This document shows positions 1 to 64,000 of a stretch of 64,000 nt of DNA, one piece after another. The stretch is from the NCBI GenBank assembly GCA_022844125.1, contig JALHMI010000005.1, positions 273,768 through 337,767 on the forward strand. Reading direction: 5' to 3'. Each line of letters begins with the position of its first letter. Position 1 is the first letter of the stretch. Made by a program: the position numbers and the translations under genes. The stretch comes from Pirellulales bacterium (GTDB lineage: Bacteria > Planctomycetota > Planctomycetia > Pirellulales > PALSA-1355). The notes under the pieces were generated by a model. That model saw only the letters and a program-made list of their open reading frames with translations, did no database searches and was not told where the DNA came from.

Positions 1-600
1 TGCTGTAACCGAAGCGGAGAAGGCTGCGCATCGAGCACGCCCCGACGAGCCAGCCCACTGACGATCGTTGGCTCTTTACTAATCCCGCGACGGCACACGG
101 AGTGTGCCTGCTACTTTCCGGGCAGCCAGTGCTGCGGCATCTGTAATTTTCGCATTCCGAATCACCCTTGCCCGCGCGTGTGGCGCGCTGCCGCCGCAAC
201 TCGTTAATGCGCAAGGCACTCGTGTGCGCATCGCGCACACCGCTCAAGTGTCCACCACCTCTAGTAATCAGGCCAGGATTTCGTTTAGTGTAAGGTCACG
301 ACAACAGGTAGAGACCGCAGCATGTCGCTGACACATTCGAACACGACTGCGAACTTGGAGAAACCGCGCACACTGCCCACGACCGCTCGGGCCCGTTTTG
401 ATCGCCGCAGAGTGGAGTGTGTGCGCCCGAAACATCATTTTCACGAAAACTTAAGCGCACACGCGCGAAAAGTGCGAACGTAAAAAACAGCCGCCACTAT
501 TTTCCGTGGCTCGCTCTTTGAAAATTCGACCCCAGACAGACTCGCCTCTGTCTTCCTTACTGGGCGCCACTCTAAGCCGTTAACCATTGGGCGGACTTGG

Positions 601-632
601 GTGCCACAGGTGCTGCGCAGCAGTCACCTGTG
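601..632. repeat. CACAGGTG/CACCTGTG palindromic repeat, copy 1
   Basis: The arms CACAGGTG and CACCTGTG flank a GC-rich centre that is itself partly palindromic (CTGCGCAGCAG). The same arms occur at 667-701, 42831-42865 and 42908-42941, so this is a dispersed, REP-like element. Confidence 0.7.
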
Positions 633-666
633 CGCGTTACGACCCGTGCTGCCACTGCCAGAAGAG

Positions 667-701
667 CACAGGTGAGCCGCGCTCACGGCCACCTGTGGCA
701 C
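667..701. repeat. CACAGGTG/CACCTGTG palindromic repeat, copy 2
   Basis: These 35 bases are the exact reverse complement of 42831-42865. The arms CACAGGTGAGCC and GGCCACCTGTG surround a GCGCTCAC centre. A 35-base identity 42 kb apart in intergenic DNA marks a dispersed repeat family. Confidence 0.8.
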
Positions 702-777
702 CCGATCGGAAATCGCAGCAAGAAAAGGGTTAACGGCGGAACGTGGCATCCAGCTCAGAAAGTGCGATCTACGCTGG

Positions 778-1896
778 CTAATCCACAAAGATCCGCCGCA
801 CGCGGTGGTTTTTCGTATCGCCGAGATACAGGCTGCCGTCGGGTCCAATGCCGATCCCGTGCGGGCGATCGAACTCGGCGTCGAGGGCCGCGCCACGATC
901 GACGGCAAAGCCTCGCGATCTCGGCCCGCGTCCGGCAATCGTGCTGATCGCTCCGGCCGCCGTGTCGATGCGGCGAATCACCTGGTTCTCGGTGTCCACG
1001 ACGAACAGCACGCCGTCGGCCGTCGCAGCGATCCCCTTCGGCCCGTTGAACGTGGCCTCCTTAAGTGGGCCGCCATCGCCCGAATAGCCTTGCTTGCCGC
1101 TGCCGGCCACGTGATGGATCCTTCCCGTGTCCATGTCGATCCGCCAGATGCTGTTCCCTTCTCGCAGCGCAATCCACATCGTCCGCCCCACGACATGCAG
1201 TGCCCGCGGCCCCAGGATCGGACTTCCCGCTGCCATCTTGCCGTCGACGGGCAGTTTTTTCTCCCCCGTGCCGACAATCGTGCGGATCATGCCGTTGACC
1301 GGATCGATGGCCCGAATTCGATGATTGCCGATATCCGCGACATACAGCCGTCCGTCAGCGTCAACCGCGATGCTATGCGGCTGCTTGAAGCGAGCATTCG
1401 CCGCGTAGCCACCATCGCCGGCGAGTCCTTCCTCGGGCGCGCCGGCGATCGTCGAGATCACGCCCGTGTGCAGATCGACGCGCCTCACCAGGTGGTTCTT
1501 CATCTCGACGAAGTACATGTAGTGCCCCGTGTGGTCGAAGCGCACCTCGTAGGGCTCGTTCAGCGCGGCTTCGGTCGCCGGTCCGCCATCGCCCGAGAAG
1601 CCGGCCCTGCCCGTGCCGGCCACGCTCGTAATCTGGCCGCTCTCGAGGTCCACGCGTAGCACGCGGTGTTGTCCGACCGAGGTGACATACAGCGCACCAT
1701 CCGGTCCACACTCGGCGCCGAAAGGTTGATCGACGGCAACCTCAGTCGCCTGCAGTCGCGAAGAATTCGGCAGGTCGCCACCCTGCCCGCTACCCGCCAC
1801 GGTCGCAATGTTCCAGGCCGTTTCACTGGCGCGGACCGAACCCGAGCCTGCGAGCAAAATCGATAGAACGAGGATCAACGTGTGCAATCGGTTCAT
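778..1896 (-). CDS. Secreted NHL-repeat beta-propeller protein
   Basis: A 372-residue exported protein built almost entirely of NHL repeats. It begins with a hydrophobic signal peptide ending about residue 24 (...SVRASE). Five to six propeller blades follow, each with the pattern 'P.gi..d.dG.lYvaD..nhrvr.id...G.i.tiaG.G..g..Gdgg'. NHL propellers usually bind proteins or polysaccharide; no catalytic residues are evident. An open frame continues upstream without a stop, but the ATG at 1896 is chosen because the signal peptide starts there. It is divergent from the sulfatase-like gene at 2002, so the two probably share a promoter region. The exact function is unknown. Confidence 0.85.
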   Translation of the reverse strand: MNRLHTLILVLSILLAGSGSVRASETAWNIATVAGSGQGGDLPNSSRLQATEVAVDQPFGAECGPDGALYVTSVGQHRVLRVDLESGQITSVAGTGRAGFSGDGGPATEAALNEPYEVRFDHTGHYMYFVEMKNHLVRRVDLHTGVISTIAGAPEEGLAGDGGYAANARFKQPHSIAVDADGRLYVADIGNHRIRAIDPVNGMIRTIVGTGEKKLPVDGKMAAGSPILGPRALHVVGRTMWIALREGNSIWRIDMDTGRIHHVAGSGKQGYSGDGGPLKEATFNGPKGIAATADGVLFVVDTENQVIRRIDTAAGAISTIAGRGPRSRGFAVDRGAALDAEFDRPHGIGIGPDGSLYLGDTKNHRVRRIFVD

Positions 1897-2001
1897 ACGG
1901 ACTAGCCACCGGTGGTATAGTGGGGCAGAAGGCCCTGGCGGCGGAGCACGAGGTAGTCCTGCCGGCCGGCCCCATCTTACGATCGAAAATCGGAGTGCAA
2001 C

Positions 2002-3309
2002 ATGCCCTGGCGCAGAAATGTCCTGGTTTTGCTGCTCGCGTTTGGCTGCCTTCCCACGATCGCTACGACCGCCGCTGCCCAGGTCGTCGACTTCACTCTG
2101 GCCGGTCGCGAGCTGAAAGAACCGATCAAGATCACCGACCAAATCTACCAGGCGGTCGGATTCGGCAACACGTTTCTGGTCCTCACGCCGGACGGAAACG
2201 TCGTGATCGATACCTCGATTGTTGGCATGGCCGCGCGGCACTATGAGATGCTGAGGAAAATCAGCGATGCCCCGATCAAATACATCATTCTCACGCACGG
2301 ACACGCTGACCACACCGGCGGCGTTTACCTCTGGAAGCAGGACGGCACCCAGATCATCGCGCAAGAGAACTTTCCCGCCTTCCGTGCCTACCAGGAGCGG
2401 ATCCGCGGCTATCTGAACCACACGGCCGCGGCCCAGTTCAACTTCGATCCGGCTCGGATCGCGGCCCTGGGCAACTCGCCGAATCAGCAGGTCGAGCCGA
2501 CGATCACGTTTCGCGACAAGTACGAGTTCGAGCTCGGCGGCGTCAAGTTCGAGATCTTCCACACCCCCGGCGAGACGCCCGATGCGCTGAGTGTCTGGAT
2601 TCCGCAGTACCAGGCCGCCTTTGTGGGCGACAACCTCTACGACTCATTCCCGAACATGTACACGCTGCGCGGCACGACGCCGCGCTGGCCGCTGGAGTAC
2701 ATCGCCTCGCTCGACAAGGTGCTGGCCCTCAAGCCCGAGCTGGTGCTGCCGAGCCACGGTCTGCCGATCCAGGGGGCAGACCGCGTGACGGAGCGCGTCA
2801 CGAAATACAAGAACGCGATCCAGTACGTCCACGACGAGACCGTCAAAGGCATGAACGACGGCAAGGACGTGTTCACGCTCATGCGCGAGATTAAGCTGCC
2901 GGCCGAACTCGATATCGGCGAGGACTACGGCAAGATCGCCTGGAGCGTACGCGGCATCTACGAAGGCTACGTCGGCTGGTTCGACCGCAACCCGGCCAGC
3001 ATGTATGCCAGCCCGCCTACCGCCGCGGATGCGGACCTGGTGGCGTTGGCCGGCGGCGCATCGATCGTGGCGGCCAAGTCGCGCGAGAAGATCGAAGCGG
3101 GCGAAGCCGTGCTGGGCCTGCGACTGGCCGACGCCGCGCTGGCACACGAGCCGACCAATCGCGACGCGCTCGAAGCCAAAATCCTGGCTCTCAAGAAGCT
3201 CCAGGAGGGCACCCGCAATGGCATTGAGCACTCATGGCTCGCATTCGGCATCCGCACGGCGCAAGCCCAGCTAAACACGGTGTCGCCGAAGGAAGAGGCG
3301 GCGAAATGA
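2002..3309 (+). CDS. Alkylsulfatase-like metallo-beta-lactamase-fold hydrolase
   Basis: A 435-residue exported hydrolase. After a signal peptide (to about residue 26) comes a metallo-beta-lactamase domain with the zinc motif THGHADH at residues 98-104, a second metal histidine in HTPGETPD, and GDNLYDSFPN. The C-terminal ~120 residues (GYVGWFDRNP onward, helical) resemble the dimerisation domain of SdsA1/BDS1-type alkylsulfatases, but the usual third SCP2-like domain is absent, so the protein is shorter than the ~650-residue classical enzymes. Cleavage of alkyl sulfate esters is the likely reaction, not certain. CGGAG lies 6 bases before the ATG. The stop overlaps the start of the next gene (ATGA), suggesting coupled translation. 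Confidence 0.85.
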   Translation: MPWRRNVLVLLLAFGCLPTIATTAAAQVVDFTLAGRELKEPIKITDQIYQAVGFGNTFLVLTPDGNVVIDTSIVGMAARHYEMLRKISDAPIKYIILTHGHADHTGGVYLWKQDGTQIIAQENFPAFRAYQERIRGYLNHTAAAQFNFDPARIAALGNSPNQQVEPTITFRDKYEFELGGVKFEIFHTPGETPDALSVWIPQYQAAFVGDNLYDSFPNMYTLRGTTPRWPLEYIASLDKVLALKPELVLPSHGLPIQGADRVTERVTKYKNAIQYVHDETVKGMNDGKDVFTLMREIKLPAELDIGEDYGKIAWSVRGIYEGYVGWFDRNPASMYASPPTAADADLVALAGGASIVAAKSREKIEAGEAVLGLRLADAALAHEPTNRDALEAKILALKKLQEGTRNGIEHSWLAFGIRTAQAQLNTVSPKEEAAK

Positions 3310-3905
3310 CGGAGAGCATAGCCGAGGCCATCGCACGGAGGCAGTGGCGATACTATCGTCTACCGAACTTGATCGCCATAGGACTCGCGATTGTCTTCCT
3401 CTTCGGAGTAGTTTGGGCTGTACGCTCGGCCCAGAGAGTTGCCCGCGAATCCAGTTGCCACGGTCACGCATACCAATTGGCAACAGCAATTAGGTGGTAC
3501 GAGTACAAATACAAGGAGCTTCCCGAGAGCAGCAACGGCAATCCGCCGCACAGCTGGCGAATTCTGGTGCTGGAAGAATTGGGGTATCCGGAACTGCTCG
3601 CCCAGTACAAGTTCGATGAGCCGTGGGACAGCGAAGCGAATCTGAAAGTTCTCGCCGAAATGCCCAGGATCTTCACCTGCCCCAACTGCGAAAGCACCAA
3701 CTGCACCAGCTACTTCCTGCACGTTGACGCTGCCGGAAGCTTCTCGCTATTCGAACGAAACGGCGTGGATATTCCCTGGACGAAGCCGGAAGATATTGCG
3801 CCGGATGCCCCGACTGGTCCCGCTCGCGATCCAGGCGGGTTCGGCATTGCCGTGCCGACAGAATCCGGCGACCCGCTCGTCACGTTTCGCCGCGAACCGA
3901 AGTGA
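3306..3905 (+). CDS. Membrane-anchored DUF1559-like protein
   Basis: A 199-residue protein with one N-terminal transmembrane helix (about residues 21-41) and an extracytoplasmic part. The segment from 'HGHAYQLATAIRWYEYKYKELP' through 'PHSWRILVLEELGY' and 'YKFDEPWDSEAN' matches the core pattern of planctomycete DUF1559 proteins, which are pilin-like, but the usual prepilin cleavage motif at the very N-terminus is missing. The start is the ATG that overlaps the TGA of the sulfatase-like gene; an in-frame start 72 bases upstream would run inside that gene. Two cysteine pairs (CPNCESTNC) could form disulfides or bind metal. Function unknown. Confidence 0.75.
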   Translation: MTESIAEAIARRQWRYYRLPNLIAIGLAIVFLFGVVWAVRSAQRVARESSCHGHAYQLATAIRWYEYKYKELPESSNGNPPHSWRILVLEELGYPELLAQYKFDEPWDSEANLKVLAEMPRIFTCPNCESTNCTSYFLHVDAAGSFSLFERNGVDIPWTKPEDIAPDAPTGPARDPGGFGIAVPTESGDPLVTFRREPK

Positions 3906-3968
3906 TTCGGTCACGCCGTCGGCAATGCCTCCGGGCTAAACACTCAAAGCACCAGCAGCTCTCGAACG

Positions 3969-4829
3969 CTACTTCCCCTTGTACTCCAGCACCGCTGTCA
4001 CCGGGTAGTGATCCGACGGATAGCGGCCGTCCTTGTTCGTGCGGTCGATCGTGGCCTCGGTCGGTACGAAGCTCGGCGAAGCTAAAATAAAGTCAATCCG
4101 CTTTCCCTTGGTGCGACCTCGGAAACCGCCAAAGGTCGCTTCTTCGCCATCCGCCTCGGGATGCACCCGGCGATAGACGTCGTAAAACTTCAGCGCGTCC
4201 GTCGGGCTCGCCATCAGCGCCGCCAGCCCTGGATGGTCTTCGTTCACGTTGAAGTCGCCCGTGATGATCGTCGGCAGATTCGCGGCCTTCTCGCCCATCC
4301 AGGTGTGAATGATCTTGCCGGCCTCCTCACGGGCCCGTTTGCCAACGTGGTCCCAGTGCGTGTTCAGAAAGATCACGTCCTTCTTCGCCAGCTCGTCGCG
4401 CAGCTTCACCCAAGTGGCCACGCGTGGTAGCGCGGCATCCCAGCTCTTGCTACCGATCTCGCGAGGCGTCTCGCTCAGCCAGAACGTGCCCGAGTCGAGC
4501 GGCTTGAATCGCGAGCTACGAAACCAGATGGCCGACATCTCGCCGGCCCGCTTGCCGTCGTCACGTCCTACGCCCACAAAGCCATAGTCCTTCAGGTGCT
4601 CGCTCAGGTAGTCCGCCTGAAACGCCAGCACTTCCTGGGTGCCCAGCAGATCGGGATTGAACTTCTGAATGGTTTCGAGCACCAGGTCCTGTCGCTTCGG
4701 CCAGGCATTCTCACCGTCGCCAGCCGTGCCATAGCGGATGTTGAACGTCATTACGCGAACCGGATCGGCCGCCAGCGAGGATGCGGCCAGGGCGACAAGC
4801 AAGAACAATGCTGAGGGAATGCGCCGCAT
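3969..4829 (-). CDS. Secreted endonuclease/exonuclease/phosphatase-family hydrolase
   Basis: A 286-residue protein with signal peptide (residues 1-20) and one complete EEP-fold domain. Visible family motifs in order: MTFNIRYGT (Mg-binding Asn), GTQEVL (Mg-binding Glu), NTHWDHVG (catalytic His region), TGDFNVN (Asp/Asn pair), DFILASP, and SDHYPV (terminal Asp-His). Because it is exported, a phosphodiesterase acting on lipids, phosphosugars or extracellular nucleic acid is more likely than a DNA repair role. It is transcribed alone, convergent with 3306-3905, and separated by about 60 bases from the dehydrogenase upstream of it. Confidence 0.9.
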   Translation of the reverse strand: MRRIPSALFLLVALAASSLAADPVRVMTFNIRYGTAGDGENAWPKRQDLVLETIQKFNPDLLGTQEVLAFQADYLSEHLKDYGFVGVGRDDGKRAGEMSAIWFRSSRFKPLDSGTFWLSETPREIGSKSWDAALPRVATWVKLRDELAKKDVIFLNTHWDHVGKRAREEAGKIIHTWMGEKAANLPTIITGDFNVNEDHPGLAALMASPTDALKFYDVYRRVHPEADGEEATFGGFRGRTKGKRIDFILASPSFVPTEATIDRTNKDGRYPSDHYPVTAVLEYKGK

Positions 4830-4888
4830 GACATGACTCCCGGTGGAAGCTCAGAAAAGTTTGAGTTGAACGGTCTGACCCTGGCAGC

Positions 4889-5992
4889 TTAACCTTCCGC
4901 CACTTCGACATACACCTTCAGCGCTTCGTTGTCCTCGACCAACGTCTGCATCATCTTCTGATAGCTGTCGAGTCCCTGGATCGGAGTCGTCAGAATCCGC
5001 TGGATGACGCCCGGGAACATCACTTCGCCGAGGGCCATGTCCTTGATCCCCATTTCGAAGTGTTCGCGATTGGCGTTCACCGATCCTAGCAGCAGTTTAT
5101 TGCCGAGCACCCAGTCGAGATTCACCTTGTCCGACGGGACTTCCGTGTGTTGCAGGCCGCCGGTGACGCTAGTCCACACGAGCACGCCATTGTGCCCCAG
5201 TAGCTGCATGCAACCAAAGGCAATCGCGCTGCTGCCGGTCGCGTCGATGATCAGATCGGCTTTGCCCACCTTGGCGGGCATCGCCTGAAGCGGCGTTTGC
5301 TTGGTGCTGATGTAGTGCGCCCCCATCGCTTCGACAATCTCGCTCTTCAGCGACGGACCTTCGCCGCGGGCGAGCGTGTAGACCTCCAGCCCGCGCAGTC
5401 GAAGCACCAGCGTGGTCAAGAGGCCGATCTGCCCGGCGCCCATCACGTAGGCCACTTGCGGGCGCCAGACGCGCAACCGCCGCTGCACTTCAAAGGCCTG
5501 CTGCACGGCTTTGGTCGCGCAGCTCATCGGCTCGGCGAGCACGTGCAGATGCTTGAGCCCATCCGGCATCCGCACGATAAACTCGGCATCGTCGACGTAA
5601 TACTCCGTCAGGAACCCATGCAGCAGGTTGATCCCGCGCTCGTAGTAGACCTCTTCGCTGGTCATGTCCGAGGTGCCGATCTGGTCGTAGATCGAACCAC
5701 CGGGCCGGCGCACGGTCGCGGTGACATAATCGCCCGGCTTCAAGTTCCGCACGTTCTTACCAACCGCCTCGACGACGCCAAACGATTCGTGCCCTAGCAC
5801 CAGGAAGTCGTAGCCCGGCGGCGCCGCGCCGTACTTGGCTTCGTTGATCTCGCGGTCCGTGGCGTCGACGCCGATTTTCAACACGCGCACCAGCACGCCG
5901 CGGCCGCCGGGAATGTCGTCCACGCGCGGTTTTGGCAGCTCGGCCAGATGGACACTGTTTGGTTTACCAGGCGTAACGGCAACGGCTTTCAT
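4889..5992 (-). CDS. Glucose-1-dehydrogenase-like zinc alcohol dehydrogenase
   Basis: A 367-residue medium-chain dehydrogenase. The N-terminal GroES-like domain has GVDATDRE (residues 41-48) and GHES (67-70); the Rossmann domain begins at [11 protein letters not shown], and [12 protein letters not shown] lies near the C-terminus. The first catalytic zinc ligand, Cys in most relatives, is Asp43 here, as in haloarchaeal glucose dehydrogenase where that Asp is a known ligand. No four-cysteine structural zinc loop is seen. Oxidation of a sugar such as glucose by NAD(P)+ is the best guess. The ATG at 5992 (MKAVAV) is chosen over a 16-residue upstream extension because the family begins there. Confidence 0.85.
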
Positions 5993-6145
5993 CGCGAGAC
6001 CAGCGGGGAGTGGGGAGAACTGGCGGAAAATTGAAGCCACCAGCCTAACTTTTGAGACTGTGAAGTCAACGGAGTCAATCCGGACCAGGGTGGCTTTGCC
6101 GTGGTACTACGTATGAAACTCCATCTTTCGTTCTAGGTGACAGCA

Positions 6146-6379
6146 ATGCGCTGGGAAGATCATATTACCGCCGACCCGAAAATCTTGGTCGGGAAGCCGA
6201 TCGTGCGCGGAACTCGCCTCGCGGTTGAGTTCATTCTTGATCTGCTGGCGGGTGGCTGGTCCGTCGACGACGTATTGGAAGAGTACCCGCCGCTTAAGCT
6301 AGAAGATATTCACGCTTGTCTCGCCTATGCTGGGGAACTCGTGAAGTCCGAGCGCCTCATCATGACACCAGAGCAGTAG
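6146..6379 (+). CDS. DUF433 antitoxin
   Basis: A 77-residue DUF433 protein with the family signature 'PKILVGKPIVRGTRLAVEFIL' and a winged-helix-like remainder (DVLEEYPPLKLEDIHACLAYAGEL). DUF433 proteins are VapB-like antitoxins that pair with PIN-like DUF5615 toxins, and that partner follows after 3 bases. Such antitoxins usually repress their own operon. A GTG nine bases upstream is an alternative start. The antitoxin itself looks intact, unlike its partner. Confidence 0.85.
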   Translation: MRWEDHITADPKILVGKPIVRGTRLAVEFILDLLAGGWSVDDVLEEYPPLKLEDIHACLAYAGELVKSERLIMTPEQ

Positions 6380-6382
6380 TCC

Positions 6383-6734
6383 TTGCGATTTCTCGCTGAC
6401 GCGAACCTTTCGGTCGCACTGGTCCAGATGCTGCGCAGAGCCGGTCACGACGTTTTGGCCGCCAACGACGAGCTGCCCAGTACCTCGGATGAGCTACTGC
6501 TGGAAAGGGCAATCCTTGATGAACGGGTCCTGATTACTCAAGACAAAGATTTTGGGCAGCTCGTTCGGCGAGAAGCGTAGCGGCAACTACGGCATTATCC
6601 TGTTTCGTATTGCCAGGCTCGGCCGCAAAGCGGAGTCGGATCGGATGTTTCTCACAATTACATCGTCTGACGACTGGCTTGGTCATCTCGCCGTCGTCAC
6701 GGACTCAGGGATTCGCATTCGAGCCATCCGATAA
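6383..6734 (+). pseudogene. DUF5615 PIN-like toxin, frameshifted
   Basis: The first frame (TTG start at 6383) reads MRFLADANLSVALV...ITQDKDFGQLVRREA and stops at 6580, just after the conserved DKDFG. The rest of the family, 'GEKRSGNYGIILFRIARLG' to 'VVTDSGIRIRAI', continues in the next frame (from about 6567 to 6734). Skipping a single base near 6572 joins them to a full-length ~116-residue DUF5615 protein with all expected motifs (N-terminal Asp, DKDF, GIILFR). It is therefore an inactivated toxin, a sequencing error, or less likely a programmed +1 shift. It follows the intact antitoxin in a two-gene operon. Confidence 0.75.
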
Positions 6735-6833
6735 GCGCCACACCTCTCTCGACAGCGTCACTCCAACCCGCTACTGTGGGTGACCGCGAGTGGAAGCGGA
6801 CATCGCGTGCGAAAACCGATAAGGAACGTGACC

Positions 6834-7217
6834 ATGCCGGCGATTACTTTGGCCTTCGGGGCCGTGCTTGTAGCTTTGGGACTATGGGGCTACCTGGGAG
6901 CCGATCCCGAGAAACAGAGCATGACCGCGCTCATCCCCGCCTTCTTCGGCATCGGGCTGATTGTCTGCGGCCTCCTGGCTTTTAAGTGGCTCAAGCACGC
7001 CATGCATGCCGCCGCCACGATTGGCCTGGTGGGCTTCCTCGCCGCCGCGGGCCGCGGACTACCCAAGCTCGGCAATGCCATCTCGGACGATCCGGAGATT
7101 CACCGCGCTCCGCGAATGGTGCTCTTGATGGGCGTGATCTGCCTGGCGTTCGTCGTCACGTGCATTGGCTCGTTCATCGCCGCACGCAAGCGCCGCACCG
7201 CCCAGCCCACGACGTAA
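6834..7217 (+). CDS. Small four-helix membrane protein of unknown function
   Basis: A 127-residue protein that is mostly hydrophobic, with about four transmembrane helices: residues 3-20, 30-50, 55-72 and 95-116. It ends in a basic tail (ARKRRTAQPTT), which suggests a cytoplasmic C-terminus. I recognise no motif. The ATG at 6834 has AAGGAA upstream and is preferred to the in-frame GTG at 6780, whose extra 18 residues are hydrophilic. It stands alone, convergent with the DUF1501 gene. Confidence 0.65.
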   Translation: MPAITLAFGAVLVALGLWGYLGADPEKQSMTALIPAFFGIGLIVCGLLAFKWLKHAMHAAATIGLVGFLAAAGRGLPKLGNAISDDPEIHRAPRMVLLMGVICLAFVVTCIGSFIAARKRRTAQPTT

Positions 7218-7282
7218 GAGAGTCGCTCTCCGCCGTCAGCCCGCGGCTTTGCCCACGAGCTTCTTCGGCGCGGTATGACGCT

Positions 7283-8692
7283 CTACCCTACCAGCTCGCC
7301 GATCGGCGCGCCCTCTTCCAGATAAAACCGCGGCCGACCGCGATTGTCCTGATACGTGCCATCCAGTGGCACGCCCATGTGGCGATAGATTGTCGCCGCC
7401 AGATCGCCCGGCGTAACGGGTCGTTCTTTGATCGCGCCGCCATCGCGCTCCGTGGCGCCAATCACCTGCCCGTGCCGCATCCCGCCGCCGGCCACGGTCA
7501 TCGACATCACGATCGGCCAGTGGTCGCGGCCGTCGCTGCTGCCTTGAGTGCCAATGCGCGGCGTGCGGCCAAACTCGCCCATCGCCAGCACCAGCACATC
7601 GTCCAGCAGCCCGCGCTCCTCCAGGTCGCTCACTAGCGTCGTCAGCAGATGATCGAAAACCGGCAGCAGCGGCCGCAGTCCATTCCAGATTCCGCCGTAC
7701 GGCGGAATGTTGTCGCCGTGCGTGTCCCACGTGCCCGACGCGCCGTGGTTGCTCAGGTCGATGGTCACAAAGCTGACGCCAGACTCGACCAGCCGCCGCG
7801 CGAGCAGCGCCTGCTGGCACCAATTGTGCGAACCATAACGCTCGCGCATGGCGGCCGGCTCGCGCTCCAGGTTGAACACTTCTTGCGCCTTCTGCCCCAC
7901 GACGATGTCCACCGCCTGTTGATCGAAGCGGTCGAGCGCCGCCATCGACCCGCCCAGGTCCAGGTCGCGCCGCAAGCGATCGAACTGCCGCGCCAGCTCG
8001 TGCCGGTCGCGCAGCCGATCGTGATCCAGTCCGCCCGGCAATTGAAAAAGCCGGCTCGCCTGGTTGCCCAGAAACGGGTCGAACTCTTTGCCGAGATAGC
8101 CGCCCCAGGCGACGTGCGACCGCGACTGCATGTTCAGCACGACGCTCGGCGGCATTTCGCGATTCGTCAGTCCGCGATGCTTGGCCACGATCGACGCGAT
8201 CGCGGGGAACTTGTCTCCTTCGCTCGGATTCACGCGCGGCGCCGCGGCCCGATTCGCGGTCTGAAACACCTGGTTCGGTTCGTGATTGCTGAATCGGGCG
8301 TCGACCGAGCGAATGACGGTCAGCTTGTCCATTATCGCCGCCTGCTTCGGCAGGAACTCACAGAACCGCACGCTGGTGAGTTTGGTAGCGATCGAGTTGA
8401 ACGGTCCGCGAATTTCGACCGGCGCGTCCGGCTTCACGTCCCAGGTATCGATGTGGCTGGGACCGCCGGTCATCCAGATCAGAATCACGCTCTTGCGTCG
8501 CGCGGATGGCGTGCCGCTCGCCGCGGCAGCATGCTTGGTTCGCAGCAGGTCGGCGAAACTGATCCCCGCCAAACCGGCGAGGCTGGCCTTCAGCACGCTG
8601 CGGCGACTGGTGACGACGAGCCCGTCGCGCAGGCGCGGATTCAAGAATCCAAAGGCGTGACCCCCGGCGGGGGCGTGAGGGCGGGCTTCCAT
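7283..8692 (-). CDS. DUF1501 Tat-exported protein (sulfatase-like fold)
   Basis: A 469-residue DUF1501 protein typical of planctomycetes. A Tat-like signal lies at SRRSVLKASLAGLAGISFADLL (residues ~28-50). The alkaline-phosphatase-like core follows with 'KSVILIWMTGGPSHIDTWDVKP', 'VRFCEFLP', 'HGASGTWDTHGDN', 'LVLAMGEFGRTPRI', 'GRDHWPIVMSMTVAGGG' and a C-terminal 'GRPRFYLEEGAPIGELV'. In planctomycetes these are normally next to a DUF1549/DUF1553 cytochrome-like partner; none is nearby here, so this is a solitary copy. The start at 8692 is preferred to 8761, which would add 23 residues before the Tat signal. Confidence 0.9.
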   Translation of the reverse strand: MEARPHAPAGGHAFGFLNPRLRDGLVVTSRRSVLKASLAGLAGISFADLLRTKHAAAASGTPSARRKSVILIWMTGGPSHIDTWDVKPDAPVEIRGPFNSIATKLTSVRFCEFLPKQAAIMDKLTVIRSVDARFSNHEPNQVFQTANRAAAPRVNPSEGDKFPAIASIVAKHRGLTNREMPPSVVLNMQSRSHVAWGGYLGKEFDPFLGNQASRLFQLPGGLDHDRLRDRHELARQFDRLRRDLDLGGSMAALDRFDQQAVDIVVGQKAQEVFNLEREPAAMRERYGSHNWCQQALLARRLVESGVSFVTIDLSNHGASGTWDTHGDNIPPYGGIWNGLRPLLPVFDHLLTTLVSDLEERGLLDDVLVLAMGEFGRTPRIGTQGSSDGRDHWPIVMSMTVAGGGMRHGQVIGATERDGGAIKERPVTPGDLAATIYRHMGVPLDGTYQDNRGRPRFYLEEGAPIGELVG

Positions 8693-8755
8693 GAAAGCGA
8701 AGTATAGCCAATCGGGCTGCGAATCCCAAATCGGGCTTTCGTGAATAGCGCCCCA

Positions 8756-8821
8756 AATCACAACCCGAAGCGTGAGCGAGGTCCGTTAATCTCCGCCTCG
8801 CTCACGCTTCGGGTTGTGATT
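8756..8821. repeat. Perfect 26-bp inverted repeat overlapping a gene end
   Basis: Arms 8756-8781 and 8796-8821 are perfect reverse complements (26 bp) with a 14-base loop. The right arm encodes the last residues and stop of the hydrolase gene ending at 8802 (SQPEA-stop). It sits between that gene and the DUF1501 gene on the same strand. A very stable RNA hairpin would form, but no U-run follows, so it is more likely a REP-like element or RNA-stabilising hairpin than a textbook terminator. Confidence 0.85.
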
Positions 8822-10496
8822 CTCGCGCCGTCTCTTCACTGCGATTCGGCCGCAGCTCATCCCATTTCACCTTCGCTTTGAGTTCTTCGATCCGCCGTTC
8901 GATGTCCGCCCGTTCCTCCTCCGGCTTGGCGAGCCACCACTCGCTGAGCCCGGTGTTTTTGTACGGTACGACCCACTCGGCATATTTCTTGAACTGCGCC
9001 TCTGGAAACTCGTTCTGCTTGCCCCGCAGGAACTTGTCGAAGAACTCCCGCACCAGGTCGTTCTGCGCCCCGATCATCACTTCGGTGGGCGTCGTGCCGA
9101 GCAGCGCGTCGCGCAGCGGGCGCCGCATGAAGAGCGTAAAGTCCGACAGCCCCAGATGCTGGGAGTCCTTGATCTCGACCCGATAGACGTTCTGCTGCTG
9201 CCCCGCGTGCGCAAACCTCTCGTACGAAAAGTCATTGAAGCTTCGCGGCTCTCCCTTGGGCGTCACTCCCATCGCGCTATAGAGTCCGCTGCGATCGGAG
9301 TGCAGCATCAAAAACGGGACCGGCATGTCGGCGTTGAACGCCAGGAAATGGAAGTCGCCTCCGTCCATGTTGATCGCCGCGATGCAGCGCGGATCGAGCA
9401 GCGCGATGGTCCCCGCCGTCGCCCCGCCAAACGACATCCCCATCTCGCCCGTTCGCGTCAGGTCGCAAGCCGCGGCGATCGGCCAAATCGCTTCCGGCAC
9501 CTCGCCAGCCTGCAAGCGGTCGTGAACGAAGATCTGATCGGCAACCCAGGTCCGCGGGCTTTGCACGCGAATCCGATCATCCCGGGCGAGCGAATCCTCG
9601 GCATACTTAAGCTGCCCAGCCAGTCGCTCGTCAAACGTCTCGCCCGTCGCGCCTTGGACCATCGCCTTGCGTGTTTCGCTGTCGTCGTCGGCGTCTTTTT
9701 TCGACTCCTCGATCAGCGCGGGATCGATCTCGACCACCGTGCCATCGGCAAACAGCGTGGCCGAGGAATCGCCCGTGTGCTGCACCGAGTAGACGACATA
9801 GCCGTGACTGGCCAGGTCTTCGAATAGCGCCGAGTTCTGGCCCAGGAACGACGTGTACCCGTGGCTGTAGAAAATCGTCGGCAGCCCGTGCGCGTCAGCA
9901 AGCAGCGGTGCGTCTTCAAACGCGTTCGTGCGTACGTGCTTCATGTATGAGAGCAGTGGCCCGAAGCCGAGCAGACCTCCCATGGTGCGCGCCGTGGTGC
10001 GCGTCTCGCCTGCGTCGAAGTAGTTGCGTGTCGTCGCGCCCGCGGCAGGCTCGGCCGGATACCAGACTCGAACGAGCAGCCGTCTTGGCGCATCGGCCTT
10101 CGTGAACACGCCCGAACGACTAGCGTCTTCCAGCTCGAACGTGCGGACGCCGACCGCGTGCGGCCCCGACGGCGCCGGCAGCCGCCACACGGGAAACAGA
10201 ATCAGCGGCACGATTGCCGTGAGTCCCAGCACCGTCAGCAGCGGCCCGGAAAGGTACGGCACGCCGGTGCGTTTCCTCCCAAAGTGCCCGATCGCGAGCG
10301 CCAGCAGAAAGCAAACACTGACGACCACGCCAACGCCCGCCTGCCAACGATTGTCCAGCACGCCCCACAGCGACGCCGCGAGCGCCAGGACCGCAAAGCC
10401 GACAAGCCATTTCCCGCGCGACGCCAGTCCGCGAATCCACCACGCTGCCAGAAAGCCAATGATCGCAACGATCAGAAAAATGTCGGCCCAGGTCAT
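8802..10496 (-). CDS. Membrane-anchored PAF-acetylhydrolase-like alpha/beta hydrolase
   Basis: A 564-residue protein. Three to four N-terminal transmembrane helices (about residues 5-25, 30-48, 55-75, 85-110) precede an alpha/beta hydrolase domain of the platelet-activating-factor acetylhydrolase type: 'LPTIFYSHGYTSFLGQNSALFEDLASHGYVVYSVQHTGDSSA', the nucleophile elbow GMSFGG, and a late 'DSQHLGLSDF' histidine. The likely activity is esterase/lipase on short-chain phospholipid-like esters. The start ATG overlaps the TGA of the 55-residue gene upstream. It ends inside the inverted repeat at 8796-8821. It is the last gene of a four-gene run starting at 11981. Confidence 0.85.
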   Translation of the reverse strand: MTWADIFLIVAIIGFLAAWWIRGLASRGKWLVGFAVLALAASLWGVLDNRWQAGVGVVVSVCFLLALAIGHFGRKRTGVPYLSGPLLTVLGLTAIVPLILFPVWRLPAPSGPHAVGVRTFELEDASRSGVFTKADAPRRLLVRVWYPAEPAAGATTRNYFDAGETRTTARTMGGLLGFGPLLSYMKHVRTNAFEDAPLLADAHGLPTIFYSHGYTSFLGQNSALFEDLASHGYVVYSVQHTGDSSATLFADGTVVEIDPALIEESKKDADDDSETRKAMVQGATGETFDERLAGQLKYAEDSLARDDRIRVQSPRTWVADQIFVHDRLQAGEVPEAIWPIAAACDLTRTGEMGMSFGGATAGTIALLDPRCIAAINMDGGDFHFLAFNADMPVPFLMLHSDRSGLYSAMGVTPKGEPRSFNDFSYERFAHAGQQQNVYRVEIKDSQHLGLSDFTLFMRRPLRDALLGTTPTEVMIGAQNDLVREFFDKFLRGKQNEFPEAQFKKYAEWVVPYKNTGLSEWWLAKPEEERADIERRIEELKAKVKWDELRPNRSEETARESQPEA

Positions 10497-10660
10497 GCTC
10501 GATCCGACTGCTTGAGATCAGCCCCGCATTTCGGGCAGGACTTTGGCGCCGAGAACCGCCCTTGAAACACCAGCCACAGGAAAACGGCCGACGCGGCCAC
10601 GGGCAGCAGGCTCACGACGCTCAAAACCAAAATCATCAGGAGTTCGAATGGCCCCGGCAT
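10493..10660 (-). CDS. Small membrane protein with a Cys-pair knuckle
   Basis: A 55-residue protein, MPGPFELLMILVLSVVSLL..., with one transmembrane helix (residues 6-35) and a C-terminal CPKCGADLKQSDRA, half of a zinc-ribbon. Its stop overlaps the ATG of the hydrolase gene (ATGA) and it begins 4 bases after the DinB-like gene ends, so it is clearly part of this operon. With only one Cys pair it may dimerise around zinc. Function unknown. Confidence 0.7.
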   Translation of the reverse strand: MPGPFELLMILVLSVVSLLPVAASAVFLWLVFQGRFSAPKSCPKCGADLKQSDRA

Positions 10661-10664
10661 GATA

Positions 10665-11126
10665 TTACCCGTTGATCTTCTTCAGCAGCGAGATCTGCCC
10701 CGCGTGATAGATATTGTGCTGGATGATCCCGTGCACGGCGACATAAATCTTCGACATCCCTTCAAAGATGGGATCCTCCAGACGGTGCTCATCGAGCAGC
10801 ATCACCTCGTCGCGCAGGTGTTCGTTCGAGCGGCGCAAGTCCGCCAGCGCCCGCTGCCAGGCCGCTTCGCTTTTCTCGCCTACCTCGGGCCAATCCTCGT
10901 CAGGACTCGGGCGATGGGTGTCGCCTTTGAGCCATTTGCACGCCGTGTCCTGCCAGAACGTGGTATGCAGGACGATCTGCCAGATGCTGTGCGCGCCGGC
11001 CGGCGAACGCTTGGCCGCCGTCTTCGCCGACACACCCTCGAGCGCTTCCTCGATGGCCGGGCCATGAAACGCGCGGCCCCGGAACGTCCGCTGCAGCTCT
11101 TTCGCGATTCGATGTACTTCGCTCAT
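10665..11126 (-). CDS. DinB/YfiT-family metal-dependent protein
   Basis: A 153-residue four-helix DinB-like protein. The three conserved histidines that bind a metal are placed as expected: the region HSIWQIVLHTTFWQ (about residues 46-59) and HGIIQHNIYHAGQISLL near the C-terminus. Members include thiol transferases and stress-induced proteins, so the reaction cannot be told from sequence. It lies between two alpha/beta hydrolase genes: 15 bases after the secreted hydrolase and 4 bases before the small membrane protein. Confidence 0.9.
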   Translation of the reverse strand: MSEVHRIAKELQRTFRGRAFHGPAIEEALEGVSAKTAAKRSPAGAHSIWQIVLHTTFWQDTACKWLKGDTHRPSPDEDWPEVGEKSEAAWQRALADLRRSNEHLRDEVMLLDEHRLEDPIFEGMSKIYVAVHGIIQHNIYHAGQISLLKKING

Positions 11127-11141
11127 GGTAATTTTCGCGCC

Positions 11142-11981
11142 TTACTTCGGGTCGTGCGTATCAACGAACTCCACCAGCGATTCGACATATTCCGCGGGCA
11201 TGTACCCCGCCATGATCGCGGTGAGATGCGACTTGCCCGGCAGCACCACCGCACGGAAGTCGCGCAGCTCCCGCTGCATGCGGTGCGTCTTGGCGTTCGG
11301 CTGATCGAACTCGCCATTGATGGCCAGCACCGGAATCGTGATCGTCGCCAGGTCGATCGTCCCTCGTTCGGCCGGATTCCAGGGATACTTCCGCACCGCG
11401 GCCAGGGCTTCATTATCCCGGTCGGGATTGCCACCCAGCGTCTTGGTCGCCTCGGCCTCCTGCGGGTCGACACCCTGTTTATCCTCAGGCACTTCAGCGC
11501 GATACTTCTCGTCGACTTCGGGCACGCCGGCCCCGCCATACGATGCCGTGATGAAGCGCTCCGGATGTTTGGCCAATAGCTGGGTCACGATAAACCCGCC
11601 CATCGAGTACCCGTGCACGTGGGCCTGTTCGATCTTCAGGTGATCCATCAATTCGATCACGTCTTCGGCCATCTGCGGGCCGTACTTTGCCGGATCGTGC
11701 GGCTTCTCGCTCTTGCCGTGTCCGCGGCAGTCGATGGCCACGACGCGGTGCTTCTTGGCCAACCGCTCGGCAATGCCGTTGGCAAACCAGTTGCCGTGCG
11801 CGGTGCCGGTGTAGCCGTGAATGAGCACGACCGGCGTGCCGCTATCTCCGAGAGTCAGGTAGTGGATCTTGACGCCGTCCGAGGCCGTGAACGTACCGTC
11901 CTGCGGTTCGGCAGCCAGCGACATCGTTGCCGCCATCAGAACGAAAAGCCCAGCGCGAGCCGCCGTAGCAAAGAGTCGCAT
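11142..11981 (-). CDS. Secreted alpha/beta hydrolase
   Basis: A 279-residue exported serine hydrolase. A signal peptide covers residues 1-23 (ends ...SLAAEP). The fold shows the oxyanion strand LIHGYTGT, 'DCRGHGKSEKP', the nucleophile elbow HGYSMGG, and a late GKSHLTA with the catalytic His; the acid is probably in NGEFDQP. It is related to epoxide-hydrolase/esterase branches; the substrate is unknown. The start is the ATG before the signal peptide rather than one 31 codons upstream. First gene of the four-gene leftward operon. Confidence 0.87.
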   Translation of the reverse strand: MRLFATAARAGLFVLMAATMSLAAEPQDGTFTASDGVKIHYLTLGDSGTPVVLIHGYTGTAHGNWFANGIAERLAKKHRVVAIDCRGHGKSEKPHDPAKYGPQMAEDVIELMDHLKIEQAHVHGYSMGGFIVTQLLAKHPERFITASYGGAGVPEVDEKYRAEVPEDKQGVDPQEAEATKTLGGNPDRDNEALAAVRKYPWNPAERGTIDLATITIPVLAINGEFDQPNAKTHRMQRELRDFRAVVLPGKSHLTAIMAGYMPAEYVESLVEFVDTHDPK

Positions 11982-12164
11982 CGCCGCCTCCAGCAAAAGA
12001 CTTGATCGAAAGCGATCGTGAGAAATGAGTCCGCCGCAGGCGATTGTCTGCTGGCTCGCGACAAAAGGCAACATTTTTGTGGACTCCGAGTCCAGCCGTC
12101 GCTCGGGCAGCCCCCGGCTCAGTTGGCGGAGTTCTTCGCACCACCCCCGTTCCGATTTGACCCA

Positions 12165-12178
12165 CCACCGCGCGGTGG
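12165..12178. repeat. CCACCGCG palindrome in a divergent intergenic region
   Basis: CCACCGCGCGGTGG is a perfect 14-base palindrome followed by GCTAAAGTTTTT. It lies between divergent genes, 58 bases before the redoxin start. It could be a factor-binding site or a dispersed planctomycete repeat; a terminator is unlikely because no gene runs into it from the left. Confidence 0.45.
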
Positions 12179-12235
12179 GCTAAAGTTTTTCACAGACGAT
12201 CTCCCGCCCCGCCAACCGCGCCCGAGACCAACTCC

Positions 12236-12856
12236 ATGCTGCGCTCCGCCACTCTGCTCTTCGTCGTGCTGGTCGGCATCGCCCCGGCACTCGCCGGCAA
12301 GTACAACTCCGTGCTGAACGTTGGCGATCCGGCTCCCGCCTGGAAAGACCTGCCCGGTGTCGACGGCAAGACGCACTCGCTCGACGATCTGAAAGAGAAG
12401 GACGTCGTCGTCGTCGTGTTCACCTGCAATAGCTGCCCCGTGGCCAGCGACTACGAGGAACGCATCCTCGCATTTTCAAAGAAGTTCGCCGGACCAGAAG
12501 GCAAAGTCGGCCTGGTAGCCATTTGCGTTAACAAGGTCCCGGAAGATCAGCCTGAAAAGCTCAAGGCGCGAGCGGAATCGCGCGGGTTCAATTTCCCCTA
12601 TCTCTACGACGAGACGCAGGCGATCGGCAAAGCCTTCGGAGCCGCGTTCACCCCCGAGTTCTTCGTCCTGGACAAGGACCGAAAAATCGCCTTCATGGGC
12701 GGGATGGACGACAGCAGCCTGGAAGAGATGGTGAAGTCCGAGTTCCTGGTGCCCGCCGTCGAAGCCCTGCTGGCCGGCAAGCCCGTCGAAGTGGCCGAGG
12801 CGCCGGCCATCGGCTGCCGGGTGCGATACGCCCGCGAGCGGCGGCGGAAGGAGTAG
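12236..12856 (+). CDS. Secreted thioredoxin-fold (redoxin) protein
   Basis: A 206-residue exported protein. A signal peptide (residues 1-20) is followed by an AhpC/TSA-like thioredoxin fold: 'VLNVGDPAPAWKDLPGVDGKTHSL', the active-site-like TCNSCPV (residues ~62-68, CxxC), and FTPEFFVLDKDRKIAFMGGMDD. A third cysteine is in IGCRVRY near the C-terminus. Such CNSCP redoxins are common in planctomycetes, often fused to other domains as in the protein at 13838. A periplasmic thiol oxidoreductase role is likely. Confidence 0.88.
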   Translation: MLRSATLLFVVLVGIAPALAGKYNSVLNVGDPAPAWKDLPGVDGKTHSLDDLKEKDVVVVVFTCNSCPVASDYEERILAFSKKFAGPEGKVGLVAICVNKVPEDQPEKLKARAESRGFNFPYLYDETQAIGKAFGAAFTPEFFVLDKDRKIAFMGGMDDSSLEEMVKSEFLVPAVEALLAGKPVEVAEAPAIGCRVRYARERRRKE

Positions 12857-12971
12857 GCGAGCAATCACAGCGGGGGTTGCCCCCTCTCCCGACCATCGCG
12901 CCGCGAAAGAGCTCGCTCGCCTCCGGGGTGGCCAAAAACCGCACTTCTCGGCCATTTTCTCTCGAACGCGC

Positions 12972-13000
12972 TTGACGCAAGGCCTTTCGGAAGGCAAAAT
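12972..13000 (+). promoter_or_regulatory. Candidate sigma-70-type promoter for the TetR gene
   Basis: TTGACG at 12972-12977 is followed after 17 bases by CAAAAT at 12995-13000. The spacing is ideal, the -35 is 5/6 and the -10 is 4/6. It immediately precedes the nested palindrome at 13008-13076, so transcription would start inside that element. Confidence 0.5.
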
Positions 13001-13007
13001 AAAAACA

Positions 13008-13076
13008 GAATCAGAATTCTAGTTCAAAGGCGTTCGCCTTTTCGTCGAACTAGAAAGAGAATCCGTGTTCTGATTC
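13008..13076 (+). promoter_or_regulatory. Three nested inverted repeats before a TetR gene (probable operator or structured leader)
   Basis: From outside in: GAATCAGAA (13008-13016) pairs with TTCTGATTC (13068-13076); TTCTAGTTC (13017-13025) with GAACTAGAA (13047-13055); AAAGGCG (13026-13032) with CGCCTTT (13035-13041). All three are perfect and each left arm abuts the next. The position between a promoter and the TetR start suggests autoregulation, or a folded 5' leader. Confidence 0.7.
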
Positions 13077-13095
13077 GGTTTCTGGGGATCAACGC

Positions 13096-13779
13096 GTGTC
13101 GCGCACACTTGGAAATAACGTCGAGTGGGTCAAACCCACGCATCAAGCCCGCAGCCAGGAGACGCTCGAGCGCTTGCTCGATGCGGCCGAAGAGCTCGTG
13201 GCCGAGCGCGGCTTCGATAACACCACGGTCTCCGAGATCGTCCGCCGCGCGAACTCGTCCGTCGGCGCGATGTACGCCCGCTTCAACGACAAAGACGCGC
13301 TGCTGGTCTGCCTGCACGAGCGATTTTGCGAGCAGGCTGTCGCCACGGCCGAGATGGCCCTCGATGCGTCGCGCTGGGAAGGCTACTCGATCGCCGAGAT
13401 CCTCTCGACCACGATCCCCTTTCTCACGCACACCTACGATCACCGCCGCGGACTGATTCGGGCTTTCATCGCCCGTTGCAGTTGCGATGCGAGTTTTGCC
13501 GAGCGTGCCGCACGCGTCGGCGTGGAAATCTCCAACCGGCTGGTCGAATTGCTGCTCATCCGCAAGGACGAGATCAAGCATCCCGATCCGCGGCTGGCAG
13601 TCGAATTCGGGATGCGACTCGTGTTCGACACGCTTGATCTGGAAACGATGTTTACGGGGCTGCAGCGGAGTCAGTTGCAGCTCTCGCGCGAACAGTTGGC
13701 AGAGGAATTGTGCCGAGCGTTTTTGAGTTATCTCGGCGTGGAGTCCCCCCAGGCTTGGGAAAGTCGGTCCGCCGAGTGA
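13096..13779 (+). CDS. TetR/AcrR-family transcription regulator
   Basis: A 227-residue one-component repressor. The N-terminal DNA-binding domain is standard: 'RSQETLERLLDAAEELVAERGFDNTTVSEIVRRANSSVGAMYARFNDKDALL' (residues ~19-70). The helical ligand-binding domain that follows is not family-specific. The start is a GTG. It probably binds the nested palindromes just upstream and may control the large redoxin/monooxygenase gene 58 bases downstream on the same strand. The ligand is unknown. Confidence 0.9.
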   Translation: MSRTLGNNVEWVKPTHQARSQETLERLLDAAEELVAERGFDNTTVSEIVRRANSSVGAMYARFNDKDALLVCLHERFCEQAVATAEMALDASRWEGYSIAEILSTTIPFLTHTYDHRRGLIRAFIARCSCDASFAERAARVGVEISNRLVELLLIRKDEIKHPDPRLAVEFGMRLVFDTLDLETMFTGLQRSQLQLSREQLAEELCRAFLSYLGVESPQAWESRSAE

Positions 13780-13837
13780 CGGCGGCGAGATCGTTTTCCG
13801 CGCACAGAAACGTTTAACTGTGGATGGAGGTTCGACG

Positions 13838-16168
13838 ATGGGCTCTCGACTGCTTTCACTTAGCACGGTATTTCTGAGTGCCGTGCTTGCGCTGCTGATC
13901 AGCGCCAACGCTATCGGCGCAGAGACGTCGCCGGTTGGCAAAAAAATTGATGGATTCACCGCTAGCGACTTCCGTGGCAAGGAAGTTTCGCTCGCCGACT
14001 TTGCAGGGAGCAAAGCCGTCGTAATCGCGGTCGTGGGCACCGAATGCCCACAGGCCAAGCTCTACGCCTCGCGCCTGGTCGACCTGGCCAAGCGATTTGA
14101 AAATGAGGGCGTGGCCTTTCTCGCCATCGACGCCAATCAGCAAGACTCGGTCACCGAACTGGCCGACTACGCCAAAGAACACAACATTGAGTTCCCGCTC
14201 CTGAAGGACGCGGGCAACGTCATCGCCGACAAGCTCGGCGCCGTTCGCACGCCCGAAGCGTTCGTGCTCGACGCCGACCGCGTGGTTCGCTACTGGGGCC
14301 GCATCGACGATCAGTACGGCTTCCAGGAAGGCGGCGTCGCCTTCCAGCGCGAAAAGCCGCAGCGAGAAGACCTCGCCATGGCGATTGAAGAAGTCCTCGC
14401 CGGCAAGCCGGTCACGCTCGCCTCGCTCCCCAGCCAGGGCTGCCACATCGGCCGCATCAAAGAGCCCGTGGCAAACAGCGAAGTCACTTACACCAAGGAC
14501 ATCGCCTCGATCCTGAACAACAACTGCGTTTATTGCCACCGCGAGAAACAGATCGCGCCGTTCTCGCTGACTGGCTATGAAGACGCCGTGGGCTGGGCCG
14601 AGATGGTTCGCGAAGTTGTGAACGACAACCGCATGCCCCCTTGGCACGCCGATCCCGCGCACGGCAAGTTCTCGAACGACGCTCGCCTCAGCGACGCCGA
14701 CAAGGCCTTGATCAACAAGTGGGTCGACAACGGCGCGCCCCAGGGCGATCCGAAAGACCTCCCCGCGCCGCCGCAGTTCGCCGAGGGCTGGCAGATTCCC
14801 ACGCCGGACGAAGTCGTCTGGATGCCCGAAGAATACGAAGTCCCCGCCACTGGCACCGTCGAATACCAGCGCTTCATCGTCGATCCCAAGTGGACCGAGG
14901 ATAAGTGGATCAAGGCGATGGAATGCAAGCCGGGCAACGCCTCGGTCGTGCATCACATCATCGTCTACCTCGTTCCGTCGGGCGTGACGCCCACGGGACA
15001 GGCCGGCCGGCTCCGCACGAACTGGCTGGGCGCGTTCGCACCGGGACTGCGTCCACAGGTGCTGTCGGACGACATGGCGCGCTATGTCCAGAAGGGGACA
15101 AAGCTGCTGTTCGAAATGCACTACACGCCGAACGGCAAGGCGCAAAAGGACCGCAGTTACGTCGGCTTCAAGTTCGCCGATCCGAGCAAGGTGAAGAAGG
15201 AAGTCGCTGTGCAGAATGCCGGCAACTTCACGTTCAAGATTCCGCCCGGAGATCCGAACTACAAAGTGGAGTCGGAATACGTCTTCCGCCAGCCGTCGCT
15301 GCTGTTGTCGGTTTCGCCGCACATGCACGTTCGCGGCAAGGATTTCCGCTACGACCTGATCTTCCCGGACGGCCGCCAGGAAACCGTCCTCTGGGTTCCC
15401 CGGTATGACTTCGGCTGGCAGACCACGTATATGCTCGAAGAGCCGATAAGCCTGCCGCGCGGAACCAAGCTCCACTGCGTCGCCCACTTCGACAACTCGG
15501 CCGACAATCGAGCCAACCCCGATCCGACCAAGGAGGTCACCTGGGGCGAGCAGACCTGGGAGGAAATGATGTTCGGCTGGTTCGAAGTGGCCCTGACCGA
15601 TCAGGACCTCACGAAGCCGGCCACCGAGGGCAACCAGCGGGTGAAGGAATTCCTGGCCGCCGCCGACACGATTTCGCTCGACGAACAGACTACCGCCCTG
15701 GTGCGTAATGCACTCAAGGACGACAAGGCCTTCGAGATCGTCGGAATTCAGCTCATGGATCTGATTCCGCAGGTTGATCGGATCTGCGTTACCGGTTTGG
15801 AGAAAGATCGCATCCGGCTCAAGTTCCTCCAGGAACGCCTGGGCCTCGACACGTCATTCAAAAGCAAGTCGACCGTCATCCGCACCAAGGGTCAGTCGCT
15901 CGCCGACTACATCCAGGGTGCCGAAACGGTAGTGAACCCGTCGCTCGAAAAGACCGAAGGTTCCGTGATGGTCAACATGTCGCGGAAAGACATTCGTTCC
16001 AGCATGCACGTGCCCGTTGAAATAGATGGCACGCGAGCAACGATTAACTTTTGGAGTTCAGAAGCAGAAGCCTTCCCGCCCGAAGCGGTGAAGATTCTGG
16101 AAGAGGTCGCCCGACTGATGGCCGAGGGTTCGACGAAAGTCGCCGCGGCCGGTAGTTCAGCCAAGTGA
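13838..16168 (+). CDS. Exported redoxin / cytochrome c / copper monooxygenase-like fusion with GAF-like C-terminus
   Basis: A 776-residue exported protein with four parts. (1) Signal peptide, then a thioredoxin fold (residues ~33-195) with TECPQ where the CxxC would be, only one Cys (C70). (2) A single haem-c site CVYCH at 230-234 with MPPWH downstream. (3) A copper type II ascorbate-dependent monooxygenase-like region with VVHHIIVYLV (~370), EMHYTPNG (~427) and SPHMHVRG (~492), the expected His ligands. (4) From ~668 on, 'SVMVNMSRKDIRSSMHVPVEIDGTRATINFWSSEAEAFPPEAV', which reads like a GAF domain. Parts 1-3 are a known planctomycete/acidobacterial arrangement; the fourth is unusual in an exported redox protein. 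GGAGG precedes the ATG at 13838. Confidence 0.8.
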   Translation: MGSRLLSLSTVFLSAVLALLISANAIGAETSPVGKKIDGFTASDFRGKEVSLADFAGSKAVVIAVVGTECPQAKLYASRLVDLAKRFENEGVAFLAIDANQQDSVTELADYAKEHNIEFPLLKDAGNVIADKLGAVRTPEAFVLDADRVVRYWGRIDDQYGFQEGGVAFQREKPQREDLAMAIEEVLAGKPVTLASLPSQGCHIGRIKEPVANSEVTYTKDIASILNNNCVYCHREKQIAPFSLTGYEDAVGWAEMVREVVNDNRMPPWHADPAHGKFSNDARLSDADKALINKWVDNGAPQGDPKDLPAPPQFAEGWQIPTPDEVVWMPEEYEVPATGTVEYQRFIVDPKWTEDKWIKAMECKPGNASVVHHIIVYLVPSGVTPTGQAGRLRTNWLGAFAPGLRPQVLSDDMARYVQKGTKLLFEMHYTPNGKAQKDRSYVGFKFADPSKVKKEVAVQNAGNFTFKIPPGDPNYKVESEYVFRQPSLLLSVSPHMHVRGKDFRYDLIFPDGRQETVLWVPRYDFGWQTTYMLEEPISLPRGTKLHCVAHFDNSADNRANPDPTKEVTWGEQTWEEMMFGWFEVALTDQDLTKPATEGNQRVKEFLAAADTISLDEQTTALVRNALKDDKAFEIVGIQLMDLIPQVDRICVTGLEKDRIRLKFLQERLGLDTSFKSKSTVIRTKGQSLADYIQGAETVVNPSLEKTEGSVMVNMSRKDIRSSMHVPVEIDGTRATINFWSSEAEAFPPEAVKILEEVARLMAEGSTKVAAAGSSAK

Positions 16169-16217
16169 TCTCGTAAAGCGTATCGATGGAAACCCACCTG
16201 GGGGGTGGGGGCAAGTG

Positions 16218-16262
16218 GAGTGTCCCGCGAGTCGCAAGGCTCGCGGGACACTCGCGTTTTTT
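16218..16262 (+). terminator. Rho-independent terminator
   Basis: A perfect 14-bp stem (16218-16231 with 16240-16253, arms GAGTGTCCCGCGAG/CTCGCGGGACACTC) with an 8-base loop is followed by GCG and a seven-T run (16256-16262). It lies 50 bases after the fusion gene and ends that transcript. Confidence 0.9.
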
Positions 16263-16425
16263 GACCTCGCGAGTGCGCGCGACACAAACTATATGGCGTA
16301 GGTGCCCTCCTCACGCGAGCGAGCGAGTATGTTCGTGATTCGGGTGGCACGCCCTGAGCTCCGGCGAAGGGTGTGACTGCGATCGAGCAGCCCTTGCTCA
16401 TCGGCAGTAGTGACAATGTGCCGCG

Positions 16426-17688
16426 TTACTTCCCGACACACCACAAATGCTCGTGCGTGCGGATCAGTATCTCGCCGCCCGCGATCACGATCGAACTGTT
16501 CGTCTGCTCGCCGAGCGGATTCGCCGCCAACTGCTCAAACTCGGGACTCGCCTTGATGACGAATGTCTCGCCGGCCTGATTGAGCATGTAGATTCGCTCG
16601 TCGGCCGTGAGCACCATCGACGACCAGGTGTCGCCAGTTCCTCCGGCCGTGAGCCGCTTTTCCCAGACCTCTTTGCCGGTCTGCAGATCGAAGCAGGTTG
16701 CCACGCCCTGCATGTCGTTCACGTAGAAGTGCCCCTTGTGAATCACGCCGGAGCCGAGCCGCAACTTGCTCTTCGGCTGCTGCCACACGACGTGCGACTC
16801 GGTGACGTCGCCTGATCCGCCCGGCCGCACCGCCACGCAGGCGCGGTGATAACCGCCGAGCGCCACCAGGATCCCTTCGCCATACATGGGCGACGTGTAC
16901 ACCAGCGAACCGAGTCCGCCCGCCCGCCACAGCTCGCTGCCCGTCTTCGGCGCGAACGCCACGACCGCCTCCGGCAACGTCAGGATCAGCTCGTCACGTC
17001 CGCCCGCGTTGATCACCAGCGGCGTGCTCCAGCTCCCGCGCAGGTTGTCGTCCGCCTTCATCTGCTCGGGCGTTGGCCGCGGCAGTTCATACCGCCAGAC
17101 TTCCTTGCCGGTGCGCTTGTCGAGCGCCACGACGAACTCGTACTTCCCCGGGCCAAAGTTGATGAAGCACAAGTCGCCATGAATCACCGGCGAGGCGGCA
17201 TAGCCCCACTCGTGCTCCTGAATGCCCAGCTCGCGACTCCATAGCTGCTTTCCATCCAAGTCAAAACAGTACACGCCCGCCGAACCAAACCACGCAATCA
17301 CGCGCTCGCCATCCGTTACGGGGGATGCCGAACAGAACGGGTTCGTCGGATGAGTCGGCTCCGCGGCTTCATAGGTCGGCCCGGCCTGCAACAGCGTGCT
17401 GCCGTCCTTGCGATCGAGGCACATCAGCGTCCGCCGCTTCTCGACCGGCTGCGTCACGAAGATCCGATTGTCCCAGACGACCGGCGTCGAGTTGCCGCGC
17501 TCCGGCAGCTTCACCTTCCAGCGCACGTTCTCCGTCGAACTCCACGTAAGCGGCAGGTTCGCTTCGCCCGAGATGCCCAGATTCTGCGGCCCGCGCCAGT
17601 TGGGCCAGTTCTCGGCCAGTGCCGCAGACGAGACTGAAAACGAGAGCGCGATCAGCAGTGCGAGGCGTGCGAGCGGAGTGCAATTCAT
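16426..17688 (-). CDS. Secreted PQQ-like beta-propeller protein
   Basis: A 420-residue exported propeller. A signal peptide (residues 1-25) precedes [14 protein letters not shown], the hallmark N-terminus of planctomycete PQQ-repeat proteins. Blades follow with the W-motif pattern '[15 protein letters not shown]' ([32 protein letters not shown]). No signature of a functional quinoprotein dehydrogenase is apparent (no vicinal Cys pair). It probably acts as a periplasmic binding or scaffold protein. It is convergent with the fusion gene, with the terminator between them. Confidence 0.88.
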
Positions 17689-17809
17689 GGCGAGATTCTT
17701 CCGGCGTTACTGAGGATGCGGCCAGGCTTGCTTGACATATTCTGCGCCCGGGCGGCATCATTGTCGATGCACCTGATCGGCCAACTTCCCTTTCCTTCGA
17801 GCGCGTAGC

Positions 17810-18718
17810 ATGACCAAACTGTGGGGCGGAATCGAGGCTGGCGGAACCAAGTTCGTCTGCGCCGCGGGGACCGGGCCAAATGACATTCGCGCCGAACAGC
17901 GCTTCCCCACGACCACGCCAACCGAAACCATTGGCCGCGCAATCGACTACTTTCGCCAGCAGCAGGCTGAGCACGGCAAACTCGCCGCGGTCGGCATCGC
18001 CTCGTTCGGGCCCATCGACCCGAACCCCGCTTCGCCGAAGTTCGGCACCATCACGACCACGCCGAAACCCGGTTGGGCGAACACCGACTTCGCCGGCGCG
18101 GTCGGCCGCGCGCTCGGCGTGCCCGTGGGCTTCGATACCGACGTCAACGCCGCGGCGCTCGGCGAGTGGCGGTGGGGCGCCGGCCAGGGGCTCGCAAACC
18201 TGATCTACTTCACGATCGGCACTGGCATCGGCGGCGGAGGACTCCTGAACGGCAAGCTCATGCATGGGCTGATCCATCCCGAGATGGGGCACATGCGTCT
18301 GCCGCACGATCTCACAGCCGATCCTTACCGCGGGCGCTGCCCCTACCACGGCGACTGCTTCGAAGGGCTCGCTTGCGGCCCGGCCATTTCAGAACGCTGG
18401 AAGCAAGCAGCCGATACGCTGCCGGACGGTCATCCGGCCTGGGTGCTCGAAGCGCACTACCTGGCGCTCGCCATGACGAACGTCATCTGCACGCTCTCGC
18501 CCGAGCGGATCATCCTGGGGGGCGGTGTAATGTCGCACCCCACGCTGCTGGCGATGGTCCAGCGCGAAGTCCGGGAGCTGCTGGCCGGCTACGTGCAGTC
18601 GCCCGCGATCTTGAATAACATCGACAAGTACATCGTCGCGCCGGGTCTCGGCAATCAGTCCGGCGTGCTCGGCGCGTTCGCCCTGGCCGAGCAAGCATTC
18701 AGCGCGGCCGCGCGCTAA
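17810..18718 (+). CDS. ROK-family fructokinase-like sugar kinase
   Basis: A 302-residue ROK kinase. [13 protein letters not shown] (residues 4-17) is the ATP phosphate loop, FGPIDPNP and [13 protein letters not shown] mark the sugar site with the catalytic Asp, and TIGTGIGGG is the second phosphate motif. The zinc-binding ROK segment [12 protein letters not shown]...[17 protein letters not shown] is complete. The length and this zinc motif fit bacterial fructokinases (GmuE/YdhR type). The stop overlaps the stop of the convergent aldehyde dehydrogenase gene by 4 bases. Confidence 0.9.
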
Positions 18719-20250
18719 ATCGGGAACTTGATCCCCTGGGCCAGCGGCAGCTCGGTCGAGTAGTTAATCGTGTTGGTCGCCCGACGCATGTAGTTCTTCC
18801 AGGCGTCGGAGCCCGACTCGCGGCCGCCGCCGGTCTCCTTCTCACCGCCAAAGGCCCCACCGATCTCGGCCCCGCTGGTGCCGATGTTGACGTTGGCGAT
18901 CCCGCAGTCCGAGCCAGTCGCCGAACAGAACAGCTCGGCCTCACGCACGTTGCTGGTGAAGATCGCCGAAGCCAGACCCTGCGGCACGCCGTTATTGATC
19001 GCAATCGCCTCTTCGATCGTCTCGTAGCGGATCACGTACAGGATCGGCGCGAACGTCTCCTGCTTGACAATCGGCGCGTCGGGCTCGATCTCCACAATCG
19101 CCGGCCGCACGTAAACTCCGCCGCGCGGCACCCCCTTGGTCACGCGCTCGCCGCCGTGCAAGATCCCCCCCTGCTCTTTCGCTTTCACCAATGCCGCCGC
19201 CATCGCCTCACCGGCGGCCTCGTTGATCAGCGGCCCCACCAGCGTGCCGTGATCAAGCGGATCGCCGATCGGCAGCTCGGCGAATACTTTCTGCAATCGT
19301 TCGACAAGTGGCGCCGCGATGGCGTTGTGCACAATCAGCCGCCGCAGCGTTGTGCAGCGCTGGCCGCAGGTACCCGCCGCGGCGAACACGATCCCCCGCA
19401 GCGCCAGGCTCAGGTCCGCAGTCGGCGCGACGATCGCCGCGTTGTTTCCCCCCAGCTCGAGCAGCGAACGACCAAGCCGCGCGGCAACCGTTTGCGCCAC
19501 GGCCCGCCCCATCGGAATTGATCCCGTCGCCGAGATGAGCGGCAGCGCCTGCGAAGCCGCCAGCGCCTGCCCCACGTCCGCGCCGCCAATCACCACGCTC
19601 GAAAGATTTTGCGGATACTCGGGAAACTCGGCCAGCGTTTCGCTCAGCAAGTGCTGGCACGCGAGCGCCGAAAGCGGCGTCTTCTCCGAGGGCTTCCAGA
19701 CCAGCGAGTCGCCGCACACCAGCGCCAGTGCCGCGTTCCAGGCCCAGACTGCCACCGGGAAGTTGAACGCCGAGATGATGCCCACCGGCCCCAGCGGATG
19801 CCACTGCTCGGTAAGCCGATGCTCCGGCCTCTCGCTGGCAATCGAGAGGCCGTACAACTGCCGGCTCTGCCCCACGGCAAAGTCGCAGATGTCGACCATC
19901 TCCTGCACTTCGCCGGCGGCCTCTTCCAGGATCTTGCCGGCTTCGAGAGCCACCACGAGCGCCAAATCCGGCTTATGCTGCCGCAGCCGTTCGCCAAACC
20001 GGCGGACAACTTCTCCACGCTTCGGAGCGGGTATCGCCCGCCAGACGTCGAACGCCTCGCGGGCGGCATCCGTCGCGGCCTGCACATCCGCGGCCGTCGC
20101 CAGTTTGAATTGCGCCAGCACACCGCCATCGATCGGCGAGCGCACCGTGAGCGCATCTCCACCACCGGCGCTCCAAGCACGACCAATCGCCATGGCCTTC
20201 GGCCCGGGCATTCCCAATCGGCCGAGCGCGTCGTCAAGCAGTTGCTTCAT
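18715..20250 (-). CDS. Alpha-aminoadipic-semialdehyde dehydrogenase (ALDH7 type)
   Basis: A 511-residue aldehyde dehydrogenase resembling ALDH7/AmaB. Landmarks: '[28 protein letters not shown]' (NAD site), LLELGGNNA with the general-base Glu, GTCGQRCTT with the catalytic Cys, and '[23 protein letters not shown]' near the C-terminus, all typical of the antiquitin branch. It oxidises 2-aminoadipate 6-semialdehyde to 2-aminoadipate. The start at 20250 overlaps the end of the lysine 6-dehydrogenase gene by 17 bases, so the two are co-translated; that enzyme makes this one's substrate. Confidence 0.92.
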
Positions 20251-21379
20251 CGCTTTGCTCCTCATGCTGCCCGCGAACGTAGCGGCTCTGAATCTTCGAT
20301 CCCCGGTACCGGCTTCCAAATCGGTTCTCGAGAAAATCGGCCAGTGCGACTTGTTCCTGCCGGACCAGCCCCGTGCCCTTTAGCGCACCGGTGAAGAACA
20401 GATCCACCACGGCACAAATGCCGGCCGCCGTCGTGATCTGGATCGCGCTCCAGGCCTCGCCGTCGATCGTCTCTCCGTAGATCTTCCGGGCATCGCTCAG
20501 CTTCACGAGTTGTCCCTTGCGTTGGCCCGAGGCGGTGCAGAACACCACCACCACGTCCTGAAACGTGACTGGCACGGCGTTCTCCAGAATGTCCTTGAGC
20601 AGTGTCCGCCGTTCCGACAGCCGAAGCTCGCGGGTCATGAAGTGCATCAGGTCGCGATGGCCCACATAGCGGATTGTCTTGTAGTTGAGCTCACGCACCT
20701 GCCCTTCGAGCGATTCGCACAGCGTGCCGAGCCCGCCCGAGGTATTGAACGCCTCGTAGCGCACGCCATCCAGCGAAAAGTGCTCGACGCCTTCGAGCGG
20801 CAGGACCTCGATTTTCCGGCCTTCGTGAATCGCTTCGCAAAAGTTGCAGTACTCGTTGATCAGGCCATCGGTTGACCAGGTCAGGTTGTACATCAGCGCG
20901 CCGGTCGGAAACTGCGGCAGCGCCCCCACGCGCATGTGTACCGAGTCGACGCTGTCGAACGCCCGAACCAGGTCCTGAGCCACGATCGATACGAAGCCCG
21001 GGGCCAAACCACACTGAGGCATGAACACCTGGCCCTGACGGGCACCGGCGGCTATCTCGGTAACCTTGCGCGTCGTGGCGATGTCTTCAGTCAGGTCGAA
21101 ATAGCTGGCGCCGGCCTCGAGTGCCGCTTGGGCCACGGTCGGATTGTGGGCAAAGCTGAGGGCCGAAATCACGGCCTCGCGCCCCCGCAGCGCCCGAGCG
21201 ACTTCCCCGGGGTCGTCCGCATCGAGATGCATCGTTTCGACCTTGGCGAGCGAACGAATCCGCTCGAGTGCCGCCAGATCGCCATCGCCGACCACGACCT
21301 CGTAGTCGTCCGTCGCGGTCAGAAAATGAGCGATCATGCGGCCGATCTTCCCGGCGCCGAGCAGCAGTACTTGATGCAT
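20234..21379 (-). CDS. L-lysine 6-dehydrogenase (saccharopine-dehydrogenase fold)
   Basis: A 381-residue NAD-dependent dehydrogenase. The Rossmann motif LLGAGKIGR is at residues 5-13; 'DADDPGEVARALRGREAVISALSF' and 'PQCGLAPGFVSIVAQDL' are typical of the saccharopine-reductase-like lysine 6-dehydrogenase group. It deaminates the epsilon-amino group of lysine to the semialdehyde. The adjoining ALDH7 gene supports this over other members of the fold. The start at 21379 (MHQVLLLG) is favoured; one five codons upstream also exists. A TATAAT lies about 45 bases upstream. Confidence 0.9.
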   Translation of the reverse strand: MHQVLLLGAGKIGRMIAHFLTATDDYEVVVGDGDLAALERIRSLAKVETMHLDADDPGEVARALRGREAVISALSFAHNPTVAQAALEAGASYFDLTEDIATTRKVTEIAAGARQGQVFMPQCGLAPGFVSIVAQDLVRAFDSVDSVHMRVGALPQFPTGALMYNLTWSTDGLINEYCNFCEAIHEGRKIEVLPLEGVEHFSLDGVRYEAFNTSGGLGTLCESLEGQVRELNYKTIRYVGHRDLMHFMTRELRLSERRTLLKDILENAVPVTFQDVVVVFCTASGQRKGQLVKLSDARKIYGETIDGEAWSAIQITTAAGICAVVDLFFTGALKGTGLVRQEQVALADFLENRFGSRYRGSKIQSRYVRGQHEEQSDEATA

Positions 21380-21423
21380 GAGTCGCTCCGCCAAGAGTTA
21401 TTCCAGCGCGCAAACACCCATAA

Positions 21424-21429
21424 ATTATA
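21424..21429 (-). promoter_or_regulatory. Candidate -10 box for the lysine-degradation operon
   Basis: On the minus strand this is a perfect TATAAT, 45 bases upstream of the lysine 6-dehydrogenase ATG. No good -35 hexamer stands 16-18 bases before it, so an activator may be needed. Evidence is the hexamer and position only. Confidence 0.4.
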
Positions 21430-21555
21430 CGCCACGGGCACTGTTTTGGTTTGAACGGCCGCGCTTGACCTTGCTGCTGGCAATCGCGGGCGATTAGCAT
21501 ACAGTTTCACGCACGATTCTGGGACACCCCGCCGACACGTTGGAGCGCAGCCGCT

Positions 21556-22596
21556 ATGCGTCTTTCCCCCGCCCTGCTCGCAGTCTGTCTACTCATCGCA
21601 GTTTCACCAGCAGCCAGATGCGCTACGCCTGCTGGCGAGCCGGACATTCAAACCGGTACCGTCGAGTTCACTCCGGTGGGCGACGAAACGGCGATTCCCC
21701 AGCAGTACCGGCTCGAGCCGCACTCGTTCGACTACGAGCTCGCGCCGCAGCATACGTTGAGCAAGGTGATGACCGTCTCGAAGGTGACCTTCCCTTCGCC
21801 CGTCGTCACACCGCACGAGAACAACAACACGGTGCACTGCGAGTACTTCGCCTCGACCGCGCCGGGCCAGAAGCCGGGCGTCATCGTGCTGCATATTCTC
21901 GGCGGCGACTTCGATCTCGCGCGGCTTTTCTGCCGCGCGCTGGCCGCCAAGAACGTCAACGCCCTGTTCCTGAAGATGCCCTACTACGGCGAGCGCGAGC
22001 AGCCGGGCGTCGACACCCGGATGATCTCGGCAGACCCGGAGCTGACCGTGAAAGGCATGACGCAAGCAGTCAAGGACATTCGCCGAGGCGCCGCGTGGCT
22101 GGCCGCGCAAGAGGACGTGGCCGATGACCAGGTCGGCATCATGGGCATCAGTCTCGGCGGCATCACGAGCGCTCTGTGCGTGAGCCTCGAACCGCGGTTC
22201 AAAAAGGCCGCCCTGCTGCTGGCCGGCGGCGACATGGGCGAAGTGGCCTGGACCTCGACCGAAATGACCGAAGTCCGCGAGAAGTGGACCGCCCAGGGCA
22301 AAACCAAGGAAGAGCTGTTCGACCTGCTACGGCCGATCGACCCTGTGACCTACGCCAAGCCGCTCCCCGGCCGCAAGATCCTGATGCTCAACGCCTCGCA
22401 TGATGAAGTTGTTCCGCCGGCCTGCACCAGAAGCCTGTGGCGGGCGTTCGGCGAGCCGGAGATCGTCTGGTGGGACGCAGGCCATTACACGGCCGCGCGC
22501 TACCTCGGTGGCGGCATGCTCCGCGTCGTCGACTTCTTCCAGCCGGAAGCGAATGCCAAGCCCGCCGAGACGGCCAAGACCTCGGCCGCCGAATAG
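21556..22596 (+). CDS. Secreted alpha/beta hydrolase (esterase-like)
   Basis: A 346-residue exported hydrolase with signal peptide (residues 1-23). The fold shows 'KPGVIVLHILGGDF', the nucleophile elbow MGISLGGI, 'MLNASHDEVVPP' with the acid residue, and DAGHYTA with the catalytic His. This pattern resembles the acetyl-esterase/dienelactone-hydrolase-like group common in planctomycetes. The substrate is not predictable. It is convergent with the ATPase gene, only 6 bases apart. Confidence 0.85.
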   Translation: MRLSPALLAVCLLIAVSPAARCATPAGEPDIQTGTVEFTPVGDETAIPQQYRLEPHSFDYELAPQHTLSKVMTVSKVTFPSPVVTPHENNNTVHCEYFASTAPGQKPGVIVLHILGGDFDLARLFCRALAAKNVNALFLKMPYYGEREQPGVDTRMISADPELTVKGMTQAVKDIRRGAAWLAAQEDVADDQVGIMGISLGGITSALCVSLEPRFKKAALLLAGGDMGEVAWTSTEMTEVREKWTAQGKTKEELFDLLRPIDPVTYAKPLPGRKILMLNASHDEVVPPACTRSLWRAFGEPEIVWWDAGHYTAARYLGGGMLRVVDFFQPEANAKPAETAKTSAAE

Positions 22597-22602
22597 CCTG
22601 AC

Positions 22603-24165
22603 CTACAGCACCGCGAAGTAGTTCTCAACCGCGAAGTCCATTGCGTCTTCGCTGAGGATTGGCTGTCGGTCCTCGTACAAGCACAGGTTGCGCACCTGCA
22701 TCAGCAAGTCGCGCGGCTGGCAGCAACGCATCGGCCGGCCGATCGACGTGTAGTGCTTGTCGATCGCATAGCGCACGATGTCCTCGTCGAACTCGAATCC
22801 CAGAAGCGGCGCCATCATCTTGAACAGGTCAATGAACTCTTGCTCGCTGGGGTTGGTGACTTCGATCTTGTAGGGAATTCGCCGCAGAAACGCGTCGTCC
22901 ACCAGGTCCTTCGGCTCGAGGTTCGTCGAGAACACCACGAGCTGATCGAACGGCACTTCGATCTTCTTGCCGTTCGCCAGGTTCAGATAGTCGTGCCGCT
23001 TTTCCAAGGGCACGATCCACCGATTCAAAAGCTCGTCGGTGCTCATGCGCTGGCGGCCAAAGTCGTCGATCACCAGCGTGCCGCAATTGCTCTTGAGCTG
23101 CACCGGCGCTTCGCTGATACCGGTCGACGTATTGAGCGTGACTTCCAGGTTGGCCATCGTGAGTTCACCACCCACGACGACTGTCGGCCGCCGCACGCGG
23201 ACCCACCGCTGGTCGATCTTGTACTCGGCCAGCAGCCCGCCATGATTCGGCAGCGGCGCCAGCTCGTGAGCGTTCGGGTCATACAAGCGAATGATTTCGC
23301 CGTCGATGCCGATCGCTCGCGGAATCCAGATGAACTGGCCAAAGGCCTTGGTGATCCGCTCGGCGATGCTCGTCTTGCCGTTGCCCGGCGCGCCGAACAG
23401 AAACAGGCCGCGGCCCGAGTTGATCGCCGGACCCAGGCGGCGGAGCATTTTGTCGTTAATCAGCAGGTCGCTAAACGCCCGCTTCAGGTCCGCCACGGTC
23501 GGGTGTTGCCGTGTGAGCGACTGCTTCGATACGGCGTCCACATACTGATTGAGCGAAACCGGTGCAGCGCCGAAGTACGTACAGTGCGCCGCCATTCGGC
23601 GAGCCCGTTCGCGCCCCAGATCGGTGAGTTGATAGACATAGTCGTTCATCGGCGCGGCGCCGCGATGAACCAACAGTTGATCCATCTTGAGGCCGCGGAG
23701 CAGCTCTTCGATCAACCTAAACGGCAGTTTCAAGTGCTGATGTACCTCGCGGCCGGAGCAATCGCCGCGCGAGAGCATCATCTTCAGGATCAAAGCTTCG
23801 ACTTCGCTCGGCGTGATCTCGGCTTCGTCGAGCGTGGTCGGCTCGACAGGGTAAAACGAGTCCGGAATGCCGGCCGCGGCTGACTCGGCTGGCGCCGGAG
23901 CTACTGCTGGCCCGCGTTCGCTCGGTACAGCGTTTGCGCTGACTGCGGTCGGAAGTGCCTCTTCATCGCCCGCCTTGGCCGTGCCGGTCATTCCCTTGAT
24001 TTTTTCCACCAGCGCTTCGAGCTGAGCTTCCTTCTCATCGAGCTTGCGTTCAGGCACCGCGTGCTGCGGTTGCGACGCGGCGAGCGCGGCCCAGGGATCG
24101 AGGTTGCCGGCCTGGGACTGTCCGGCAAGTTGCGCAAGCAAATCGTCGTGGGAAGTTTCGGGCAT
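22603..24165 (-). CDS. AAA ATPase with N-terminal winged-helix segment
   Basis: A 520-residue ATPase. The first ~150 residues are disordered and Ala/Glu/Pro-rich. A winged-helix-like part ([36 protein letters not shown]) follows, then an AAA core with Walker [12 protein letters not shown], Walker [11 protein letters not shown], a sensor region [25 protein letters not shown], and a C-terminal lid. It belongs to a widespread but little-studied 'ATPase with chaperone activity' group. The ATG at 24165 (MPETSHDD) is chosen; 33 further upstream codons are open but not protein-like. No operon partner is evident. Confidence 0.8.
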
Positions 24166-24414
24166 GGTTGATAAGACCCCAAGCGACTGGAACGAGGATT
24201 TCCGGAAGCTACAGCCGGCCGCCGCCAACGGCCGCGTCAAGCAGAGAAAATCTAGGTCGCGCACACCCCCTGGTCAAAGGATGGCCGTCGCCCTCGTACG
24301 GCCATGTTTTTGAGGCGGCAGACAACCGGCGGTAGGTTCGTTACAATTCGTGCAACTCCCTGATTCGGCGCGTTTATCGGTCATAGGCAACCCCATGCAG
24401 GGGCAGGACACTCC

Positions 24415-27126
24415 ATGAGTAACTCGCAAAATATCAACGCTTTTGGCGCTCGAGATACATTTGACACCGGCCACGGCAAGGCCACGCTCTACCGCCTCTC
24501 GCGGCTGGAAGATCAGGGACTGGCCAAGATCTCGCAGCTTCCCTTTTCGATGCGGGTGCTGCTAGAAGCGGCCCTGCGAACTTGCGACGGCTTCGCGGTT
24601 CGCGAAGAAGACGTCAAGAACCTGGCCGCCTGGAATGCCACCGCGCCGCCCGAGATCGAAATTCCTTTCAAGCCTTCGCGCGTGCTCCTGCAGGACTTCA
24701 CCGGCGTGCCGGCCGTGGTGGATCTGGCCGCCATGCGGGCCGCAATGAAACGCCTCGGCGGCGACCCCAAGAAAATCAATCCGCTGATCCCGGTCGACCT
24801 GGTGATCGACCACTCGGTGCAAGTCGATCTGTTCAACTCGCCCAGCGCCCTGGAGGAGAACGTCGAGCTCGAATACCAGCGCAATCGCGAACGCTACGAG
24901 TTCCTCCGCTGGGGACAGAACGCGTTCAACAACTTCCGCGTCGTGCCGCCCAGCGTGGGCATTGTGCACCAGGTAAATCTGGAGTATCTGGCCAAGTGCG
25001 TGTTCCTGCGCGACGACGGCGATGGCCCCGTCGCCGTGCCCGATTCGCTCGTCGGCACCGACAGCCACACCACAATGATCAACGGCCTGGGCGTCGTCGG
25101 CTGGGGTGTCGGCGGCATCGAAGCCGAGGCCGTCATGCTCGGCCAGCCGCTCTACATGCTCATGCCCGAGGTGGTCGGCTTCAAGATCACGGGCGAGCTC
25201 CCTGCGGGAACCACGGCGACCGACCTCGTGCTCACCGTTACGCAAATCCTGCGCAAGGCCGGCGTCGTCGGCAAGTTCATCGAGTTCTACGGTCCCGGCG
25301 TGTCGAAGATGAAGCTCGCCGATCGGGCCACGATCGGCAACATGGCTCCCGAGTATGGCGCCACGATGGGCTTCTTCCCGATCGACGGCGAAACGCTCAA
25401 CTATCTGCGCCGCACGGGCCGCACCCAGCAGGAAGTCGACCTGGTCGAGCGTTACACCAAGGAGCAGCAGCTCTTCCGCACCGACGACGGTCCCGTGCCG
25501 AAGTTCAGCAAGGACCTTTCGCTCGATCTGAGCGCCGTCGAACCGAGCATGGCCGGCCCCAAGCGTCCGCAGGACCTCGTGCCGCTCAAGTCGATGAAGG
25601 CGTCCTTCCGCAAATCGCTCTCCGCCCCGGTGTCAGAACGTGGCTTCGCGATCGAAGGCGAGGGGCTCAAGCGCACGGCGCAAGTCGCTGACAACGGCCA
25701 TTCCTCGACGATCGGCCACGGCGCCGTCGTGATCGCCGCCATCACAAGCTGCACGAACACCAGCAACCCCTCGGTAATGCTGGCGGCCGGCCTCTTGGCC
25801 AAGAAGGCCGTCGAGAAGGGTCTCAAGCGGCAGCCCCACGTGAAGACCAGCCTCGCCCCGGGATCGCGCGTGGTGACCGACTATTTCGAAAAGTCCGGCC
25901 TCGACAAACCGCTCGACGAACTCGGCTTCTACACCGTCGGCTACGGCTGCACGACCTGCATCGGCAACAGCGGCCCGCTTCCCGAGCCGGTGGCCAAGGC
26001 CGTCACCGATGGCGATCTGGTGGCCGCGGCCGTGCTCAGCGGCAACCGCAACTTCGAAGGCCGCATCAATCCGCTCGTGAAGGCCAACTACCTGGCGAGC
26101 CCGCCGCTTGTCGTGGCCTACGCCCTGGCCGGCACCACAGATATCGACCTGGTCACCGAGCCGATTGGCAAGGGCAAGAGCGGCGAAGATGTGTACCTGA
26201 AGGACATCTGGCCCACGGCCGAGGAAGTCCAGGCCACGATGGACGCCTGCGTGCTGCCGGAGATGTTCCAGAAGCGTTATACCAACGTGATGACCTCGAA
26301 CGAAAAGTGGAACGAGCTTCCCACCAGCACCGGTGATCTGTACGAATGGGACACCCATAGCACGTACATCCAGGAGCCTCCCTTCCTGGTCGGACTCGAC
26401 CGGCAGCCTGGCGCCTTCCAGCCGATCACGGGCGCGCGTGTCCTGGCGATGCTGGGCGACTCGGTGACGACGGATCACATTTCGCCCGCCGGCTCGATTG
26501 CCCTCAAGAGCCCCGCCGGCCGGTACCTTGTCGAGCATGGCGTCGAGCAGGTCGACTTCAACAGCTACGGCGCCCGCCGCGGCAACGATCGCGTCATGAC
26601 CCGCGGCACGCTCGCCAACATCCGCATCCGCAATCATCTCGCCCCGGGCACCGAAGGCGGTGTCACGCGTCACCTGCCCGACGGCGCCCCGATGAGCATC
26701 TACGACGCCGCCATGCAGTATAAGCAAGACGGCGTGCCGCTGATCATCCTGGCCGGCGCGGAATACGGCACCGGCAGCAGTCGCGACTGGGCCGCCAAGG
26801 GCACCCTGTTGCTTGGCGTCCGCGCGGTCATCGCGGTCAGCTTCGAGCGCATCCACCGTAGCAACCTGGTCGGCATGGGCGTGCTCCCCTTGGAGTTCGA
26901 AAAGGGAAGCACTTGGGAATCGCTCGGCCTCACGGGCGAAGAGACCTACGAGATCAAGGGGATCGACGATTCGCTTAAGCCGCTCTCGACGCTGACCGTG
27001 GTAGCGACTTCGACTGATGGCACGACGCGCGAATTCCCCTGCCGGCTGCGAATCGATACGCCCGTGGAGCTCGAATACTACCGCCACGGCGGCATCTTGC
27101 AAACCGTGCTCCGCAAGCTGCTTTAG
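24415..27126 (+). CDS. acnA: Aconitate hydratase A
   Basis: A 903-residue aconitase of the AcnA/IRP branch, which interconverts citrate and isocitrate in the TCA cycle in the cytoplasm. The three cysteine ligands of the 4Fe-4S cluster are visible in [10 protein letters not shown] and [11 protein letters not shown]. Substrate-binding motifs include [26 protein letters not shown] and, in the swivel domain, [16 protein letters not shown]. The length matches AcnA (about 890). It stands alone. The two halves of the catalytic core and the swivel domain are all intact. Confidence 0.97.
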
Positions 27127-27223
27127 TCGAGTCTCGCAAGATCTCGTGCGTCCAAAGCCGGGGGAATACTTTCCCCCGGAATTTTTGCAGCGCGCACCAA
27201 CAACTATCTACAACGCCGCGCAA

Positions 27224-27718
27224 CTACCGCTGTGCTTGCGCCGGTTCGTGCGCTACCAGTTCCAGGTTGTCCTGGTAGTAGTTGACTGCCTCTTCCGGCG
27301 TCAGGTTGAACAGCGCCCGGCCGTCGGTCAACCAGGCGCCGCGTTCCACGCGGAAGACAGCCGTGGCCGCGCGCAGATTGCTCACCGCCTCGACGTGCTC
27401 CATGCCGCCGCCCTCGATGGCTTCGAAGCCGATGGTCACACTGACGAACGCTGAGAGCTCTCCGCTCTGACGATGCCGTGCATAGATGACGTCATCCTCA
27501 AAGTCGCAACGTACCCAATCCAGGCCGCGCGGCTTTCCGCTCTTGGAGGCGAGCGATTGGAACTTCGCTTCCAGACGCTCTCGCTGGCGGTGAAACTCGC
27601 GGCGTGCTTCGACGAGCCGGCGCTCGCGCATGCGATTTTGCAGCGGTCGCCACACCAGCGCCGCCACAATCACTCCGACCGCCAGAACTGCGGCGGCAAT
27701 GGGCCACCAAGCGGTCAT
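27224..27718 (-). CDS. Membrane-anchored protein of unknown function
   Basis: A 164-residue protein with a single N-terminal transmembrane helix (residues ~4-24), a basic coiled-coil stretch (NRMRERRLVEARREFHRQRERLEAKFQ) and a compact cytoplasmic domain. The latter has 'LDWVRCDFEDDVIYARHRQSGELSAFVSVTIGFEAI', which looks like a beta-rich fold. I do not recognise the family, though planctomycete genomes contain similar short proteins. The ATG at 27718 begins directly before the helix. Confidence 0.65.
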   Translation of the reverse strand: MTAWWPIAAAVLAVGVIVAALVWRPLQNRMRERRLVEARREFHRQRERLEAKFQSLASKSGKPRGLDWVRCDFEDDVIYARHRQSGELSAFVSVTIGFEAIEGGGMEHVEAVSNLRAATAVFRVERGAWLTDGRALFNLTPEEAVNYYQDNLELVAHEPAQAQR

Positions 27719-27861
27719 AAGAAGCTCCTCCGTGCCGTTTGCTGAAGGGGATATTTTGATTCTACTCGGCGGCCGGGTAGTTACAAGCAAACGGGGATGT
27801 TCGCCGCGACCGAACTATGGGCGGCCTGCGACCTATGAGGCCTTTTCTTGGGCCCCCCGTT

Positions 27862-27870
27862 TGTTATGAT
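27862..27870 (+). promoter_or_regulatory. Candidate extended -10 promoter for the cold-shock gene
   Basis: TGTTATGAT is an extended -10 (TG-N-TATGAT). It would give a leader of about 95 bases before the cold-shock start at 27970; long leaders are usual for cspA-type mRNAs. No clear -35 is needed for an extended -10. Confidence 0.45.
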
Positions 27871-27969
27871 GGCAACCCTACGCGGTCGCTTGCTGGCATT
27901 TCACGTGCACAAGCAAACAACGGCGGCCTAAAACTCATTCCGCTACACGGTTCAGGAGCGTCGACCGAG

Positions 27970-28182
27970 ATGGCCCAAGGCAAAGTCAAGAAGCTGGTGC
28001 AGGACAAGGGATTTGGCTTTATTCAGGGAGCCGATGGCCAGGACGTGTTCTTTCATCACTCGATCGTCGCCGATCGCGGCTTCGACGACCTCCAGATCGG
28101 GCAGGCCGTGGAGTACAGCCTCGAAGCCGGCTCCCCGCCCTCGGGCAAGGGCCCGCGCGCAGCCTCAGTGCAACCCGCCTGA
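27970..28182 (+). CDS. Cold-shock domain protein
   Basis: A 70-residue single CSD (OB-fold) protein that binds single-stranded nucleic acid. RNP1 is KGFGFIQ and RNP2 is VFFHHS; the start MAQGKVKKLVQDKGFGF is typical. AGGAG lies 11 bases before the ATG. An upstream in-frame ATG at 27817 would add 51 residues unlike any CSD protein and is rejected. The C-terminus (GSPPSGKGPRAASVQPA) is typical of planctomycete members. Confidence 0.93.
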   Translation: MAQGKVKKLVQDKGFGFIQGADGQDVFFHHSIVADRGFDDLQIGQAVEYSLEAGSPPSGKGPRAASVQPA

Positions 28183-28751
28183 AAGCGAGCTGCTCGCGAG
28201 TCGGCACTCCGCAGGGGTGTCACGGACACTCGGCGTTCCGCTCGGCTAGTACCAATCAAATGGACATGAAAGGACAACGTTGAGCGGCACAGTCCGTCAT
28301 CCGCGCCGTGCCTGACGTCGCTCCTCCGCGCGCGTTGCGAAGTATGGATCGCTATCAGCGGTTTGGCCTGCACGGGGTCGCGCGCATCGACTTACGGACA
28401 CTTGGCTATCGATGCGGCCGGTTCGCCGACCGGTCCATCGCCGGCCCAGGCACGCGCATCCGTCCGCAGCAGATGGCCTCTTCACGCGGCGTAGAGCAGT
28501 CTTGCCTCTCAGCTTGCCGCATTTCCTCCCATCCAAGAATCTCCTGCCCCATGCAGAGAAGCGTCCAATGCGCAAAACAGCTGTCTTTGATTCGTGTTGT
28601 GAAGCCCGCAGAAAAAGCAGGATGTGGAATATAGGATAAATGGGTTGTTTGTTGGCGATTGAGGGCTATAATCTTCCTTCATTTCGTGCTTAAGCGTTCG
28701 TATCGCCGATTCGCCTGACGACATGGCTGATCACCAACCCGAGCAGACAAC
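28183..28751. other. Noncoding gap before the giant malectin gene
   Basis: No protein-like frame is seen. A hairpin at 28410-28440 has outer arms CGATG/CATCG and inner CCGGT/ACCGG. TATAAT at 28667-28672 with TTGTTT at 28645-28650 (16-base spacing) is a plausible promoter about 80 bases before the ATG at 28752. I find no RNA gene here. Confidence 0.45.
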
Positions 28752-31700
28752 ATGATGAAGCAAGCCCGAACCAGCGGCGAACACCCCACTGCGACGCGGC
28801 GCCGAAAGACGAAGTCCGCCGAATCGTCGGGGAGGCCGCGACTTCTACGGAGCGAACCGCTTGAGGATCGTCTGCTCCTGGCCGTCAGTGTCGTGCATCG
28901 CGTGAACGCGGGCGGAAGTCTGGTCGCCAGCACACCGGCTTGGCTGGCCGATGCCGAAGGCGCGCCGTCTCAATACGTCAACGGCGCGGCGACCGGCGAC
29001 TATGTCTCAACGACGACGGCCACGATCAACATCAGCCACCCCTCGATTCCGGCCGGCACGCCGCAGGCGTTGTTCAAATCGGATCGTTGGGACCCGGCAG
29101 GTGGCCCGGAGTTGCAATGGGCGTTTCCGGTAACCGCCGGGCAGTATCAGGTCCGGCTGTATTTTGCCGAGATCTACGCGGGCGGACATTCGGTTGGCGC
29201 GCGCACGTTCGATGTATCGATCGAAAATACGTTGGTACTCAACGACTACGACGTATTCGCGGAGGTGGGCGGCAATGCAGGCGTCGTCAAGACGTTCACC
29301 GTGACCAGCGACGCCACGCTCAACATCAACTTCGCCCACGTCGTCGACAATCCGTCGATCAAAGCCATCGAGATCCTGACGACCGACACGCCGACCTCCG
29401 GGGTTCTGGGTTCTTCGGCCAGCAATCTCGGCTTCGGCGCCGTGACGGTCGGTAGTAGCGGACAACAGTCCCTGACGTTGACCAATATCGGCTCCGCCGG
29501 CGCGTCGAACATCACGATCACCGGCACAACCATCACCGGTACCAATCCCGCGCAGTTCTCGGATTCCTTTACCGATGCCACGCCGGTCGTTCTGGCGCCC
29601 GGCCAGTCGACGACGTTCAACGTCAACTTCAATCCAACGACGGCTGGCAGCAAGTCCGCCAACCTGCAGATCAGCCACTCGGGCACGAACACTCCGCTGA
29701 GCATTCCTCTCGCCGGAACCGCCGTGGCTAACCAGGCCCCTGTGATCGCGGCGATCACGAATCCCACGCTCACCGCGGGCGCCAGCCAGACCCTGGCGGT
29801 CTCGGCCACCGATCCCGATGGACCGGCCAGCGGAATCGTGCTGTCGGCGAGCGGCTTGCCGGCCTTCGCGACTTTCACCAATCAGGGCAACGGCCAGGGG
29901 CAATTCGCGTTTGCCCCGCCCGCCGGCACGACGGGCAGCTTTCCGATTACGCTCACGGCCGCAGATTCGGCAACTCCCTCGGCAACCAGCAGCAAGTCGT
30001 TCACGCTGACGGTCACGGCGCCGCCGGTCGGCGGCACGGTGGTCTACCGGATCAATGCGGGCGGCAGTCAGGTTAGCGGCACTCCAGCCTGGCTGGCCGA
30101 CGCCGAAGGCGCGCCGTCGCAATACGGCAACGGCGCTGCCACCGGAGACAACACGTTCTCGACGACCGCGGCGATCAATCTCAGCCATCCGTCCATTCCG
30201 GCCGGTACACCGCAGTCAATTTTCCAGTCGGAGCGTTGGGACAACGCCGGCGGTCCCGAGTTGCAGTGGGCGTTTCCCGTGACCGCCGGGCAGTACCAGG
30301 TGCGGTTGTACTTTGCGGAGACATACTCGGGCGCTTTTGCCGTCGGCTCGCGGACCTTTGACGTGACCATCGAAAACGCCCTGGTGCTGAACGACTACGA
30401 CGTATATGCCGAAGTGGGCAGCAACGCAGGAGTGGTCAAGTCGTTTACCGTCACCAGCGACGCCACGCTTAACATCAACTTCGCCCACGTGGTCGAGAAC
30501 CCGGCGATCAAGGCCATCGAGATCATTCAGGCCGGCTCCACGCCCAATCAACTTGCGGCCTCGAGCAGCGTCGTGAACTTTGATCAAGTCACGGTTGGCC
30601 AAATCGGCACGAAGACATTCAACCTGACCAACAACGGCGGTGCGGGCGACCCCTCGATCGTGATCAATCCGGCCTCGGCGACCTTTCTGCCCGCCACGCC
30701 CCAGTTCACGCTGCAGTTTTCGCAGACCCAACCCATTACGCTTGCGCCGGGCCAATCGACAACCGTCACCGTCAAGTACACCCCCACGAGCGTTACGAGC
30801 AACTCCGCAGTGCTGAGCATTCCGCACAGCGGCATCAATTCTCCGCTCACGATCAGCATCGTCGGCCAGGGAGTCTCGGCCGTCCCCGTCAGCTTCTCCA
30901 AATCCTCGCTCATTGGGGCCAGCAGCGTGCTGCCCACATCGCTGCAGTTTGGTCCCGATGGTCGCCTGTACGTGGCCGAGCAAGATGGCCTGATCAAGAT
31001 TTACACCGTGGTCCGCAACAGCGCCAACAACTATCAGGTGACCGCCACCGAAACCCTGACCCAGATCCAACAGATCCCCAATCACGACGACAACGGCACG
31101 CTGAATACCAGCGTCAATACCCGGCTGGTGACCGGGTTGCTGGTCGTCGGCACCGCGGCCAATCCCATCGTTTACGTCACTTCCAGCGATCCCCGCATCG
31201 GCGCAGGGCCAGCCGGAACCGACCTGAACCTCGACACCAACTCCGGCATCGTCTCGCGATTGACCAAGAACGGCAGCTCCTGGACCAAGCTGGATATCGT
31301 GCGCGGGCTGCCTCGCTCCGAGGAGAATCATGCCAACAACGGCATGCAGTTGGACGCGGCGACTGGCACGCTCTATCTGGCGATGGGCGGGAACACCAAC
31401 ATGGGCGCGCCTTCCAATAACTTCGCGCTCCTGCCCGAGTATGCCCTCTCGGCCGCGATCCTCTCGATCAATCTCACGGCCATCGGCGAGACGACCTATG
31501 ACCTGCCGACTCTCAACGATGAAAATCGAGCGGGCGTCAACGACGCGAACGATCCGTTTGGCGGTAACGACGGCAAAAATCAGGCTCGAATCGTTCCCGG
31601 CGGACCCGTGCAGGTGTACGCGCCCGGCTTTCGAAATCCGTACGACGTAGTGATCACGACCAGCGGCCGCATGTACACGATCGACAACGGCCCGAATGCC

Positions 31701-34697
31701 GGTTGGGGTGGGGCGCCAGTCGGCGAAGGTCCCGCAGGAAATGCGACGAACGCCGTCAGCGAACCGGGGCAATCGTATGGCGACAGTCTGCACTTCGTGA
31801 CGGGGCCCGGCTACTACGGCGGCCACCCCAACCCAACACGCTCGAACCTCGCCAACACGTTCAATTCCAGCAACCCGCAGTCGCCCGTTTCTGTAAGCAA
31901 TCCGATCGAGTCCGACTACCTGATTCCGGGCACGCAGAACGGCGCCTTAATCGTGTATCCGCAGTCGACCAACGGCCTGGTCGAGTACACTGCCAGCAAC
32001 TTCGGTGGAGCCCTCAAGGGAAACCTGCTGGCAGCCAGCTTCGATAACTCGATCAAGCGCATCGTTCTCAACTCCTCAGGCACGAGCGTCACCCTCTCGA
32101 CCAATCTGTTCAACACGGTCGGAACGGTTCCACTCGACGTGACCGCCCAGGGAGACAACGGCGCGCTGCCAGGCACGATCTGGGTCGCTGACATCGACTC
32201 CAATAAAATCTTTGTCTTCGAGCCGGCCGACTTTGGCTCCGGTCCCGTCGATCCGCCTGACCCGAACGATTTCGACGGCGACGGTTACTCCAACGCCGAT
32301 GAAACGGCCAATGGAACCGATCCCAATAACGCCGGCGATGTTCCGCCGGATCACGACGCGGATTTCGTTTCCAACAAGCTGGATGCCGACGACGACAACG
32401 ATACGCAACCGGACGTCAGCGATCCGTTTGCAATCGACTCGCAGAACGGCCAGCAGAACCCCATTGGCACGCTGTATACCTGGGAGAACGACGCCCCACG
32501 CCCCGGCGGCCTGCTGAACCTGGGCTTTACCGGTTTGATGTCCAACGGCGTGAGTAACTACGAGTCGCTGTTCGATGTAAACAAGCTCACCGCCGGCGGG
32601 GCTGCGGGCGTCTTGACGATTGACAATGCCTCGCTGGGCACGGCACGCGGCGCCACGAATACTCAGGATCAGGCGTTTCAGTTTGGCGTGAATGTGAGCG
32701 GGGCCACAAAGCCCTTCGCGGGTCACACTCGCGTCCTCGCTCCCTGGAGCGGTTCAACGCCGCAGGCCGGTCAGCAGATGGGCTTTTATCTCGGCCTGGG
32801 CGATCAGAACAACTACGCCCAGCTCGTGCTCGATGGCAACGGCACGGTCGCGTTCGAAATCGAAGTCAACGGCCAGATGACGACCATTGCCTCGACGCCA
32901 ATCGCGCTCGCGCAACTTACGTATGTCGACTTTTATCTGACTGTCGATCCGGTGAGCAAATCCGTTCAGGCCAGCTACGCCCCATTCGCCGGCGGTGTCC
33001 ATGCTCCGCGCACGCTGCTGGGAACGCCTTCCGCGATTCCTGCCAGTTGGCTGTCGGGCGTCATGGCTGTGGGCCTGATCTCGACGACGCCGAGCGCCCT
33101 GCCGCCGCTGCCGGTGACCTGGGACTTCCTCGGAGTCGTATACGACACGCCGCGCATTCTCGAGGCGTCCGTGTCCGCACTCGCTTTCGGCACCGTGTCG
33201 ACGACTGGCTCTGCGCAGCTCCCCGTGATCCTCACCAATCTGGGCCAGGTTGGCGATCCGGCGATCACGATCAGCGGCACCACCATCAGCGGTGCGAATG
33301 GCGCGCAGTTCTCCGATTCGTTCAACGACGCAGCGCCCGTCGTTCTGCAGCCAGGACAATCAACGACGATCTTCGTCACGTTCAGCCCCACGAGCGCCGG
33401 CGCCAAGACCGCCCAACTGTCGATTGCCCACGACGGTGTGAGCGCGCCCCTCACGATTTCCCTTTCCGGGTCGGGAAGTTCGTTGCCCACCAACCAGGCG
33501 CCGGTCATCGCGACGATCACGAACCCGACGGTGACGGCAGGCAGCAGCCAGACATTGGCCGTTTCAGCAACCGATCCCGATGGACCGGCCAGCGGCGTTA
33601 CGCTTTCCGCCAGCGGTCTACCTGCCTTCGTGACGTTTACCAATCAGGGCAACGGCCAGGGGCTGTTCACTTTCAACCCGCCCGTGGGCACGACTGGCAG
33701 CTTCACGATTACCGTGACGGCCGTCGATGCGGGAACTCCACAGGGCTCCAGCAGCAAGACGTTTACCTTAACGGTCAATGCAGCGCCCGTCGGCGGGACC
33801 GTCGTCTATCGGGTGAACGCGGGCGGAGCTCAGGTGGCCGGCACGCCAGCCTGGCTGGCCGATCTGGAAGGCGCGCCGCTGCAATACAGTAACGGCGTCG
33901 CCACGGGTGACTACGTCTCGACTACCACGGCCACTATCAACACCAGCCACGCGTCGATTCCGGCCGGCACGCCGCAGGCAATATTCAAGTCGGATCGTTG
34001 GGACCCCGCAGGGGGCCCGGAGCTGCAGTGGGCATTTCCGGTGACGGCCGGCCAGTATCAGGTGCGGCTCTACTTTGCCGAGACCTACACCGGCGCATTT
34101 ACCGTCGGCGCACGCACCTTCGATGTCACGATTGAAGGAGCATTGCTGCTGAACGACTACGATGTGTACGCCGAGGTGGGCGGCAACGCGGGCGTGGTGA
34201 AAACGTTCACAGTCACCAGCGACGCCACGCTCAACATCAACTTTGCCCACGTCGTCGACAATCCGAGTATCAAGGCGATCGAGATCCTGACCGTCGGCAG
34301 TGCCGCGGCCGCACCCGCCGCCCAAAGCATGGCGCTGTTAGCTGACGAAACGTTTGCTGCGCCTCTCTCCGCGGAGCTCGACGCGGTGGTTAGCGCGGCG
34401 CCATTAAGTGCGATTGCGGCCCAGTCGCAGTCCTTCCAAGTCGGTTCCAGCGTTGCTCAGCAAAGTCCCATCGATTCGGCGATTGGGCAGCTTACACGTC
34501 CAACCCGCGCGATCGCGGCCCTGACGAATGTGGGCTCGCCGAAACGGACAGTGGATGACGCAACTAGCGCCTTCAGCACTTCACAGACATCGGACGACGA
34601 AGTCGATTCGCGATCTCTTCGCATGTCGGCCCTAAAGCGAATCTTCGCAGACTCGCGCTTTCTGGCCGAAATCCGGCGTCGCGGATTGCTGGACTAA
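28752..34697 (+). CDS. Giant exported protein: three malectin domains, anchor-D domains and a glucose/sorbosone-dehydrogenase-like propeller
   Basis: A 1981-residue protein. The N-terminus has the planctomycete 'RSEPLEDRLLLA' export motif (residues ~33-44). Domains in order: malectin 1 (~46-210); choice-of-anchor-D 1 (~216-323); Ig-like 1 (~326-423); malectin 2 (~428-591); anchor-D 2 (~597-710); a propeller with 'LQFGPDGRLYVAEQDGLIKIY', typical of glucose/sorbosone dehydrogenases (~713-1158); calcium-binding thrombospondin-3-like repeats (DFDGDGYSNADE, DADDDND; ~1163-1240); a LamG-like region (~1240-1463); anchor-D 3; Ig-like 2; malectin 3 (~1682-1847); and a tail ending RRRGLLD. The malectin, Ig and anchor-D copies are close duplicates. 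A surface carbohydrate-binding protein is likely. No cell-wall anchor is seen. Confidence 0.88.
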   Translation: MMKQARTSGEHPTATRRRKTKSAESSGRPRLLRSEPLEDRLLLAVSVVHRVNAGGSLVASTPAWLADAEGAPSQYVNGAATGDYVSTTTATINISHPSIPAGTPQALFKSDRWDPAGGPELQWAFPVTAGQYQVRLYFAEIYAGGHSVGARTFDVSIENTLVLNDYDVFAEVGGNAGVVKTFTVTSDATLNINFAHVVDNPSIKAIEILTTDTPTSGVLGSSASNLGFGAVTVGSSGQQSLTLTNIGSAGASNITITGTTITGTNPAQFSDSFTDATPVVLAPGQSTTFNVNFNPTTAGSKSANLQISHSGTNTPLSIPLAGTAVANQAPVIAAITNPTLTAGASQTLAVSATDPDGPASGIVLSASGLPAFATFTNQGNGQGQFAFAPPAGTTGSFPITLTAADSATPSATSSKSFTLTVTAPPVGGTVVYRINAGGSQVSGTPAWLADAEGAPSQYGNGAATGDNTFSTTAAINLSHPSIPAGTPQSIFQSERWDNAGGPELQWAFPVTAGQYQVRLYFAETYSGAFAVGSRTFDVTIENALVLNDYDVYAEVGSNAGVVKSFTVTSDATLNINFAHVVENPAIKAIEIIQAGSTPNQLAASSSVVNFDQVTVGQIGTKTFNLTNNGGAGDPSIVINPASATFLPATPQFTLQFSQTQPITLAPGQSTTVTVKYTPTSVTSNSAVLSIPHSGINSPLTISIVGQGVSAVPVSFSKSSLIGASSVLPTSLQFGPDGRLYVAEQDGLIKIYTVVRNSANNYQVTATETLTQIQQIPNHDDNGTLNTSVNTRLVTGLLVVGTAANPIVYVTSSDPRIGAGPAGTDLNLDTNSGIVSRLTKNGSSWTKLDIVRGLPRSEENHANNGMQLDAATGTLYLAMGGNTNMGAPSNNFALLPEYALSAAILSINLTAIGETTYDLPTLNDENRAGVNDANDPFGGNDGKNQARIVPGGPVQVYAPGFRNPYDVVITTSGRMYTIDNGPNAGWGGAPVGEGPAGNATNAVSEPGQSYGDSLHFVTGPGYYGGHPNPTRSNLANTFNSSNPQSPVSVSNPIESDYLIPGTQNGALIVYPQSTNGLVEYTASNFGGALKGNLLAASFDNSIKRIVLNSSGTSVTLSTNLFNTVGTVPLDVTAQGDNGALPGTIWVADIDSNKIFVFEPADFGSGPVDPPDPNDFDGDGYSNADETANGTDPNNAGDVPPDHDADFVSNKLDADDDNDTQPDVSDPFAIDSQNGQQNPIGTLYTWENDAPRPGGLLNLGFTGLMSNGVSNYESLFDVNKLTAGGAAGVLTIDNASLGTARGATNTQDQAFQFGVNVSGATKPFAGHTRVLAPWSGSTPQAGQQMGFYLGLGDQNNYAQLVLDGNGTVAFEIEVNGQMTTIASTPIALAQLTYVDFYLTVDPVSKSVQASYAPFAGGVHAPRTLLGTPSAIPASWLSGVMAVGLISTTPSALPPLPVTWDFLGVVYDTPRILEASVSALAFGTVSTTGSAQLPVILTNLGQVGDPAITISGTTISGANGAQFSDSFNDAAPVVLQPGQSTTIFVTFSPTSAGAKTAQLSIAHDGVSAPLTISLSGSGSSLPTNQAPVIATITNPTVTAGSSQTLAVSATDPDGPASGVTLSASGLPAFVTFTNQGNGQGLFTFNPPVGTTGSFTITVTAVDAGTPQGSSSKTFTLTVNAAPVGGTVVYRVNAGGAQVAGTPAWLADLEGAPLQYSNGVATGDYVSTTTATINTSHASIPAGTPQAIFKSDRWDPAGGPELQWAFPVTAGQYQVRLYFAETYTGAFTVGARTFDVTIEGALLLNDYDVYAEVGGNAGVVKTFTVTSDATLNINFAHVVDNPSIKAIEILTVGSAAAAPAAQSMALLADETFAAPLSAELDAVVSAAPLSAIAAQSQSFQVGSSVAQQSPIDSAIGQLTRPTRAIAALTNVGSPKRTVDDATSAFSTSQTSDDEVDSRSLRMSALKRIFADSRFLAEIRRRGLLD

Positions 34698-34843
34698 GTT
34701 TTCGCCCGCAGGACTCAGTAACCACGCTCGGCTAGAGTGGGCCGACGTCGCAGGGGGCATTACTCCTTGAATTGCCCGGGGATATCTGCCTGCCCCCTTG
34801 CGGTTACAATCCAGATTCTTGATTTTTGCACTCGGAGCGGGTT

Positions 34844-35701
34844 ATGCCGCCACTTGGCGCACACATGTCGATTGCTGGCGGCTATTACAAGGCCGTCGAC
34901 CTGGCCCACGAGGCCGGCTGCGATTGCGTGCAGATCTTCAGCAAGAACAACAACCAGTGGCGGGCCAAGCCACTCTCAGACGATGACGCCGCGCGCTTTC
35001 AAGAAGCACTCGCCCGCACCGGCGTGGGCCATCCGCTGGTGCACGATTCGTACCTGATCAACATGGCCAGTCCCGACGACGCCCTCTGGCAGAAGTCCGC
35101 CGAAGCGTTCGAACTGGAACTGGTGCGGGCCGACAAGCTCGGCATCCCCTACGTCGTCGCCCATCCCGGCTCCTACACGGTGAGCAGTGAGCAGGAAGGG
35201 CTCGACCGGATCGTCGCGGCCCTCGACCGGGTGCATCAGCAAACCGCCGGCATCGGCGCGCAGGTGCTGCTCGAGAACACGGCCGGCCAGGGCTCCAATC
35301 TCGGCTGGCGGTTCGAGCATCTCGCATACCTCATCGCCAAGGTTGCTGAGCCCCACCGCGTCGGCGTCTGCATTGACACGTGCCATACGCTTGCCGCCGG
35401 CTATCCGCTGGCCACGCGCGAAGAGTACGAGAGCACGATTGTCGAGCTCGACCGTGTGATCGGCCTTGCCCGCGTGAAGGCCATCCACTTGAACGACAGC
35501 AAGCAAGGTCTCGGCTCGCGTGTCGATCGCCACGAGCACATCGGCCGCGGCAAGCTCGGCCTGGAGCCGTTCCGCATGCTGCTGAACGATCCGCGGTTCG
35601 CCAGCGTGCCGATGTATCTCGAAACGGCCAAGGAACAGGAAAACGGCGAAGAGATGGACGTCGTCAACTTGCGGACATTACGGGGCCTGCTGCAGTCGTA
35701 G
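34844..35701 (+). CDS. nfo: Endonuclease IV (AP endonuclease)
   Basis: A 285-residue TIM-barrel AP endonuclease that cuts DNA 5' to abasic sites in base-excision repair. Zinc-cluster motifs are all present: LGAHMSIAGG near the start, HDSYLIN, VVAHPGSYT, LLENTAGQG, 'VGVCIDTCHTLAAGY', IHLNDSK, and DRHEHIGRGKLG. GGAGCGG lies just before the ATG at 34844; six extra upstream codons are possible but have no such site. Cytoplasmic, free-standing gene. Confidence 0.95.
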   Translation: MPPLGAHMSIAGGYYKAVDLAHEAGCDCVQIFSKNNNQWRAKPLSDDDAARFQEALARTGVGHPLVHDSYLINMASPDDALWQKSAEAFELELVRADKLGIPYVVAHPGSYTVSSEQEGLDRIVAALDRVHQQTAGIGAQVLLENTAGQGSNLGWRFEHLAYLIAKVAEPHRVGVCIDTCHTLAAGYPLATREEYESTIVELDRVIGLARVKAIHLNDSKQGLGSRVDRHEHIGRGKLGLEPFRMLLNDPRFASVPMYLETAKEQENGEEMDVVNLRTLRGLLQS

Positions 35702-35751
35702 ACACCATAACGCGCATCACCAGCGCGACCCATCGAGGCGAGGAATCGGCC

Positions 35752-36798
35752 ATGCCCAACCGAGCGAAGTTACTTGCCACGGCTTTCGCTGCCACATGCA
35801 CGGTCGTGTCTGTCGCACCGGCAATCGCTCAGTCGAATGATAAGCTCAGCGACGTTCCGACAGCGCTGCAGGCAATCGCTGCCAATGACGAATTGCTTTC
35901 CTTCACGCTCGGCCCGATCAAGCTGCCCCCCGGCGGTCACTTGCAAGGCATTCAGATCGTCTTCGAGGAGGCGCCACCGGGACGTCAGGTGTTAATCTCG
36001 CACGATTCGCTCAGCGTGGCTTATTTGGCAGTCGTCGAATTTCTGAATACCGAACTCGACGACTTCTCGGCCACCGGCAAAATCGCCCTCGTGCGGCAGC
36101 TTCCCTCGGATGGACAGTCGCCCCCCTTGCGCCATGCCGGCGGATTTCAGCTTGCCGGCAGGGTCCTGGCCGTCGGCGTCGAAGACAACCAGGAAAAGAA
36201 ACGGTCACAAATTCAGTTCTGGAGCATCGACAGTCGCACCCGACTCGGCCAGCTCAAGCACCTGACCATTGCCCGCAGCAGCGAAATGCCAAAGCAAGCC
36301 ACCGCCGGCGCCGTCGGCCTCGTCGAGCGTGCGGCGGACCACCTGCTCGCCGTCGGCAACTGGGACTGTCGGGCGATCGACTTCTACGTGTCGAACGGAA
36401 AACCGCTCGCCGATCCGGCCTGCCGATTTGAACACAACCTCAAGTGGCAGGCCGACGCCGCCGCAACCGCCGACTGGAAGCCCGACACCATCCGCGGCAT
36501 GTATCAGTCGTTGAACTTCATCCCCGACGCGGCCGGAAACATCTTCCTGCTCGGCTTCGATACCTCGCCAATCGGCCAGGACGTGATCGATCTGTTCGAG
36601 GTCAACCTGGCGTGCGGCCCCGAGCGAGCACTTCGCAAAGTGGAGCGCAAGGTTGTGCAGCTCACTGGCGACAACCACTTTCGCTATGCTAGCGGCGCGG
36701 CGGTCCGCAACGGCAAGTTGTTGATCCTCTCCAGCGAGCGGAACTTCAAGCCCCACGGCCAGACGCGGCTCAAGGTACTGCGGAATGATAGCCGTTAG
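35752..36798 (+). CDS. Secreted protein of unknown function
   Basis: A 348-residue exported protein with a clear signal peptide (residues 1-26, ends PAIAQS). The mature part has several beta-propeller-like strands ('GRVLAVGVEDNQ', 'ADHLLAVGNWDCRAIDFYVSNG', 'SGAAVRNGKLLILSSERNF'), so a six-bladed propeller is plausible, but I recognise no named family. The start lies 50 bases after the endonuclease IV stop, so co-transcription is possible. Its stop overlaps the convergent UspA stop by 4 bases. Confidence 0.65.
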   Translation: MPNRAKLLATAFAATCTVVSVAPAIAQSNDKLSDVPTALQAIAANDELLSFTLGPIKLPPGGHLQGIQIVFEEAPPGRQVLISHDSLSVAYLAVVEFLNTELDDFSATGKIALVRQLPSDGQSPPLRHAGGFQLAGRVLAVGVEDNQEKKRSQIQFWSIDSRTRLGQLKHLTIARSSEMPKQATAGAVGLVERAADHLLAVGNWDCRAIDFYVSNGKPLADPACRFEHNLKWQADAAATADWKPDTIRGMYQSLNFIPDAAGNIFLLGFDTSPIGQDVIDLFEVNLACGPERALRKVERKVVQLTGDNHFRYASGAAVRNGKLLILSSERNFKPHGQTRLKVLRNDSR

Positions 36799-37226
36799 CT
36801 TTTCGGTTTCCCGCGCACCAGGAGCACCGGAATCTCCGTCTTGTGGCGAACTTCCGAGGCGACGCTCCCCAGCACCAGGTCGCTCAGCAACCGATGCCCG
36901 TGGGTGCTCATCGCAATCAGATCGCACTGCTCGCGCTCGGCAATCTCGACAATCTGCTTGCTCGGCTCTCCGCACGCCAAGAGCGACTTCGCCTCGAAGC
37001 CCTCATTCGCGAGTTCCTGTTGGCACTTGTCGAGATACGCCCGGTCTTGCCGCATCTCCTCCGACTCATCCAACCCCAGGTTCTCCTGGTTGCGGGCCAT
37101 GAAGCCGTCCGCCACGTGCACCAGCGTCAGCCGCGCGCCGGTCAGGCGTGCCAGCGGCCGGATGTGCGCCAGGATGGCGGCGTCCGTGGGGGAGTTGTCG
37201 AGCGGAACGAGGATGTGCTTGTACAC
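36795..37226 (-). CDS. Universal stress protein A family
   Basis: A 143-residue UspA-fold protein: MYKHILVPLDNSPTDAAILAHI at the N-terminus and the ATP-binding loop 'MSTHGHRLLSDLVLGSVASEVRHKTEIPVLLVR' at the C-terminus (G-2x-G-9x-G-S/T type, with the first glycine positions partly changed). It lies 23 bases downstream of mntH on the same strand, so it is likely co-expressed with the manganese transporter. Cytoplasmic stress protein. Confidence 0.92.
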   Translation of the reverse strand: MYKHILVPLDNSPTDAAILAHIRPLARLTGARLTLVHVADGFMARNQENLGLDESEEMRQDRAYLDKCQQELANEGFEAKSLLACGEPSKQIVEIAEREQCDLIAMSTHGHRLLSDLVLGSVASEVRHKTEIPVLLVRGKPKS

Positions 37227-37249
37227 CGTGGTCGTCCGAAGCGTGTGGT

Positions 37250-38617
37250 TTATTCACCGAAGAACTGAGCGTACAGCAAGTACAGGTTCAAAGATACGAT
37301 GATCGCCGTGACGATCCAAGCCAGAATCGCTAGGGCCGGGTGGTTGGCAAAGCGTCCCATTTTCCGCCGGTCGCCGGTGAATAGCACGAGCGGAACCACT
37401 GCGAAGCTGAGTTGCATGGAGAGGATCACCTGGCTCAAGACCAATAGCTGTCCGACGCCGCGTTCACCATAAATCGCCGCGACGATTACCGCCGGCACAA
37501 TCGCGACCAGCCGCGTGATCAGTCGTCGGACCCAGGGCCGCAGCCGAAGGTTGAGAAACCCTTCCATCACGATCTGTCCCGCCATGGTCCCTGTCAGCGT
37601 CGAGTTCTGTCCCGAAGCGAGCAGCGCCACGGCGAACGCCGTACTGGCCAGGCTGTAGCCCAGCACCGGCGCGAGCAACTTGTAGGCGTCGGAAATGTCA
37701 GCGACATCCTGGTACTCGGTGCCATGAAACGCCGCGGCAGCCACGACCAGAATCGCGGCGTTGATAAAGAACGCAAACAACAGGGAAACGGTCGAGTCGA
37801 TCGTGGCGAAGCGAATCGCCGTGCTTCGCCCCTCGTCGTTTTTCTCATATGCCCGTGTCTGCACAATGCTCGAGTGCAGGTACAAGTTGTGCGGCATCAC
37901 CGTCGCGCCCAGGATGCCGATCGCGATGTAGAGCATCGCCGGGTTGGTCACGATTTCCGGCCGCGGAATCAGACCGACCAGCATCGGACCAATCGCCGGG
38001 TGCGAAATCGCGATCTCATAGGCAAAGCAGCCGCCGATCAGAAAAATGAGTGCCGCCACCAACGCTTCCAGATAGCGGAACCCCTTGTGCTGCAGAAACA
38101 ACACAATGAATACGTCGAGCGCCGTCAGGATCACGCCCAGGATGATCGGCATCCCAAACAGCAGGTTCAGCGCGATCGCCGAGCCGATGACTTCGGCCAG
38201 ATCGCACGCGGCGATCGCAATCTCACAGATCACCCACAAACCAAACCCGACCGGCTTTGAATAGTGGTCGCGGCAGGCTTGCGCCAAATCGCGCCCGGTG
38301 ACGATCCCCAGCTTCAGCGCCAGGTGCTGCAACAGGATGGCCATGAAATTTGAAATCAACACGACCGAAAGCAGCGTGTAGCCAAACTGTGCTCCGCCCG
38401 CCAAGTCCGTGGCCCAATTGCCAGGATCCATGTAGCCGACGGCCACCATCAATCCCGGTCCGGAGAAGGCCCACATCTTGCGCCAGAAGCCCGCCTGCCC
38501 GACCGGTACCGAGGCGTAGACCTCCGGCAGCGAGGGCGTCCGCGACGCTTGCCGCCAGCCGGACTCCGGGTGCGATTCTGGAGGGACTGACTTCGGTGAT
38601 TCCGCGTCCGATTTCAT
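37250..38617 (-). CDS. mntH: Nramp-family manganese/divalent metal transporter
   Basis: A 455-residue inner-membrane metal-proton symporter with about 11 transmembrane helices. The metal-binding DPGNWATD motif is in helix 1 and the [10 protein letters not shown] motif in helix 6 (Nramp 'A/MPHN' region), both complete. The N-terminal ~40 residues are hydrophilic. The ATG at 38617 is preferred over a TTG four codons upstream. A good promoter and a 17-base palindrome precede it, so metal-dependent regulation is likely. It probably forms an operon with the UspA gene. Confidence 0.93.
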
Positions 38618-38667
38618 GGGTGACAACAACGTCCCGTGGCCAAACTCAACTTCAGCGAGGCCCGCTC

Positions 38668-38697
38668 ATTATGACCGCCGTCCCGAACATTTTTCAA
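38668..38697 (-). promoter_or_regulatory. Candidate promoter of mntH
   Basis: On the minus strand TTGAAA (38692-38697) is followed after 18 bases by CATAAT (38668-38673); each hexamer matches consensus at 5 of 6. The start codon is about 50 bases further on. Confidence 0.6.
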
Positions 38698-38712
38698 TAT
38701 GTAAAATATCGG

Positions 38713-38729
38713 TTTTTGGTCACCAAAAA
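38713..38729. promoter_or_regulatory. Candidate operator upstream of mntH
   Basis: TTTTTGGTCACCAAAAA is a perfect 8+1+8 palindrome lying 16 bases upstream of the mntH -35 box. DtxR/MntR and Fur-type regulators bind AT-rich palindromes of about this size, but the sequence matches none I can name with confidence. The upstream position would suit an activator or a wrapped repressor. Confidence 0.5.
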
Positions 38730-39027
38730 TCGACCTGGAACCTGACCGCCCACCCGCAGACTTCCCTGGTCAGCAGCAGCGGTTTCTCAGCCGCGGGCGT
38801 GCTCGACCAACCGGAAAAATCCTTGCCCCGGGCGTAAGCAGCCGGACTCAAGTCACTTGCCCTGCGGCAGTTGCGAAAAGTTGACAGTCCACTGGACACC
38901 GCTACATTTACAGGTAGGTCCGCTGCCGCCTGCCGCACTTTGGCTGGCGCAGATCGATTTGGCGCGCATAATCTTATTGATAGACAACAAGTTACGGCGC
39001 TCGTACCTCATTTCCGGGGACGCTCCT

Positions 39028-39585
39028 ATGGGTCTGACCTACTTCAAGCGATTCCGGATGGAGATCGATCTTGTCAGCCGTACCATCACTCCGCCTCAGC
39101 CGCCTGCTGGCTACCGCTTGCTAGCCTGGGACGATTCGCTCCTCGAAGCTCACGCCGAAGCAAAGTATCAAAGCTTTCGCAGCGAAATCGACTCCAACGT
39201 CTTCCCCTGCCTCGGCGATTGGCTCGGCTGCCAACGGCTGATGCAAGAAATTCGCGCCAAACAAGGTTTCCTGCCGGGCGCCACCTGGCTGCTCGCTTAC
39301 GAAACCGCTTCCGATCAACTCGAGTACTGTGGCACCGTGCAGGGTATTCGCGACTATACGGGCGTCGGCGCCATCCAGAATCTGGGAATCACCCCCGAAC
39401 ATCGATCGCGCAACCTCGGCACCTGCTTGCTGTTGAACGCGCTGGCCGGTTTCCAAGCGGCCGGCATGCGGCGGGGCTATCTGGAAGTGACCGCGCAGAA
39501 CGCCGGGGCGATTCGTCTGTATGGCCGGATCGGCTTTACCAAGGCCCGCACGGTTTACAAAGCGGTCGAAGTCGCGTATTCCTAA
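39028..39585 (+). CDS. GNAT-family N-acetyltransferase
   Basis: A 185-residue acetyltransferase. The acetyl-CoA-binding motif A is 'IQNLGITPEHRSRNLGTCLLLNALAGF' (R-x-x-N-L-G in place of Q-x-x-G-x-G) and motif B is 'GYLEVTAQNAGAIRLYGRIGFTKART'. The N-terminal half (YFKRFRMEIDL..., LGDWLGCQRLMQEI) matches a planctomycete subgroup. The ATG at 39028 follows GGGGACG; a 57-codon upstream extension is not conserved-looking. The substrate is unknown. Confidence 0.87.
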   Translation: MGLTYFKRFRMEIDLVSRTITPPQPPAGYRLLAWDDSLLEAHAEAKYQSFRSEIDSNVFPCLGDWLGCQRLMQEIRAKQGFLPGATWLLAYETASDQLEYCGTVQGIRDYTGVGAIQNLGITPEHRSRNLGTCLLLNALAGFQAAGMRRGYLEVTAQNAGAIRLYGRIGFTKARTVYKAVEVAYS

Positions 39586-39724
39586 ACGCGGCGCTGACGG
39601 GTCGCTCACCTCACACTTTGCGTGTTCGTGGCTGGCAAGCGCCGATTCCTCGCCCGTGGCCACCGAGCACGATCACGACCCATTTGCACCAGTTCCCCCA
39701 AATCGCACCCGGGATACCAACTAA

Positions 39725-40969
39725 GTGAAGCAGTCCATCCTTTCGCACACGTTCGCCAGCGGACTCGTGCTCCTCGCGGAGCCGATGATGTCGCTTGAGT
39801 CCGCGGCGTTCACGTTCCTGCTGCCGGCCGGCTGTGCTCTCGACCCGCTGGACTATGCCGGGCTGGCCGAAGTCACCTGCGAGCTCACGCTCCGCGGCTC
39901 CGGCAATCGCGACAGCCGACAGTTCATCGAAGAGCTCGAGCGACTCGGCGTCGAACACGGCCAATCCGTCTCGACCACGCACACCAGCTACAGCGGCGCG
40001 ATGCTCTCGCGCAACCTGCTCCCCACGCTCGACGTCTATGCCGACCTGCTCCGCCGGGCCCGTTTCCCGAAGGACCAGATGGAGCCTGCCCGGCAAGTCG
40101 TCCTGCAAGAGCTCGCCGCCATTGAGGATGAGCCCGGTCAGAAGCTCATGCAAGAGTTGCGCAAACATCACTATCCCGATCCCTGGGGCCGCACGAGCCA
40201 CGGCACCGAAGCGGGTCTCAAGAAGCTCAGCCTCACGCAAATTCGCGAGCACTACGCCCGCAACTACCAGCCGAACGGCACGATTTTGGGCGTCGCCGGC
40301 AACTTTGATTGGGAAGTCCTCAAGGCTCACGTCAGTGCGCTGTTCGACGATTGGAAACCGCACGAGTCGCAATCGATCGTCGCCGGCGGGCTGCCGCCGC
40401 GCCGCGCGCACATTCCGCACGAATCGAACCAGACGCAAATCGGCATCGCCTTCGACAGCCTGGCTTACAACCATCCCGACTACTTCCAGGCCTGGGGCGC
40501 CGTGGGCGTGCTCTCCGGCGGCATGAGCTCGCGACTGTTCACCGAAGTGCGCGAAAAACGCGGGCTCTGCTACAGCGTCCATGCCACGATGCATTCGCTC
40601 CGCGATCGCGGCAGCGTGCTCTGCTACGCCGGAACCAGCTCCGCCCGGGCGCAAGAGACGCTCGACGTTACCTTGGCCGAGCTCGTGCGCATTGCCAAGG
40701 GCGTGCGGCCGGATGAGCTCACCCGGCTCAAAGCCCGCATCAAGAGCAGCCTGATCATGCAGCAGGAGTCGAGCATCTCGCGCTCCAGCTCAATCGCCCG
40801 CGACTTGTACTATCTTGACCGCGTGCGCACGCTCGACGAAATCAGCCAGCTCGTGGACGGGCTGTCCTGCGAAAGTATTAATAATTACCTGGCCGCGAAT
40901 CCGCCGCGCGAGTTTACCATCGTGACGCTCGGTCCCATGCCGCTGGAGGTGCATCTTGGAGTTTCGTGA
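39725..40969 (+). CDS. M16 peptidase-like subunit without the zinc site
   Basis: A 414-residue M16 (pitrilysin/MPP) fold protein starting at GTG. The HxxEH zinc motif is absent: the equivalent stretch reads LDYAGLAEVTCELTLRGSG. The second half keeps 'SSRLFTEVREKRGLCYSV', the Arg/Tyr substrate-binding pair of M16 partner subunits. It therefore acts as the non-catalytic half of a heterodimer with the next gene, whose start overlaps its end by 14 bases. No signal peptide; probably cytoplasmic. Confidence 0.88.
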   Translation: MKQSILSHTFASGLVLLAEPMMSLESAAFTFLLPAGCALDPLDYAGLAEVTCELTLRGSGNRDSRQFIEELERLGVEHGQSVSTTHTSYSGAMLSRNLLPTLDVYADLLRRARFPKDQMEPARQVVLQELAAIEDEPGQKLMQELRKHHYPDPWGRTSHGTEAGLKKLSLTQIREHYARNYQPNGTILGVAGNFDWEVLKAHVSALFDDWKPHESQSIVAGGLPPRRAHIPHESNQTQIGIAFDSLAYNHPDYFQAWGAVGVLSGGMSSRLFTEVREKRGLCYSVHATMHSLRDRGSVLCYAGTSSARAQETLDVTLAELVRIAKGVRPDELTRLKARIKSSLIMQQESSISRSSSIARDLYYLDRVRTLDEISQLVDGLSCESINNYLAANPPREFTIVTLGPMPLEVHLGVS

Positions 40970-42194
40970 ACATACGCTCGCTAACGGACTGTCGATCGTC
41001 GCCGAGTGCAACGACGAGGCCCACACCACGGCGCTCGGCTTCTTCGTCCAAACCGGCGCGCGCGACGAAACCGAGTCCGACGCCGGCGTAAGCCACTTCC
41101 TCGAACACATGATGTTCAAGGGCACGCCCACCCGCACAGCCGAGGACGTCAACCGCGAGTTCGACGACATGGGCGCGCACTACAACGCGTTCACCAGCGA
41201 GGAGCACACGGTCTATTACGCGGCCGTGCTGCCCGAATTTCAGCGCGCCGCCGTCGAGCTCTGGGCCGACGTCCTGCGACCTTCGCTCCGCGATGAGGAC
41301 TTCACCACCGAAAAGCAAGTGATCATTGAAGAGATCAAGATGTACGAGGATCAGCCGCCGTACCTGGCCGACGACAAGTGCCGGGCCCTGCACTATGGCG
41401 GCCACCCGCTCTCGCACAGCGTGCTCGGTACCGTCGAGAGCATCGCGGCGCTACCCGTCGAAGCGATGCGCAAGTACTTCGAGCGCCGCTACTCGCCCGG
41501 CAACATCGCGCTGGTCGGCACGGGCCGCGTCGACTTCGACGGCCTGGTCACAGCCGCCGAGCAGATTTGCGGCGCCTGGAAGCCGGTCGAGGCCGGCCGC
41601 TCGGCGCCCCCTGCTCCGCGCGCGAAGAGCTTTCACCCGGTTTACAAAGAGACCTCGACGCTCGAGTATGTCCTGCAATTCTCGAATGCGCCCGGCGCGA
41701 CCGATGAAGATCGCTACGCCGCGAAGGTGCTGGCCACGGTCCTGGGCGACGATTCCGGCAGCCGCCTGTACTGGGCGCTCGTCGACGAAGGACTGGCCGA
41801 GCAGGCCTCGCTCGGACATCAGGACTATCAAGGCGCGGGCCTCTTCATGACCTACATGGCCTGCGATCCCGTGCTGGCGCAAGCGAACCTCGAACGGATC
41901 GCCGAACTGTTCGCGCAAGTGCAGCGCGAGGGGATCACTGACGCGGAACTCGCCCAGGCCAAGAGCAAGATCAACTCGCGCGTCGTGCTGGCCAGCGAAC
42001 GGCCGCGCGGCCGGCTGTTTAACGTCGGTGGCAACTGGATCCAGCGTCGCGAGTATCGTACGGTTCGCGACGATCTGGAGAGAATCGACCGCCTCACGCG
42101 CAACGACCTGATGGACGTGCTCGCCCGCTATCCGCTCAGCGAAAACACGACGCTGGCGATCGGCCCGGCCCAGAATCTGAAGGCTCCTGGCTAA
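40956..42194 (+). CDS. M16 zinc peptidase, catalytic subunit
   Basis: A 412-residue M16 peptidase. The inverted zinc motif is HFLEH (residues ~47-51, in GVSHFLEHMMFKGT) and the third ligand Glu lies about 76 residues on in KQVIIEEIKMYEDQP. The C-terminal half keeps the domain (LGDDSGSRLYWALVDEGLAEQAS). The TTG start overlaps the stop of the inactive partner, indicating coupled translation of the two subunits in equal amounts. Probable cytoplasmic oligopeptide-degrading heterodimer. Confidence 0.92.
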   Translation: MEFREHTLANGLSIVAECNDEAHTTALGFFVQTGARDETESDAGVSHFLEHMMFKGTPTRTAEDVNREFDDMGAHYNAFTSEEHTVYYAAVLPEFQRAAVELWADVLRPSLRDEDFTTEKQVIIEEIKMYEDQPPYLADDKCRALHYGGHPLSHSVLGTVESIAALPVEAMRKYFERRYSPGNIALVGTGRVDFDGLVTAAEQICGAWKPVEAGRSAPPAPRAKSFHPVYKETSTLEYVLQFSNAPGATDEDRYAAKVLATVLGDDSGSRLYWALVDEGLAEQASLGHQDYQGAGLFMTYMACDPVLAQANLERIAELFAQVQREGITDAELAQAKSKINSRVVLASERPRGRLFNVGGNWIQRREYRTVRDDLERIDRLTRNDLMDVLARYPLSENTTLAIGPAQNLKAPG

Positions 42195-42243
42195 GACGAC
42201 AAGCGACCGTCCGGCGGCACATCTCGCAAGTCCTCATCACGCA

Positions 42244-42272
42244 TTGAGGGCCAGCCCACTTTCCACTACAAT
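42244..42272 (+). promoter_or_regulatory. Candidate ndk promoter
   Basis: TTGAGG (42244-42249), a 17-base spacer and TACAAT (42267-42272) form a good sigma-70-type promoter 54 bases before the ndk ATG. Confidence 0.55.
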
Positions 42273-42325
42273 TGCCCGCTCAAATCACTCGATTCAATAG
42301 AGATTACCGGGAGACGACCACCCTC

Positions 42326-42784
42326 ATGGAACGCACGCTCATCCTGCTCAAGCCCGACGCCGTTCAGCGTCGCCTGGCCGGCCGAATCATCAGCCGCTTC
42401 GAAGACAAAGGCCTCAACTTCGTGGCCATGAAGCTGCTCCGTGTGACGCCCGAACTGGCCAAGAAGCACTACGCCGAGCACGTCGCCAAGGGTTGGTATC
42501 CCACGCTCGAGCAGTTCATCACTGGTGGACCGATCATCGCCGCCATCGTCGAAGGTCTGGAAGCGATTCAGGTCGTGCGCGACATGCTCGGGGCGACGAG
42601 CGGACTCAAGGCAGCGCCCGGCACCATCCGCGGCGACTACAGCTCCAGCCGGCAGATGAACCTGGTGCACGCGTCCGACGGACCGGAAGCCGCCAAGCGC
42701 GAAATCGAGCTCTACTTCAAGAAAGAAGAGATCATCGAGTTCGCGCCGACGATCACCCCCTGGCTTCGTGCGGGCGACGAATAA
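42326..42784 (+). CDS. ndk: Nucleoside-diphosphate kinase
   Basis: A 152-residue NDK that transfers the gamma-phosphate of ATP to NDPs through a phosphohistidine. ERTLILLKPDAVQRRL at the N-terminus and the active-site NLVHASDGPEAAKREI (His) are both present, with RGDY and WLRAGDE at the usual places. The ATG at 42326 gives the normal length; an 18-codon upstream extension is not needed. It has its own promoter. Confidence 0.97.
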   Translation: MERTLILLKPDAVQRRLAGRIISRFEDKGLNFVAMKLLRVTPELAKKHYAEHVAKGWYPTLEQFITGGPIIAAIVEGLEAIQVVRDMLGATSGLKAAPGTIRGDYSSSRQMNLVHASDGPEAAKREIELYFKKEEIIEFAPTITPWLRAGDE

Positions 42785-42830
42785 CGTTCAAGCGTTGTTG
42801 CGAAGGCGTGCATTGCGGGTTCAGAACAGC

Positions 42831-42865
42831 GTGCCACAGGTGGCCGTGAGCGCGGCTCACCTGTG
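42831..42865. repeat. CACAGGTG/CACCTGTG palindromic repeat, copy 3
   Basis: Exact reverse complement of 667-701 over 35 bases, within the gap between ndk and pyrF. The arms can form a stem of CACAGGTGG...CACCTGTG type. Confidence 0.8.
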
Positions 42866-42907
42866 AACGCAGCCGCGCAGCATCCATGGCTTCACGTTCG
42901 ATGCCGG

Positions 42908-42941
42908 GTGCTACAGGTGGCCGCGTTGCGGCTCACCTGTG
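42908..42941. repeat. CACAGGTG-type palindromic repeat, copy 4 (degenerate)
   Basis: GTGCTACAGGTGGCCGCGTT...GCGGCTCACCTGTG resembles copy 3 but with CTACAGGTG in the left arm and a shorter centre. It lies 42 bases after copy 3, so the two form a small cluster at the 3' ends of ndk and pyrF. Confidence 0.7.
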
Positions 42942-42990
42942 AAAGCATCGACTCGCGACACGCGTGACTGCTACATAGCACCAGTGACAC

Positions 42991-43944
42991 CTACCGCCGT
43001 CCCAGCTTGCCGGCCGGCGTGTCGGACCGCAGTTCGTCGATCATGTTGCGAGTGGCCGCGACCACGGCATCCTGCCAACGCGCTTCGCCAAACGCGGCAT
43101 ACTCCTTGCGAGCATACGCGAAAATAATCCCGCGCGAATTGTTTACGATCGCGCCAAGTCCTTCCCAGTCGAACGATGACGCCACGTCGCGGGCCGTAGC
43201 GCCTTGGCTGCCGTAGCCCGGCACCAGAAACCACGCATGCGGCATGGCGCTTCGCAGCTCCGCCGCTTGATTCGGATACGTCGCGCCGACCACCGCCCCA
43301 GCTAGCCCGTATCCACACTCGCCGGCGCTCGTCGCGGCGATCCGCTCGACGTAGTCGGCCACATGCCGATAGATCGGCTTCCCGCCGGCCACCAGGTCCT
43401 GAAACATCCCGCCGCCCGGGTTCGACGTCTTCACCAGCACGAAGATCCCCGCCCCGCGCTCACCCGCCGTCGTGACGAACGGCTCGAGGCTGTCTTCGCC
43501 CAGGTACGGGCTCACGGTCAGGGCATCTCCGGCCCAGGCGCTGTGCTGCTCGTCGCCGAGATATCCTTCGGCATAAGCCGTGGCCGTCGAGCCGATGTCG
43601 TTCCGCTTGCCGTCGACGATCACCAGCAGTCCCCGCTTGCGAGCATAACGAATCACTTCGCCAAGCGCCGTCATGCCCGGCGGTCCGAGCTGCTCAAAAA
43701 ACGCCGCCTGTGGTTTCACGGCCGGCACCAGCGGAGCGACAACATCAATCACGTCTTCGCAAAACTTGCGATACGCCGCGGCCTGGCCGGCATAGTCACC
43801 GGCCTCCGCCGTCCGCAGCGCCGCCGGCAACTGCCCGAATCGCGGATCGAGACCCACCAGCACCGGATTCGCCTTGTCCACGACGGCGGCAGCAAGGCGG
43901 TCGGCAAAATGCGTGTGGGCGAGCGTTGGTGATTCAGAAGGCAT
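42991..43944 (-). CDS. pyrF: Orotidine-5'-phosphate decarboxylase, type 2
   Basis: A 317-residue OMP decarboxylase of the longer subgroup 2, which makes UMP in pyrimidine synthesis. The catalytic motif is VDGKRNDIGSTA (Asp-x-Lys-x-x-Asp); 'LVGLDPRFGQLP' near the start and 'FLVPGYGSQGATARDV' late in the barrel are characteristic. The ATG at 43944 gives MPSESPTLAHTHFADRL; an open frame 17 codons upstream is less likely. Last chromosomal gene before the tRNA and prophage. Confidence 0.95.
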   Translation of the reverse strand: MPSESPTLAHTHFADRLAAAVVDKANPVLVGLDPRFGQLPAALRTAEAGDYAGQAAAYRKFCEDVIDVVAPLVPAVKPQAAFFEQLGPPGMTALGEVIRYARKRGLLVIVDGKRNDIGSTATAYAEGYLGDEQHSAWAGDALTVSPYLGEDSLEPFVTTAGERGAGIFVLVKTSNPGGGMFQDLVAGGKPIYRHVADYVERIAATSAGECGYGLAGAVVGATYPNQAAELRSAMPHAWFLVPGYGSQGATARDVASSFDWEGLGAIVNNSRGIIFAYARKEYAAFGEARWQDAVVAATRNMIDELRSDTPAGKLGRR

Positions 43945-44208
43945 GGGGCAGCAGGCTTCGTGTTCGTCGGGTTGCGGTTGAGGAGTCCACCACACGCGAC
44001 TTTGCCCTCTGATTCGTCGGGCAAGTGCGGGTCTCGCTGTCGGCCATCGTACCGGATCCTCGCCTGCTTCCCCAGGGCCGCGATTCGCGCGCTGGGACAG
44101 CGCTAGTGTGCGGCCGTATCAGGCGTTGTCAATTCCGGTCTATTCTGCGATATTCGTAGTCCCTGGCGAGCGGCCGTTTCGATCGACCGTTCGCCTCCGA
44201 CACACGCA

Positions 44209-44283
44209 CGGGGCGTGGCGCAGCCTGGCTAGCGCGCTTGACTGGGGGTCAAGAGGTCGCAGGTTCAAATCCTGTCGCCCCGA
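44209..44283 (+). tRNA. tRNA-Pro(GGG)
   Basis: A full cloverleaf: acceptor CGGGGCG/CGCCCCG (44209-44215, 44276-44282), D stem GCGC/GCGC, anticodon stem CTTGA/TCAAG with loop CTGGGGG and anticodon GGG at 44244-44246, T arm GCAGG-TTCAAAT-CCTGT, discriminator A at 44283. CCA is not encoded. An integrase follows, so the 3' end is probably the left attachment site of the prophage. Confidence 0.96.
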
Positions 44284-44346
44284 CTGGACTTAGGAGGATT
44301 GGCGTATACGATTGCAGGGAATAATGCAGGCAATCGGAGATACGCC

Positions 44347-45330
44347 GTGGGACGCAATGCAAAACCTTGGTTTCGTAAAGCAACCGGTTGGTGGTACGTA
44401 GAAGTCGCTGGGAAGCAGCACAAGCTCGCCCAGACGAAGAAGGAAGCCACCGACGCCTTCCATGAATTGATGACGAACCGAGAGGACCTCCAGCCTCACA
44501 GGTACGTCAGGGATTTGCTCGACGAGTTTCTTGAGTGGTGCGAGAAGAACCGCTCGGAAGCGACGTACGACTGGTACACGCATTTCCTCTCCGGCTTTTC
44601 TGCCACGATCAAGAAGAAGTTTCCCGTATCGAAGCTTCAGCCCCTGCACGTGACGAAGTGGTCTCAGAACGCCTACGAGGGCAACACGACCCGCAACCGG
44701 GCAATCACCGCCGTCAGCCGTGCCTTGAGCTGGGCAGTGAAGCAGGGCCACATCCGCAGGAACCCCATCGCCGGCATCGAAAAGCCAGCTATGGCCCGCA
44801 GGGAGCTTGTCATCGACGAGCAGCAGTTCGAGCTGATCCTGAGCAAGACCGACGACCAGCAGTTCAAGGACTACCTGAACTTCATTTGGGAGACCGGCTG
44901 CCGCCCGCAGGAAGCCGCGAAGATTGCCGCCCGACACCTCGACGGGGATCGGCTTGTGCTCGCCCCGTCCGAATCAAAGGGAAAGAAAGTTTCCCGCGTG
45001 ATCTACCTGAACGCGAAGGCGTTGGAGATCGTGAATCGGCTGATGAAGAAATCGCCCGAAGGTCCAATCTTCTTGAACACGCAGGGACGACCTTGGAATA
45101 AGAACTCGGTCCGCTGTCGATTCCGCAACATGCACGTCGGCATCGAAGGATTGTGTGCGTACACGTTCCGCCACACCTGGTGCAATCGTGCCCTGGCCGC
45201 TGGCGTTGACAGTTTAACCGTCGGCTTACTAATGGGCCACGCTGATTTAGCCATGGTGGCCCGCCATTACGCTCACTTGTCAAAGAACCCTGACTTCCTC
45301 CGCGAACAGCTCACCAAGGTGTCCAGTTAG
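44347..45330 (+). CDS. Tyrosine-recombinase integrase
   Basis: A phage-type integrase. The catalytic residues are visible: Arg in TGCRPQEAAKI, Lys in SKGKKV, His/Arg in FRHTWCNRAL, His in GHADLAMV, and the nucleophile Tyr in ARHYAHLS. An N-terminal arm-binding part and a core-binding SAM-like domain (YVRDLLDEFLEWCEKN...) precede it. The GTG at 44347 has GGAG 7 bases before it; a TTG at 44299 is in frame but only one base after an AGGAGG, too close. It recombines at the tRNA-Pro. It is the main rightward gene, convergent with the excisionase gene (4-base overlap). Confidence 0.93.
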   Translation: MGRNAKPWFRKATGWWYVEVAGKQHKLAQTKKEATDAFHELMTNREDLQPHRYVRDLLDEFLEWCEKNRSEATYDWYTHFLSGFSATIKKKFPVSKLQPLHVTKWSQNAYEGNTTRNRAITAVSRALSWAVKQGHIRRNPIAGIEKPAMARRELVIDEQQFELILSKTDDQQFKDYLNFIWETGCRPQEAAKIAARHLDGDRLVLAPSESKGKKVSRVIYLNAKALEIVNRLMKKSPEGPIFLNTQGRPWNKNSVRCRFRNMHVGIEGLCAYTFRHTWCNRALAAGVDSLTVGLLMGHADLAMVARHYAHLSKNPDFLREQLTKVSS

Positions 45331-45536
45331 AGCTTCAAATGCCTGTAACCTTGCGTCGGCTTCTCGTCGTCTTCCGCACAGCCTTCGATGTATTCGCTTA
45401 AGCTTTCTTCGCTGATGCGGAGTGCAGTCGATCGGCCGAACCGGTGTGCTTTCAGCTCGCCGCGATCGACGGCTCCGTAGATCGTGCCCGTGCTGACCTG
45501 CAATCTCTCCGCAACCTGCTTCACGGTTAGAAACAT
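45327..45536 (-). CDS. Excisionase-like helix-turn-helix protein
   Basis: A 69-residue MerR-like winged HTH of the excisionase kind: 'MFLTVKQVAERLQVSTGTIYGAVDRGELKAHRFGRSTALRISEESLSEYI'. Such proteins bind att DNA and direct excision, or act as small regulators. An in-frame ATG ten codons upstream (45566) is an alternative start. Its stop overlaps the integrase stop, so the two transcripts run into each other, a possible antisense switch. Confidence 0.85.
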   Translation of the reverse strand: MFLTVKQVAERLQVSTGTIYGAVDRGELKAHRFGRSTALRISEESLSEYIEGCAEDDEKPTQGYRHLKL

Positions 45537-45612
45537 GACCTCACCAGTTAAAGGTACTGACGCCATTTTCACGTAGGTACTGAAAACCCATTTTTTGCGG
45601 CGGGACGACCGC

Positions 45613-46044
45613 TCATCGAAGGCACACATGTTCGACCGCATTCGGAATTTCGACGACGGCCGTTCTTAAGAATTCTGGAAACAGTGTTGACCTTCTGATC
45701 TGCTCCATCGGCCACCAAGTCATCTTTTCCGCTCGCATCCTCTGAACTGCGATCTCGTCGGCCGTGCTCATTTCGTAAATCATCAAATGCTGATGAACAT
45801 GAGCACCTTGGTAGTCGAAGACGTTTTCGACGATCCAAAGCATTCTTCCGATTTCGACGTGCACGCCCAGCTCCTCCCACATCTCACGTGAGAGAGCCGA
45901 ACGACTTTGCTCAAGCATCTCGATGCGACCGCCCGGCAAGATCATGCCCTCGGGCACTCTTTGCACCAGCAGATGACCGCAGCGCCGAAGCACGCCTGCC
46001 ACCCTCAGAGAGAAATGACATTTCCCATCCTGGAATTCGATCAT
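45613..46044 (-). CDS. Nudix hydrolase
   Basis: A 143-residue Nudix domain. The Nudix box is canonical: G-x5-E-x7-REMWEELGV within 'GGRIEMLEQSRSALSREMWEELGV'. It hydrolyses a nucleoside diphosphate linked to another moiety; the exact substrate is not predictable. The N-terminal MIEFQDGKCHFSLRVAGVLRRCGHLLVQR fits the fold. The ATG overlaps the TGA of the small zinc-finger gene upstream. It is a moron-like gene in the early region. Confidence 0.9.
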   Translation of the reverse strand: MIEFQDGKCHFSLRVAGVLRRCGHLLVQRVPEGMILPGGRIEMLEQSRSALSREMWEELGVHVEIGRMLWIVENVFDYQGAHVHQHLMIYEMSTADEIAVQRMRAEKMTWWPMEQIRRSTLFPEFLRTAVVEIPNAVEHVCLR

Positions 46045-46205
46045 TGCTTTTCTGCTGCCTTCGGCTCGACGCCGAGAAGTCTCAATAGATGTGCCATGCA
46101 CACGACGCCTTGGAACGTTCCGTCCTTCAGCTTCGCATGAACAGTTGTTTCTTTTGACTTGCAAAGAAAACACGGCTTGTCGGAGAGTTTGATTACCGCT
46201 GACAT
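46041..46205 (-). CDS. Small zinc-finger protein
   Basis: A 54-residue protein, MSAVIKLSDKPCFLCKSKET...VVCMAHLLRLLG. Four possible zinc ligands stand at C12, C15, C36 and H39, a treble-clef or zinc-knuckle pattern. It overlaps the primase-polymerase gene by 13 bases and the Nudix gene by 4 bases (ATGA), so it is translated as part of this early operon. Probably a DNA-binding or adaptor protein. Confidence 0.75.
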   Translation of the reverse strand: MSAVIKLSDKPCFLCKSKETTVHAKLKDGTFQGVVCMAHLLRLLGVEPKAAEKQ

Positions 46206-47083
46206 CGCTTGTCCTCCAAAACATCAGCGATCCGAGAACGTACGAATTTCTCGCGGTTTGCAATCGCCGACTGAATCTTGTGTTCGATTTCACTTTCACT
46301 GAACGGCGGAATGCACCGTTCGTTGTATGCCTGAATGATTGGGAGAGCCTCTTCATAGCTCAGCCTGAATTTTTGAATCATCGAACCCACGAACCACATC
46401 ATCTTGTTGGAGCCTCCCTGCCCTTCCACGGCCGGCTCGATTCGCTCGCCGTATTTCTCCGCACGACAAATTAACCGATAGCGATTCTCCGTCGGTTCCA
46501 CATTCACCGTTGACGCCGCGAACGACCGCTTTTCTATCGTGATCCAGCTCGGATCAAACGGCGGAACCTCGCGGAGCATCTCAGGCGTCAGTTCATTCAG
46601 CAGTGTGTAGATACGACCCGTCCAATGTTCGGAGCCAGGGCCAACCAAGTAACTACCGTGAAACCGAGCATCAATCGGCTTCCCGTTGATCTTCACGCTG
46701 TTCGTAAGTTGGATGCCGCTATCTCGGAAGTAGAAGTGACGACCTTTGTGAGTGATGACTTGAAATGGTGTTTCGGAACAGCATCGCCGAATGAGATCCA
46801 CTGCTTCTTCTGAGTCAGCATCGAAACCGACGAAACCAGACACCGGTCCCATCGGCACCCCGATGTTGAAGTTCGGATTCTTTGACCACCACCGACGAAT
46901 GTCAGTTTCAGAAGGACGCATCGACTGGAAGGGTTTCCATCGTTTGACCGCAGGGGACTTTCCGCTTTTCTCCTGTCCGAACTGCGGCTCTTCCAGTGGA
47001 ATTACGCACAATCCGTTTTCGTGAAGCGCTAAGGCACTTTCGAGTTTTGGTGGCCGATGGGGCGATTCCATGTTTTCTCTCAT
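46193..47083 (-). CDS. Primase-polymerase (bifunctional DNA primase/polymerase)
   Basis: A 296-residue PrimPol. The N-terminal catalytic domain has 'GLCVIPLEE...SPAVKRWKPFQ', WWSKNPNFNIGVPMGPVSGFVGFDAD with the metal DxD at residues 88-90, ITHKGRHFYF with the conserved His (116), and 'DARFHGSYLVGPGS'. The C-terminal ~100 residues, 'GSNKMMWFVGSMIQKF...PPFSESEIEHKIQSA', match the primase C-terminal helical domain. There is no fused helicase. It makes primers for prophage replication and is the only replication enzyme seen in the window. A nested palindrome lies just upstream. Confidence 0.88.
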   Translation of the reverse strand: MRENMESPHRPPKLESALALHENGLCVIPLEEPQFGQEKSGKSPAVKRWKPFQSMRPSETDIRRWWSKNPNFNIGVPMGPVSGFVGFDADSEEAVDLIRRCCSETPFQVITHKGRHFYFRDSGIQLTNSVKINGKPIDARFHGSYLVGPGSEHWTGRIYTLLNELTPEMLREVPPFDPSWITIEKRSFAASTVNVEPTENRYRLICRAEKYGERIEPAVEGQGGSNKMMWFVGSMIQKFRLSYEEALPIIQAYNERCIPPFSESEIEHKIQSAIANREKFVRSRIADVLEDKRCQR

Positions 47084-47095
47084 GCTGTGACAGTA

Positions 47096-47148
47096 TGCCT
47101 ATGCAGGTGACACCGGGCACGTTGCTTAACCAACGACCTGCATAGGCA
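47096..47148. promoter_or_regulatory. Nested inverted repeat upstream of the primase gene (operator or origin candidate)
   Basis: TGCCTATGCAGGT (47096-47108) pairs perfectly with ACCTGCATAGGCA (47136-47148). Inside, CGTTG and CAACG flank CTTAAC. The element lies 13 bases upstream of the primase ATG. It may be the operator of the early operon or a strand-opening hairpin at an origin. Confidence 0.6.
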
Positions 47149-47256
47149 GTCAGAGCGATATCCGCTCCGACCGCCGGGACTTCGATCGAACTCGCCGACG
47201 ACTTATTGAACAGGTTTTTGTAAGGGGGAGCCCCGGTCACGGCGGGGCTTTGAGCA

Positions 47257-47517
47257 TTACGCGTTTGTGTTGAGATATGCTTCTCGCAAAAGAGCCATGA
47301 CCTGTGGAAGTCTGTAATACGGCAGAATGCCTATCTGCCTGAACTGTTCAAGCTCGCCATCTCTGGCGTGAAGAGACGTGAAGACCCCAACGCGATTAGT
47401 GCCGGGTTCATCAAATTCCTCAATCATCACTTTGAACGGTTCATCAACAAACGAACCAACAGTCCGACGGCTTTTTGCGGCTATCTCTGACTTCACAAAA
47501 ATGTATGGTCTGGTCAT
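47257..47517 (-). CDS. Hypothetical phage protein
   Basis: An 86-residue protein, MTRPYIFVKSEIAAKSRRTVGSF...PQVMALLREAYLNTNA. It looks soluble and mixed alpha/beta. I recognise no family. The ATG at 47517 is chosen because the longer open frame (to 47670) has no protein-like features. It lies between the primase promoter region and the hairpin array. Confidence 0.55.
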   Translation of the reverse strand: MTRPYIFVKSEIAAKSRRTVGSFVDEPFKVMIEEFDEPGTNRVGVFTSLHARDGELEQFRQIGILPYYRLPQVMALLREAYLNTNA

Positions 47518-47671
47518 AAACAAACGGGGTAACGAAATAAAAAGCGTCAAGCTTTGCTGAACCGACCGCATCCTGCACATTGCTTCCAGATCGTTGCCGT
47601 TCGCTTCGGACCTATGAACACGAACGTGACAAACGATGAACCGATGTGGCAGACTTGCAATACGAACCAAC

Positions 47672-47984
47672 AGGTTGCTCGCGCGAGGAACCTAAAACGC
47701 TTCATAACTGTGTGGGTTATGAAATAGAAAGCGGCGTGGCCGCGTTATCACCCACGACGACTGCCGAGACCGTGACTCTCAGCAGGTCGATCGTGGATAG
47801 GCTTAAAGCAAAAAGGAGAGCGGGTGGCAGGAGCCCGCTCAGATCGCCAAAAGGCGAATAGATAGCAGCATCACGCTGCGAGGCGTTCCTGATCTACAGG
47901 AACGAATAGAAAGCGGCTGAGCCGCACATCACGCAGGACGCCGAAGGGAGCCTGTCGCCTTCAGCAATAGAGAGCGTGAATCAC
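47672..47984. other. Array of hairpins with repeated ATAGANAGC linkers
   Basis: About ten stem-loops are packed into 310 bases. Examples: 47701-47708/47716-47723 (TTCATAAC/GTTATGAA), 47731-47735/47739-47743, 47818-47824/47834-47840, 47844-47848/47853-47857, 47865-47869/47875-47879, 47885-47891/47897-47903, 47913-47917/47921-47925. ATAG recurs at 47724, 47797, 47858, 47906 and 47967, each directly after or within two bases of a 3' arm. Four copies read ATAGA(A/T/G)AGC and are followed by a short hairpin and ATCAC. The hairpin bases differ but remain paired (GCGGC/GCCGC, GCAGC/GCTGC), so structure is conserved between units. Noncoding; strand unknown; structured RNA or replication origin are both possible. 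Confidence 0.7.
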
Positions 47985-48505
47985 TATAAGATAGCCACTT
48001 TGCCGCCTATTGCAAGCCATTTGCAGGCGGCTTTGCCCCGGCCTTCCTTGAACGTGGTCATAAGCAAAATGTGTTCCAATTGCGGAAGTGCTTCCGCCAC
48101 CTTGCGTAAACGACTCTCCCGGTCGGCAACAAACAGCACCAATCGATCTTGATCACCATACGCTCGTAGCCGTGGAATCAGCCGCCACATCGGAAGCGTC
48201 GATCGATCCATTTCGACGAAATATGTTTCGCCTTCAAACGTGATTTCAGCATCGGGCTTCAACTTTTTATCGACATCGAATCCTCGGCGAATCTCCCATC
48301 CATTCAAAAAACGCGGAAGCAAGAATTTCGAAAGAAGCACCTCATGCATCAAATGATTGCCGGATGGCTTCCAAGTCGAAAACACATCAATCGGTCTTCC
48401 GTTCGCATTCCATTGAATCGCGTCGAGTTTCAAAACGGACTTTGCCGCAACGAGCCGAAGAACCTTGTTCCTCGCGGTTTCGTAGCTCGGATACCCAAGA
48501 GCCAT
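47984..48505 (-). CDS. Replication-relaxation-like protein with PD-(D/E)XK nuclease core
   Basis: A protein of the plasmid replication-relaxation type. 'MALGYPSYETARNKVLRLVAAKSVLKL' is a winged-helix remnant, and 'KPDAEITFEGETYFVEMDRSTLPM' has the D...ExD pattern of the degenerate nuclease core, followed by 'RLRAYGDQDRLVLFVADR'. The first ATG (48505) gives 173 residues, but winged-helix-like sequence (TVEWLYNPSTIEEV) continues upstream in frame without a standard start, inside the end of the ATPase gene. The true start may be non-canonical. It probably works in plasmid-like replication or transfer together with the ATPase. Confidence 0.65.
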   Translation of the reverse strand: MALGYPSYETARNKVLRLVAAKSVLKLDAIQWNANGRPIDVFSTWKPSGNHLMHEVLLSKFLLPRFLNGWEIRRGFDVDKKLKPDAEITFEGETYFVEMDRSTLPMWRLIPRLRAYGDQDRLVLFVADRESRLRKVAEALPQLEHILLMTTFKEGRGKAACKWLAIGGKVAIL

Positions 48506-48540
48506 GACCTCTTCAATCGTCGAGGGATTATAAAGCCACT

Positions 48541-50214
48541 CTACGGTTCGCCTGGTTCGTTCTGCCCATCCTTGTTGTTCACTCGATCCGCCGCGTTCGG
48601 TCTCTTCGGCGGTTCCTCCGTGAATGGCTCCTGAAAGAGTGCCTGGCTTTTGATCTCGGTTCTGATTTCCTGCATCCGAAGATCCTGGAGGCTTTTGAAT
48701 CCCGGAATCTCCGGCAGCTTCTTCACCTTCTCGAACCATACTTTCCCCTGGTCTTTGACCATGCATTCGCCGACTTCCATGCTCATCATCTTGCCCGTCA
48801 AAATCGTGACTTGATCACTCACAGAGAAGTAGTGCGGAATCTCCTGCTTCACTTCTTTAAACTTTGAGAGGTATTGAAACCCATCTGTCTTCGACTGCGA
48901 CTTTCCACTCCGAACACTTTTTGCTCCTCCTATCCCCCGCGTCTCGTCCGAAGAACTTCCCCATCGATGCCCTTGGCCCGACGAAGAATTCTCTGACACC
49001 GAATCTTTATTGATCGTCTCCCCGGTTCGTTCATCCTCCGAAAATCCTTCGTTCGTTCCTCGTTTGCTGGATGAACTCCACGTCTCCGTCAGTGAAACAT
49101 CTTCTGTCTCACCACGGGTCATCGATTCAGTCGGGGCTTTGAAGTAGCCATCGTGGACTTGCCTGAATCGTTCTTCGATCCAATGGACGGCATCCGGATC
49201 GAGAACGGGCATCCCCATGAGATAGCCCATGAGTATAGCGGTTTCTTTTGATTGCGGCCGGAAGCAATAGATACGATTGCAGTTCGTCAGTATCTCTTCG
49301 AGCGTCTTTTCGTCATCGAAGGACGGAACTTGAACGCTGATCCAGACCTGCAATCCAAACTTCCGCAGTTCCGCGAGCATTCGGCAAAGATACGAATCGA
49401 CGAGAACCCACGAACTCGCTTCATCGATCACCAGGATCACCGGCTTTTTCACACCTCGCTCTACAGCTCGACACACCTCATGGATTATCGTAATGAACCA
49501 GAATCGTGCCGCAGGACGGGAAACCGTCGACGACCCTTCAAAGAAGCACATCTTGCCTTCATCAATCAATTCCCCGAGCGACACCTTGCCTTCCGTTCGA
49601 CTCAGATAAAGCGGACTTCCGAACGTGCCTTCCACGACACGCTTGGCGGGTAGGAGGGTTTTCAATCGTTCCTGCTTCGTCCAGCCGTTCACTTCAACCG
49701 CTCTCTGATATGCTTCATTGTCAGAGCATTCCGCGAGCAATTGCGCGTATCGCCTGTTTGGTCTGTCGGCTTCACCTGGACGAAATGCGTCATTAATCCA
49801 TGACTCCGGTTTAATCGGTGTCTGGTTAAGCCAAAGGTCGAGGCCGCGGGCGAGACCGTCTTCTATCAATGGCATCTCGTAAACGTTCTGCTGCTGACGC
49901 CGCGCAAGCATCGCTTCAATCAGCCGCTGCTTCGTTTCGTCATTCTCGACTTTGCGACGGAAGCCTTCGCCTTCTGACGGTAGACAACGGCGTAATCGAA
50001 AGACGCGATCGAAGGACGAAGCCGAATCCCACACGACCTTTTTGCGATGCATGAACCAAAGTCTCTGTACGAGCCGCGTTGCCACGTCGCCGGCGTGAGG
50101 GAAGATGCCGACGATCGAATACCGACCTGCCCGTTTCATCAGCTCCGTTTCGAGCAGAGTTGATTTACCGGCACCCGTAGGCCCGCAGATCAGCCAATGA
50201 CTATTCATCGCCAT
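48541..50214 (-). CDS. VirD4/TraG-like P-loop ATPase without membrane anchor
   Basis: A ~557-residue ATPase. Walker A GPTGAGKST begins ten residues from the ATG, and Walker B is VILVIDEASSW; 'LQVWISVQVPSF' and 'NRIYCFRPQSKETAILMGYL' match the coupling-protein core of VirD4/TraG/TrwB. A Ser-rich linker (RGETEDVSLTETWSSSSKRG...) separates a C-terminal domain. There is no N-terminal transmembrane helix as in typical coupling proteins; instead the gene overlaps a separate membrane protein gene by 14 bases. It may pump DNA in conjugation-like transfer, or act in replication. It is unusual in a tailed prophage. Confidence 0.8.
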   Translation of the reverse strand: MAMNSHWLICGPTGAGKSTLLETELMKRAGRYSIVGIFPHAGDVATRLVQRLWFMHRKKVVWDSASSFDRVFRLRRCLPSEGEGFRRKVENDETKQRLIEAMLARRQQQNVYEMPLIEDGLARGLDLWLNQTPIKPESWINDAFRPGEADRPNRRYAQLLAECSDNEAYQRAVEVNGWTKQERLKTLLPAKRVVEGTFGSPLYLSRTEGKVSLGELIDEGKMCFFEGSSTVSRPAARFWFITIIHEVCRAVERGVKKPVILVIDEASSWVLVDSYLCRMLAELRKFGLQVWISVQVPSFDDEKTLEEILTNCNRIYCFRPQSKETAILMGYLMGMPVLDPDAVHWIEERFRQVHDGYFKAPTESMTRGETEDVSLTETWSSSSKRGTNEGFSEDERTGETINKDSVSENSSSGQGHRWGSSSDETRGIGGAKSVRSGKSQSKTDGFQYLSKFKEVKQEIPHYFSVSDQVTILTGKMMSMEVGECMVKDQGKVWFEKVKKLPEIPGFKSLQDLRMQEIRTEIKSQALFQEPFTEEPPKRPNAADRVNNKDGQNEPGEP

Positions 50215-51292
50215 TTGTATCACCGTAGCCGGCTAGTTTGTAGATTCTCGCAATCTCGCCCTGCAACGTCCTATCCGCCTCTTCAATCACCGACTCCTTT
50301 TGGTCATGTGGGAGCGGCAGTGCATTGATCTGTGCAACTCTTTCTGTGTGCCGCTTCAGCAGCGTCTCGACCTCCAATTGCTCAGGCGACAAAGGCTTCA
50401 TGCTCTTCATCTTCTCTTCATACTTGGCGATTCTAGATTCGAACTCCATCACGACTGCCTGATGCTTCGCCCGCTCTTTTTCAACTTGATAAGCGATATT
50501 TCCGACCGCTATGTTCCCCGCCTCTACGGCTTTCCGAACTTCCTCGGCCCGCAGTTTCCGCTCTGATTCTCTAACGCTTTCCAGAGACTGAAAATGCGCC
50601 TGAACTTTCCGATCGATCTTTTCCTCTGTTGTCACCCAATTCAGGTAGTACAAAATGATCGCAGCAGCCATCCCAAACAGCACGTACCCCAACTCAAGAA
50701 AAGAGCCTTTCCAAAACAGCACACTTGCGGCTGAAAGGAGAATTATCGATCCAATAAGAGGCAAGGGAAACTGAAGCCCGACATGCTCCTTTTGAACGTT
50801 CAATGAACGTCGAATCTGACGTCCGACGAGGAATAGGATCAGCAATCCAAATAGGCCGAGCCCGACTGCATTACCAACTCCGTACCAATCCCGATTGTGA
50901 ATTTCCCATGGTGCCCACACGACAGCTCGTGACTCTGCGATTTCCTTTAATTGTTGCGACTCGTCTCTAAGTTTCTCTGCTGCTGCTCGCTCCTGCTTCG
51001 CAACCTCTAGCGATGCAAACGCTTCTGTTCGTCCATTACGGGCAGCCGCCATTTCTGCCTCGTGGCTTTTCTTTAGACTTTCAGCTTCTGCAAGTTTCGC
51101 ATTACACGCGTCAACGGTGGCCCGTGCTCTCGTCAAAAGCCCCTGGGCTCTCTCGGTACGAGTTTCCGCTTCGGCTATTGCCGCGTTACGTTCCGCGATC
51201 GCCTTGTCCCTCTCACGTGTCGCGTCCTCCAGGACGGTCCGGACGTGCAGCAATTCCGTTTCGAGTTCGTAATAGGTGAGTTTCTTCTGCAC
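50201..51292 (-). CDS. Coiled-coil membrane protein (possible anchor of the ATPase)
   Basis: A ~363-residue protein. N-terminal residues ~5-125 form a long Ala/Glu/Arg-rich coiled coil (RDKAIAERNAAIAEAETRTERAQ...); then three transmembrane helices (VGLGLFGLLILFLVG, FPLPLIGSIILLSAASVLFW, LGYVLFGMAAAIILYYL); then a second coiled coil to the C-terminus. No enzyme motif. The GTG at 51292 follows GGGGGCG; a TTG 22 codons upstream is an alternative. Its end overlaps the VirD4-like gene, so it likely supplies the membrane anchor that ATPase lacks. Inference from adjacency only. Confidence 0.7.
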   Translation of the reverse strand: MQKKLTYYELETELLHVRTVLEDATRERDKAIAERNAAIAEAETRTERAQGLLTRARATVDACNAKLAEAESLKKSHEAEMAAARNGRTEAFASLEVAKQERAAAEKLRDESQQLKEIAESRAVVWAPWEIHNRDWYGVGNAVGLGLFGLLILFLVGRQIRRSLNVQKEHVGLQFPLPLIGSIILLSAASVLFWKGSFLELGYVLFGMAAAIILYYLNWVTTEEKIDRKVQAHFQSLESVRESERKLRAEEVRKAVEAGNIAVGNIAYQVEKERAKHQAVVMEFESRIAKYEEKMKSMKPLSPEQLEVETLLKRHTERVAQINALPLPHDQKESVIEEADRTLQGEIARIYKLAGYGDTNGDE

Positions 51293-51412
51293 CGGAACGC
51301 CCCCAGTTGAAATGAAGTCACCCCGCTTTGTAGCTATCTCAGAGACCCAAAGCAACAACTGCCAAAAAAATGTTGGCTTCTCGTAACACTGTTCCGACCA
51401 CGACGATTAGTA

Positions 51413-51441
51413 AAAACCCCCTACCTTCCATGGCAGGGGGA
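51413..51441 (-). terminator. Rho-independent terminator on the minus strand
   Basis: On the minus strand CCCCCT (51441-51436) pairs with AGGGGG (51423-51418), with CC/GG pairs inside, then five T (51417-51413). It follows the 51465-51770 gene and separates it from the coiled-coil protein operon. Confidence 0.85.
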
Positions 51442-51464
51442 ACGCTCATCCATGAGCGGCAAAG

Positions 51465-51770
51465 CTAGTCCTTCGAGCGTTTCGGCTGGTGCTCGATCAT
51501 AAAATCGATCGCCTGCTGAATCGCATATTGAAGGACGAAGAGATCCATCAGCCGGAACACCGGCTTCTTTTCGAAGTCTCCATCCTTCTTGTAGCTCCGC
51601 GTCGCAGAGCAAGAGAAGCCGATCCGTGTTTCGCCGTTGTGCTGGTACTCGTTTTGCCAGACGGCAACTTCGATTCTTCCGCCCGGCGAGCCAGGCAGAT
51701 TCCAGCTTTGAAGGGGACGTTTCTTGCCTTCAGCTTCATCGAACACATCGGGTTCAAAATCGGTACTCAC
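51465..51770 (-). CDS. Small conserved mobile-element protein, function unknown
   Basis: A 101-residue protein: 'LPGSPGGRIEVAVWQNEYQHNGETRIGFSCSATRSYKKDGDFEKKPVFRLMDLFVLQYAIQQAIDFM'. Proteins with this 'g.i..avWqN......f.s..rsYk.....f......f...dl..l' layout are common in planctomycete genomes and mobile elements, and look like a small beta-barrel with a helix, possibly an OB-like single-strand-binding fold. The start is GTG with GAGGAG 7 bases upstream. That Shine-Dalgarno is buried in the closing stem of the leader at 51776-51842. Followed by a strong terminator. Confidence 0.7.
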   Translation of the reverse strand: MSTDFEPDVFDEAEGKKRPLQSWNLPGSPGGRIEVAVWQNEYQHNGETRIGFSCSATRSYKKDGDFEKKPVFRLMDLFVLQYAIQQAIDFMIEHQPKRSKD

Positions 51771-51775
51771 GTGAG

Positions 51776-51842
51776 GACTCCTCGGGGCTATGAAAGACCA
51801 GCTGGTGACTGAGGAACATCCTCAGTCGACCCGAGGCTAGTC
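51776..51842 (-). promoter_or_regulatory. Structured leader whose closing stem covers the Shine-Dalgarno
   Basis: On the minus strand GACT-AG-CCTCGGG (51842-51830) pairs with CCCGAGG-AGTC (51786-51776). The 3' strand holds GAGGAG, the ribosome site of the gene starting at 51770. Inside the stem is a perfect 9-bp hairpin (51827-51819 with 51815-51807, 3-base loop) and the palindrome ACCAGCTGGT. The layout is that of a translation-controlling RNA switch or thermosensor. Confidence 0.65.
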
Positions 51843-52173
51843 CCATGAACCCGCACGCGCCCATGAAATCCGATTGACAGAATCCGCTTCTATGTCGAAC
51901 GCCCACCGACGGGTGAAGACGGTTTCAAAACGAACAGAGGCCCCTTTCCTCTGCCTGTTCGTCTCATGGGTATGAAAACGTCGAGGTTCAGTCGGGGGCC
52001 AATGGTGCGCTGCACAGAGTTGTTATTGCCGGGTGCTTCGCCGTACAAGCTCCATCGCGGAGCCATCTGGTGAATGGTTTCAAACCAACCGCTTTCGCGA
52101 CGGAGGAGAACCATTTTGAGTCTTGAGCTGGCACAGTACACCGCTCTTGCGGGCCGGCCTCGGCAGCACGGCT
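51843..52173. other. Noncoding stretch with further hairpins
   Basis: No convincing gene. A long hairpin has arms ACGAACAG (51930-51937) and CTGTTCGT (51955-51962), with an inner AGG/CCT. Others are GCTCC/GGAGC at 52049-52063 and the palindrome TGGTTTCAAACCA at 52075-52087. This is the likely promoter and 5' leader of the 51770 gene. Confidence 0.5.
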
Positions 52174-52857
52174 TTACTCTAGCAGCTCTTGGACTTCACC
52201 TGAGCGATTCAGCCACTGGCCTTCATGCCAAACAAGGAACGGACGGCGGACCTTACTTCGATCCTTCAGCACTTCATTGATCGCCGTCATCAACCGTTGC
52301 TTGTTGTATGCACCGCTGCACTTCAGGAGCACATAGAACGGGTGTGCACGTTGCTCGTACAGCACGACGTATGGCGTGAGCTTGCGAATCCACTGCTCGA
52401 CAGTCAGATCAGAGATTTGCATCTCGCCAAAATACAGATGCGTCTTCGATCCCTTCCGAAGGTCAATGAAGAAGTCTGACCGAAGCCCTGCGGCCATCGA
52501 TTCTTTCTCCCAGAAGAATGTGCTCCAGCCTTTCGCGTGTCCTTCCAGGATCACATCGATGAGCATGTCGTTGGTTTCCCTGACATGCGGTTGCACAACG
52601 CTTGAGCGGACCAGGTGGAGCCGTCGCTGAATTTGCAGCGTTCTCCGAGCTGAGTTTAGCGGGTGCTTCCAGCTCTGAGACAGCCTCACAATTTGGGCCG
52701 GGCTCATCCCCGCCCTGAAGCATTTCCTAATAGCCTCATCCCGGGCTTCGCGATCGGCACGCGGGATTGTTGGCTTGCCAGCGCCATTCCTTTGCGATTC
52801 ACGAAGTCGCCCCGAATCTACTTGCGCGGTAGCCCTATCCGTAGTGTCATTGCTCAC
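52174..52857 (-). CDS. Second replication-relaxation-like, nuclease-fold protein
   Basis: A 227-residue protein. A helical, HTH-like N-terminal half (DEAIRKCFRAGMSPAQIVRLSQSWKHPLNSARRTLQIQRRLHLV) precedes 'GLRSDFFIDLRKGSKTHLYFGEMQISDLTVEQWIRKLTPYVVLYEQRAHPFYVLL', which has the D...(D/E)xQ layout of a degenerate PD-(D/E)XK fold, similar in plan to 47984-48505. The start is GTG at 52857, only 2 bases from the start of the divergent HNH gene, so no promoter fits between them. Role uncertain. Confidence 0.6.
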   Translation of the reverse strand: MSNDTTDRATAQVDSGRLRESQRNGAGKPTIPRADREARDEAIRKCFRAGMSPAQIVRLSQSWKHPLNSARRTLQIQRRLHLVRSSVVQPHVRETNDMLIDVILEGHAKGWSTFFWEKESMAAGLRSDFFIDLRKGSKTHLYFGEMQISDLTVEQWIRKLTPYVVLYEQRAHPFYVLLKCSGAYNKQRLMTAINEVLKDRSKVRRPFLVWHEGQWLNRSGEVQELLE

Positions 52858-52859
52858 AG

Positions 52860-53375
52860 ATGTCAGAATACCGCAACGAAGACCGGCCGCGCGAGTGGTT
52901 GAGCGAGGAAGAATTCAAAGCTCGCTACAAACGCGATGACTGGAAAGTGCTTCGGTCCCAAGCAATGAAACGCGACGGCTATGCCTGCACTGTGTGCGGC
53001 AAAGGCGGGAAGCTGGATGTCCACCACACGCCCGAAGCCTACGCGATGTTTGGCCATGAACGCCTTGAAGACCTGGTGACGCTCTGTAAAAAGCATCATC
53101 CAAAAGGACGCTACTCGAAATTCGAGATCAAGCAGGACCGTGAGGCCTATCTCGAATTAAAGATCGCTTGGACGATCATTGTGTTTCTCTGGCGATGGAC
53201 AGTGAAGGGACTGAAGCTAGGATGGCAAATCTCGATCATCCTTTGCTTTTTAGGCGTCTATTCCTTCATCTTCGTAGTTACTCTGCCAATGATGATCCTC
53301 ATCGCTATAAAGGCCACAAAAAAGTTCTTCACCGAGACCTTTTGGGAGATGATTGCTAAGGTCCTGCGATCTTAG
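52860..53375 (+). CDS. HNH endonuclease fused to a membrane-spanning tail
   Basis: A 171-residue protein. The HNH domain (residues ~28-85) reads 'RDGYACTVCGKGGKLDVHHTPEAYAMFGHERLEDLVTLCKKHHPK': zinc ligands C43/C46 and C79/H82 with the catalytic HH pair. After KFEIKQDREAYLELK come two hydrophobic helices, 'IAWTIIVFLW' and 'ISIILCFLGVYSFIFVVTLPMMILIAIKA'. An HNH nuclease with a membrane anchor is unusual; cutting DNA at the membrane, for example incoming phage DNA, is one idea. One of few rightward genes in the element. Its end overlaps the convergent 53372 gene by 4 bases. Confidence 0.8.
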   Translation: MSEYRNEDRPREWLSEEEFKARYKRDDWKVLRSQAMKRDGYACTVCGKGGKLDVHHTPEAYAMFGHERLEDLVTLCKKHHPKGRYSKFEIKQDREAYLELKIAWTIIVFLWRWTVKGLKLGWQISIILCFLGVYSFIFVVTLPMMILIAIKATKKFFTETFWEMIAKVLRS

Positions 53376-53644
53376 CGATCCTCCCGCGTGTCGTGTTCGA
53401 ATCGGTAGTCCTCATCGTAATCTGGAGGACGACCACCTCGGGCATCCAGTCTTGCTCTACGACGTAGGCGTTTGAATTGTGAATCGGCAGCACGCTTCGC
53501 CTTCACTCCTTTGATTCTTGCAGCTCCGATTCTTTTTTGCTTTGCCTTCTTCGCCCACTTCGCTTTGATGAATCGATCTGAACGATAGGGCTCTTTGTCT
53601 GCCTTCGCTTTCTTCTTCGCGGCTTCTTCAGGCGTGATCCACAT
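53372..53644 (-). CDS. Lys/Arg-rich small protein
   Basis: A 90-residue, strongly basic protein, MWITPEEAAKKKAKADKEP...AKWAKKAKQKRIGAARIKGVKAKRAADSQFKRLRRRARLDARGG. The composition suggests nucleic-acid binding and little fixed structure. The start at 53644 lies within the end of the next gene upstream (17-base overlap); a start six codons earlier is possible. No family recognised. Confidence 0.55.
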   Translation of the reverse strand: MWITPEEAAKKKAKADKEPYRSDRFIKAKWAKKAKQKRIGAARIKGVKAKRAADSQFKRLRRRARLDARGGRPPDYDEDYRFEHDTREDR

Positions 53645-53780
53645 GTTCGAGCGGAACTTCAAAGAACAGCGTGCCGGTCATCGGGTCACGTTGCATGTTT
53701 GAAATCGGTCCCTCAAAGCCGTACTGATCTTTCAATGCCTTTTCGAGAATCGCCTGTTCTTGTTCTGTGACGCGGAGCAT
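53628..53780 (-). CDS. Hypothetical small phage protein
   Basis: A 50-residue protein, MLRVTEQEQAILEKALKDQYGFEGPISNM...FFEVPLEHVDHA, soluble, helix then strands. It overlaps the basic-protein gene by 17 bases and starts 17 bases after the HNH gene stop, so all three belong to one leftward unit. No family recognised. Confidence 0.5.
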   Translation of the reverse strand: MLRVTEQEQAILEKALKDQYGFEGPISNMQRDPMTGTLFFEVPLEHVDHA

Positions 53781-53797
53781 GGTGAAAGGATAGCAGG

Positions 53798-54175
53798 TCA
53801 GGCCCGCATGGCCTTTCTGCGGACAACGATCCGTGTGGCTTTCCAAAGTGGATAACCTTCGACGCAAAGCTTGTGAACCAATGCGTGACAGTCCTCGCAC
53901 AGCCAACACATATGTTGCAGGTTCTCACGTCCCAGTGTTTTATATGATCGATGATGCAGTGCCAGATGTTCAATGCTGCCACATGATTCGCAGCACTTCT
54001 TTCGTTTGCTCTCCCGTGCCATTCTCTCGCGGGTGGCTTTCCATTCAGGAGAATCTAAATACTCTCGCAGCGTCCGCATCCCGATGGATCGAAGAAATCG
54101 ACCAAGAGCCTCAACTTCGGACATCCCGAGCGTCTTGCCCTTTACGAGCGGCACACGCTTCATTCGTTCGGACAA
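53798..54175 (-). CDS. HNH endonuclease
   Basis: A ~125-residue HNH protein: 'LREYLDSPEWKATRERMARESKRKKCCESCGSIEHLALHHRSYKTLGRENLQHMCWLCEDCHALVH'. Zinc ligands CESC and CEDC, the HH pair and the final H of the beta-beta-alpha-metal site are present. Such small HNH proteins in phages often lie near terminase or replication genes. TTG at 54175 or ATG at 54163 may start it. In-frame basic sequence (RQRRIARRAKKFKA) continues upstream without a standard start codon, so the N-terminus is uncertain. Confidence 0.8.
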   Translation of the reverse strand: MSERMKRVPLVKGKTLGMSEVEALGRFLRSIGMRTLREYLDSPEWKATRERMARESKRKKCCESCGSIEHLALHHRSYKTLGRENLQHMCWLCEDCHALVHKLCVEGYPLWKATRIVVRRKAMRA

Positions 54176-54272
54176 GGCCTTGAACTTCTTTGCCCTCCGT
54201 GCGATTCGTCTTTGCCGGATCTGCGGTCGAGTGAGGTTTATAGAGTGAGGTGGGAACTACGATTGCTTTTGG

Positions 54273-54880
54273 CGGAGGAGAAGACAGGAAGTCCCTCCGT
54301 CAGTGAAGACGGTTGAAATTCAATTCAACAGAGCGAAAGCGACAGTTTGAAGGACTTCTTGCCTTCGGCGTATGGAGCCAGACAATCAATTCAGCTTTTC
54401 GAGCTTGCTGCTGAATAAGTCTCCCTTGCGGGACAGGACGGGGAGAAGAGAAGTTGCAAGAGGTCGCCCAGGTCTGCCTTAACTACTTCTAGCCTCCTTT
54501 CGGAGTACCGACCATTTCTCTTCTTCTGGGATCTTCAGAGTGCTCAGTGCTGGTGGCAAGGTTTGACTTGCAGAGAACTGGTAACGTCATCAGTTCTACA
54601 ATCTACGCCCCGACCGTCGATGGCAAAACTTTGTCGGCTCACAGACCGCCACACCAGCAACGAACACTCTGTTTTGTCGCCTTACCTACTGCCCCAACGG
54701 ATTCTCACCGCACGGAGACAGGGTATCGGCACTCTGTTGAGAAGGAACTGATCAAGGCCCGCGACCGAAATAATCCAGAAGGACTTTGACTGGCTTCGAT
54801 TCACGGTGTGTTGTATTCTGTGTCCGTGATGTAGCAATCGCACTCTGCCTGAGATTCCACAAGAATCAAGGGCAGTTTTC
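54273..54880 (+). ncRNA. Putative large structured noncoding RNA
   Basis: About 600 bases without a credible gene but with many perfect helices: CGGAGG/CCTCCG (54273-54278/54294-54299), GTTGAA/TTCAAC (54312-54317/54324-54329), GAAGG/CCTTC, ATTCAGC/GCTGAAT (54389-54395/54410-54416), TCCC/GGGA, CTCC-TTTC-GGAG, a 9-bp long-range helix AGAAGAGAA/TTCTCTTCT (54444-54452/54516-54524), and a multibranch unit closed by GCTGGTG/CACCAGC (54549-54555/54652-54658) with three hairpins inside (GCAAG/CTTGC, AGAACTG/CAGTTCT, CCGAC/GTCGG). It ends with a terminator-like hairpin whose T-run fits the plus strand. Size and prophage setting recall GOLLD and ROOL RNAs, but no homology is claimed. Confidence 0.5.
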
Positions 54881-54883
54881 TTA
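54845..54883 (+). terminator. Terminator-like hairpin at the end of the structured region
   Basis: CTGCC and GATTC (54845-54849, 54853-54857) pair with GAATC and GGCAG (54863-54867, 54871-54875), then TTTTCTT. It lies 15 bases before the ATG of the rightward gene at 54899, so it either ends the structured RNA or attenuates that gene. Confidence 0.6.
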
Positions 54884-54898
54884 TGGGAGAATGCCGAG

Positions 54899-55225
54899 AT
54901 GGAAGAATCATTTGAAGGTGCTGTGAAACAAGCGTTCATAGAGGCAAACGTTGGCCGTGATTGCGACTTTGAGTTTGAGATCGGCTCAGTTGCCGTCGGC
55001 ACCGTGAAGATCGCTCAATGCATAGTTAGGTACGTGAAGGGCAATGAGTACCTGCGTCTCGACATTCTGTTTAGAAGACTGAATGAGTACGGGGAGATAA
55101 AGCTTATTGAGTACCGAGGACGCGACGATCGAGACGTACCTCAAATTATCGTTGAGTACAGATTCCATGACGAACCTCATCAGCTTATTTACGTTTTTCC
55201 CGATCCCACGGGTGAATCTGAATAG
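54899..55225 (+). CDS. Hypothetical protein on the minority strand
   Basis: A 108-residue acidic protein, MEESFEGAVKQAFIEANVGRDCDFEFEIGSVAVGTVKIAQCIVRYV...IIVEYRFHDEPHQLIYVFPDP. It looks like a compact alpha/beta domain. It runs rightward, against the late operon, and directly follows the structured region and terminator-like hairpin. That position suits a moron gene or a regulator controlled by attenuation. No family recognised. Confidence 0.6.
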   Translation: MEESFEGAVKQAFIEANVGRDCDFEFEIGSVAVGTVKIAQCIVRYVKGNEYLRLDILFRRLNEYGEIKLIEYRGRDDRDVPQIIVEYRFHDEPHQLIYVFPDPTGESE

Positions 55226-55261
55226 CGCGAAAGCACAAAGGGCAATCGCCGCAATACGAAG

Positions 55262-55477
55262 TTAGATGATCGCGTCGAAGGCACCGAGAAGCTTCATCAG
55301 TGCATGACGTTGTTCTGCTGTAATCTCTCCAACATCCAGCGAGTAATCGAGACTCCGCACCACATCGTTTCGAATGGACGCTTTGTCCTGCGGGTCAGTC
55401 TCCGGATCGTCGATCCACTTCCGACATCTTTTCACTTGCGGTTCGAGGTGCCGATAATGGTCAATTGAGTTCCCCAT
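55262..55477 (-). CDS. Hypothetical phage protein
   Basis: A 71-residue helical protein, MGNSIDHYRHLEPQVKRCRKWIDDPETDPQDKASIRNDVVRSLDYSLDVGEITAEQRHALMKLL. It overlaps the gene upstream by 17 bases and is the last gene of the leftward late/lysis unit in this part. No family recognised. Confidence 0.55.
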   Translation of the reverse strand: MGNSIDHYRHLEPQVKRCRKWIDDPETDPQDKASIRNDVVRSLDYSLDVGEITAEQRHALMKLLGAFDAII

Positions 55478-55724
55478 CAGAAAGCGGGAAAGGTGGTCTT
55501 CGCGGCCCGTCGGCAAATTCACCAAGCCCGAAGAGCCGGTCGAACTTCTCGCGAAACTCAGCTGACAGCACATCCAATACAGCCTTCTGCGTTCGCGTCA
55601 GCCCAATTTCTTTGTCGTGGCGATTAAGTTCTTCAATCAAGCGGTCCTGTTCGAAGACGCTTTCGGAGAATTCGAGTTTCTTCAGCGTTGCGTCGGCCTG
55701 ATCTTGGAGCGAGAATCTTTTCAA
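55461..55724 (-). CDS. Hypothetical phage protein
   Basis: An 87-residue helical protein, MKRFSLQDQADATLKKLEFSESVFEQDRLIEELNRHDKEIGLTRTQKAVLDVLSAEF... The TTG at 55724 has AGGTG five bases upstream and starts 5 bases after the stop of the 46-residue gene. A longer frame upstream (to 55832) overlaps that gene and is rejected. No family recognised. Confidence 0.55.
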   Translation of the reverse strand: MKRFSLQDQADATLKKLEFSESVFEQDRLIEELNRHDKEIGLTRTQKAVLDVLSAEFREKFDRLFGLGEFADGPRRPPFPLSDGELN

Positions 55725-55729
55725 CGCAC

Positions 55730-55870
55730 CTAGCGTACGCCCGTCTGCTGAACCTCGGCAAGGAATGTCTTGATGGTCGGACGGTCGAGTATCCCGGCCA
55801 GAATCACAATCAGCGTACAGAACAGCACGCAAAGATACGGCCCTTGGAGGGGGCGGCGTTTAGAAAGCAT
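55730..55870 (-). CDS. Small single-pass membrane protein in the lysis region
   Basis: A 46-residue protein, MLSKRRPLQGPYLCVLFCTLIVILAGILDRPTIKTFLAEV..., with a basic N-terminus, one transmembrane helix (residues ~12-28) and a short periplasmic tail. Position after the holin-like gene suggests an accessory lysis protein; it is too short for a classical inner-membrane spanin. It begins 5 bases after the stop of the 89-residue membrane protein. Confidence 0.6.
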   Translation of the reverse strand: MLSKRRPLQGPYLCVLFCTLIVILAGILDRPTIKTFLAEVQQTGVR

Positions 55871-55875
55871 CGGAG

Positions 55876-56145
55876 CTAGTTCTTAAAGACGTGGTCGTAG
55901 TTTCCGGCTGCGGAGACGTACGAAATCAACGAACCGACCAGAGTTTCCAGAATTGGAACAGCACCTTGCGTGAAGTAGGTGACGCCTACGTTGATCGCGA
56001 GGCAGATGCCGCCGACCAGGAGACGAAGACCAACTGTGTTCCCCTTGTCTATGGGAAACCAAGGCGCGATTTTTAGGATCTGCGCCACAAAGGACGAAAC
56101 AATGCCGACCGTGACGGTCTGGCCAGCGAAGACTGCGACTTCCAT
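55876..56145 (-). CDS. Holin-like membrane protein
   Basis: An 89-residue protein with about three hydrophobic segments: 'VFAGQTVTVGIVSSFVAQILKI', 'VGLRLLVGGICLAINVGVTYF' and 'AVPILETLVGSLISYVSAA', and a short polar tail. Size and topology suit a holin or antiholin; the lysis region would then have two, together with the LydA-like protein at 56902. Assigned by topology and neighbours only. Confidence 0.6.
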   Translation of the reverse strand: MEVAVFAGQTVTVGIVSSFVAQILKIAPWFPIDKGNTVGLRLLVGGICLAINVGVTYFTQGAVPILETLVGSLISYVSAAGNYDHVFKN

Positions 56146-56165
56146 AAGGAGAGGTTGGAAAGTGA

Positions 56166-56306
56166 CTACTTCATAGTAGCGTTCCGCGATGATTTTCCAG
56201 CCCTTTCCTTCTTAGGCGTCAAGCTGAGTTCAACGTGCTTCCAAATCGACTTTCGTACACGCTTCGATGGAATAACTGACCCGACGAGGCGGATCAGGGC
56301 TTTCAT
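56166..56306 (-). CDS. Small basic protein after the endolysin
   Basis: A 46-residue basic protein, MKALIRLVGSVIPSKRVRKSIWKHVELSLTPKKERAGKSS.... Its ATG overlaps the amidase TGA (ATGA), so it is translationally coupled to the endolysin. An amphipathic N-terminal helix is likely. No family recognised. Confidence 0.5.
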   Translation of the reverse strand: MKALIRLVGSVIPSKRVRKSIWKHVELSLTPKKERAGKSSRNATMK

Positions 56307-56905
56307 TTCTCTTCTTCGATGAGGACTTCGAGTCGATCTTCTTTGCGTTCGAGCTGTCGCAGGCGAGCATCTTCCGTCGGCGTTCGCTGACGGCTCAGAT
56401 ATCGCGCAATTGCCTTCACGACCTGTGCGAGCTGCACTTTGAACGGCAGCGGCTGAGATGGCTTTGTGCCCGTCATCGATTCCATGAGATACACGAGATC
56501 CACGCCCGGGCAGGAGGTACTCTTCGCCTGGCGATGAAGAATGACCTTTTCAAGCGGGATGCCGTGTTTTGCACGAAGCTCGTCGACCAATTCGCGAAGT
56601 GACTGGAGCTGTTCCAGCGATACAGCTTCCTTGGTGAAGTCGCCGGCAAGACAAATTCCGATGCCTCGGCGGTTCATGTCCCAATATGGGGGCCACATGC
56701 TGACTGTGTGCGATCCGGTTTCATCATCCTCACGAGCAATGCAGACATGACCGTTCTTCTCAATCACATAGTGGTATCCCACATAGAACCCACGGTGACT
56801 CAAGGGAAAGCCTTGCCGCTTGTGATATGCGTTAATCGATGAGAACTGATCGATCCGCTGAGTACTGGCCGAATGATGGAGGACAATGTATTCGCAGGAG
56901 TTCAT
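56303..56905 (-). CDS. Phage endolysin: N-acetylmuramoyl-L-alanine amidase
   Basis: A 200-residue Amidase_2/PGRP enzyme that cuts the bond between MurNAc and L-Ala. The zinc ligands are the first His of VLHHSAST, the His of ILHRQAKSTSCPG and its Cys; YHYVIEKNG and ICLAGDFTKEAVS are typical, and the Lys/Ser before CPG occupies the T7-lysozyme lysine position. A charged helical tail (LSRQRTPTEDARLRQLERKEDRL) follows. There is no signal peptide, so it needs a holin. It overlaps the holin gene by 4 bases. The presence of an amidase implies a peptidoglycan-containing host. Confidence 0.93.
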   Translation of the reverse strand: MNSCEYIVLHHSASTQRIDQFSSINAYHKRQGFPLSHRGFYVGYHYVIEKNGHVCIAREDDETGSHTVSMWPPYWDMNRRGIGICLAGDFTKEAVSLEQLQSLRELVDELRAKHGIPLEKVILHRQAKSTSCPGVDLVYLMESMTGTKPSQPLPFKVQLAQVVKAIARYLSRQRTPTEDARLRQLERKEDRLEVLIEEEK

Positions 56906-57294
56906 GCACCAATAGTATCACTCTTCGTTTTTGCCGCAGGATCCATGCTTGCAGGAACCGGGATAACTGAGGAAACAGCGGGAGGAGCGATCGAAAGCTT
57001 ACGTTGAACGCCCAGGGCAATCAGATCAAGGCCTTGCGTTCCGAGGTAGCCGATGATGCCCGCGGCAATGTTCTGCCACGTCGGGTCAGGCGTGACTGTG
57101 CTCATCAGTAGCGCACCTATCAAGCCCGCAAACCCGGAAATGACCATGTTGGCTACGAGCATCGCCACGAATCGACGTCTGGAGATATTCTCGGGAGAAC
57201 GCAGCATCCCGCCGATGAACTTGACCGCGCCGCCTGCACCGGCAAGAAATGCCCAGAGAAGCATCTTCTCAATGAAAGTCGGTTCACCGTTCAT
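56902..57294 (-). CDS. LydA-like phage holin
   Basis: A 130-residue membrane protein with about three hydrophobic segments: 'MLLWAFLAGAGGAVKFIGGML', 'FVAMLVANMVISGFAGLIGALLM' and 'IAAGIIGYLGTQGLDLIAL', with RRR between the first two, and a Pro/Ala-rich tail. This matches the LydA/holin superfamily III plan, and its stop overlaps the amidase start (ATGA). It would form the pore that releases the endolysin. Confidence 0.82.
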   Translation of the reverse strand: MNGEPTFIEKMLLWAFLAGAGGAVKFIGGMLRSPENISRRRFVAMLVANMVISGFAGLIGALLMSTVTPDPTWQNIAAGIIGYLGTQGLDLIALGVQRKLSIAPPAVSSVIPVPASMDPAAKTKSDTIGA

Positions 57295-57344
57295 AAAGGC
57301 GTGGAGGGCATGTGCTCGCGAACATCATACCAGTAGCCCTTTGA

Positions 57345-58451
57345 TCAGCCGTTGACGAACGCCTCCAACTCTTGTCCGAAGTTCGATGACTGCTGCTCGA
57401 CCTCCACGGACACCTTGTCGCCTTGATAGGTCAGAGCCACAATCTGCATGTTCGGGCTGAAAAGCGTGCTGCCGCGTTTCACGTTGAGAATTGCGCACGT
57501 ATCCCCGACCTTGATCGATTCCAGATCGTATTTGTCATTGACCACGAATTGAACCGCGACCTTCGCGTCTTTGCCGTCTGCCAAAGCTTTGTTGCCCCGC
57601 TGATCCGCCGCACCGACGCTCGTCAGGCTCGATTCGTTGATGATCGACGTGCGTTTACCGGTCGGCGGGCTTCCTGTGCCGTACTGAGCTTGGCTGGCTG
57701 CATCGGCGTAGTTTGTCTGTGTTCCGCCGCTTCGACGGACAAAGACGTTATTGACCACGCTTTCGGAGTTCTTATTGATCCGGAGCGAATCGACATTTCC
57801 CCCGATCGTGAAGAGATGCGTCGGAGTACTCGGCTTGGCCTTCAGCCAGTAGAGGCCGTTTTCGTCAACTTTCCACCACCAGCCCTCGCCCGCCAGGTTC
57901 CCCGTGTCTTTCAGGGCATCGAACCACTTCTTGTCCGTAAAGGTGATCGACACGCTCGATCCGACTGCGTCCGTCGAGTCATTCGTGTAGGAGACGAGCG
58001 CCCCGCCATACATCGAGTTGAAATGGTCCAGTATGGCCCGGGCAATCGTTTCCGGGTCTTGGGTCGCATGGGCGACCGCAAAGGTGCTGCTGCCATTCAT
58101 GTAGTGCGAAAAGGAGAGCAAGCTCGCAAGGCCGAGGCATGTAAACCGGACCCCTTCGGTTCCGCCCGATTCCAGGTATGGCTCATATCGAGAAATGAAC
58201 CCACGGTAGATACGTCGACCACGAGGGTTCGCCGCATCCACGGCGTAGATGTCGACGATATTCATGTAGTCGACAAGGTTTCCCTCATCGAAGTCATCAA
58301 ACGGGAGGTCGAGGTCGAGAACACATTCCCCGAGGCCAGCATTTATCCGCGACGTGAATTGTGGATCGGATTTGAGAAGTGAATACGGAATCGTGCGAAT
58401 CTTCGTGACCCCGTCCTGGCCAAAGACTTGGACGTTGAACGTTTTCTCCAT
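57345..58451 (-). CDS. Phage tail hub-like protein
   Basis: A 368-residue structural protein. 'NVQVFGQDGVTKIRTIPYSLLKSDPQFTSRINAGLGECVLDLDLPFDDFD' resembles the first domain of siphovirus tail-hub (Tal/gp27-like) proteins, followed by 'VDIYAVDAANPRGRRIYRGFISRYEPYLESGG' and a domain resembling ReqiPepy6 Gp37-like proteins. No peptidase or lysozyme domain is attached. It follows the fibre-like gene by 3 bases in the tail operon. Confidence 0.75.
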   Translation of the reverse strand: MEKTFNVQVFGQDGVTKIRTIPYSLLKSDPQFTSRINAGLGECVLDLDLPFDDFDEGNLVDYMNIVDIYAVDAANPRGRRIYRGFISRYEPYLESGGTEGVRFTCLGLASLLSFSHYMNGSSTFAVAHATQDPETIARAILDHFNSMYGGALVSYTNDSTDAVGSSVSITFTDKKWFDALKDTGNLAGEGWWWKVDENGLYWLKAKPSTPTHLFTIGGNVDSLRINKNSESVVNNVFVRRSGGTQTNYADAASQAQYGTGSPPTGKRTSIINESSLTSVGAADQRGNKALADGKDAKVAVQFVVNDKYDLESIKVGDTCAILNVKRGSTLFSPNMQIVALTYQGDKVSVEVEQQSSNFGQELEAFVNG

Positions 58452-58454
58452 GCG

Positions 58455-59921
58455 TTAGTTGATGTCACGGAGCTTCACGATTCCCAAGTACGCGAGGTCA
58501 CAGTAGTTCGCGACGTCAGACACTGAGAACGTCACCGTGACGCGGATTACGTTCGTCGTCGTCGTGTCGACGCTTACTTCTGCAAGCGACCCACGGTTAT
58601 CGTAGGTCGACGAGAAGTAGTCCTTGGTCGAGGCCCCCTCATACCGCATACGGCCAATTGCGAACAGCTTTCCGGATGCTCCAGGCGTTTTGCATACCGC
58701 ATCAGCTTCGATTCTCCATGCCTGGTTATCGACATTGTCCGTCATTGTCGGCGCAAATGCCACGATGTTCTGTCCGCCAATCTGGACTTGCAGGGTCATT
58801 GTTCCGGCACCGCTGGCCTTGGATCGCGTCTTTCCATAGGCCAAGATCTGAATGCGATCGCCTTCCGAGAGAAAGAAATTCGCCGGACAGGTGAACGTCT
58901 TCGTAAATGCGGTAAGGCTGCTCGTGCTTTGAACGGAGTCATCGTTGGCGGCTCCGACTGTGTATCCGTCCGTATTTGAATAAATGACGTCTACATCCTC
59001 CTGAACAATCGTCGATTGATTCGCGATCGGACTGAGCATCTGAAAGTTTGTGCCATCGTACTGGACGACTACGATCTGGCCGTTCTCGATATCGCCGGAC
59101 GCGAGGTTCGTCGCACCGTCGCTTTTCTTGATCGTCTTCGCGCCGAGCGTGTTTACGTTCAAGGTCGCTGAGCCAGTGTTTGAGAAGTTTGCCTTAAAAC
59201 GAAAGAGTTGCTTATCCGCGTAGGCCAGCGGAACGGGTGTCACCGTGATCGCGTAAGCGTTCGATGAGCCGGTTGCCGTCGCCGCATTTGTTTCGCCGCT
59301 TTCGATGCTGTCGATGGCTGCCTCGGCCGCATCTAGGTTTGTGTTCAGCGTATTCTCCGCAATGCCGAAATCCGCCAATGCCTTGATAATCTCCTCAATC
59401 GACTTACTCGCAACGTTGAGTCGCACGTAATTCCCCGTGAGGAACGATTGTGCAGACGAGCCGTCATATCCGCGACCACCCGTGGCGACTGTCAAAGTGT
59501 CACTTGAACGGTTGATGACCAGTGCCTTCTCTCTCTTCGTGATGTTCTCGCCGTTCACGTCACCATCGTCGAAATAGACGACGAATTCGTCGACACGCCA
59601 TTCGTCTCCGGACTGCCAGATATTGTCCGAGCCGTTACGCAACCGAGTCGTCGTGATGCTGTTCGCACCAGTCGTCAATACGATCGCCCAGCTTCCATCC
59701 GTTACGTTGCGGATAATCTTGTACTGCGCAACCGAGCCCAGATCGCCAGTATCGTTCAGCGTCGTTTCATCGCCAGTTGAAGAGGCCGTGCCGCGATACG
59801 GCTGTGGGAACAAGGCTCCTTGGCCGGAACCCAGCGGAATGCTCGTCACAGAGTTATTGATGCCCGAAGCCAATTGGCCTTGAGCGTTGTCTTTTGTGGC
59901 GAAAAGAAGAGGCGTCGGCAT
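58455..59921 (-). CDS. Tail fibre / receptor-binding-like protein
   Basis: A 488-residue structural protein, Thr/Ser/Asn/Gly-rich. The N-terminal part 'SVTSIPLGSGQGALFPQP...' is a baseplate-type attachment domain; the middle has 'NAYAITVTPVPLAYADKQLFRFKANFSNTGSATLNVNTLGAKTIKK', a repeat typical of phage fibres; the C-terminal ~170 residues form a beta-rich head (FTCPANFFLSEGDRIQILAYG...). It likely binds the host surface. It lies between the distal tail and hub-like genes. Confidence 0.75.
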   Translation of the reverse strand: MPTPLLFATKDNAQGQLASGINNSVTSIPLGSGQGALFPQPYRGTASSTGDETTLNDTGDLGSVAQYKIIRNVTDGSWAIVLTTGANSITTTRLRNGSDNIWQSGDEWRVDEFVVYFDDGDVNGENITKREKALVINRSSDTLTVATGGRGYDGSSAQSFLTGNYVRLNVASKSIEEIIKALADFGIAENTLNTNLDAAEAAIDSIESGETNAATATGSSNAYAITVTPVPLAYADKQLFRFKANFSNTGSATLNVNTLGAKTIKKSDGATNLASGDIENGQIVVVQYDGTNFQMLSPIANQSTIVQEDVDVIYSNTDGYTVGAANDDSVQSTSSLTAFTKTFTCPANFFLSEGDRIQILAYGKTRSKASGAGTMTLQVQIGGQNIVAFAPTMTDNVDNQAWRIEADAVCKTPGASGKLFAIGRMRYEGASTKDYFSSTYDNRGSLAEVSVDTTTTNVIRVTVTFSVSDVANYCDLAYLGIVKLRDIN

Positions 59922-59935
59922 TCAGACGCAGTGTA

Positions 59936-60781
59936 TCACAGGTATCGGTTCCTGAACTTCACCGTGGTTGTAATGCTGAATGAGGCTCCGGTCACGGTGA
60001 TCGATAGAAGGTTGCCGCCGACGTCGAGCGTCGGAAGTGAACCTTCAAACAGCACTGGCTCACCGTTCAAGGTGACTTCCGTCGCCTCAGAGTCGAAGAT
60101 GATCACGTCGCCAGCCACCAAGTCGCCAGTGAATTGCACCTCCTCGCCAGTTGTCAGGTTTTTGAAGTTCGCGGCCGTCACACTGCTTGCGGAGTCGAAG
60201 TTGAGGTACACAATCGGCAAAGCCTCAATTGTCCCAAGGTTCTGCACGTCCTGATTGAATGGGGACGTACCGATCGACGTGTCGACCGCTGTATAGTCGA
60301 TGTCTTGGCCGAACGGCGTTTTACACTCGAATCGGGCGACAAACGGACAGAATGTGATGTGGTAGCCTTCGCGATTGCTGAACAGCTCATCGTGATTGAC
60401 CAGCGTAGCGATAAAACGTCGCGTCACCCCATGCCGGGTGATGTCCAGATTGCCCTCGCGCCTGCGCAGGGCCGCGCGCACGATGTCAAGATTGGCGTCC
60501 AGAGTGGCCGCGTCCGTCCCGCGGACGATTCCCCGGACCTCGATCGTCTTATTCCGGAAGTAATCGGCCGTCAGATATTGCCCGTCAGCTCGTGGCGTCG
60601 GTCCGCCGACCAGGTCACGAGTCGGTCCACTATCTATGAGATTCGAGCAATGGACGATTATCCCGTCGCTTAGGGAGAAGCCGTCAAAGACCACGAGGTC
60701 ACCGGAACCCGGCGTGCTTGAGTCGAGAAGCGTTCCAAAGAGTCCGGAGCCGTAGGGGAAGGGACCAAAGAGGGGGCTCAT
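59936..60781 (-). CDS. Distal tail protein (Dit-like)
   Basis: A 281-residue protein directly downstream of the tape-measure gene, overlapping it by 4 bases, the usual place of Dit. 'DGQYLTADYFRNKTIEVRGIVRGTDAATLDANLDIVRAALRRREGNLDITRHGVTRRFIATL' fits the N-terminal Dit beta-barrel (ring-forming), and 'LPIVYLNFDSASSVTAANFKNLTTGEEVQFTGDLVAGDVIIFDSE' the second, galectin-like domain. It connects tail tube and baseplate. Confidence 0.82.
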   Translation of the reverse strand: MSPLFGPFPYGSGLFGTLLDSSTPGSGDLVVFDGFSLSDGIIVHCSNLIDSGPTRDLVGGPTPRADGQYLTADYFRNKTIEVRGIVRGTDAATLDANLDIVRAALRRREGNLDITRHGVTRRFIATLVNHDELFSNREGYHITFCPFVARFECKTPFGQDIDYTAVDTSIGTSPFNQDVQNLGTIEALPIVYLNFDSASSVTAANFKNLTTGEEVQFTGDLVAGDVIIFDSEATEVTLNGEPVLFEGSLPTLDVGGNLLSITVTGASFSITTTVKFRNRYL

Positions 60782-62946
60782 GCTGCTTGAAGGGAACGAA
60801 GTTGGATCATACGGGCGATCTTCTCGATGAACCGATCTTCGTCGGCTTCATTGTGGACGTGTACCTCTCCGATTTGAATCGACACACCCCCGCCCATCTT
60901 ACGCGACTCCTCTGCGGTTCGGACCTTCGTACCGTATGGCAGTTCGAGAAGCTCGGCGCCGCTTTCGCCCGCAAGCGTGTGGCTCTCTGTCACCAGTCCA
61001 CCGGACGCACGCGCCTTGGCCTTCTCCGTAGCAGTACCGCCGCCCGTGACTTGCGGACGCGATTTCATCAGCGCATCGAACTCACTGACCTTCTTTTTCA
61101 GATCTTCAAGGCTCGTTTTTACAATCTCCAGCGTTTCAGTCGTGACCTTCGATACGTCTGTCAGGTTGGCGACCCATGTTTCATGGAAATCGATCAATGC
61201 TGTCTTTGTCTCAGCCATTTCCGACCGCTGACGCTGGTACGACGCCTGTTCATCGCGCGACTTCTGATTGAGCTTGTCCTGCTCTTCCTGAAGCTGCTTC
61301 AAACGCAGATCATGATCCTCTTTCAGCTCGCCACGCCGCTGCTCTAAGTCGGAGAACCGTCGTTCGGAATCCGACATGGCTCCACGGGTTTCCGCCAGTC
61401 CCGTTACGCCCGAGGAGGCCTTCTCCTGCATACGCGCGAGAGCTTCACGTTCCTTTGCGAGTTTAGCCGTCTCGTCCTCAATGTCGGCAGTCAATGACAT
61501 CTCGACACCGAGTCCTTGGTTCACTTGGCTTTCACGCTGCCGGTTCAGCTCCTTCAAGCTCTTCTCCAGATCAGCTACCTTCTCCTTCTGATCGTTAAGG
61601 ATGTCGGCCTGCGACTGATCGATCCCGGCGGTGTTCCGGCCGAAGTCCTTTTCAAGGTCAGCCATCGCCTTCTTCGTGTCATCAATCTCTTTCCGAATGT
61701 CAGCCATCTTCTCCTTGTGACTATTGCTCATCTCGGAAAGGGAGCGGTCGACCTCGGCACGAGCGGCCCAGTATTCACCAACAAGGTCGTTGACACCGTC
61801 CTGTACCTTCTTCAGTTCATCTTCCGCATCCTTTCCGGCTTTCTTGGTCCCACCCCCGAGGGTCCCCATGAACCTCTTCCATTCTTCATCGCCCTTCTTG
61901 GCACCCTTGCCGGCTTCATTAGCGGCAGCCCCCATGCGTTTGAGTTCGGCATCGGAAAGATCGGTCGCGTTACGGCCGCCAAGCAACGAGGTCTTGGTGT
62001 AACTCTTTATGCCCACATTTTCAAAGCCCGTAAGCTGTGCCGCTTTAATCACCAGGGCCGACATATCACTGAACACCCCGCGGACCTGTTCGCCGAGCGT
62101 CCCGAGAATGAATGTGGTTCCAGTGAGGAAGTTATTGATCACTTCGAGTCCGAAAGCCGTAGCGGGCAACGCAGGCTTGCCGAGTTCCTCGAATACATCA
62201 TGTACACGGGCCTTCATCTCTTTCCATTCATCATTCACAGAGCCCGTTGCTCGCGCGGCTCCCTCCTGGATTTTCTTGGTGTTATCCATGAGAAAGTTGT
62301 AGCGGAGCATCATCTGTTGGGCTTCGTTCAGCTCGCCCACCTGCACTTTCCATCCACGCGCAAGCGCGTAGGCTTCCAAAGTGTCATCACGCATCACTAC
62401 GCCGAGTGCCGCAAGCTGCTTTGTTTGGCCGAGCAGTCCCGTGCGCAATGCTTCGAGTGCTTGATCGTCGGAAAGCGTGGTGTAGAACTTACCGAAGTCG
62501 ACTGCGAGCCGGGAAATGTCTTGGCTCATCTTCTCGACTTCCGCACCAGGGATGCGGAGTGATTGCCCGAGCGTGGCGATCGTGGTCTGGTAGCCCAGAA
62601 TGTCGCCGGCAGAGCGGTTCATCGCCGTAGCGAGCTTCTCCGCCTCGGCTGACATCTTCGGAAACGAGTCACCGAAGATCACGCTAGCCCGACGTTCCAA
62701 ACCTTCAAGATTGGATGCAGCGACAATGGATTCCTTCGCGACATACGCGATGCCGGCCGCGGCACCAGCGAAAGTTGCAAACTTCGCAATCCGCGAGCCG
62801 CCAAGCAACTCACTGAGGCCGCCCGACTTGGAATTGAGATTCTTCGCGGACTTTTCAATGTCCTGAAGTGACGTCTGAACTTTCTTCAGCTCTCGCGAAG
62901 CTTCATCTTTGCCGACGACTTTGATGATGGCGACGGCTTCAGACAC
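60778..62946 (-). CDS. Tail tape-measure protein
   Basis: A 722-residue protein that sets tail length. The N-terminal 'ASRELKKVQTSLQDIEKSAKNLNSKSGGLSELLGG' is a coiled coil, followed by a hydrophobic segment (FATFAGAAAGIAYVAKESI) and 'LEGLERRASVIFGDSFPKMSAEAEKLATAMNRSAGDILGYQTTIATLGQSL', typical of tape measures. Residues ~370-620 are long charged coiled coils. No muralytic domain is seen. By the usual ~1.5 Angstrom per residue rule the tail would be roughly 110 nm. It begins 4 bases after the chaperone frame ends. Confidence 0.92.
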   Translation of the reverse strand: MSEAVAIIKVVGKDEASRELKKVQTSLQDIEKSAKNLNSKSGGLSELLGGSRIAKFATFAGAAAGIAYVAKESIVAASNLEGLERRASVIFGDSFPKMSAEAEKLATAMNRSAGDILGYQTTIATLGQSLRIPGAEVEKMSQDISRLAVDFGKFYTTLSDDQALEALRTGLLGQTKQLAALGVVMRDDTLEAYALARGWKVQVGELNEAQQMMLRYNFLMDNTKKIQEGAARATGSVNDEWKEMKARVHDVFEELGKPALPATAFGLEVINNFLTGTTFILGTLGEQVRGVFSDMSALVIKAAQLTGFENVGIKSYTKTSLLGGRNATDLSDAELKRMGAAANEAGKGAKKGDEEWKRFMGTLGGGTKKAGKDAEDELKKVQDGVNDLVGEYWAARAEVDRSLSEMSNSHKEKMADIRKEIDDTKKAMADLEKDFGRNTAGIDQSQADILNDQKEKVADLEKSLKELNRQRESQVNQGLGVEMSLTADIEDETAKLAKEREALARMQEKASSGVTGLAETRGAMSDSERRFSDLEQRRGELKEDHDLRLKQLQEEQDKLNQKSRDEQASYQRQRSEMAETKTALIDFHETWVANLTDVSKVTTETLEIVKTSLEDLKKKVSEFDALMKSRPQVTGGGTATEKAKARASGGLVTESHTLAGESGAELLELPYGTKVRTAEESRKMGGGVSIQIGEVHVHNEADEDRFIEKIARMIQLRSLQAA

Positions 62947-62950
62947 TGAA

Positions 62951-63488
62951 TCATTGGGAAATCGACCTTATTCTAGCAGCTTCTTCCTCAATCCTGAGAA
63001 ACTCGACCCATAGGTCAAACCTCTCCTCGGGTAGCGATCCCAATGCTTCCGGAAAGCATCCCATTGCACGACAAAGTTTGAACTCGGTGTATTCCATTGG
63101 CTCAGCCGGAACCTCGCCGATTGTGGAGAGCAGCCGACCGCGAACGGCCTCAGCTATTTTTTTTTCCTTTCTCGGGGTCTCCCTTGCGTAGTTCCGTGAC
63201 CGCCTCTTCCAATTTGGCGAAGTCTTTTTGAGGCAGTTCATTGAGCCATGCGTCGGAGTAGGCGACCTCTTTGCCGTCCTTCTCTATCTTCTCGATCACC
63301 AAAGACATGACGCTTTCGTATTGGAACTCCATCTGCGTCGCTGGTACCTCCTTCACGAAATCACCCGTCTCGGCATCTTGCTTCCAGACGACTCCCTTGT
63401 TTACCGCTTCATAGAGAGCCTTGTGCATCGCATGCGTGAAGACGGTCTTGAACTGAACCTTCTCGCCCGTGGAAAGAGTGACGATCAT
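62951..63488 (-). CDS. Tail assembly chaperone, frameshift-extended form (GT-like)
   Basis: The second frame (from the slippery run to 62951) encodes 'AEAVRGRLLSTIGEVPAEPMEYTEFKLCRAMGCFPEALGSLPEERFDLWVEFLRIEEEAARIRSISQ' and has no suitable start of its own. It is read by shifting from the 63488 frame at the nine-A run, giving a fusion of about 180 residues. The G/GT arrangement between major tail protein and tape measure is conserved in siphophages. The needed shift is +1 (equal to -2), not the common -1. The product helps assemble the tail around the tape measure. Confidence 0.75.
63150..63488 (-). CDS. Tail assembly chaperone (G-like)
   Basis: A 112-residue protein, MIVTLSTGEKVQFKTVFTHAMHKALYEAV...YESVMSLVIEKIEKDGKEVAYSDAWLNELPQKDFAKLEEAVTELRKGDPEKGKKNS. 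Position between the tail-tube and tape-measure genes and a slippery run at its end (GGAAAAAAAAATAG) identify it as the upstream chaperone. The stop comes 8 bases after the run. Made in excess over the extended form. Confidence 0.8.
   Translation of the reverse strand: MIVTLSTGEKVQFKTVFTHAMHKALYEAVNKGVVWKQDAETGDFVKEVPATQMEFQYESVMSLVIEKIEKDGKEVAYSDAWLNELPQKDFAKLEEAVTELRKGDPEKGKKNS
63157..63165 (-). other. Nine-A slippery run between tail chaperone frames
   Basis: On the minus strand the sequence is GG-A9-TAGC. Zero frame: GGA AAA AAA AAT AGC TGA (stop). The downstream frame is entered as GAA AAA AAA ATA GCT GAG. This needs a +1 or -2 shift. A run of nine A also favours transcriptional slippage. 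Confidence 0.75.
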
Positions 63489-63533
63489 TCGGGGCGTAGC
63501 GTATGCCCTGTTAGGCTAATCCGTCAAACGTTT

Positions 63534-63995
63534 CTAGTACGTCGTTACCTTCGTGTTGATGAGTAGGGCCTCGGCAGTCATCGCGCGCGTGAGGTCGTAT
63601 TCGGCCGTAAATCGAAGTGTCGCCTTGACCAGCTCGCCATTGCCGGTCGTGCGGGTGAATTCGCGGAAGCCGACGCTTGGAAGATCGATTTGAAGCGTTG
63701 GATTGGCCGAGCTGCCGATCGTAATCCCCGTGTTCGCGATCGTGAGGCGCATTGCCTGCTTCGTTGAGTCGATAACCAGGTCGCGTTGCGTGATAGCGTT
63801 GTAGAGAAAGGTGATCTCGCCGCTGATTTCTCCAAATTCCTTATTGTGGAAGGAATCCACATCGGTCGTGCCGAAAGACTGGTAACTCTCAAGGTTCTTA
63901 TTGAAGCTGATTTTGAAGCGTTCTACGGCCATGACCGAGGCAGCATCCAGGCCTGTGAAGGCGGAAGCCATCTTGAACCCCGCATGTTTCGCCAT
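63534..63995 (-). CDS. Major tail (tube) protein
   Basis: A 153-residue structural protein. 'FKMASAFTGLDAASVMAVERFKISFNKNLESYQSFGTTDVDSFHNKEFGEISGEITFLYNAITQRDLVIDSTKQAMRLTIANTG...LQIDLPSVGFREFTRTTGNGELVKATLRFTAEYDL' matches the tail-tube fold and its place upstream of the chaperones. The ATG at 63995 is five bases from the window edge; the frame remains open beyond it, so a longer N-terminus cannot be excluded. Confidence 0.8.
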   Translation of the reverse strand: MAKHAGFKMASAFTGLDAASVMAVERFKISFNKNLESYQSFGTTDVDSFHNKEFGEISGEITFLYNAITQRDLVIDSTKQAMRLTIANTGITIGSSANPTLQIDLPSVGFREFTRTTGNGELVKATLRFTAEYDLTRAMTAEALLINTKVTTY

Positions 63996-64000
63996 GAGCG

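Follow-up and report, generated by a model that had tools for sequence, protein, structure and literature searches.

A prophage of a Pirellulales bacterium contains a noncoding stretch that folds better than its shuffled versions, carries a terminator-like hairpin at its end and is followed by a small open reading frame (ORF). We propose that these elements belong to one plus-strand unit, set in a late region of minus-strand genes: a structured RNA, then a leaky terminator, then a small orphan ORF. To this reading we give somewhat less than an even chance. All positions refer to the window, the whole stretch of 64,000 nucleotides that was analysed.

Location and coding potential

The window is part of a host contig of 400 kb in a genome of 6.4 Mb, both of which contain the stretch. 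The prophage, of about 56 kb, is integrated at a tRNA-Pro gene (44209-44284). Its attL site (44236-44283, plus strand) is the 3′ end of this host gene, and a 48-bp copy (98%) located about 56.4 kb rightward defines the element. The integrase gene (44299-45330) follows attL, and most other prophage genes are located on the minus strand. The genes run portal, head protease, major capsid, tape measure, tail, holin, amidase, HNH and, further on, terminase large subunit and Prim-Pol. The structured gap is situated between the lysis genes (holin, amidase) and the HNH gene. The latter, which forms the left flank (53798-54175, minus strand), encodes a small HNH endonuclease of 125 aa (PHROGs 8060/119) with 34-37% identity to HNH proteins of Streptomyces phages. 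Between it and the terminase gene lie a further HNH gene and a number of ORFs without assignment. Of the two small HNH genes found close to the terminase gene, which are oppositely oriented, the one at 52860-53375 (plus strand) shows likeness to the HNH part of IscB only.

According to codon statistics, with a model trained on the long ORFs of the prophage, no gene-free gap of the prophage is longer than the interval 54175-54899 (724 bp). The ORFs that it contains, 54547-54789 (+), 54563-54751 (+) and 54682-55002 (-), all score negative. The ORFs tested had no match in a PHROGs search, and a coding remnant was rejected for want of a family match among them. The gap is noncoding.

Predicted fold

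Folding energies were compared with those of dinucleotide-shuffled controls and expressed as z. For the segment 54273-54883 the energy was -213.8 on the plus strand (z -3.3) and -212.0 on the minus strand (z -3.4); for 54244-54884 it was -228.4 (z -3.5) and -224.7 (z about -4.0), respectively. No shuffle reached the energy of the native fold of either segment, and both strands have equally low energies. Sliding windows of 150 nt stay mostly near zero, and the signal resides chiefly in closed units formed over long range. An earlier note on this DNA, made from the letters alone, had described about 600 bases of densely structured noncoding sequence. This description was borne out by the gene-free interval 54175-54899 and by energies below those of the shuffles, from which the native sequence differs by z about -3.3 to -4 on both strands. 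Folding no better than in dinucleotide-shuffled controls, which the note had named as a ground for refutation, is excluded.

On the plus strand, the minimum free energy of 54244-54884 (-228.4) and that of the centroid (-222.1) nearly coincide, and the ensemble diversity is below that of 59 of the 60 shuffles. The minus-strand ensemble is less defined (-224.7 versus -197.5). Among 142 windows of the prophage, the plus-strand ensemble ranks 8th in definition. By energy alone the region is not exceptional: several further noncoding gaps score similarly or better, both in this prophage and in related ones, where z goes down to -4.4. The region is a real, moderately unusual structured noncoding stretch.

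The plus-strand fold comprises four domains and a long-range helix of 9 bp (54245-54253/54677-54685, p 0.91) that appears on this strand only. This helix would enclose two thirds of the RNA on the 5′ side and tie the presumed 5′ end to the interior. Domain 1 (54261-54387) has a closing helix 54261-54273/54377-54387, followed by the helix 54280-54294/54352-54366 and two small hairpins; its part 54273-54370 has z -2.8 on the plus strand and -5.1 on the minus strand. Domain 2 (54441-54527) consists of a 14-bp helix (54441-54454/54514-54527, p 0.97) enclosing inner hairpins, and its surroundings as a whole (54380-54535) have z about 0. The helices named earlier are real, among them a 9-bp helix at 54444-54452/54516-54524, which is exact and sits inside the 14-bp helix of domain 2.

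Domain 3 (54536-54671), a closed multibranch unit, is the strongest part of the structure and exceeds chance. Its arms (54536-54555/54652-54671) measure 20 nt each, with Watson-Crick pairing at 17 of the 20 positions. Pairing at 17 or more positions was reached in a single one of 200 shuffles; elsewhere in the prophage it recurs once, in the likewise noncoding segment 95210-95332. The energy of the domain (z -4.2 on plus, -4.9 on minus) was matched by none of 200 shuffles. Of the three hairpins previously assigned to this closed unit, two stood firm (54556-54571 and 54574-54597, p 0.86-0.98), while the third is variable and weaker (p 0.63). Domain 4 (54711-54828) is a long interrupted hairpin (54711-54737/54803-54828, p 0.88-0.99). 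On its side of the region, 54680-54883, the folding signal is restricted to the plus strand (z -2.5, compared with -0.2 on minus). Domains 1 and 3 fold better on the minus strand partly because two A-C mismatches in each long helix become G-U there.

Transcription signals, strand and downstream ORF

At 54845-54884 the plus strand carries an intrinsic terminator, as the earlier note had recognized, with the hairpin CTGCCT..GATTC-CACAA-GAATC..GGGCAG (54845-54875) followed by TTTTCTTAT. With -14.5 kcal/mol it is the best of seven plus-strand sites in 56 kb. A simple terminator scan missed it, probably because of its internal loop. The best promoter candidate is weak and not convincing: a possible element TTATAGA (54238-54244) lies between two exact copies of GAGTGAGGT (54229-54237 and 54243-54251), and a promoter scan of 54229-54251 gave no consensus match; a good -35 hexamer is absent.

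The plus strand is the likelier RNA strand, favoured by the terminator, the well-defined ensemble, the signal of domain 4, the helix 54245-54253/54677-54685 and the ORF past the terminator. The orientation against the late operon that had been suggested for the RNA agrees with this, the neighbouring late genes being on the minus strand.

Fifteen bases past the terminator starts an orphan ORF of 108 aa (54899-55225, plus strand), preceded by the ribosome-binding-like sequence GGGAG (54885-54889). Its codon score of +14.3 indicates coding sequence. The best AlphaFold2 single-sequence model reached a pLDDT of 82, with only one of five models that good. The ORF probably encodes a real protein. Searches in Pfam, PHROGs, NCBIfam and PADLOC returned no meaningful match. 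No homologue was found in 392 genomes of the phylum, in phages, in plasmids or in viral and genome contigs, where the contig scans detect close relatives only. A nucleotidyltransferase-like fold was considered and rejected, as the Foldseek matches were too weak (best E 5e-3, TM 0.44). Between terminator and ORF there is no room for a promoter, so the ORF would depend on read-through, and this dependence would link it to the RNA.

Known RNA families and search for relatives

GOLLD and ROOL are large RNAs of prophages that are often encoded near tRNA islands (PMC12286853). GOLLD is a multi-domain noncoding RNA of hundreds of nucleotides found in phages and prophages and is upregulated during lysis (PMC12286853). 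ROOL is marked by a homo-octameric RNA cage, recognizable by cryo-EM (PMC12286853). The region resembles GOLLD in being prophage-borne, noncoding, hundreds of nucleotides long and predicted to fold into several domains; it resembles ROOL in being prophage-encoded and of similar length (574 model positions compared with about 640 nt). It differs from GOLLD in having no homologue that we could find and in lacking a phage tRNA island, a location that is frequent, not strict, for GOLLD; the only tRNA belongs to the host, namely the tRNA-Pro at attL, at a distance of 10 kb.

In an Rfam scan of the whole window that covered all families including ROOL, only the tRNA reached threshold, and over the structured stretch nothing sensible appeared at E up to 10. 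The GOLLD model (RF02032) had no match in the whole genome even at E 10, in a search whose controls gave weak matches in five of 14 genomes, none above the cut-off. The ROOL model (RF03087) likewise had no match in the whole genome, and because the controls of that search also gave none, its sensitivity is unproven. Membership in GOLLD or ROOL was rejected for lack of an Rfam match at any sensible threshold, and the kinship once suggested for the region is not supported. What survives of the idea of a large prophage RNA is a structured, noncoding, plus-strand region with a terminator. A HEARO or IscB-guide RNA, which would adjoin an IscB-type RuvC+HNH nuclease, was also considered and was rejected: the HNH neighbour has 125 aa and a sub-threshold IscB match, and Rfam gave no match.

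Type III toxin-antitoxin (ToxIN-like) operons consist of a promoter, a noncoding RNA, a terminator and a small ORF expressed by read-through. The order proposed here is superficially the same, but 54200-55000 contains no tandem repeat family, and the 108-aa ORF has no ToxN/TenpN/CptN-like match in Pfam, PHROGs, NCBIfam or PADLOC.

At the DNA level, the region matched only itself in its own genome, relatives showed short pieces at chance level, and a search of phages and plasmids gave no match. A covariance model of domain 3, built from the single sequence, recovered only the domain itself and its own reverse strand among the 392 phylum genomes and selected loci; the best other match (E 0.09 per genome) is at chance level for 392 genomes. 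In viral contigs, a DNA-pattern search yielded nine matches, none supported by the covariance model. Related phages were sought via TerL, portal, capsid, amidase, HNH and the 108-aa ORF, and none was close; four TerL relatives with 22-29% identity had no sequence similar to the region. As no homologue was found for the sequence, domain 3 or the 108-aa ORF, there is no covariation to consider.

Interpretation

With the late-gene neighbours on the minus strand, a plus-strand unit must be expressed separately. We envisage a moron-like insertion with the lysis genes on one side and the HNH/terminase genes on the other. A promoter near 54240 may drive transcription of a noncoding, structured RNA, about 640 nt long, with four helical domains and its 5′ end tied to about 54680. 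Transcription would stop mainly at the terminator 54845-54884, and read-through could yield a little mRNA for the 108-aa protein. The RNA would act through its folded shape, perhaps in trans, as the abundant product, with the protein as a partner or a passenger. In favour of such a unit are the largest gap of the prophage, an energy below all shuffles, the rare arms of domain 3 and the position of the best plus-strand terminator of the prophage exactly at the RNA 3′ end. Against it count minus-strand energies that are nearly as low, with domains 1 and 3 better there, the weak promoter, the other gaps with similar z, the 8th rank of the ensemble among 142 and the lack of a homologue and hence of covariation. 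A wider claim would be that phages possess a further class of large RNA with several domains (~640 nt), new and without kinship to GOLLD or ROOL, which a prophage of Planctomycetota expresses from a moron-like plus-strand unit together with a small protein as its partner; this we regard as doubtful.

The same gap could be an ordinary noncoding stretch, a decayed gene or an insert beside homing-endonuclease genes, with chance structure and a normal terminator. Values of z from -3 to -4, which several further gaps here and in related prophages attain, the two HNH genes nearby and the lack of detected conservation are consistent with this, but domain 3 goes beyond chance and the tested ORFs show no remnant of a known protein, which makes it unlikely. 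Alternatively, the stretch might act in cis as a long, structured 5′ leader regulating the 108-aa ORF, with 54845-54884 as an attenuator whose 3′ arm can pair further upstream. The terminator precedes the start codon by about 15 bases, and in the fold of 54680-54883 CTGCCC (54688-54693) pairs with GGGCAG (54870-54875) of the terminator 3′ arm. Such a 6-base alternative pairing is, however, expected by chance in about one of seven cases, 640 nt is long for a leader and no riboswitch or leader of Rfam matches, so that we find a leader rather unlikely.

Inverted repeats could also act in the DNA itself, as a packaging (cos/pac) region. Lambda- and HK97-like phages have their cos between lysis and HNH/terminase genes, and the minus-strand order of tail, holin, amidase, gap, HNH and, further on, terminase large subunit places the gap accordingly; the equally strong folding of both strands would also fit. 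A packaging site nevertheless appears improbable to us, since it leaves the plus-strand terminator and the codon-positive ORF unexplained, a cos requires far less than 600 bases, the intervening HNH gene and unassigned ORFs separate the HNH gene 53798-54175 from the terminase gene, and we know of no cos sequence for this phage group. If the RNA instead belonged to the minus-strand late operon, as a segment upstream of the HNH gene, this would fit the z of -5.1 and -4.9 in domains 1 and 3 on that strand, where most of their mismatches become G-U. With no minus-strand terminator near the RNA end, a less defined ensemble and a domain 4 without signal on minus, such a minus-strand RNA is very improbable.

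To our knowledge, few large structured phage RNAs have been described, none with a firm function. If the plus-strand unit is real, a further unrelated RNA from a poorly studied phylum would help to judge whether phages in general employ RNAs of this kind, a weight that the present case, a single sequence without relatives, cannot carry.

Other structured gaps and elements

Several further noncoding gaps of the prophage fold strongly. The gap 47671-47983 has z -6.8 on plus and -8.2 on minus, stronger than 54175-54899, and contains an array of hairpins linked by the repeated motif AATAGAnAGC (about 47724, 47858, 47905 and 47965). Rfam and phage searches gave no match for it, and it occurs only once in the genome. 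For 51325-51935, z was -6.0 on plus and -5.1 on minus; the interval 51325-52173 comprises a 101-aa minus-strand ORF (51465-51770) and a noncoding gap of 404 bp, and a strong minus-strand terminator is located at about 51416. In pairwise tests among the noncoding gaps of the prophage, no shared sequence was significant except for one 54-nt inverted match, of 74%, between 51791-51843 and a segment of this prophage at a distance of 39 kb. Further right, in window coordinates extended rightward, a noncoding gap of 484 bp (94892-95374) has z -3.9 on minus. Inside it lies the prophage's only other such long-range inverted repeat besides that of domain 3, 95210-95332 (L023, about 11478-11600), with 18 of 20 pairs. 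The same genome harbours a second element, whose TerL (G000:C16:147598-148527, L029) is about 29% identical to that of the prophage.
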